Virus record (IMG/VR): IMGVR_UViG_3300042541_004432
Location: 1 to 28,709 of that record
Reading direction: 5' to 3' (one strand)
DNA length: 28,709 bases
DNA from: a virus
Positions 1 through 28,709 of this stretch are shown one piece after another; position 1 is the first letter of the stretch; each line of letters begins with the position of its first letter. The notes beneath the pieces were generated by a model. The model was not told the origin of the DNA, did no database searches, and saw only the letters and a list, made by a program, of their open reading frames with translations. Position numbers and translations under genes: made by a program.

Positions 1-1049
1 ATATTCTGTGGGATTGGAGTAATGGTCCAACCGTGAGAAACAATTTGAGTTCCCATAACTTCAATCTTCTTTCTTGTATGCCAAACTTTACCTGCATTTT
101 CATCTGATGTTAGCACTTTTAATAACTCAGTCATAAATGATTTGCGATAAGAAATCATATCATTGTCTGTAAATTCTTTTCCCGCCTTTACAGCATTAGC
201 TTCTAATCGTTCCTGTTCGTCGTCCCAAAATGATTGTGGACTTTCAACATGGTATTTTACGTTTATTGAGTTCTTAGATAAAGCTTTAAATATAATTGGA
301 GTTGCAGTACTTCTTCTTAGCCATTCTAACGAACCAAATAAAGGTGGAGTTGAATAGTTCTTATCTCCAAAAGTATATTGATTACTGTATATTGCTGATG
401 TTGGATTAGAAAAAGGATCATTGGTATCAAATAGAGGATATACTTTCATATTTATTAACGATTCAATTGTATTGAAATTATAATCAGTAACAACTATGTG
501 AGTTGGTTTATTATTAGTAGAAGTAACATGACATGCTAGTCTAGCCTCATTCATATCTATGTGTTCTAACTTAGCAACCGATGGCTTTCCTCCAATTCTT
601 GCAGCTTTATTTCTATATACTTTAGAAAACGCACCTTTCATATGTTCATAGTCAACAGCACATTTGTATAAGTAATCTTCATACTTCCATTGGTCTAACC
701 ATTGTTGAATAGTAGCATCTTTAACTAACATTCTAACTACAGCGTTATCTACTATTTCTTCTTTATATAGAAACGGACCGCTTCCAACATACATATTGAT
801 TTTCTTTTCTATGATTCCGGGAGCTGTACTATTTTCTTGCACAGCATGCTTAATGATCTTTGGTAAATTATCATTAGAACCATAAGGAAGTATTCTCCAC
901 TCACCAACTGTGAATGCATTATCTTGATAGTCTAACTCTTCTTTCCTAACCTTGAATGAATCAAACTCTCTAGGATTATTGGATAGTTCGTAAGTAAACC
1001 CAGTAGTTTCATTAGCTACTATTCCATGTCTGTCATACATTTCAATCAT
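1..1049 (-). CDS. Phage portal protein, 3' end cut by window edge
   Basis: The minus-strand frame is open from the ATG at 1049 to the left edge without a stop, giving about 349 visible residues. The N-terminal part has the portal-like stretch WRILPYGSNDNLPKII, followed by APGIIEKKINMYVGSGP and a Trp/Tyr-rich helical region. This resembles portal proteins of Bacteroidota phages, which form the dodecameric ring at the capsid vertex through which DNA passes. The ATG overlaps the TAA of the upstream 94-residue gene (TAATG), so the two are probably translationally coupled. Portal normally follows terminase, and here the next phage gene upstream is indeed the terminase operon, but a plus-strand insert separates them. 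The assignment rests on recalled family resemblance and gene order; no active-site motif exists to confirm it. Confidence 0.72.
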   Translation of the reverse strand, partial: MIEMYDRHGIVANETTGFTYELSNNPREFDSFKVRKEELDYQDNAFTVGEWRILPYGSNDNLPKIIKHAVQENSTAPGIIEKKINMYVGSGPFLYKEEIVDNAVVRMLVKDATIQQWLDQWKYEDYLYKCAVDYEHMKGAFSKVYRNKAARIGGKPSVAKLEHIDMNEARLACHVTSTNNKPTHIVVTDYNFNTIESLINMKVYPLFDTNDPFSNPTSAIYSNQYTFGDKNYSTPPLFGSLEWLRRSTATPIIFKALSKNSINVKYHVESPQSFWDDEQERLEANAVKAGKEFTDNDMISYRKSFMTELLKVLTSDENAGKVWHTRKKIEVMGTQIVSHGWTITPIPQN

Positions 1050-1333
1050 TATGTTTGTATTAATTGGTTATTAAATGTCATTAGTAATGGCAAATAGAAT
1101 TGTCTCTTATCTTCATTACTGCTGTAGTCTGTATAAGCAATGAGTAGGTTACTCTTATCTGATTGGTTAGACCTATAGCCTTTACGAATTAATCCTTTAT
1201 CAACTGTCTTTAAACCATCTGATGATTGTGTTTGCTCTGAATAAGTTATGTAACTGAATGAGAATGGTATGTTTAATGATGACATACGTCGCATTTGCTT
1301 GATAGCATCTCTTAACTTAATGGTTGCACTCAT
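1049..1333 (-). CDS. Small conserved phage protein upstream of portal
   Basis: This 94-residue protein starts MSATIKLRDAIKQMRRMS and contains IPFSFSYITY and, near its end, FYLPLLMTFNNQLI. Short proteins of this kind sit directly before portal genes in Bacteroidota phages, as I recall, but no function is known to me. It has no predicted membrane segment. It is the first gene after late promoter P1 (about 12 bases of leader), and its stop overlaps the portal start. It is probably a structural or head-assembly accessory; that role is inferred from position only. Confidence 0.7.
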   Translation of the reverse strand: MSATIKLRDAIKQMRRMSSLNIPFSFSYITYSEQTQSSDGLKTVDKGLIRKGYRSNQSDKSNLLIAYTDYSSNEDKRQFYLPLLMTFNNQLIQT

Positions 1334-1350
1334 TGTTTTATTTGTATGTG

Positions 1351-1388
1351 CAAGTTTAACAACTATACACTGGTTGTTTAAGACACAA
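1351..1388 (-). promoter_or_regulatory. Late promoter P1 (portal operon)
   Basis: On the minus strand the box TTGTGTCTTAAA occupies 1388-1377. The -7-like element TAAACTTG (7 of 8 to TAnnTTTG) occupies 1358-1351. The two starts are exactly 30 bases apart, the same spacing as at P2, P3 and P4. The start codon of the 94-residue gene follows 17 bases after the -7 element. Shared box and spacing are direct sequence observations; promoter function is inferred. Confidence 0.6.
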
Positions 1389-1435
1389 ATAACATCAATG
1401 TTTACAAGGCTTAACGGTTGGTTTGTTATTTGTGT
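1383..1435. repeat. 11-bp perfect inverted repeat
   Basis: ACACAAATAAC at 1383-1393 is matched by GTTATTTGTGT at 1425-1435 with a 31-base spacer. The left arm overlaps the upstream box of promoter P1, so it could be an operator or a structured leader for a transcript entering from the right. It may also belong to the mobile DNA of the moron next door. Confidence 0.5.
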
Positions 1436-1701
1436 AACGATTGCCTGTCGGTCATATTTCTATTTGAAAGGCACTTTTGCACGAGCATAAAGGTTTTTGA
1501 GCGTGGCGGGGTTAACTATCGTACAAACAAACCTTAAAACCTTTCGTTTTAGGTTTATTTACTGTTTTTGAGCTATTTATATTTTTTTTTTCATTTTTAT
1601 TTAAGTAAAAGCTGCTATTTGAGTTGTGTATTTTAACTTATTTAGAATCATTATATATTTATCATTATTATTTTAAAAAAGTGTTTTTCTTTTAAAAAAA
1701 G
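1389..1701. other. Non-coding stretch between moron gene and portal operon
   Basis: No convincing gene is present. The part at 1436-1515 is less AT-rich than the surroundings and includes GCACGAGC and GAGCGTGGCGGGG, a texture unlike the phage genes on either side. An imperfect hairpin lies at 1529-1556 (AAACCTTAAAAC, loop CTTTC, GTTTTAGGTTT, one bulged base). From about 1557 the sequence becomes poly-A/T rich up to the moron promoter. The stretch may be imported with the plus-strand gene. Confidence 0.5.
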
Positions 1702-1732
1702 TTGTCAAAATGAATACTTTTTATTATCTTTA
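1702..1732 (+). promoter_or_regulatory. Candidate promoter of the moron gene
   Basis: TTG at 1702 and TATCTTTA at 1725-1732 fit the Bacteroidota vegetative promoter (TTG near -33, TAnnTTTG near -7), with 23 bases between element starts. It differs from the phage late promoters in lacking the TTGTGTCTTAAA box. The coding start follows about 30 bases later. Confidence 0.5.
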
Positions 1733-1762
1733 AGTATTGAAAATCAATTAAATATATTAATT

Positions 1763-2179
1763 ATGAACACAAAAACAGAAGAAAAAAAAGTAATTGCAAG
1801 TGCAAAAATTGAGGAAAAAAACCCAGTCGCACAAAATGGAAATTCTACCAATGTAGATAAAAATGTTGCTGTAATCGCAATGATTGAAAAGTTCAAACCC
1901 GAACCACCTAAGACAGCAGAGGAAAGAATCGAAAAAAGCAAACAGTTTGAAGCAATTTCGAAAAGGTTTACACAGCTAAAGGAAAAATCTCAAGAACTTT
2001 TGATGTTTGAAGCTGGAAACGACAAACTAAAAGCTAAGATTATTTTTGAAAATCAAGCAGGCTTTAAATTTGAGATTCAAAATTCTAATGTTATTGAAAA
2101 ATTGAAAGATTGCGCAAAAGATGAATTATCGATTTTATTAAATGAAGTTGATAACGAAATTATGACTTTTCAAATGTAA
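1763..2179 (+). CDS. Moron: small charged protein of Bacteroidota mobile elements
   Basis: This 138-residue protein has a low-complexity Lys/Glu/Asn-rich N-terminus (about 1-45), a helical charged segment KTAEERIEKSKQFEAISKRF (about residues 51-70), and a C-terminal part with AKIIFENQAGFKFEIQNSNV followed by another helix. I recall similar short proteins on Bacteroidota plasmids and integrative elements; their function is unknown to me. It is the only plus-strand gene between the terminase and portal operons, both minus-strand. It carries its own promoter (1702-1732) and terminator (2188-2217), which is the classic layout of a moron. It is soluble, with no signal peptide or membrane segment. 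Confidence 0.75.
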   Translation: MNTKTEEKKVIASAKIEEKNPVAQNGNSTNVDKNVAVIAMIEKFKPEPPKTAEERIEKSKQFEAISKRFTQLKEKSQELLMFEAGNDKLKAKIIFENQAGFKFEIQNSNVIEKLKDCAKDELSILLNEVDNEIMTFQM

Positions 2180-2187
2180 ACCAAACA

Positions 2188-2217
2188 AAAAGCCCTACTG
2201 TCGAGGGTAGGGCTTTT
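2188..2217 (+). terminator. Rho-independent terminator of the moron gene
   Basis: An 11-bp stem AAAAGCCCTAC / GTAGGGCTTTT with an 8-base loop starts 8 bases after the stop codon. It ends in a T-run on the plus strand. Confidence 0.85.
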
Positions 2218-2269
2218 ATAAATCAATTAAATAATATACGCCATGAAACGCAAAAATTTAGAATCCAAA

Positions 2270-2333
2270 ACTTGGATATTTAGCGGCAATTGCTTGTTGT
2301 GATTATATCATGCTTGATGGCGATTTTTCATCG
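2270..2333. repeat. 64-bp exact inverted copy of protease-gene segment
   Basis: This stretch equals the reverse complement of 10262-10325 at every base. In the source gene the segment encodes about residues 150-170 of the S49-type prohead protease, directly after the catalytic Ser149 codon. Here it is not in a gene. The match stops abruptly at both ends: the base before 2270 differs, and at 2333 it joins the second copied segment. Confidence 0.95.
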
Positions 2334-2391
2334 TTGTTTTCCTGAAGTAGTAAACTCTTTTATTTGATCTATATGCGTAATCTCTTCACCT
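2333..2391. repeat. 59-bp exact direct copy of an early-gene segment
   Basis: This stretch equals 17959-18017 at every base. In the source it encodes residues of the 88-residue small membrane protein (GEEITHIDQIKEFTTSGKQ). The base at 2333 (g) fits both copied segments, so the joint has 1 bp of overlap. The distal end fuses into the 3' end of the small gene downstream of terminase, supplying its last codons in a different frame. Confidence 0.95.
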
Positions 2392-2563
2392 GAATTCGTT
2401 TCATTGCTTCAAAATGATTTTCATTATTAGCTTTCTCCACTTGTTTGATAATGTGAATATAAGGAGATACTACTTCATTATATTTTTGTAGAAATGTTTC
2501 TTTTGCCATTTCTCTGGCTTGTTCTAAAACTAGAAGGTTTTGAATTGGTTTAGTTTGCGACAT
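2369..2563 (-). CDS. Small gene after terminase, 3' end replaced by copied DNA
   Basis: The protein is 64 residues from the ATG at 2563 (MSQTKPIQNLLVL). A longer reading from 2605 would need a TTG start inside the terminase stop region, so I prefer the ATG. The protein is helical and charged, with KETFLQKYNEVVSPYIHIIK in the middle; its function is unknown. Its last seven codons and stop (QVKRLRI) lie inside the 59-bp segment copied from 17959-18017, apart from the first base, so the original C-terminus has been lost. It is either a truncated gene still read to a chance stop or a gene remnant. Confidence 0.55.
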   Translation of the reverse strand: MSQTKPIQNLLVLEQAREMAKETFLQKYNEVVSPYIHIIKQVEKANNENHFEAMKRIQVKRLRI

Positions 2564-2597
2564 ACTTAATTTATTTATACAAATGTAGTAATTATTT

Positions 2598-4301
2598 TTA
2601 TACAACTTCTGGGCCCATACTTCCTTTAGAAGATTTTTTTCTGAATGAAGCTTTTACCCATTCTGGTCTGAAGAATAAATATTTAACGGCATCACTTAAA
2701 TTTGTTGATGTTATAAGCTTTTTAATGTCTTTTGAGCGTTCAGCTCCTTTATCTTTATAGATCCTTTTCTTTCCTTTTTTGTCTATTCCTTCTTTTGTTT
2801 TGGCGTTTTCCAATGATATTTTTACATTTTTACATCCAAAAATGCATATTTTTAATTGTGGTAAATCTTTATTATCACCACGCATAATATTACGCATTAA
2901 ATTGTATTCCTCTTCTTGAAATATAGTTGCTTGACCTTTACTTATCAATTTTACTTCCCATCCTGTTTTGGTTCCGTCTTGATTATATTCCAAATAGTTT
3001 TGAAGTTCTGTGGCCATATCTCTATTAATATCTTCATATGAATTACCCGAACGATCATAATACATATTAATTTTTTTAAATTTATGATCACAATAGAATG
3101 ATAAAAATTTATTAGCAAGCTCACGCATTCCATGTGGAGGAATAGTATAAAACTCTTTAAATAAATAAGCTGTATTCCCATTTACTTGACCAGTCACCAT
3201 ACTACACATATTACCAAAGTCAATTCCAATGTCTATTGCCTTGGAATGATAAAGATATTTTTGTGCCAACGAACTTTCTTTCCAAACTTCATCCAATGAG
3301 AAATTTTTATAATAATCGGTAATAATTCCGTCATTATAAAAATGATGATCTCCAAGATTTACATAGAAACGTTCCCCTTTTTTTAACTTATTAGGAAATC
3401 CTCCAATAGCTGTTTTGAATTCTTCTGGTCCTAAATCGTCTAATATATCTTTAAACCAATCTACATTTAAGAAATCGGCATTTACATAAGAAGAAACTAC
3501 TTTAAAAAAGGTTAAATTTTTTCTAGCTTTTTTCCAACGCACATCCCATCTAGCTATAGCCTTTTCAATATTCTTTACTTTTTGAGCATTTCCAGCGCGC
3601 TCTTCATTTCTTTTTTCTATTTGAAGTTCATTTATAACTGAGCCTATTTTAAAAGCTAACTCACAACGTTTGGAATCCATTTCAACAGCTCTATCTAAAA
3701 TCCAATCGTGTTCACCTTCTGATGAATTTGGCATATCGGTTGTAAATGTCTTACCACGATAATAAATGGAATTTGAAAATTTTAAAAAACCACGTAAAGC
3801 AGGAGTAAGCTTTTTAATTTTATCAAATGGTAAGTATTTAGTCTCATCACCAAAAATATGTTGGTAGGAATTACCAGCAGCTCCTGAAGCTTGATCCATA
3901 GATATCAAGTTAACAAAACAGCCATTAAAAATAGAAATCGTATGTTTATACTGATTAGGAGCTTTGTATGGTTTAGCAAATGTTATTGGTGGAGCTACGT
4001 CAATTACATAATGAATTCCTTTAACCCATCCTTTTCGCTCAAATCCTTCAAATAGAGCATCTACTATGTTTTTTTTTGCATTTACGTAGGTATCAGCTAC
4101 AATAGCCAAATAAGATCCTGGCATATCATAGCAAACATCGATAAATCTTTCGGCAAGGATATCAGATGTTTTAGCAGAACCCCTACCTGCAATTAGCCAT
4201 AAGTCCTTCGGGCTAATCATATCAACTACCATTCTTATCCAAGTAGCAAAATGTAAACTAGCGTCAGTATCTTTAACGTTTATCGCGGACTTCCTGCTCA
4301 T
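2598..4301 (-). CDS. terL: Terminase large subunit
   Basis: The 567-residue protein is the ATP-driven DNA-packaging motor and headful or site-specific nuclease that docks on the portal. The N-terminal ATPase has a Walker A-type loop AGRGSAKT at 38-45 and a Walker B-like IFGDE at 149-153. The C-terminal RNase H-like nuclease has GIDFG with Asp361 and YYDRSGN with Asp416, and near the end NLSDAVKYLFF. Length and domain order are normal for TerL. The start overlaps the 3' end of the upstream 210-residue gene by 29 bases. It is the last large gene of the packaging operon driven by P2. Confidence 0.93.
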   Translation of the reverse strand: MSRKSAINVKDTDASLHFATWIRMVVDMISPKDLWLIAGRGSAKTSDILAERFIDVCYDMPGSYLAIVADTYVNAKKNIVDALFEGFERKGWVKGIHYVIDVAPPITFAKPYKAPNQYKHTISIFNGCFVNLISMDQASGAAGNSYQHIFGDETKYLPFDKIKKLTPALRGFLKFSNSIYYRGKTFTTDMPNSSEGEHDWILDRAVEMDSKRCELAFKIGSVINELQIEKRNEERAGNAQKVKNIEKAIARWDVRWKKARKNLTFFKVVSSYVNADFLNVDWFKDILDDLGPEEFKTAIGGFPNKLKKGERFYVNLGDHHFYNDGIITDYYKNFSLDEVWKESSLAQKYLYHSKAIDIGIDFGNMCSMVTGQVNGNTAYLFKEFYTIPPHGMRELANKFLSFYCDHKFKKINMYYDRSGNSYEDINRDMATELQNYLEYNQDGTKTGWEVKLISKGQATIFQEEEYNLMRNIMRGDNKDLPQLKICIFGCKNVKISLENAKTKEGIDKKGKKRIYKDKGAERSKDIKKLITSTNLSDAVKYLFFRPEWVKASFRKKSSKGSMGPEVV

Positions 4302-4905
4302 TGTTAAATAGTTTTATAGGTTCAATTGCCGCATCTTGTTTTAATAGTAATTTTTCAGATTCTGAAAGTTCATCAAGTTCATCAATTTGTTTTGCTAATT
4401 CCAAACGGTTAATTTTTGGTTGACCTAAAAATTCAGGATCCATCGCAAATATTTTAATAGGTTTTTGAAATAATTCTTTTGGAAGTTGTGGAGGATCAAC
4501 TAAGTCTAGTTGACGCATTTTACCAGCACGCTCATATATTCTACTAGCTCTATCAAAATCCTCTGGAGTTTTTGCGGTTAATTCTGTAGCTGTAGCAAGA
4601 TTTTCCATTCTTTCAGCATATATATTTCTATATACATCTTTTGAAACATTACTGCTTTTATAGAAATACTCACGCATTTCATCATATAGTTGTTTGGCTT
4701 TATATCTTGAAAAGCCATCTACTAGTATTAAATGTTTGAGTATTGCTTCTTCAGTTCCATAATGCAAACGGCGCTGATGCATGCCATGAATTTTATCTAA
4801 AAGCTGTAGATAATAAACAACATCTTCTGGAGCATCTTTGACATCTCCATTTTCCATAAAGATGTAAATATCTTGTAAATCAATATCGTCTAAATTAATC
4901 TTCAT
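4273..4905 (-). CDS. TerL-associated protein, putative small terminase component
   Basis: The 210-residue protein has HGMHQRRLHYGTEEAILKHL and GFSRYKAKQLYDEMREYFY near residues 40-90, RNIYAERMENLA around 93-104, and a conserved-looking PPQLPKELFQKP segment around 138-149. I recall proteins like this directly upstream of TerL in many Bacteroidota phages, where a small terminase or packaging adaptor would be expected. The first half is helical with an HTH-like portion. It overlaps TerL at one end and the 110-residue gene at the other, so it is part of a tightly coupled unit. The small-subunit role is inferred from position. Confidence 0.6.
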   Translation of the reverse strand: MKINLDDIDLQDIYIFMENGDVKDAPEDVVYYLQLLDKIHGMHQRRLHYGTEEAILKHLILVDGFSRYKAKQLYDEMREYFYKSSNVSKDVYRNIYAERMENLATATELTAKTPEDFDRASRIYERAGKMRQLDLVDPPQLPKELFQKPIKIFAMDPEFLGQPKINRLELAKQIDELDELSESEKLLLKQDAAIEPIKLFNNEQEVRDKR

Positions 4906-5227
4906 AAAATAGAATTCTTTTTTTTACTTGTTCAACTTCTTGAGCATTACATATTTTTTGATACTCTTGTGCTGCAGTAATATTTCCCGTTTGAGCAGTT
5001 GCTAGTAATTTTTCATGAATTAGAAACTTGCTTTCTAATTTTCCACGAATGATATTGAATTTAAGTTTTGAGTTTTCAGCTTTTAATGCTTTTTCAAATT
5101 CTAAATAGTCAATTTCAAGATAAACAGCTATTTGTGCATTAGTATAATTTAATGCAGATAAAGCAGCAATTGTCTCAAATTGTTCATCTGATAACATTAA
5201 TGGATTAAAAAGAACTATTTGTGTCAT
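4895..5227 (-). CDS. Small HTH protein of the packaging operon, possible small terminase
   Basis: The 110-residue protein has an N-terminal helix-turn-helix-like region (SDEQFETIAALSALNYTNAQ, then IAVYLEI, about residues 13-39). A helical C-terminal half containing ATAQTGNITAAQEYQKI follows, the kind of pattern seen in DNA-recognising small terminase subunits. It overlaps both neighbours by a few bases, including a 4-base overlap with the PLD-like gene. It and the 210-residue protein are the two candidates for the DNA-recognition subunit. Confidence 0.55.
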   Translation of the reverse strand: MTQIVLFNPLMLSDEQFETIAALSALNYTNAQIAVYLEIDYLEFEKALKAENSKLKFNIIRGKLESKFLIHEKLLATAQTGNITAAQEYQKICNAQEVEQVKKRILFYED

Positions 5228-5823
5228 TTTAATTTTGCGTTAGTAAACATTTCTTTTCTGAATTGGTAAACTCCTTCTGAATTAATAAATACATATTGCT
5301 CATATAGTGCATTTTCGCTCCAATTACCAGAACCTTCTATACAATAGAAATTTGTTTCTGTTTTTATTAAAGTTACCTTGGAATGATTCCAGGTATATTG
5401 AACTTTAATATTTGGACGATTATTAACCAGTGATGATAATAAATCAAAAGTTTTTGGATTAAGTTTTCGTAATCCATCTGATATCATGAGTGTAATTTGC
5501 TCAATTATTCCAGCATCATGTAGCTCAATTAGTGATTCTACTACTCTAATATTTATTGAGTATGTAGATGCATATAATTCTTTTATTCCTTGCATTTTAG
5601 CAATTATTGGAATGAAAGTAAAGGCATTAAAGGAGTTATCCGTTTGTAAAAAGAATATTTCCTCTGGAGTTGGAAGTCTTAATAAATCTTCCGATAATTT
5701 TGTGATTTTTTGATAATGATGATTGAGATATTTTGAAATGAATAATTCAGAAGCGTTACTTTCTAACGCCTCTGAATTTTCTTTTTTTGTTGGTATTTTG
5801 AAAAATTTACTTTCCAGCAGCAT
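5224..5823 (-). CDS. Phospholipase D-like (HKD) family protein
   Basis: The 199-residue protein has a single HKD-type motif: NHSKVTLI with His147 and Lys149, then GSGNWSENA at 164-172. Only one motif is present, so an active form would need two subunits to build the site, as in small PLD-family nucleases. The N-terminal half has no recognised motif. It overlaps the upstream gene by 17 bases and sits in the packaging operon, so a nuclease or phosphodiester role in DNA packaging or head assembly is plausible but unproven. The Asp of the canonical HxKxxxxD is not obvious, so activity may be altered. Confidence 0.65.
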   Translation of the reverse strand: MLLESKFFKIPTKKENSEALESNASELFISKYLNHHYQKITKLSEDLLRLPTPEEIFFLQTDNSFNAFTFIPIIAKMQGIKELYASTYSINIRVVESLIELHDAGIIEQITLMISDGLRKLNPKTFDLLSSLVNNRPNIKVQYTWNHSKVTLIKTETNFYCIEGSGNWSENALYEQYVFINSEGVYQFRKEMFTNAKLK

Positions 5824-6715
5824 CCAATTTTGCTTTTATTAGTTCTTTTTCTTCTTTCCAAGAATCAACTTTTTGTTGATACTTTTCTTTGTCTTTATCA
5901 TTTTTTGCAGTTTCAACATTCTTTATATCACGACGGATATAATTCTCCAATAACGTTTGACGCTTTGAAGCATCAGCAATACTCATTTCATCAACTTCAT
6001 TTTTTACTCTATTTTTAAAGAAAACTGGATGAATTCCAAGAACCTTTCCATTGTCTCTATAAGAAACTAACTCATCATAGATGGTTTGTTCCATTGTAAA
6101 GTTTTGAACTGCCTTTTTTGCTATTTCAAAAATTACTTCATTGGAAATAGTTTGCGCTTCAAAATGCTCTTTTCCTTCAATTAAAGGAAGCACAACTCTA
6201 TCAATTAATTCTTTGTGAGCATCACAGAATTCGTTATAGTGTGTGAATTTATCAGTAACTAAAGCTTTTAATTCTGTTGGGGTTTCAACATTATTTAAAA
6301 ACGGAAATTCATCACGGAATTTTATAGCTTCTTTAACATCGTCTGGCGCTCCTTCAAAAGCTTTTAATGTTTCGGCTAAAGCTTCATTATCTTGTTTTAA
6401 AATAATTGGTTCTATCACATAAATTTCAGCATCAAATGAAGCTTCAATTTTTTCTTTAAATACATTTTCAACTTTTACAGTTACTGGTTTTGCTTTTTTA
6501 ATTTCGATTTCTGAAATACTATAGAGTTTTCTTAACTCATACTTTACCGTTTCTAAAGATGATTTTGAAAAACCAACACGATTTAAATGTGTCATTTGAG
6601 AAATTAATCTTCCTGGAGCTTTACTAAATATAGCAAACAACTCGTTGTACAAAAGATTTTCTTTCATACTAGAATCAGCCAATAGTGCTAATACTTCTTC
6701 TTTTTGTGATTTCAT
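5807..6715 (-). CDS. Unknown phage protein, first gene of packaging operon
   Basis: I take the ATG at 6715 (MKSQKEEVLALL), giving 302 residues. A longer frame to 6820 would need a TTG start inside the upstream terminator and would place the promoter within the gene. The N-terminal part contains ENLLYNELFAIFSKAPG. The rest is helical and charged, with a Lys-rich C-terminal coiled region (about 250-300). I recall related proteins beside PLD-like and terminase genes in Bacteroidota phages but no function. It is the first gene downstream of late promoter P2. Confidence 0.7.
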   Translation of the reverse strand: MKSQKEEVLALLADSSMKENLLYNELFAIFSKAPGRLISQMTHLNRVGFSKSSLETVKYELRKLYSISEIEIKKAKPVTVKVENVFKEKIEASFDAEIYVIEPIILKQDNEALAETLKAFEGAPDDVKEAIKFRDEFPFLNNVETPTELKALVTDKFTHYNEFCDAHKELIDRVVLPLIEGKEHFEAQTISNEVIFEIAKKAVQNFTMEQTIYDELVSYRDNGKVLGIHPVFFKNRVKNEVDEMSIADASKRQTLLENYIRRDIKNVETAKNDKDKEKYQQKVDSWKEEKELIKAKLDAAGK

Positions 6716-6749
6716 AATTATACTGTTTTTTATCTTTTTTAAGTGAATA

Positions 6750-6787
6750 CAAATATTGCACGTGCAATTTTTTGATTTAAGACACAA
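6750..6787 (-). promoter_or_regulatory. Late promoter P2 (packaging operon)
   Basis: TTGTGTCTTAAA at 6787-6776 and AATATTTG (7 of 8 to TAnnTTTG) at 6757-6750 have starts exactly 30 bases apart. The intervening DNA holds a perfect 14-bp palindrome ATTGCACGTGCAAT at 6755-6768, a possible operator. The upstream box overlaps the T-run of the terminator that ends the head operon, so the end of one operon and the promoter of the next are packed together. Confidence 0.6.
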
Positions 6788-6816
6788 AAAAAAGCGGACA
6801 AAATTTGTCCGCTTTT
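6786..6816 (-). terminator. Terminator after the head operon
   Basis: A 13-bp stem AAAAGCGGACAAA / TTTGTCCGCTTTT has almost no spacer in the centre. It is followed on the minus strand by a run of T. It lies 25 bases after the stop of the 275-residue structural gene. Confidence 0.85.
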
Positions 6817-6840
6817 CCAACTAAATCAATTATAAAAACT

Positions 6841-7668
6841 CTAACTACGAGACATTTCAATTAAATAAACTGTAGCTCCAGCATCAAATACCTGAAGATG
6901 AATTACAGAATCTTTTACAGCAACCCACGGCGTTCCGTTATCTAAAAGAACAGTTACTGGTCCAGAAACACCACCTGAAAGAGTTGCTGGTTCAGAACCG
7001 CCACCTCCAATTAATGAAATTACTTTCTTATGAGTAATATCAGTAGAAGTTATCGTAACATCAGTATCTGCTACAGTTACAGCTGGTAATTGATAAACAA
7101 ATCCGCTAGCTTCAGCTAAAACTAAACTTGTATCTGGAGAAACTGCATTTTCTGCAAAACTCAATTCTCCTTCGTAGAATTTAGATACATGTCTATCTCT
7201 TCTTCTTTGCTCAAAAACTAGAGTATGTTTTACTCCAGAATTATCATCAATGAATTCTGGTTTCAAGTACAATGGATTGCACTTTAAACCAACAACTTTA
7301 CGTTTATTAGTATTACAATCTAAATCATAAACAATAATTACAGGTTCTTCCAAATTATTTTGGATGTACTCATTAATAGCAAGTTCATCACCTGGGTGAG
7401 TTCCTTCTATCGTTTTAGTCAACCCACCTGCATCAGGATCTCCATCATATTTATGAGATACTTTTTGTGAAGCATCTGTTAAATAAATTCTTTCAACTTT
7501 TGCACCTAATTTTAAAACTATATTACCAACTAGTTTTACACCATTTTCATCAGTATCTGGAAAAGCTAATATATCAGCTACATGTATTACAGATGCATTT
7601 GGATTTTTTCCTGTTGGTGCCCCAGCTCCTGCAGCTGGTCTTGGCACCGATTTTCTAAATGTTGTCAT
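6841..7668 (-). CDS. Putative structural protein downstream of capsid
   Basis: The 275-residue protein has a Pro/Gly/Ala-rich N-terminus (residues 1-25), a mixed alpha/beta middle, and a C-terminal beta-rich region with Gly-rich GGGGSEPATLSGGVSG. It ends VYLIEMSRS. That ending resembles the repeated beta domain of the adjacent capsid protein (AIELSR). It lies 13 bases after the capsid gene and before a strong terminator, so it is the last gene of the head operon. Candidate roles are head decoration, head completion or a surface beta domain; no motif decides between them. Confidence 0.6.
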   Translation of the reverse strand: MTTFRKSVPRPAAGAGAPTGKNPNASVIHVADILAFPDTDENGVKLVGNIVLKLGAKVERIYLTDASQKVSHKYDGDPDAGGLTKTIEGTHPGDELAINEYIQNNLEEPVIIVYDLDCNTNKRKVVGLKCNPLYLKPEFIDDNSGVKHTLVFEQRRRDRHVSKFYEGELSFAENAVSPDTSLVLAEASGFVYQLPAVTVADTDVTITSTDITHKKVISLIGGGGSEPATLSGGVSGPVTVLLDNGTPWVAVKDSVIHLQVFDAGATVYLIEMSRS

Positions 7669-7681
7669 TTATATAATATAA

Positions 7682-9856
7682 TTATGCGTTAGTTCCTCCC
7701 TTATACCAAACTCCGTCGACTTTGATAAGTTCTAAATATTTAGTATCTGCATTCAATACAACAGCAGTTCCAATTACAATTTCACCAGCTACATCATCAA
7801 TTGTTAATGCCGCACCTGTTTTACCATAAACTTTAATAGTTTTACCATTTACTCCGTTTTCTATTCCAGAAAGTGTTGCAGTAGCAGCTCCTTTGTAAGC
7901 AAATGTTAATCCTAAATTAGCATCAAATGAATCATCTGTAAAATCAATTGTTCCAGATGGCGCCGCAGGTGCAGAACTAGTTCTTGAAAGCTCTATAGCT
8001 TTATATGTAGAATCAATTCTTAAAACTAAAGTTCCTCCTGATTTTAAATCAAAATCAGTAGTTCCTGCTAAAACAATCTTAGCAGCATCATGTTTTACAT
8101 TTTTAGAAGCAATCATTAATGCATTGCCTCTAATTTTAATAACTTGACCTGGTTTAACATTGGTTAATTCTGTAATATCAGTAGCCCAATCACTTGTTAC
8201 AGCAACATTTTTATAATCTACTGATAATTTTCCTGTAGTATTATCAAATACTGGAATAAAGTTATCTTCTTTAAAAATTGGCGCATCATTTGACCAAACT
8301 GATTGTACTAAAAATTCAGCAGGATCTCCAGCACTAACCTCTCTACCAATATGAATTAATCTAACTCCTAATTTATAATCAGCTAACAAATAAATTTTTC
8401 TCAAAAGAGTTTGGAATTTATAAGTAGATTTTTCAGAAGGAATGTTTTCTAAAATCTCAATATTATCAGAGAAAGTAGTAAACATGAACGATTTATTTTC
8501 TTGGTCCACAAATGTTACAACTCTAATGTTTGGATAGTTTTCAAAATGCTGTGGCAATCCAGCATAATCCATATTAGTACCATTCAATTGTTTGTATTTT
8601 GCTTTGTACCAATTCCAAGCTTCATAGTGCATATAGTGTACAACATTAGTACTAGCTAATACATCTTGTGGCAAACGCTTTAAATAACCTAATGTAGATT
8701 CTACTTCACTATGGAAATAATCGTAAGCGTTTTCAGGAGTAATATTACCCATAGAGAATGCACGATATTTTTTAGTAATTTCTCTAGCTTTCCATAATTG
8801 GTAAAACAAACCATTTTGACGATTGATAAATTTACCAGCTACAGTTGCATCTTTTGGGGTTTGTACAAAAATACCATTCAAAGTAGATATTCTATCCTCA
8901 ACACGAGCACGTTTCATCAACTCACCAACAAGGAATCTAACAAAAGACATTTTCTCTGGTTGAGAACCTTCTTTGTTCATCATGTTTAACCATGAAGTTT
9001 CAATTTCTTGTAATTGATAACCTTCCCATTGAGCATCTATTTGAACTGGATAAATTTTTCCTTCTTCTGATTCAATTTCCTGAACATTTTTAGGTAAGAA
9101 GTTGAATTTTCTGCCTTGAGTAATTTCAGCAGTTAAAATAGTAGCACTAGAAACTTTATCGGAAACATTCAAACGTTTAGGCCAGAAATCAGGCAAACTA
9201 AAGTTATCTCTATGTAAAGATTTTATTTCCTCTGGGTTTTCACGGAAAAATAATTCAGCATCACCATTAAGTTTATTGATAGTAACAGAATCGTTATAAT
9301 CAGTTGCAGATACATGTAACCCTTTTGCTGCATTAGCATTCCAAGGTCTACTTATATCAATTGCATCATAATCTTTATTTGAAGCAAATAAGTGAGTAGC
9401 GCTATGCTTTAATGATTGTTTCATTTTTTCTCTAGTAATTTGATCTATAGGGATATCGTCTTCAGCTGCACTTCCTAATTTTTTAATAAGCTTTTCTTGT
9501 GATTCTTTGTAAGCTGATAATTCTGTTTTAACAGAGTCAATCATAGAAAGTACATCATCACCGCCTTTTGCTTTAGCGTTTCCAACAATTTCTTCAAGTT
9601 TTTCTTGAGGAACTTCCATTTCTTTTAATAATCCAACAACAGAAGCTCTAATATCTTCAGCTTGATTGGAATCTTGCAAATCCTTATTAAAAGCTTTTAT
9701 AGCTTCATTAAAGGTTTCTTCTGTTAGAGCTTCTTTTAATTTTTTTTCGGCCGATTCTTCAAAGCTGACTTTTCCATCAACTATTGGAGGATCTGTTAAA
9801 CCAGCAAAAACCATCATAGAAGTTAACATGGTCATTAACTTTGAGTTTTTCAACAT
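7682..9856 (-). CDS. Major capsid protein with scaffold-like N-terminus and tandem C-terminal beta domains
   Basis: The 724-residue protein has three parts. Residues about 30-140 are highly charged and helical, like a scaffold or delta domain. Residues about 190-520 are the likely capsid fold, Trp/Tyr-rich, with FWPKRLNVSDKVSSATILTA and later SFMFTTFSDNIEIL. Residues about 570-724 are beta-rich with two similar units: one runs from VKPGQVIKIRGN to YKAIELSR, the other from NGKTIKVYG to YLELIKVDGVW. The prohead protease is directly upstream, so the helical N-terminus is probably removed during maturation. It is longer than a plain HK97-type capsid because of the added ends. The capsid call rests on order, size and texture rather than a signature motif. 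Confidence 0.7.
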   Translation of the reverse strand: MLKNSKLMTMLTSMMVFAGLTDPPIVDGKVSFEESAEKKLKEALTEETFNEAIKAFNKDLQDSNQAEDIRASVVGLLKEMEVPQEKLEEIVGNAKAKGGDDVLSMIDSVKTELSAYKESQEKLIKKLGSAAEDDIPIDQITREKMKQSLKHSATHLFASNKDYDAIDISRPWNANAAKGLHVSATDYNDSVTINKLNGDAELFFRENPEEIKSLHRDNFSLPDFWPKRLNVSDKVSSATILTAEITQGRKFNFLPKNVQEIESEEGKIYPVQIDAQWEGYQLQEIETSWLNMMNKEGSQPEKMSFVRFLVGELMKRARVEDRISTLNGIFVQTPKDATVAGKFINRQNGLFYQLWKAREITKKYRAFSMGNITPENAYDYFHSEVESTLGYLKRLPQDVLASTNVVHYMHYEAWNWYKAKYKQLNGTNMDYAGLPQHFENYPNIRVVTFVDQENKSFMFTTFSDNIEILENIPSEKSTYKFQTLLRKIYLLADYKLGVRLIHIGREVSAGDPAEFLVQSVWSNDAPIFKEDNFIPVFDNTTGKLSVDYKNVAVTSDWATDITELTNVKPGQVIKIRGNALMIASKNVKHDAAKIVLAGTTDFDLKSGGTLVLRIDSTYKAIELSRTSSAPAAPSGTIDFTDDSFDANLGLTFAYKGAATATLSGIENGVNGKTIKVYGKTGAALTIDDVAGEIVIGTAVVLNADTKYLELIKVDGVWYKGGTNA

Positions 9857-9898
9857 AACATTGTTTTTTTAAAATTTATAAATAGATTGAACAAATAC

Positions 9899-10771
9899 TT
9901 ATTTAAATTTGGCTTTCATAGCCAATTCTCTAGCTTTTTGCAAAGCCATTCTGGAATCTCCAATTCCATCAATTAAACCTAATCTTAAGGCTTCTTTTCC
10001 ATAATACACAGCGCCATTTAGAACGCCCGGTTCTTGAATTAGATTAGGTCTTTTTTCAACTACATAATCTTTGAAAGCTATAGCCAATGGAGATAATGCA
10101 TTTTTGATCATTCCTTTGTAATCTCCATTTTTAGCATCCTGAACATCTTTATTTTTGAAATTAGATTCAGGAGGATATATTTCGTGAATTTTAATACCAG
10201 CATCTTCAAGTGCTTTGGTATTATCCCTCAAGGTAGCAACAACACCAATAGAACCAACTCTCGATGAAAAATCGCCATCAAGCATGATATAATCACAACA
10301 AGCAATTGCCGCTAAATATCCAAGTGATAAACCATCGCGAACAAGTCCAACAACTGGTTTAGTTTTATATTTTCCAAATTCTCGAAAATCATCAGCTGCT
10401 TGAGTACTTCCTCCAGGTGAATTGATTTTAAAAATAGTTGCATCTACATTACTCAATTCTTGAGCTTTGAATAATTGATTTACAATTTCATCAGATCCAG
10501 AAACACACATATTTGAATAAGGTAGAATTTCTCCTTGTAACCTTACTTGAGCAATTGCATTTTTAGGAACATTTACTTGTCCATCTTTTGAACTAATAGG
10601 AAATCCAGTAGCGTCAAGTATTTCTAGCGCTTTTTCTTCTACAGAATATTTTGATTGAAAATCAATTCCCATTCTATTACGGAAATTTTCAGCTAACTCA
10701 AAATAAGCCTCTGGATTATCAATTAACCATTGGCCTCTTATTAATTCTGTTATAAATGAATTGTGTTTCAT
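9899..10771 (-). CDS. S49-family (SppA-like) prohead protease
   Basis: The 290-residue protein has the S49 core: INSPGGS at 116-122, the nucleophile region DGLSLGYLAA with Ser149, and GSIGV at 173-177 followed by Lys186 in NTKALEDAGI, the expected general base. Phage members of this family cut scaffold and capsid N-termini during head maturation. That fits the capsid gene 42 bases downstream with a helical N-terminal domain. It is the first gene after late promoter P3. Codons for residues 150-170 were copied as a 64-bp inverted fragment to 2270-2333. Confidence 0.88.
   Translation of the reverse strand: MKHNSFITELIRGQWLIDNPEAYFELAENFRNRMGIDFQSKYSVEEKALEILDATGFPISSKDGQVNVPKNAIAQVRLQGEILPYSNMCVSGSDEIVNQLFKAQELSNVDATIFKINSPGGSTQAADDFREFGKYKTKPVVGLVRDGLSLGYLAAIACCDYIMLDGDFSSRVGSIGVVATLRDNTKALEDAGIKIHEIYPPESNFKNKDVQDAKNGDYKGMIKNALSPLAIAFKDYVVEKRPNLIQEPGVLNGAVYYGKEALRLGLIDGIGDSRMALQKARELAMKAKFK
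10262..10325. repeat. Source of the 64-bp inverted copy at 2270
   Basis: This segment lies inside the protease coding sequence. It is identical, in reverse complement, to 2270-2333. Because it is in frame in an intact gene here and orphaned there, this is the source and the other is the copy. Recombination between the two copies would invert the 8 kb between them, including capsid and terminase. Confidence 0.95.
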
Positions 10772-10785
10772 TTTATTATTTTTGG

Positions 10786-10823
10786 CTAAATTATTTTAAG
10801 ACTTAAAAATGTTTAAGACACTA
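10786..10823 (-). promoter_or_regulatory. Late promoter P3 (head operon)
   Basis: The box TAGTGTCTTAAA (10823-10812) differs from the P1/P2/P4 box at one base. The element TAATTTAG (10793-10786) is 7 of 8 to TAnnTTTG, again with 30 bases between starts. Two extra GTCTTAAA copies flank it, at 10827-10834 and 10795-10802. This promoter therefore carries three copies of the core about 15-17 bases apart, which looks like a multi-site activator array. The protease ATG follows 15 bases after the -7 element. Confidence 0.6.
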
Positions 10824-10827
10824 TTTT

Positions 10828-10992
10828 TTAAGACAGCTTATGAGCAAATATTTTAATGATTGTTGACACAGGTAAAATTCCTGCAATAAATCTTAAAACA
10901 CGACCTGCATTTGTTGTAGCATTACTTCTTGAATACTGTTGAGCTGCTTTGTCTAAAGCATCTTGAATCGGTTGTGGAATTTCTTTTTTCAT
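10828..10992 (-). CDS. Small protein of the lysis operon with hydrophobic C-terminus
   Basis: The protein is 54 residues from the ATG at 10992 (MKKEIPQPIQDAL). The frame extends to a GTG at 11025, but that would overlap the previous gene by 28 bases and the ATG is more natural. The N-terminal half is polar. The C-terminal half (GRVLRFIAGILPVSTIIKIF) is hydrophobic enough for one membrane helix. It lies 5 bases after the DUF5675 gene, so it could be a lysis accessory such as a spanin-like or holin-modulating peptide; this is inferred from place and shape only. Confidence 0.55.
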   Translation of the reverse strand: MKKEIPQPIQDALDKAAQQYSRSNATTNAGRVLRFIAGILPVSTIIKIFAHKLS

Positions 10993-10997
10993 AATTT

Positions 10998-11435
10998 CTA
11001 TTCGTATTGAATTGTTATATAACACTTTTCGACTTTTGTAGCCGCCATCATAACTGTATCTAAAGCTTCAATTGCTTTTTTTGAATTTCCTGCAAATCCA
11101 TCTGTAGAATCTTCATATGCACATCCAACACAACCTTCTACATCTTTATCTGTATTAGCAACGTGAATTCTTATTCCTGCAAATCCTGGTACATCCAAAA
11201 TTTGAAGCATAAATCTATTAAATCTATTACTGTAGGTATAAGCAACTTCATATTTTCCAATAGGAATTGCAGTAATACCATATTTCTTGATTTTTTCAAT
11301 TTGCTTTAATGACATGGATTGTGTTAATCCACGGTCTTCATCTTCTATAGTAAAAGAAAATGGTTTTTCCTCTATAAAAAGCCTTCCAGGACAATATCCT
11401 TTATAGCCTTTTTTACGTTTGATTAGTAGGTCCAT
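10998..11435 (-). CDS. DUF5675 family protein, putative endolysin-like
   Basis: The 145-residue protein has the family pattern GYCPGRLFI, FTIEDEDRGL, KKYGITAIPIGKYEV, then LDVPGFAGIRIHVANTDKDVEGC and GCAYEDS. The conserved Glu/Asp/His/Cys residues cluster in the latter part (about 90-115). DUF5675 proteins are frequent in phages, next to holins, in the place of a lysozyme, and are thought to act on the cell wall. It overlaps the holin-like gene by 23 bases. Confidence 0.8.
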   Translation of the reverse strand: MDLLIKRKKGYKGYCPGRLFIEEKPFSFTIEDEDRGLTQSMSLKQIEKIKKYGITAIPIGKYEVAYTYSNRFNRFMLQILDVPGFAGIRIHVANTDKDVEGCVGCAYEDSTDGFAGNSKKAIEALDTVMMAATKVEKCYITIQYE

Positions 11436-11943
11436 CTGTTAGCTCTTTTATGTTTAAATTTTGATTGAAAGATTTAATACGATTTATTAAACCTATGGGA
11501 GGAAATAATCCTTTTGTTATAATATTCATATTCATCCAACAACTTCCTGCTGGATACATAAATGTTGACAATCGAAGTGCGGTAATTAACGCTGTAGAAA
11601 GAAAATTGTTTCCTAAAAAGTGAATTAATCCTTCAGCTAAAAAAGAACTAATTACAACCATAGCAACTTTAATTAATAATCCTTTTCCATTTTCTTTCCA
11701 TGAAAATGATTTAAGCATAATGTGCTTAATAATTCCTCCAAACCAATCACATAAAACAGCTCCACTAATAAAAAATATTGTAACTTGATTGATAATATAC
11801 CAATCAAGAAATTTTTGAAGTATTAAAGCAAAAGGGGTTAATGTAGCTCCTAAAAAAAAGGAGGCTTTTATTTTCGCATACCAAACTCCTGAATGAATAA
11901 CAAAGAGTTGGTGCAGTAGAAATGAATAAAATAACTTTATCAT
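11413..11943 (-). CDS. Putative holin
   Basis: The 176-residue protein has about three to four hydrophobic segments, including AKIKASFFLGATLTPFALIL, VTIFFISGAVLCDWFGGII and LLIKVAMVVISSFLAEGLIH, separated by short basic loops. The pattern DWFGGIIKHIMLK followed by FSWKENGKGLLIKVAMVV resembles phage holins that make a membrane lesion releasing the lytic enzyme. It is the first gene after late promoter P4 and overlaps the DUF5675 gene, a typical holin-endolysin pair. Confidence 0.72.
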   Translation of the reverse strand: MIKLFYSFLLHQLFVIHSGVWYAKIKASFFLGATLTPFALILQKFLDWYIINQVTIFFISGAVLCDWFGGIIKHIMLKSFSWKENGKGLLIKVAMVVISSFLAEGLIHFLGNNFLSTALITALRLSTFMYPAGSCWMNMNIITKGLFPPIGLINRIKSFNQNLNIKELTDGPTNQT

Positions 11944-11963
11944 AATAGATTTGAATTAAAGTC

Positions 11964-12001
11964 CAAACCTATTACTAATGAAATTTTATTTTAAGACACA
12001 A
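11964..12001 (-). promoter_or_regulatory. Late promoter P4 (lysis operon)
   Basis: TTGTGTCTTAAA at 12001-11990 and a perfect TAnnTTTG (TAGGTTTG) at 11971-11964 have starts exactly 30 bases apart. The holin ATG is 21 bases beyond the -7 element. The upstream box begins 3 bases after the stop of the preceding 178-residue gene. Confidence 0.65.
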
Positions 12002-12003
12002 CT

Positions 12004-12540
12004 TTATGTTTTAAGAATTGTATGTGTTGATTTATTTTGCATTCTTGAAATTTTATTTTCTTTTCCTCTATCTAGTAATCGACGAATGCTTTCTATATTA
12101 AATCCATATTCATCAAGACGATATTCTGTCATGAATTCAGCAATAGTTTCTCTAACTGGAATATTTGGATTGGATTTTTTCATACCTAAAGAATGGTATG
12201 TAAATGCAATTCTGAAAATGTCTTCTAAATAATTATTTATTTTCTCATTCACTGGTTCTGGAACTTCCAAAAAAGAGTTTTTACCATTTACAAGATTAAA
12301 CATGTTTGATTCAGAAAATATCGCTGGTTCTATTTGAAGATGGATATAAAATTTTCCATCTGTTTTAACTGGATATTTACATTTTTTTAAAGATAACATT
12401 ATTAAAAAACCTAAAGACGAAGCACTTGTTATTTTACAAGCTTTTACTTTTTTACCCAAAAAATTAACCTCTATACCTTCAAATTCTCTAAATAAGAAGG
12501 GAATTAAATGAGGCCTAATTTTTACAGGGACTATTGTCAT
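12004..12540 (-). CDS. Putative phage DNA-binding regulator
   Basis: The 178-residue protein starts MTIVPVKIRPHLIPFLFREF. The middle contains KFYIHLQIEPAIF, and the C-terminal region (about 125-160) is helical with VRETIAEFMTEYRLDEYGFN, which could be a helix-turn-helix. I recall proteins with this IRPH start in Bacteroidota phages and mobile elements, without a proven function. It lies directly before late promoter P4, so it is a positional candidate for the activator that reads the TTGTGTCTTAAA box. That role is speculative. Confidence 0.5.
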   Translation of the reverse strand: MTIVPVKIRPHLIPFLFREFEGIEVNFLGKKVKACKITSASSLGFLIMLSLKKCKYPVKTDGKFYIHLQIEPAIFSESNMFNLVNGKNSFLEVPEPVNEKINNYLEDIFRIAFTYHSLGMKKSNPNIPVRETIAEFMTEYRLDEYGFNIESIRRLLDRGKENKISRMQNKSTHTILKT

Positions 12541-12569
12541 ATTTATATATATAAAAACATTTTTTATAA

Positions 12570-13817
12570 TTAATTTAAAGCTTGAGTGATTTCAATAGGT
12601 CTAATTTCGTTTATTAAATCCCATACAACCTGAGCTTCTTGATAATAACCTAAATAGTTCCGATGTTCTTCGTTACCATCATCAGTACTAAATTCAGTTA
12701 CCGGGTAGTAATACACCAGCCCTTGGTTATCTAAATTAATTTTAGTTTGATTTATTGCTGTATCAAAACTTTGTTCTAATTCTGTCCCGTGAACATTTAT
12801 TCCAGAAAAAATAAAAGGCACATTTTGCCCTAATTTATTTTTCCAATAATTTAAAAATTGAATTTGACGACTAGTATATAAATTGACAGAAGACAATGAA
12901 GTAGAATCTCCTTCACCTTGAGTCCAACGCACCCAGATATAAGGGCGTTTACCTTGTGTTATAAGTTGGTTTATTGCTGTGGTTACTGCTGTATTGGTGG
13001 TTAGAAACACGCTTCCTGACGGAGGAAGATGCTTAGCTATTGCAGTACCAGATTTACCACAATTGATGTAGTAAAATTGTCTGTTTAATTTAAAATAAAG
13101 TTTTTGAAATGTTAAATTTATTCCGTGCATTCCAAATGCATTGCCATCAATAAACTGATTTTGAAAAGAATTATTTGTAAAATTCCACTCTTTAATAATT
13201 CCAGAACGTTGACGTTCACTTTTGTAACTTCCCCCTGTTTTATTATTGCTAGCTCCAGCGCAATTAGATTGCCCAAAGTCTAGCAAAACTAATGCTGCAT
13301 TTTCAGGTAGTTCGTCAGACCAATTGTTTTCTTTTATTAAGCCATAAGGCTGTAAATAATCAACTGTAACTCCTTTATTGATTTGCAACATCCCTTTATC
13401 AAAACTGTTACCAGCTGGCGCATTTCCGACCGTAAACCTTGCATAAACTTCATTTGATGTAGTTGTGAAAGTTCCATTTGTAACTGCTCCAAGTGAACGT
13501 ACCTTAACGTAGTCAGAGTTATATATACAATTATAATTACCAAGGGCTTTTGCGCCAGAGTAAGAATATGTTGTATTTGGATCTAATTTTATAAAATCAG
13601 TACTACAGTTACCTATAGATGATATCATATACCCCTGTAAATTAATAGCTGTGTTTTCTACTACAGTTTCTTTGTTATAAATATTAGATGTGATGATTGA
13701 ATTATCAATTGCTAATCTTGCAAATTGATTTTCATAATTATTGCTTAATTTTCTTTCCGGTGACTTATCACAAGAAAATAGTAAGATTGAAATAGATAGT
13801 AAAAAAAGTTTTTTCAT
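12570..13817 (-). CDS. Lipoprotein SGNH-type esterase (sialate O-acetylesterase-like)
   Basis: The 415-residue protein starts with a lipoprotein signal: MKKLFLLSISILLFSC, lipidated Cys16. An N-terminal beta region (about 45-160) ends in TVDYLQPYG, a phrase common in phage tail proteins. The catalytic domain follows, with GQSN at 182-185 (nucleophile Ser184), GKSG at 254-257, WTQGEGDS at 298-305 and DDGNEEH at 379-385, giving the Asp/His partner. This layout matches carbohydrate acetylesterases that deacetylate surface glycans. It sits 2 bases after the tail-fibre gene. A lipid-anchored version is odd for a virion protein; it may instead alter the lysogen's or infected cell's surface glycan to block other phages. 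Confidence 0.78.
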   Translation of the reverse strand: MKKLFLLSISILLFSCDKSPERKLSNNYENQFARLAIDNSIITSNIYNKETVVENTAINLQGYMISSIGNCSTDFIKLDPNTTYSYSGAKALGNYNCIYNSDYVKVRSLGAVTNGTFTTTSNEVYARFTVGNAPAGNSFDKGMLQINKGVTVDYLQPYGLIKENNWSDELPENAALVLLDFGQSNCAGASNNKTGGSYKSERQRSGIIKEWNFTNNSFQNQFIDGNAFGMHGINLTFQKLYFKLNRQFYYINCGKSGTAIAKHLPPSGSVFLTTNTAVTTAINQLITQGKRPYIWVRWTQGEGDSTSLSSVNLYTSRQIQFLNYWKNKLGQNVPFIFSGINVHGTELEQSFDTAINQTKINLDNQGLVYYYPVTEFSTDDGNEEHRNYLGYYQEAQVVWDLINEIRPIEITQALN

Positions 13818-13819
13818 AA

Positions 13820-14656
13820 TTAAAAGTTTTTTAAAGTTGCTGATAATACCTTTATTGAATCAGCTGCAGAATTTAATGAAGCTGTTATATGTAGATATCT
13901 TGTTTGTGTTACATTAAATGCTAAAGAAAATGGTGCAGCTACAGATATAGAATAGTCATTGTTTGCTGAAAATGTAGCACCTAATCCTGTAATAAATCCA
14001 CCTGCTATTGTAAATGTTCTTATAAAAGGAGCAAATAATCCTGCATTACCATTAGAAACTGTAGCTATTTGCCCAGTTGTTCCTGATGGAGTACTTGGTG
14101 AAGTAGATATTTTAGCTTTAACAACAACAGAAGCTGCTGTACCAGTTTTAGATAACTGAACATTCAAATTAAAAATATCTGAAGCTAAAAAAGTATTAGC
14201 TGGAATTTCTATGATTAAAATTGATGTTTCGTCAGTTGTAGCTGTTAATACACTTCCATTTGTAATCTTATTAATGTAAAGTTTTGACTGTTTTAAATCT
14301 AAAGCTGCTTGAGTAGCTGTAGAAATTGGTTTGTTTGCATCAGAAGTATTATCTACATTTCCAAGTTCTAAATCTAATTTATTTGTATTATGGGGATTTC
14401 CACTTGCTATTTGACTATGATCGTAAGCTGTTTTCCCTCTATCTCCACGAAAAGCTGTAAGATCAGTTTCTCCTAATTCTATATTAGCCCCATTGTTATT
14501 TATATTTTCTTTTAAATAATTTAATGCATCAAAAATCATATTAATATCTCCAGCATCCATATATAATGCATGACCAAATTGAGATAAATATGCTTCTAAT
14601 TCTGGATTATTTTCTTTACGTACAAAATTTAACGGAAACGGATTATTTGTAGGCAT
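13820..14656 (-). CDS. Tail-fibre-like protein
   Basis: The 278-residue protein has the phage fibre repeat signatures GDRGKTAYDHS at 71-81 and NVDNTSDANKPIS at 100-112, followed by a coiled ATQAALDLKQSK. The C-terminal 150 residues are Ser/Thr/Ala/Gly-rich and beta-strand-like, as expected for a receptor-binding tip. It lies 1 base after the upstream structural gene and 2 bases before the lipoprotein esterase, so the three form one unit. Tail fibres bind host receptors. Confidence 0.78.
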   Translation of the reverse strand: MPTNNPFPLNFVRKENNPELEAYLSQFGHALYMDAGDINMIFDALNYLKENINNNGANIELGETDLTAFRGDRGKTAYDHSQIASGNPHNTNKLDLELGNVDNTSDANKPISTATQAALDLKQSKLYINKITNGSVLTATTDETSILIIEIPANTFLASDIFNLNVQLSKTGTAASVVVKAKISTSPSTPSGTTGQIATVSNGNAGLFAPFIRTFTIAGGFITGLGATFSANNDYSISVAAPFSLAFNVTQTRYLHITASLNSAADSIKVLSATLKNF

Positions 14657-14657
14657 A

Positions 14658-15149
14658 TTAGAATGAAAAAGGAATTAATATTGGTAAACCATAACTATCT
14701 AAAGTAGATGTAAATCCTGATGGAGATATACAAGAACTGTTTAATTCTACTTCACATAATTGACCGTCAGATGAAGTTTTAGTATTAGGTTTTGAATTTT
14801 GAAAAAAATCATTTTTACCTATTACTAAAGTCCTACCAGAAGTATATTTTAAAGTAATGAACTTTATTTTATGAATTAGAGCTATTCTATTAGCTCTATT
14901 TTGATCATGTTCAGGAAATCTGAAATTTACTTTTTGTATGAAATAAGGATTTCCATTTAACATTGCTGATTCTTCCGAAAAATTAATAGAAGCTAATCCA
15001 GCGTATGCTTTTTCAAAATTAGCATTTTGAAAAAAGGAATTATAAAAAGGCTGCCATCCATTAATAGTGGATGGTAAAATATCCCCTTGAAAAGCAAGTT
15101 GAATTTCACAAGCATGAACATTAGATGTTACTCTATCTAAAAGACTCAT
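14658..15149 (-). CDS. Putative structural protein upstream of tail fibre
   Basis: The 163-residue protein has no recognised motif. It is rich in aromatic residues, with FQGDILPSTINGWQPFYNSF near residues 20-39 and a polar C-terminus ending LPILIPFSF. It is the first late gene after the 0.5 kb control region and is tightly linked to the tail-fibre gene. A fibre-attachment or baseplate role fits its position but cannot be shown here. No TTGTGTCTTAAA box lies upstream, so it is probably driven differently from the four P1-P4 operons. Confidence 0.55.
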   Translation of the reverse strand: MSLLDRVTSNVHACEIQLAFQGDILPSTINGWQPFYNSFFQNANFEKAYAGLASINFSEESAMLNGNPYFIQKVNFRFPEHDQNRANRIALIHKIKFITLKYTSGRTLVIGKNDFFQNSKPNTKTSSDGQLCEVELNSSCISPSGFTSTLDSYGLPILIPFSF

Positions 15150-15668
15150 TTATAGATTAATTTGATACGAAAGTAACAAATTTTAATATATATATAAAAT
15201 AAAATTAAAGTTTTTTAATATATATGTAAACTATTTAAAATACTTAAAAAGTCACTATTTTTTTGTAATTCTGTAATTTTAGTAAAAAACATAGCGTAAA
15301 ACCTTATAAACATTGACTTTTTAAAATACATTGATTTTGTAATTCAGAAGCTTTAAGAAAAAGTAATTTTGTACGCTCTTATTTAATTACATTTTTTTTG
15401 TAATTTATATTACAAAATTACAACTTAAATGTAATTAAATTTATTAGTGTTTACAGCACATTCGAGCATATATTACAAAATTACATTTTTTATATGTCTT
15501 TTCTTAAAATAAGGGAGTAGGGAGAATGTAAAGCGCATATGAGCGCCGATTTATCTCTTAGCCATATCTAAATATTATCTTGGTAGAAAATGGTTGATGT
15601 GATGTTATTTAAACAGAAAAAGCCACTCGTGAGTGGCTTAAATCAGTTTTGTTTTAAAAATACTTTAC
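15150..15668. promoter_or_regulatory. AT-rich control region with TGTAATT/AATTACA repeats
   Basis: No gene is supported. The stretch 15258-15485 has many copies of TGTAATT or its complement. A 17-bp direct repeat TATATTACAAAATTACA occurs at 15406-15422 and 15469-15485, and TGTAATTCTGTAATTTT lies near 15263-15279. The copies face both ways and form partial dyads, as in operator arrays or replication iterons. The region separates the early block (methyltransferase end) from the first late genes, so a late-promoter control or origin role is plausible. Confidence 0.5.
15616..15640 (-). terminator. Terminator after the methyltransferase operon
   Basis: A 9-bp stem AAGCCACTC / GAGTGGCTT with a 2-base centre is followed on the minus strand by TTTTC. 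It lies 29 bases after the methyltransferase stop and closes the long early transcript. Confidence 0.8.
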
Positions 15669-17162
15669 TCAAGCAGATTTTCTAGAACTATTTACATTTA
15701 ATAGATTTGTTGTATTAGCTAATATTAACGCTTTAGCTTGATTAACTTCTACAGCATTTCCAATGTATTTTTTTTGCTCTTTTTGAGTACCAATTAATTT
15801 ATAATCAATTGGGAAACCTTGAATTTGTTTTAGTTCCGGAATGTTCAACATTCTTAATTTAATATCTGAAATCTGATATAACAACATAAACTTTTTCAAT
15901 TCTATAGTAGCTTCACAGTCTTCATCATATATAGGTACTTGAATTGAATTGTTATTTACTGATATTAAATATAGAGGAGCTTTATCTTGACGCGCTACAA
16001 TTGTATAACTAGGTTCGTCAATACTACCATTATTTCCAAACCAAGATGGATTTAGAATAAAATGCTTTGCTTTTATTATATTAAATTTTGGAACTGTTGT
16101 TAAACTTCCTATTGGATCTTCAATTGATGCTGCCTTACTCCTTCCATATTGTTGATCAATAAAATCTACATCAATTTTAGCTACTCTATCATTTGTAGTA
16201 ATAGTTGGTGCTGGAGATTCTATAGAATGCAAACCGCTATTATTATAATAAGTATTCAAATGAGTTTGTGTTGATACAATTGCAAATCGGTTATTTGTTG
16301 TAACAGTTCCAATAGGTTCATTAAATGACTTTACTCGCATATCATCATTTCCTGAATTGTATTGCTTTGTAAATCCATTTTCACCATTAGCAATGAATTT
16401 ATGACAACCTGCTAAAATTCTTTTTATAGTATTTGGTGATAAAGGCTTTTTTCTGGTAAAAATACTATTCCCTTCTACTTCTAACTGCAAAACTTTTTTA
16501 ACAGGATTCCATTTTTTAAGATTGGAATTACCTGGTATTTTAGCATGAGTTTGTTCTGGCCACTGAATTGAATATTTTTTTTTGCTAAACTGTATAAATA
16601 ACCTTTTACGACTTTGGCATGCTCCAAAATCAGCAGAATTCAAAATTCTTTTTTCAGATATAAATCCGAAAGATTCAATAGTTTTAATCCATTTAGTAAA
16701 ATAAATACCTGAATCTTTAGAAACTGGTTTACCATTACAGCATAATGGGCCCCAACTCATAAACTCTCTGACATTTTCAACTATAAAAAAGTCAGGTTTT
16801 ATATTTTCTAAATACATATACATGTGTTCTGCTAATGATCGAGAATCGGCATCACGTGGTTGACCTCCTTTTGCATTACTAAAATTTGTGCATTCTAATG
16901 ATGCCCAAATATTAATTATACAATTAGGTTCTTTCAATCTTAAATCATCAACCAGAGCTTTTAATTTTACTACTACAGCAAAGTCCCTAACATCTTCTGT
17001 AAAATGAAAAGCTTCTGGATGATTTTCTTTATGCGATAATATTGCATTTTTATCATGATTAACACATGCTAAAACTTTTGTTCTATCTGACGCTAAATGA
17101 ATTCCTGTAGAAGTTCCTCCAGCTCCTGAGAATAAATCAATCCAATATATTTGTTTTTCCAT
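15669..17162 (-). CDS. Orphan DNA cytosine-C5 methyltransferase
   Basis: The 497-residue protein has the C5-methyltransferase motifs in order: motif I DLFSGAGG at 9-16, motif IV with the catalytic Cys91 in ASLECTNFS, motif VI ENV at 129-131, motif VIII QSRKRLF at 183-189, and motif X GNAVEVNQAKAL near the C-terminus. The catalytic loop is ECT rather than the usual PCQ, a variant I recall from phage enzymes. Length is in the upper normal range; the long middle segment (about 220-400) should hold the target-recognition domain. No restriction gene is adjacent, so it probably protects phage DNA from host cleavage. It follows the ASCH gene by 1 base. Confidence 0.9.
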   Translation of the reverse strand: MEKQIYWIDLFSGAGGTSTGIHLASDRTKVLACVNHDKNAILSHKENHPEAFHFTEDVRDFAVVVKLKALVDDLRLKEPNCIINIWASLECTNFSNAKGGQPRDADSRSLAEHMYMYLENIKPDFFIVENVREFMSWGPLCCNGKPVSKDSGIYFTKWIKTIESFGFISEKRILNSADFGACQSRKRLFIQFSKKKYSIQWPEQTHAKIPGNSNLKKWNPVKKVLQLEVEGNSIFTRKKPLSPNTIKRILAGCHKFIANGENGFTKQYNSGNDDMRVKSFNEPIGTVTTNNRFAIVSTQTHLNTYYNNSGLHSIESPAPTITTNDRVAKIDVDFIDQQYGRSKAASIEDPIGSLTTVPKFNIIKAKHFILNPSWFGNNGSIDEPSYTIVARQDKAPLYLISVNNNSIQVPIYDEDCEATIELKKFMLLYQISDIKLRMLNIPELKQIQGFPIDYKLIGTQKEQKKYIGNAVEVNQAKALILANTTNLLNVNSSRKSA

Positions 17163-17163
17163 A

Positions 17164-17808
17164 CTAAATAAAATTATCTGGTTTTTCTATTTTCTCAAAT
17201 TCGATTACCCAAACCCATGGATTTGAATCTATAGATCCTTTTCCGTTTATAGACTCCCACAAACTTTTAAATGACTCAATAGGATAAAGAGATCCTCTTC
17301 CATGATTGATATAATTTTTAAACATGCATTGTTTAATATCATTATGAATCCAGGTCATTTCTATTCCTTCAGCAATTGCATCACTTTCGGAAATATCCTG
17401 AAGACGTTCTACAGTTACTGATTTTATCTGAAGGAAAATTATACAAGCTTTTTTAGGCATAAATATTGAAGGCTTCCATTTATCAGATAAATTGATTTTT
17501 TCAATAGATTTATACTCATATCTTGGTTCACCATAGTCTTGTTCTATTTCTCTAAAAGTTTCGCGAACCCAAAGGATGTCGCCTACATTACCATATGGAC
17601 AGAACTTGTGAATCGTTTCTACCCAATGTCCCTTCCACATACGGGCAAATACATGGGTATTTGATAATCCATCCGGAATACCTTGGTAAACATATTTTGA
17701 TTCCAAAAGATCTTCTAACCCTTTAGTTCTACGAGTTTTTGTTTTAATACCGTTTATTATAGACTTTACCATATCGGTAGAGAATAAAATTGGTTTAATT
17801 TTTACCAT
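17164..17808 (-). CDS. ASCH-domain (PUA-like) phage protein
   Basis: The 214-residue protein has the phage ASCH pattern: KPILFSTDMVKSIINGIKTK followed by TRR, then CPYGNVGDILWVRETF, KWKPSIFMPKKA, VERLQDISESDAIAEGI and NPWVWVIEFEKI. ASCH domains are PUA-like folds related to readers of modified bases and to RNA-binding domains. It sits immediately upstream of the cytosine methyltransferase, and its start overlaps the small membrane-protein gene by 14 bases. A role in sensing modified or unmodified nucleic acid is an inference from fold and neighbour. Confidence 0.8.
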   Translation of the reverse strand: MVKIKPILFSTDMVKSIINGIKTKTRRTKGLEDLLESKYVYQGIPDGLSNTHVFARMWKGHWVETIHKFCPYGNVGDILWVRETFREIEQDYGEPRYEYKSIEKINLSDKWKPSIFMPKKACIIFLQIKSVTVERLQDISESDAIAEGIEMTWIHNDIKQCMFKNYINHGRGSLYPIESFKSLWESINGKGSIDSNPWVWVIEFEKIEKPDNFI

Positions 17809-18061
17809 ATGAAAAAAATATTACGAAGAAAATTGTTATTGCTATAGATGTAAAAATGCAGCCTTTTAGGAAGTACTCTTTTTTTTCACCAGCAGAAAAA
17901 TGTTTCAAGCCTGTGAGTTCTAGTTTCTTTAAAAAATATGTTTCACAAATATTTTCTAGTTGTTTTCCTGAAGTAGTAAACTCTTTTATTTGATCTATAT
18001 GCGTAATCTCTTCACCTATGAATTCTTTCATAGTATTGAAAAATATTTGATTTTTTCTCAT
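17795..18061 (-). CDS. Small single-span membrane protein
   Basis: The 88-residue protein has a soluble helical N-terminal part (about 1-60) and a strongly hydrophobic C-terminal segment GCIFTSIAITIFFVIFFSY (about 67-85), so it is probably tail-anchored. Its function is unknown; small phage membrane proteins in early operons often serve superinfection exclusion or host takeover. Codons for GEEITHIDQIKEFTTSGKQ were copied as a 59-bp segment to 2333-2391. Confidence 0.65.
   Translation of the reverse strand: MRKNQIFFNTMKEFIGEEITHIDQIKEFTTSGKQLENICETYFLKKLELTGLKHFSAGEKKEYFLKGCIFTSIAITIFFVIFFSYGKN
17959..18017. repeat. Source of the 59-bp direct copy at 2333
   Basis: This segment lies inside the small membrane-protein gene and is identical to 2333-2391 in the same orientation. 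The intact reading frame here marks it as the source. Recombination between the two direct copies would delete 15.6 kb, including all structural genes between them. Confidence 0.95.
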
Positions 18062-18063
18062 GA

Positions 18064-18417
18064 TTAGTTAATTAAATTTGTTTCTATTTCATTATCCATT
18101 GAGAGAATTGTAATTGACAATCCTTTTGTATAATCTTCATCAGTTCTAAAAGTTAATTCACCTTCTTTATTTTTATACCATTGTTTTCTAAAACTACCGT
18201 CTTTAGAAAGAGTTTTTACATAACCAAAACCTTCGTAAAATTCTTCTAATCCTTTTCTTGAAACGGATTCAGCTAATGACTTAGCTAAATCCTCATTACT
18301 TTCTAAATTCCAAAATGTTTTACTCCATTCTTTACGAATTTCTTCATTCCAAAATTCAGAATCTACATTTACTAAAAACTCATCCGTTTTAATTACTTCT
18401 ATTTTAAATTTTTCCAT
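18064..18417 (-). CDS. Unknown small acidic early protein
   Basis: The 117-residue protein (MEKFKIEVIKTDEFLVNVDS) is rich in Glu, Lys and aromatic residues, with EFWNEEIRKEWSKTFWNLES near residues 21-40. It has no signal peptide, membrane segment or known motif. It lies 2 bases before the small membrane-protein gene in the early operon, in line with an early accessory role. Confidence 0.6.
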   Translation of the reverse strand: MEKFKIEVIKTDEFLVNVDSEFWNEEIRKEWSKTFWNLESNEDLAKSLAESVSRKGLEEFYEGFGYVKTLSKDGSFRKQWYKNKEGELTFRTDEDYTKGLSITILSMDNEIETNLIN

Positions 18418-18439
18418 GATATAAATTGATTTAATTGAT

Positions 18440-18964
18440 TTATGATGCTATTGATGTAACCTTAAAAGGTTCAAATGTTTGTTTATTTGTAGGTACATAT
18501 ACTAAACCCTTTTCGATTAATTCTTTAAATTTCTGAACGTCTGAATCATATTTTGTAAATTCAGGTCCTATTACATTACCATTAGATTTGTCTACAACAT
18601 AATAGATTGTATTCTGTTTTAAACGCCTTGTATTATAAAATAAACTACCTGTTTCCGCTTTTTTTAAATACAATTTAAATTCAAAATTATTTGAACTTAA
18701 AGTTGTAGAAAGCATGTAAATTAGTCGTTTATTGACTAAATAATTTATTTCTTCTTTAGCGTGTTTTTCTACTAGAATATCAATTTCACTTTTATAAATC
18801 CAGTCATTATCATAAGGTAGATAAGTTGAATAAAATTCATTTTTGATTTGATCTTTTAGAAAAAAAATTTTATTACTATTTATAACACCATCAGATGATA
18901 TTATATCGCCCCAATAGGCATTTATTAAATTTGCTTTAGTTGATATGTAAATTGGTAATTCCAT
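18440..18964 (-). CDS. Unknown early phage protein
   Basis: The 174-residue protein starts MELPIYISTKANLINAYWGD. It has no recognised motif; the C-terminal part includes KSNGNVIGPEFTKYDSDVQK and a short helix FKELIEKGL. It lies 5 bases after a newly recognised 55-residue gene and 22 bases before the next gene, consistent with the same early transcript. Confidence 0.6.
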   Translation of the reverse strand: MELPIYISTKANLINAYWGDIISSDGVINSNKIFFLKDQIKNEFYSTYLPYDNDWIYKSEIDILVEKHAKEEINYLVNKRLIYMLSTTLSSNNFEFKLYLKKAETGSLFYNTRRLKQNTIYYVVDKSNGNVIGPEFTKYDSDVQKFKELIEKGLVYVPTNKQTFEPFKVTSIAS

Positions 18965-18969
18965 AAGTT

Positions 18970-19137
18970 TTAGTTATAAAATTTATTAAAATAACGTAAG
19001 GATATTTCATATAAGAAAGTTGTTCTTTCTTGATATCCGTTATCGACCATCCAATGGACTTTTTCACAAACAAAATCATATTCTTCTATAGATTGTATAG
19101 AATTAAAAATGATAAGTAATTCAAATTTGCTGTACAT
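18970..19137 (-). CDS. Small early protein, 55 residues
   Basis: The ATG at 19137 opens 55 codons and a TAA stop at 18970-18972. The protein begins MYSKFELLIIFNSIQSIEEY and continues with VCEKVHWMVDNGYQER, soluble and helical with a central Trp-Met pair. The ATG starts 2 bases after the primase-helicase stop, and the end lies 5 bases before the next gene. Tight packing and an in-frame length that fills the gap support a real gene; its function is unknown. Confidence 0.65.
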   Translation of the reverse strand: MYSKFELLIIFNSIQSIEEYDFVCEKVHWMVDNGYQERTTFLYEISLRYFNKFYN

Positions 19138-19139
19138 TT

Positions 19140-22013
19140 TTATTCTTCGTTAAATAGTGGATTAGTCGATTCATCGATTATGCTGTTTTCAACATTTGTA
19201 AGCTCTTCAGCTTTTTTTGTATCGATATAAATAACTTCTTGACTTTTACCATCTATGGTTTTTATAATTCTATTTCCTGAATTATGCATTTCTGGCGGAT
19301 TCATTACCCAATTATTCCATTTACAGTATGCATGAATTGCTTTTTTAAATTTAGTTTGAGACCACTTTGTTTGCTTTGTTGATTTTACAAATTCATCGAA
19401 AGCAGCTTCTTTTGAAAAATCAGTATTTAAATATTTAAATGTTGTAGTAGCTAAATCGCTAGATGTTAATTCCCCAAAGAAACCATCAGCCCAGCCTTGA
19501 AAAATTTCTCCCATTTCAGCTTGTAACGTTCTTTTAGTTACATTATCCATAGGAGGATTATGCTTTTCCTCAGTTGATAAATAAAATTTCAAACATTGTG
19601 CACAAAAATTGTAATAATGATTCCATTGTTTATGATCAAAGTCTGTAAATAGATTTTTTCCATCAAAATCATCTGATACTTTTCTAACCTGTAGGTACTC
19701 GTCTTCAGACGAACCATGATAATAATCTGAAAATACAGTTATCAATAAACGTCTTGCTGTTGATGGATCAACATTTCTTAAAGCAAAATTTGATGTGAAA
19801 ATGAATTTTGGAGAATCATCAAATGAAATTTCAAACGGAGAACCATTTTTAGGATTAACTTTCAATGAACCTGTAATTTCACTAAAAAAGAAATCAAAAT
19901 TTAAATATTGAGTTGCATCATCAATTAGAATATAATCAGTATCTTCAGATACTTCGTGATAGATAAAATCGTTTTGAGTTAATTTTGGGTCACGCCCTTT
20001 TAAATAAACTCGTCTTTTTAAAATTGGATGCAAACCTGGTCCATAACAAATAGACTTACCAGAACCCCCATGTGATTCTCCTAAATCAGAAACTTTGTTA
20101 TCCATTGCGAAAACCGCCCAAGGTTTTCCGTAATTTTTATATTTGTGTAAAGCATAACCGAAAGCAAATATTTTATTAATTAAATGAAGTTTTTGCTCAT
20201 GTTTTTTATCCTCTGATAAATTAGGCCCTGCAATATTGAACTTATTATTTATAAAATATTCATCAGCTTCTTTCTTAGATTTTTCTTTATAAAAATCCTC
20301 TAATTCTTCTTTCCAGAAAACTCGTGATGTATTAATTAAATAATTTAAAAACCAACCATCATTATTCAAAATTTCAATATCCATGTTTCCATCTTGATCT
20401 TGAAAAATATTGAAATGTGGATCTTCTTGTTTTACATCAAAATCTATAATTTTATCCTCCCATACAAATTTATCTACTTCACCTTGCTTATATTCAATGA
20501 TATCAGTACCAGTTACTTTCCAAACTTTTTTAGCAAAAAATAAATATTGTGTAGCTCTATCTGCATCAGTAAAATCAATCTTTAGATTAGCTAATTTTGA
20601 TAAACTTCTTTCTCCTAATTGTGGAGATTTATATACATAATCTCTTAGATCTGGATTCATTCCCCTTTCTTCTAAAAATTCATGTACGAAGTTTTCAATT
20701 TGATAGGGTTCTAAAACCCTAATAATTGAACCTTCTTTTTTTACGAATATGTAGCCTTCTTTATTAGACTGCATTTCATATCGTCCAAAACCAAGCATTG
20801 ATAAAAAGTGATAAAGCCTAGTATTTGATAAATTATAATTTATCTTACCATTTTGACCAACATACTCAGTCCAGAATTGTAAAGGCAATGAATTTGCAAT
20901 AAGTTTGTTAAATCCATTGCTGAAACTTAATGATTTATCATCATAAAATTTTTCAACGTAATCTTTAAAATCTTTACAAGGATTTCCCCTTTTATCTTTA
21001 TATTCTTTAAGCTTATTTGGAAGCCAAAGTAATTTTATATCTAGGTATTTTAGACCAGTTTCTAACGCTTGTTTTACTCCAGTTTTATCCAAATCTGCTA
21101 AATAGATTATTTCTTTAGCGTAGGTTTTCAGTTTCTTGTATTCTTCAAAATTTAAATGTTCTGATTCAGAATTAAACCACACAGCATAATGCTCAAAACT
21201 TCTTAAGTTTAACCCATCGGAACCGCCACTTGCAATAAATACTCTATCTAATCTAGGATCAAATTTTTTAACCTTTTTCTTTTCTGATTCTTCTTCCTCT
21301 TCAACATCTCCATATTGATCTTCTTGTTTTTTCTTTCTTCGTTCAAACTCTTTTTTTAAAGTTTCAATTCCCCACATATGGCGTTTTGGCTTAGTGCCGG
21401 CGTAACGGAAACGGTATTGTTTTTCGAATGAATTAGGCTGGTAAATCTTTTGCCAATCTCCAAAGTCAAAAACGAATATTGGATATTCATCTATAGCTGT
21501 TGTGACAATAACTTCATTTTCTTTACAAAATGAAAATGATTTGCATTTTTTTAAATTGATTTCTCTACAATGAACTTCATTTACACGTTTCCCTAATAAT
21601 TGCAGATCATCATGGGTGAAATTCTTAAAATATTCAAAAATATAATCACCTTTTTTTTCACTTGCTTTTAACGGACGTTTTTCTATTAAAGGCATAAATA
21701 CCTGCATTTTTGCACCTTCAATATTGTACCTTGCTCCTAATAATTCACAAGCTTTACCATAGGTAATTCCTTCTTCTAATGCACAAATTTGAATTCCATT
21801 TCTTGAACTTTGATCACCACCGAAATCAGTTACTATCCAAATTCCTCCAGGCATTTCTTTTAATGAAGCCGATGCTGTTTTTTCGCTTTGACGTATTTTA
21901 AATGATTTTGCAGCTTTATGTACAACTTTAGCAGCATCAGGATAATAATGTAAAATGATATCTAAACCGCCATTAGTTGCATCGAATATATCTTGATCTT
22001 TAACATAACTCAT
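19140..22013 (-). CDS. Primase-helicase fusion (TOPRIM plus SF3-type/DUF5906 ATPase)
   Basis: The 957-residue protein is the likely core replication enzyme. Residues about 1-110 resemble the DnaG-type N-terminal zinc-binding domain (KIRQSEKTASASL, then ICALEEGITYGKACELL) but lack its cysteine/histidine set. A TOPRIM domain lies near 255-335, with SGGSDGLNL at about 262 and LADLDKTG near 303. The C-terminal helicase has Walker A GESHGGSGKS at about 645-654, Walker B YILIDDA near 694-700, and a motif-C-like FIFTSNF with an Arg pair (TARRLL) further on. It would prime and unwind phage DNA. Small helical genes precede and follow it closely. Confidence 0.88.
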   Translation of the reverse strand: MSYVKDQDIFDATNGGLDIILHYYPDAAKVVHKAAKSFKIRQSEKTASASLKEMPGGIWIVTDFGGDQSSRNGIQICALEEGITYGKACELLGARYNIEGAKMQVFMPLIEKRPLKASEKKGDYIFEYFKNFTHDDLQLLGKRVNEVHCREINLKKCKSFSFCKENEVIVTTAIDEYPIFVFDFGDWQKIYQPNSFEKQYRFRYAGTKPKRHMWGIETLKKEFERRKKKQEDQYGDVEEEEESEKKKVKKFDPRLDRVFIASGGSDGLNLRSFEHYAVWFNSESEHLNFEEYKKLKTYAKEIIYLADLDKTGVKQALETGLKYLDIKLLWLPNKLKEYKDKRGNPCKDFKDYVEKFYDDKSLSFSNGFNKLIANSLPLQFWTEYVGQNGKINYNLSNTRLYHFLSMLGFGRYEMQSNKEGYIFVKKEGSIIRVLEPYQIENFVHEFLEERGMNPDLRDYVYKSPQLGERSLSKLANLKIDFTDADRATQYLFFAKKVWKVTGTDIIEYKQGEVDKFVWEDKIIDFDVKQEDPHFNIFQDQDGNMDIEILNNDGWFLNYLINTSRVFWKEELEDFYKEKSKKEADEYFINNKFNIAGPNLSEDKKHEQKLHLINKIFAFGYALHKYKNYGKPWAVFAMDNKVSDLGESHGGSGKSICYGPGLHPILKRRVYLKGRDPKLTQNDFIYHEVSEDTDYILIDDATQYLNFDFFFSEITGSLKVNPKNGSPFEISFDDSPKFIFTSNFALRNVDPSTARRLLITVFSDYYHGSSEDEYLQVRKVSDDFDGKNLFTDFDHKQWNHYYNFCAQCLKFYLSTEEKHNPPMDNVTKRTLQAEMGEIFQGWADGFFGELTSSDLATTTFKYLNTDFSKEAAFDEFVKSTKQTKWSQTKFKKAIHAYCKWNNWVMNPPEMHNSGNRIIKTIDGKSQEVIYIDTKKAEELTNVENSIIDESTNPLFNEE

Positions 22014-22015
22014 AT

Positions 22016-22204
22016 TTATAGTTCTTTTTCTTGGTTTACTTCAATTTGATTAAGCAATTGAAGTTGTAAATCTTCTAGTTCAGTATTCATTATTTTCAAA
22101 TTATATTGAATCTCCATTTCATTAAATAATTCATGGCTTTTCATTTGCTCAATTCCAGCTTCTAGCTGAATTATTCTATTTTTTATTTCGCAATTATTAC
22201 TCAT
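22016..22204 (-). CDS. Small coiled-coil protein of the replication module
   Basis: The 62-residue protein (MSNNCEIKNRIIQLEAGIEQ) is predicted to be one long helix or coiled coil, Glu/Gln/Leu-rich, with ELEDLQLQLLNQIE near the end. Its ATG overlaps the stop of the 41-residue gene (ATGA), and its own stop lies 2 bases before the primase-helicase ATG. It could be a helicase or primase cofactor; this is inferred from context. Confidence 0.65.
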   Translation of the reverse strand: MSNNCEIKNRIIQLEAGIEQMKSHELFNEMEIQYNLKIMNTELEDLQLQLLNQIEVNQEKEL

Positions 22205-22326
22205 AATGAGGTCTTTTTATCATTAGGTGTTGAATTTATGTTTGCTAATAACTTAGCATCAAATAATGATTTACATGGTAATTCATTATATAATTCATCT
22301 TTAAGTAATATTTCAAGTATATACAT
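22201..22326 (-). CDS. Very small early gene, 41 residues
   Basis: The ATG at 22326 opens 41 codons (MYILEILLKDELYNELPCKS) ending in a TGA that overlaps the next ATG as ATGA, a classic translational-coupling junction. It is followed by coding DNA without gaps. The function is unknown. The overlap and the operon setting are the evidence that it is real. Confidence 0.55.
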   Translation of the reverse strand: MYILEILLKDELYNELPCKSLFDAKLLANINSTPNDKKTSL

Positions 22327-22349
22327 AGCTTATGTACTTAGGTTCTGTA

Positions 22350-22832
22350 CTATTTTTTTAAAAAAGAAAGATTGTCTAGTAAATTATTTTTGACTGAAAT
22401 TTCCATTTCACTCTCATTAATAATATTATTAATGATGAGTTCAGGATTTACGTTTGGAAATTCTATTATTTCAAAACGTCTTAGAAAAGAAGCTCCTTGA
22501 GGTAAATCTGTTTTATTTATTTCTGAATCACAGATTATAATTAATTTTTCAATTTGAATTTCATAAGGTTTATTATTTAGTGGTTGAACTAAAATTTTAC
22601 CTTTAGGAATAAACTCCATAAAATATTCTAAATATTTTAATTTGATAATTTCATCAATTATTATAACTTTAGTTTCAGGAGAACAAAATCTAAAAAAATA
22701 AGAAGGTTTTTGTCCTCTAAAATTTCTTCCATCTAATAAAATTGTTTTATTTTCATAATATTTTTTAATAACTTTTGAAGTTCTGCTTTTACCAGTTTCT
22801 TGTTTTCCAATAAAAATAAATCCTTTTGCCAT
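22350..22832 (-). CDS. Minimal P-loop AAA+/SF3-like ATPase
   Basis: The 160-residue protein has Walker A GKQETGKS at 9-16, Walker B VIIIDE at 56-61, a sensor-1-like LIIICDSEI near 97-105, and an Arg pair in GASFLRRFEI (118-119) fitting an arginine finger. It is a bare ATPase core with no extra domains. It lies just upstream of the primase-helicase, so it may load or assist that enzyme (DnaC/IstB-like role) or be a separate mini-helicase. No promoter could be assigned with confidence; a terminator separates it from the upstream regulators. Confidence 0.75.
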   Translation of the reverse strand: MAKGFIFIGKQETGKSRTSKVIKKYYENKTILLDGRNFRGQKPSYFFRFCSPETKVIIIDEIIKLKYLEYFMEFIPKGKILVQPLNNKPYEIQIEKLIIICDSEINKTDLPQGASFLRRFEIIEFPNVNPELIINNIINESEMEISVKNNLLDNLSFLKK

Positions 22833-22890
22833 CGTAGTAAATTTTTATACTATTCATTTTAACAAATAGTGGTTGATTATTAATTTTTTA

Positions 22891-22916
22891 AAAGCCACTC
22901 CACTAGAAGTGGCTTT
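22891..22916 (-). terminator. Terminator between early regulators and replication genes
   Basis: A 9-bp stem AAAGCCACT / AGTGGCTTT has an 8-base loop. It is followed on the minus strand by only a short T-run before A-rich DNA, so it may be partial. The arm AAGCCACT is shared with the terminator at 15616-15640. Confidence 0.6.
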
Positions 22917-22962
22917 AAAGTTTAAAAGGCGATGTGTAAGCACATCATGGGTAAGAACGTGT

Positions 22963-23523
22963 TTAAATAATATTCCATTGAAGCGCTATTTTAGTCAGAG
23001 CTTGCTTTGTTTGTATATTACCTAACTTTTTATGAAGTTTTCTTTTTGATTTGTGGTAAGAACCCATTGGCATACCTAACTCTTCAGCAATTACTTCGTT
23101 TGTTTTATCAGTGGTTGATTCCTGAATTAGCTTAATATCTTGATCACTTAGCCTTTCTCCATTCACAATAGGAAGTTTACATAAAACTCCTTCATGTGGA
23201 CAATTGCCTCTATTTGGGCATGGCCAATATTCTCCATCTTGTAGCTCTCCATTTTCTATGTCGGCTTTAAAATCTAAGCCTCCAAATCGACATTTAGCAA
23301 ATTGTTCAGTTCTTTTTATTTGAGAATTTGGATGTAAATCATGTAGCGCTATTCTAACTTCTTTATCATAAGCTATTGCCTCATTTAAAATACTTATTGT
23401 TGCAAATGATAATTCAGAAAAAGATATCACTTTGCCTGATTTAAGTATTTTCAAATCATTTTTTTCAACGAACATCTCGACATGTTCGTTTGTTAATCCT
23501 GGTAATAAATTTGTTTGGCACAT
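22963..23523 (-). CDS. Zinc-binding LuxR-type HTH regulator
   Basis: The 186-residue protein combines a cysteine-rich segment (Cys78, Cys102, Cys108, His110, Cys115, around CPNRGNCPHEGVLC) with a C-terminal LuxR/GerE-like helix-turn-helix (about 124-186: RLSDQDIKLI, then TNEVIAEELGMPMGSYHKSK, then a recognition helix). I recall proteins of this build in Bacteroidota transposable phages. It is the second gene of the early operon, read before the terminator at 22891. It is a good candidate for an early or middle transcription factor. Confidence 0.72.
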   Translation of the reverse strand: MCQTNLLPGLTNEHVEMFVEKNDLKILKSGKVISFSELSFATISILNEAIAYDKEVRIALHDLHPNSQIKRTEQFAKCRFGGLDFKADIENGELQDGEYWPCPNRGNCPHEGVLCKLPIVNGERLSDQDIKLIQESTTDKTNEVIAEELGMPMGSYHKSKRKLHKKLGNIQTKQALTKIALQWNII

Positions 23524-23539
23524 TATTAATTGATTTTAA

Positions 23540-23821
23540 TTAAGATTCTAACTGTTTTGCTAAATTTTCACCTGAAGCTTTATTAGATTTTGCAATAGCT
23601 AATAAAGCGGAAAATACTTCCATTTGACGTTCAGGATTTTGACGTCTATGGCGGACATTTCTTATTATACTATCGGTTACTATTAAAGAAGTTTTCTCTG
23701 GCAATAATTCTCTAACTAAATGAATATATGTTACAGGTAAATGAGCATTGATTATTTTATAGGCTAAATCAATATGCGAATGCATACTCTTTTGTTTATT
23801 CTTGCTTTGTATTTTTTTCAT
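23540..23821 (-). CDS. Small regulator-like protein, first early gene
   Basis: The 93-residue protein has a very basic N-terminus (MKKIQSKNKQKSMHSH) and helices including YIHLVRELLPEKTSLIVTDS and IIRNVRHRRQNPERQM, which look like a DNA-binding fold. It is divergent from the repressor-like gene across a 111-base intergenic region holding a -7 element and a palindrome. It occupies the position of Cro in a lambdoid switch. Its exact family is not recognised. Confidence 0.6.
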   Translation of the reverse strand: MKKIQSKNKQKSMHSHIDLAYKIINAHLPVTYIHLVRELLPEKTSLIVTDSIIRNVRHRRQNPERQMEVFSALLAIAKSNKASGENLAKQLES

Positions 23822-23839
23822 ATATTTGTTAATTATTAC

Positions 23840-23848
23840 GCAAATCTA
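23840..23848 (-). promoter_or_regulatory. Early promoter -7 element
   Basis: TAGATTTGC on the minus strand is a perfect Bacteroidota TAnnTTTG box, 19 bases before the ATG at 23821. No clear TTG is found at -33 and no TTGTGTCTTAAA box is present, so this promoter belongs to a different class from the late ones. It probably reads the early operon. Confidence 0.6.
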
Positions 23849-23857
23849 ATATATTAT

Positions 23858-23873
23858 TTAATATATATATTAA
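23858..23873. promoter_or_regulatory. Candidate operator palindrome between repressor and early genes
   Basis: TTAATATATATATTAA is a perfect 16-bp palindrome just upstream of the early -7 element, in the divergent intergenic region. Its position suits a repressor binding site, but AT-only palindromes are common in this DNA. Confidence 0.35.
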
Positions 23874-23932
23874 TTTAATGTGTAATTTTTTAATCTATAT
23901 GTTTAATTTATATTAATTATAAATAATAAGTT

Positions 23933-24253
23933 ATGTCATTTTCACAAAAAGCAAAGAAATATTTTAAGGAAGAAATGGGATTAAATAACCGTAAACTTTC
24001 AGAAGTCCTTGATGGTTATAGTGAAGTTTTAATTTCTAATCACTTTAAGAGTGACGAAATAAGTGGCGCTTTTATAAAACGATTATTAAAGTATATTCCC
24101 AATATTGATATTGAATATTTATTAAAAGATTCAATTCCTGTAAGAGATTATGATGGTAAGCATAATATAATTTCATCAAATGAAAATGAACAATTAATTA
24201 ATGAAATTGAAGAGAGATTATTGGTGTTAAAAAGAAATATTACACGTGTATAG
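23933..24253 (+). CDS. Repressor-like HTH protein
   Basis: The 106-residue protein has an N-terminal helix-turn-helix region (about 1-60: KEEMGLNNRKLSEVLDGYSE, then SNHFKSDEISGAFIKRLL) resembling the DNA-binding part of phage CI-type proteins. A short charged tail follows, with no peptidase domain. It is transcribed away from the early operon and next to the integrase, the expected place for the lysogeny repressor. Without a LexA-like domain it would not be cleaved during SOS. Its stop lies inside a 12-bp hairpin. Confidence 0.65.
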   Translation: MSFSQKAKKYFKEEMGLNNRKLSEVLDGYSEVLISNHFKSDEISGAFIKRLLKYIPNIDIEYLLKDSIPVRDYDGKHNIISSNENEQLINEIEERLLVLKRNITRV

Positions 24254-24265
24254 CACGTGTAATAT
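24237..24265 (+). terminator. Hairpin at the end of the repressor-like gene
   Basis: A perfect 12-bp stem ATATTACACGTG / CACGTGTAATAT with a 5-base loop contains the stop codon of the gene. No T-run follows, so it may be an RNA stability or regulatory element rather than a true terminator. Confidence 0.5.
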
Positions 24266-24414
24266 ATAATGTCTTTAAAATAAGTGTTTTAGCTATCGTC
24301 AAAAAATCCAGTCGAGGTCACGAAAACAAAGTTTAAAAAAGTCATTGTAAGCACAAAACTACGGGAGACCGCTTGTTATGTGCTTTTTTGTTTAATTTTT
24401 AAACCTTTGATTTT
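24266..24414. other. Candidate attP region upstream of integrase
   Basis: This short stretch between repressor and integrase has no gene. It contains AATCCAGTCGAGGTCACG at 24305-24322, which resembles the 3' end of a tRNA, a common att core; no matching tRNA body is present. Further on, an AAGCACA / TGTGCTT stem (24349-24355 with 24379-24385) brackets a 23-base loop and is followed by a T-run, so it may be a terminator. The attP reading is tentative. Confidence 0.35.
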
Positions 24415-24444
24415 ATGTTAAAATCCCCTTCAGATTGTATTTTC

Positions 24445-24479
24445 AGCACGCTAGCTAACACGCAACTAAATCGCGTGCT
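24445..24479 (+). promoter_or_regulatory. Hairpin directly before the integrase start
   Basis: AGCACGC at 24445-24451 pairs with GCGTGCT at 24473-24479, leaving one base before the ATG at 24481. CACGC also occurs once more inside the loop. The structure could limit integrase translation or be a recombinase binding site. Confidence 0.4.
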
Positions 24480-24480
24480 A

Positions 24481-25617
24481 ATGATTAGAGTAAATTTTTA
24501 TTTAAGAAAAGATGTAACCGTTCTTGGTGAGCATCCTATTTACATCAGAATCTCCGGAGGTGATCATCCACAGGAAAGAATTAACTCCGAAGTTTATGTC
24601 AATAAAGCTTTTTGGAATGATAAGGATAGATGCATTAAGAAAAAAAATCAACTGCTATCAGATAAGCAGTTAATTCTTGACAACATCATTAATAAGTTTA
24701 CAGATATAAGAACTACTTATAGACTTACAGAAATTGTTCTAACACCCAAAATCGCCAGAGATGAGTACGAAAATAAATTAAGTAGAGTAAATTTTAATGC
24801 CTTCTTTGATTTAATGTTGAAAGAAGAAAAATCAAAGTTTGCTCCTGGTACTTACAGAAGACACGAAAGTGTTTTGGAAAAACTCAAAGAGTACCAAAAT
24901 TATTTACCTTTTCACGAGCTAAATGTTAGTTGGTTCAATAGGTATAGAAATTATCTTAAAGATGAATTGGATAATTTGGACACAACAATAAATTCAAACT
25001 TTTCATCCATTAAGAAGTTTTTAAGAATTGCCGTTAAAAATGGTATTCGTTTGACTTTTGATGTAGATGATATCAAAGGAGGTAGCACTACAGGAAATAG
25101 ATCATATTTAAACGCACACGAATTAAAAATTTGTGTTGATTATTATTTTTCTCCATTCATCACGCCTATGAATCGAATCGTTTTAGGCTATTTTCTTTTT
25201 GCTTGTATGACTGGATTACGAAAATCAAATATTTTAGATCTCGATAGAAGAGAACTTTTAAAGGATGATTTTTCATTAGTTGTTGTAAAATCAAATAAGG
25301 ATAAAACAATTTCATTAAATAAAAAAGCAAAAGAATTAATTGAATTTTGCCCAGACTTATTTGTAGTGAAATATTCTGCCGAACATATTAATGAGCACAT
25401 TAAAATAATAATGAAAAGTTTAGGCATCACAAAACATATCACCTTGCATGTTGGCCGCCATACTTTTGCTACTTTATTTTTAAAGATGGGAGGGAAGGTG
25501 GAAAAGTTACAGCAGCTACTTTGCCATGCTAATATTAAAGAAACAATGATTTATGTACATATAATGCAGTCAGAAGCGAACGAGGAAATATTTTTACTTG
25601 ATAAAATATTTGAATAG
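24481..25617 (+). CDS. int: Tyrosine recombinase (phage integrase)
   Basis: The protein is 378 residues from the ATG at 24481 (MIRVNFYLRKDVTVLGEHPI), the usual N-terminus of Bacteroidota integrases. The frame also opens at 24415, adding 22 residues that look unrelated, so the shorter start is preferred. The N-terminal arm-binding and SAM-like domains occupy about 1-190. The catalytic domain has Arg247 in GLRKSN, His323 and Arg326 in HVGRHTFA, His349 in LCHANIKET and the nucleophile Tyr358 in MIYVH. All expected catalytic residues are present, so it should be active. It integrates or excises the phage genome at att. Confidence 0.9.
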   Translation: MIRVNFYLRKDVTVLGEHPIYIRISGGDHPQERINSEVYVNKAFWNDKDRCIKKKNQLLSDKQLILDNIINKFTDIRTTYRLTEIVLTPKIARDEYENKLSRVNFNAFFDLMLKEEKSKFAPGTYRRHESVLEKLKEYQNYLPFHELNVSWFNRYRNYLKDELDNLDTTINSNFSSIKKFLRIAVKNGIRLTFDVDDIKGGSTTGNRSYLNAHELKICVDYYFSPFITPMNRIVLGYFLFACMTGLRKSNILDLDRRELLKDDFSLVVVKSNKDKTISLNKKAKELIEFCPDLFVVKYSAEHINEHIKIIMKSLGITKHITLHVGRHTFATLFLKMGGKVEKLQQLLCHANIKETMIYVHIMQSEANEEIFLLDKIFE

Positions 25618-25618
25618 A

Positions 25619-25642
25619 AAAAGCGGTCAATTGACCGCTTTT
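25619..25642. terminator. Bidirectional terminator between integrase and tail genes
   Basis: A perfect 24-bp palindrome AAAAGCGGTCAA / TTGACCGCTTTT ends in T-runs on both strands. It serves the convergent integrase (plus) and tail operon (minus). Confidence 0.85.
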
Positions 25643-25645
25643 ATT

Positions 25646-27481
25646 TTAGAAAGCAACTGTATCTAAATCTATTTCAAAAATATCAGGCTTGATTTCCGTT
25701 CGATTGATTGTTTTTACAACATGATATCTATTGTATGCATAAATATTATTATCAATACTTATACCTTTTATATCCAAAAAGTGAGCTTTAAATTGCCATT
25801 TAAAAGGAATTGCAAATATTCTGAATTCGTCCCACTTTTGCCAATACTCAGGAAAAATTGCGGGTATTAAAATATCATCATTGCTTATGGACAAATTTTG
25901 TCCGTTAAAAAGCCCTTCGTATTTAACAACAAACATTTTAGAACTATCATCGATAAAAGCATAAGCAGTTTCAATATTGTTTCTTTCATATTGTGGTAAT
26001 GGTAATGCTGGAATTTCAATTGTTGTAGTTTTATCATTTGTTTGGTAACCTGTATCTACAAATCCTGATGCATTAATAAATATTGGTTTGTAAATAAATT
26101 TAGTTGAGTCTATATCTGAAAATTTATGTAGAAAAGAATAACCTTTTTGTGGGCGACGGCTTGGTTCGGGAATTTCATAATCTTGCAATGAAATTGCGTT
26201 GGGTATATCAATTCCATCAGTAACTTTATTCATATAAACAAAATTATCTTTTACAAAGAAATTGTAGTTCAACCATTTTTTTGTAATATCTACAAGATTG
26301 CCGTAGGTCATGTCTGGAACCGCTTTTGTTAAATCAATTTTTGGTTCATTCCATACGGTAGGAATTATGTCATCGTTTAAATCATAAAATTGAAAAGGCA
26401 TTATTGACAAATCACAAATTATACGTGGATCGTTAGTTATTCTTTGATTAGATGTAGCTGTTATGGTATGAGTACCTGGTTCTAAAATAAGAATATAGTC
26501 ATCAAATGTAAACTCATGGGTAACAGATTGAGGTATCGGATAAGATGGAAGTATATCCTCATATATAACTGCTCCATCTATTAATAAATAAAAATTTGAA
26601 GGAGAATCACTCATTGGAGCTATATGACCATTTCCATTAATATAAAATTTTATTTTTCTATTAATAGTAATTACAATTGATTTGTTCCAACTTCCCATAA
26701 AAAGGTCAAAATGTTGAACACTATTATAATATTCTTCATCCATTAAAGTTAGATCATAAGAATCGTATATTAAATTTGTAAAATAATCTCCTGGATTTAA
26801 AACATATCTATTCAAAAGTTTTGATTCATTTAAAATATCACCTGCCAATTGATAACCTTCATCTATAACTCCTTGTTTTAATAGATACAACCAATTTGGT
26901 AATGGAACAATAATATTTCTATTATCATAAACTTCCTCTTCTGAATTCCATGTATTTTCTAAAAAAACACCATTAACTCTATTATTCAAAATTTGCTGAA
27001 AAGAAGCAAATAGATTATCATCTTGAGAATATTTATCTGTATGTATTTGTGGAAAAACAAAATTTGTTTGAGGATAAGTTTGACCAACCATATTATTAGC
27101 ATATTCATATAAACTCACGCCATTTGGTAAATTAAACTTTTCAAGTTTTAATTCTGATAATTTTTTATCCCATGAAGGAAATTGTTCCAAACCAAATTCT
27201 AAAGTGCATGATAATTTTAAACCAGTAATTTCTATGATTTCAAGTTTTGCCTTTTCTATTTTATCATGATGATGGTACCATCCATCAAATAAAGTTTCGA
27301 AAGTGGTATTATATTGCGATATAAATCCAGAAGCAATATCTAAATCATCCGTAAGATATATATCAAATGGATAGGTTATTTTAGAAGAAAATGATTCCTG
27401 AAATGAGGAATTATTTTCTACATCTGAAATTCCGAAAAGAGATAAATCCAATTCAAAATTAGAAGTGATAAACTTTCTCAT
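25646..27481 (-). CDS. Tail-tip or baseplate protein
   Basis: The 611-residue protein begins MRKFITSNFELDLSLFGISD and is rich in aromatic and Asn residues, with FDGWYHHHDKIEKAKLEIIE in the first 90 residues. A central beta-rich domain (about 260-360: SIVITINRKIKFYINGNGHI, later SVTHEFTFDDYILILEPGTH) resembles a carbohydrate-binding sandwich. It is the last gene of the tail operon, in front of the bidirectional terminator, and overlaps the upstream tail gene by 23 bases. A role in the baseplate or host-surface contact fits; no enzyme motif is seen. Confidence 0.6.
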   Translation of the reverse strand: MRKFITSNFELDLSLFGISDVENNSSFQESFSSKITYPFDIYLTDDLDIASGFISQYNTTFETLFDGWYHHHDKIEKAKLEIIEITGLKLSCTLEFGLEQFPSWDKKLSELKLEKFNLPNGVSLYEYANNMVGQTYPQTNFVFPQIHTDKYSQDDNLFASFQQILNNRVNGVFLENTWNSEEEVYDNRNIIVPLPNWLYLLKQGVIDEGYQLAGDILNESKLLNRYVLNPGDYFTNLIYDSYDLTLMDEEYYNSVQHFDLFMGSWNKSIVITINRKIKFYINGNGHIAPMSDSPSNFYLLIDGAVIYEDILPSYPIPQSVTHEFTFDDYILILEPGTHTITATSNQRITNDPRIICDLSIMPFQFYDLNDDIIPTVWNEPKIDLTKAVPDMTYGNLVDITKKWLNYNFFVKDNFVYMNKVTDGIDIPNAISLQDYEIPEPSRRPQKGYSFLHKFSDIDSTKFIYKPIFINASGFVDTGYQTNDKTTTIEIPALPLPQYERNNIETAYAFIDDSSKMFVVKYEGLFNGQNLSISNDDILIPAIFPEYWQKWDEFRIFAIPFKWQFKAHFLDIKGISIDNNIYAYNRYHVVKTINRTEIKPDIFEIDLDTVAF

Positions 27482-28709
27482 TGTAGTCTTTGTTTATTAT
27501 GAATTCTAAATTATATTCGATTAATTCCCTTTCAGAGTCTTCATCAATTTTTGATTTAGTTTGTGGCACTAAATTAATTTGTCCGTCATCCGTAATTAAA
27601 ACTACTTTTTTGGACATCAATAACGAATCTACATCATCGATGGTACTTTTACTTATCCAACCAGTGGATATTTTTAAAGTTAAATTTCGCTCTACTTTCA
27701 AAGTTTGAAGGCATTTTACTAAATTTCTTTGAAAAGTATTCAAAGTGTATTCATATTCTGGCCCCAGTGAATAACCTCCAGTAAGTTCCAATGATGATTG
27801 GAGTAAATATTCATTTTCCCAAACAATCATATTTGAAAAGGGACCTTGTGGAAAAACTAAGAATTTTTGTTCTCTAAATTCCGCCGTTTCAAGAGAAATG
27901 AGTTTGTAAGTAATAATATCTCCCTGCTGATAATCTTCAAAAGTCACTTTTTTACAAATAATCCAACCATCATCAGCAAGTAATGAAATTATATTAACAA
28001 TATAATCATTTTGATAAATTTCAAGGTCATAGCCATTTGTTTTTATAACATCTGAATTTTCGGTTTTTATGTTTAGATAAGCAAACGAGTTAATAGTTAC
28101 TCTAGTTGGTTGCTGATTAAATTTTAGAAATCCGAATTTATCAAACCCATTTTCCAAACCTGCAATAAAATTAATTGAAGGTACTGTAATATCACGAATC
28201 ATTGCGCTAGTTGCTAAATTGTTTTCAGAGATATAAACTGATACTGAAGATGGTAAATATTGATTTAATGATTCATTGAAATTATTGAATCGACTCATTA
28301 TTTTATGAATAAGCAACCCGATGTTCAATTTTCCTTTTTGATTAAAAGGAATTAGTTTCTCTTTTATTTTATGATTAACATAAGTTTGTGAAAAATAGTC
28401 ATATACTTTGGCCAATATGGTTATATCAAAATAGGTATTTATTGATGTCGTTGAAAAGCCTAAAAATTTCGGATCTAACGTAAAAGCAAAATTATTTTGA
28501 TACGGTAAACTTATAAAATCAAGAAGATTATACGTTACTGAAATAGTTCGTGTGGATACTTGTCCATTTATTGTGGCAGTTAATACTACATTACCAGTAT
28601 AAACTCCTGGGCTTAAATTAGCAAATGGAATTGGTTTAACTACAACAACCGTTTGATTAGTTTGTTGAATGATTATAGTTTGTAAACTACAATTTAACCA
28701 ATACGGATA
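27459..28709 (-). CDS. Large tail protein with Ig/BACON-like domain, 5' end cut by window edge
   Basis: The minus-strand frame has no stop from the right edge to the stop at 27459, giving 416 visible residues. A start at 28415 would be a TTG inside continuous coding sequence and is not credible. The first visible part (residues about 10-55) reads like an Ig/BACON beta-sandwich: PIPFANLSPGVYTGNVVLTA, then TISVTYNL. The rest is beta-rich with no known motif. It precedes the tail-tip gene with a 23-base overlap. It is likely a tail-tip or fibre-like protein; BACON-like domains are glycan-binding in other proteins. Confidence 0.65.
   Translation of the reverse strand, partial: YPYWLNCSLQTIIIQQTNQTVVVVKPIPFANLSPGVYTGNVVLTATINGQVSTRTISVTYNLLDFISLPYQNNFAFTLDPKFLGFSTTSINTYFDITILAKVYDYFSQTYVNHKIKEKLIPFNQKGKLNIGLLIHKIMSRFNNFNESLNQYLPSSVSVYISENNLATSAMIRDITVPSINFIAGLENGFDKFGFLKFNQQPTRVTINSFAYLNIKTENSDVIKTNGYDLEIYQNDYIVNIISLLADDGWIICKKVTFEDYQQGDIITYKLISLETAEFREQKFLVFPQGPFSNMIVWENEYLLQSSLELTGGYSLGPEYEYTLNTFQRNLVKCLQTLKVERNLTLKISTGWISKSTIDDVDSLLMSKKVVLITDDGQINLVPQTKSKIDEDSERELIEYNLEFIINKDYNEKVYHF

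Follow-up and report, generated by a model that had tools for sequence, protein, structure and literature searches.

Template switching during lac amplification in E. coli leaves complex junctions with short microhomology and paired inverted switches (PMC3161906), and a model of microhomology-mediated break-induced replication (MMBIR) has been published (PMC2621351). Templated insertions are also found at eukaryotic polymerase-theta end-joining scars (e.g., PMC5068794). We analyzed a 122-bp scar located at positions 2270 to 2391 of a viral sequence (IMG/VR record IMGVR_UViG_3300042541_004432, a contig classed as linear), which was investigated over its whole length of 28,709 bp and is referred to below as the window. 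Like MMBIR and long-distance template switching in general, the scar combines complex junctions, copied pieces, possible microhomology of a few bp, paired inverted switches and a deletion. Unlike the E. coli events, which are duplications and inversions on the kb scale, it contains inserts of about 60 bp that stem from two distant phage loci and are found in a phage genome.

Scars made by polymerase theta consist of a deletion and a copied filler with microhomology, the templates usually lying beside the break. The scar in the window likewise joins a deletion with copied filler but differs in its templates, which are 8-16 kb away; polymerase theta is not known from bacteria. Short-patch double illegitimate recombination, reported by Harms et al. 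in PNAS in 2016, reportedly generates single short intragenomic patches with little net loss. This process resembles the scar in that short intragenomic segments replace sequence and are joined at microhomologies, whereas the scar consists of two patches and comes with a net loss of 1.4-2.1 kb. It does not have the single patch replacing a similar length that is reported for short-patch events. The scar is best classed with deletions that carry templated filler, a type of rearrangement already known; in a partial paper collection, no phage example described in these terms was found by title or abstract.

The phage and the locus

The sequence of the window marks it as part of a temperate, Flavobacterium-type phage of the Duneviridae kind, close to phages 1H, 2A and 6H. 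Its left part shows about 71% nucleotide identity to these Flavobacterium psychrophilum phages, and a tyrosine integrase is encoded in the window; in a genome scan the closest relative was no better than 52%. Comparison of the gene order with 6H suggests that a stretch is absent between tail-position genes at the right end of the record (25646-28709) and the portal-position gene at its left end, corresponding to roughly 8-14 kb in 6H, and that the contig is a piece of a circularly arranged map.

The scar is located between a gene on the '+' strand (1763-2179) and a gene on the '-' strand (2598-4301), just past a hairpin (2188-2217). The '+' gene, which forms the intact left flank, is a conserved 138-aa phage gene (phrog_19224, E 7e-39), and its homologues adjoin the scar site in many relatives. 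The hairpin is native and resembles a bidirectional terminator (MFE -18.7 and -15.9 kcal/mol, z -5.5 and -4.7 for the two strands); it is kept in relatives and has the identical sequence in L058, one of the related loci used for comparison. The intact right flank is formed by the '-' gene, which occupies the position of the large terminase and shows 70-75% aa identity to Flavobacterium phage 1H-type records and to L058. Pfam and PHROG profile searches with this gene gave no hit, and its name is taken from gene order and from the sequence as read.

The scar consists of two exact copies

The first 64 nt of the scar (2270-2333) are the reverse complement of 10262-10325 (64/64 nt, 100%), and the remaining part (2333-2391) is a direct copy of 17959-18017 (59/59 nt, 100%). 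The two copies overlap by one base at 2333, resulting in a total of 122 bp, and besides these two donors the scar matches nothing else in the record. Comparison of the sequences confirmed the inverted and the direct perfect copy, with 1 bp shared, exactly where the first-pass annotation had placed them. As a control, 122-bp pieces were drawn at random from the window, about 200 in all; their longest exact repeat elsewhere had a median of 12 and a maximum of 17 bp, which excludes chance for both copies. The patches were also considered as part of a CRISPR array, a reading that was set aside as no repeat unit is present beside them.

Filler 1 (2270-2333, '+' strand) contains codons 149-170 of an S49 head-maturation protease. 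Its donor (10262-10325, '-' strand) lies inside the protease gene (9899-10771; Pfam PF01343, 1e-12; phrog_53, 2e-41), homologues of which are present in the terminase-centred loci of relatives, while a scan with the protease itself as query matched no stretch. The copy begins at the third base of codon 149, which encodes the Ser of DGLSLGYLAA, in agreement with the earlier statement that it starts right after the serine. Filler 2 (2333-2391, '+' strand) stems from the inside of an 88-aa gene on the '-' strand (17795-18061; donor 17959-18017, '+' strand), for which no relatives were found in viral_contigs or among the loci compared. Because the ORF around this donor is intact and overlaps the adjacent one, we take 17959-18017 to be the original copy. 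The inserts were copied from the same genome, as expected for template switching, and both donors are still present in the record, within intact ORFs.

No differences were found over the 122 bp; if the event is real, its age would correspond to no more than roughly 2.4% neutral divergence (an estimate, 3/122). A fairly recent event fits these data, whereas the "very recent" one proposed earlier does not necessarily follow from 0/122.

The scar lies at a deletion relative to related phages

Alignment with L058, 1H, L006 and L008 showed that the sequence directly upstream of the scar (2243-2269, '+' strand) corresponds to the first nine codons, MKRKNLESK, of a truncated gene homologous to 1H gp11 and to a 73-aa gene of L058 (13613-13392), in which the counterpart reads MKRNNLHAE. 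A profile search assigned 1H gp11 to phrog_21262, and a gp11-type gene of about 75 aa following the '+' gene is conserved in more than 20 relatives. In the window, codon 9 is the last to match gp11, and the homology breaks off at 2269/2270. To the right of the scar, about 58 codons from the 5' end of a small gene are left at 2392-2566 ('-' strand), which makes it truncated in comparison to homologues of about 90 aa (tblastn 48% for L058, 55% for L086 and 40% for L067). In these three relatives the gene of about 90 aa is encoded right after the terminase-position gene. Here, its homology stops after HFEAMKRIQ, at 2391/2392, and the filler appends VKRLRI and a stop codon to the truncated gene.

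Between the same two points, alignment coordinates give distances of 1371 bp in L058, about 1930 bp in L086 and about 2070 bp in L067, versus 122 bp in the window. Measured against these relatives, which have about 70% identical flanking DNA and are not sister phages, the scar replaces a deleted segment of about 1.4-2.1 kb and truncates two genes. The segment of about 1930 bp in L086 includes a SymE-like gene, and in 1H, 2A and 6H this place is occupied instead by gp11, a SymE-like gene and a DUF932 gene. Since the gene content differs here, the locus is a site of accessory gene exchange. The flanks are colinear with the relatives, and the scar passes through three junctions before it returns to the colinear flank, the arrangement that template switching predicts. 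Because the patch fills a deletion, a pure insertion or a regulatory element is unlikely. The patchwork reading of the first-pass annotation thus stands as far as the templated copies are concerned; the deletion under the patch, which truncates two genes, had been overlooked. A third source had been suspected in 2218-2269. This stretch is native and homologous to the relatives, and there is therefore no third donor.

The same donor-donor junction was found in none of the other viral_contigs contigs, a comparison that near-identical records may escape. Likewise, no comparable patchwork of this kind was detected in 87 sequences (1.4 Mb including the window). Other long repeats in these sequences were clustered or multiple (L009, L010, L071), isolated and short (L014, L045, L084) or a 384-bp duplication (L087). 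The latter is located in phage 6H and is an exact direct duplication (34959-35342 and 37343-37726) with starts about 2.4 kb apart.

Junctions and proposed mechanism

At the left join, native sequence ending in ..CCAAA meets a donor reading ..TATC and then ACTTGG, with 0-1 bp shared, and at the middle join a single base (G) is shared. At the right join the overlap is CCT (2389-2391), that is 3 bp if the native continuation resembled L058, which reads ..ATCCAGGAT.. at this position; these three bases of filler 2 are probably common to the native right flank too. In addition, both partners contain GAATTC close to the right join, shifted by 2 nt against each other. Since overlaps of 0-1 bp do not exceed what chance would give, microhomology is weak evidence except at the right join. 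Followed from the left, the first two jumps are inverted (7.9 kb and about 7.7 kb) and the third is direct, leading back to the start over about 15.6 kb.

We consider it likely that the scar reflects a recent and real deletion in a Duneviridae-like Flavobacterium phage, which was closed by microhomology-guided template switching. Within the homologue of 1H gp11, replication would have stalled or broken, after which the 3' end would have used the opposite strand of the protease region, about 8 kb away, as template for about 64 nt. With a second inverted switch, over about 7.7 kb, about 59 nt of the 88-aa gene would have been copied. Synthesis would then have resumed at the original locus, with its direction restored, through AGG/CCT microhomology within the 90-aa gene. 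The loss would amount to about 1.4-2.1 kb and include the 3' ends of the two genes together with everything in between. This order of the switches is inferred, and the join would be present in the living phage. A single process, repeated template switching, would account for the copied pieces and their orientations as well as for the colinear return and the net loss of sequence. The earlier proposal of template switching or templated joining is compatible with the evidence.

Alternatively, the join could be a chimera generated by template switching during MDA or PCR before sequencing, the phage itself being intact at this site. MDA chimeras are mostly inverted and span less than 10 kb (337/475), show 2-21 nt of complementarity and arise about once per 22 kb (PMC1855051). 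Two of the three scar jumps are inverted and shorter than 10 kb, like the commonest form of these chimeras; an amplification chimera would also give perfect identity, and the scar is known from one record only. However, three jumps within 122 bp that end at the locus of departure with the direction restored are very unlikely at about one per 22 kb, and a chimera would have to dominate the assembly. The lack of a similar patchwork in the 87 sequences also speaks against it, though these come from other libraries. Altogether, we regard an amplification chimera as unlikely.

A real event could also have taken another route, in which two loose double-stranded phage DNA fragments of about 60 bp (e.g., nuclease debris) were captured at a double-strand break by end joining. 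Ligation of fragments also fits two unrelated donors of similar size, both orientations and overlaps of 0-3 bp; however, it requires three separate ligations and two free fragments, and a microhomology of 3 bp, as at the right join, would be expected rather from annealing and extension. Capture of fragments is therefore improbable.

An origin in the assembly itself was raised in the first-pass annotation together with amplification. De Bruijn and overlap assemblers join at shared sequence, whereas the partners here share 0-3 bp and have no overlap to collapse. A misjoin at a repeat, which would call for sharing of k-mer or overlap length at the joins, is therefore unlikely, and the joins must, by this reasoning, have been in the sequenced molecules. 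Of the two suggested artefacts, the amplification chimera keeps some ground, with two jumps inverted and below 10 kb.

Possible function of the scar

No sign of a function was found for the scar when promoters, RNA folds and counterparts in the relatives examined were considered. Promoters in Bacteroidetes follow the consensus TTG-N17-23-TAnnTTTG, and no promoter of this type was detected at 1501-2700 on either strand. The RNA of the scar folds no better than shuffled sequence (z 0.46).

The patch could in principle be a selected regulatory element, with late '-' transcripts that run through the small gene to the terminator (2217-2188) carrying 64 nt of protease antisense; orientation and terminator placement permit such read-through antisense to the protease message, but with no promoter in the searched region, no structure beyond chance, no counterpart in relatives and a protease copy that spans mid-gene codons and not the start site, this is very improbable. 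By geometry only, a '-' read-through transcript would be antisense to the protease over 64 nt, and antisense to the 88-aa gene would come from '+' transcripts. The antisense RNA proposed earlier draws on this geometry and gained no positive support. We give equally little credence to the idea that the scar acts as a self-antisense 3' end on late messages, with 64 nt complementary to the phage's own protease coding region; if true, such an end could reduce expression of the protease or of downstream late genes. The scar is probably without a function of its own, and the deletion, which is most likely real, is probably neutral or slightly harmful.

If confirmed by reads, the locus would offer a clean phage example of a templated deletion scar with several switches. 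It would also illustrate one route to the loss of accessory gene cassettes next to the terminase gene without homologous recombination.

Other features of the window

A near-perfect inverted repeat is located between genes at 15381-15440; its two 26-nt arms are 88% identical and separated by an 8-nt loop, and it is possibly a bidirectional terminator. An AT-rich direct repeat (15182-15227 and 23857-23902, 80% over 46 nt) has both copies between ORFs and may be regulatory or due to chance. In the late region, a 415-aa ORF on the '-' strand (12570-13817) carries a lipoprotein-like signal (MKKLFLLSISILLFSC) and is possibly an accessory gene.
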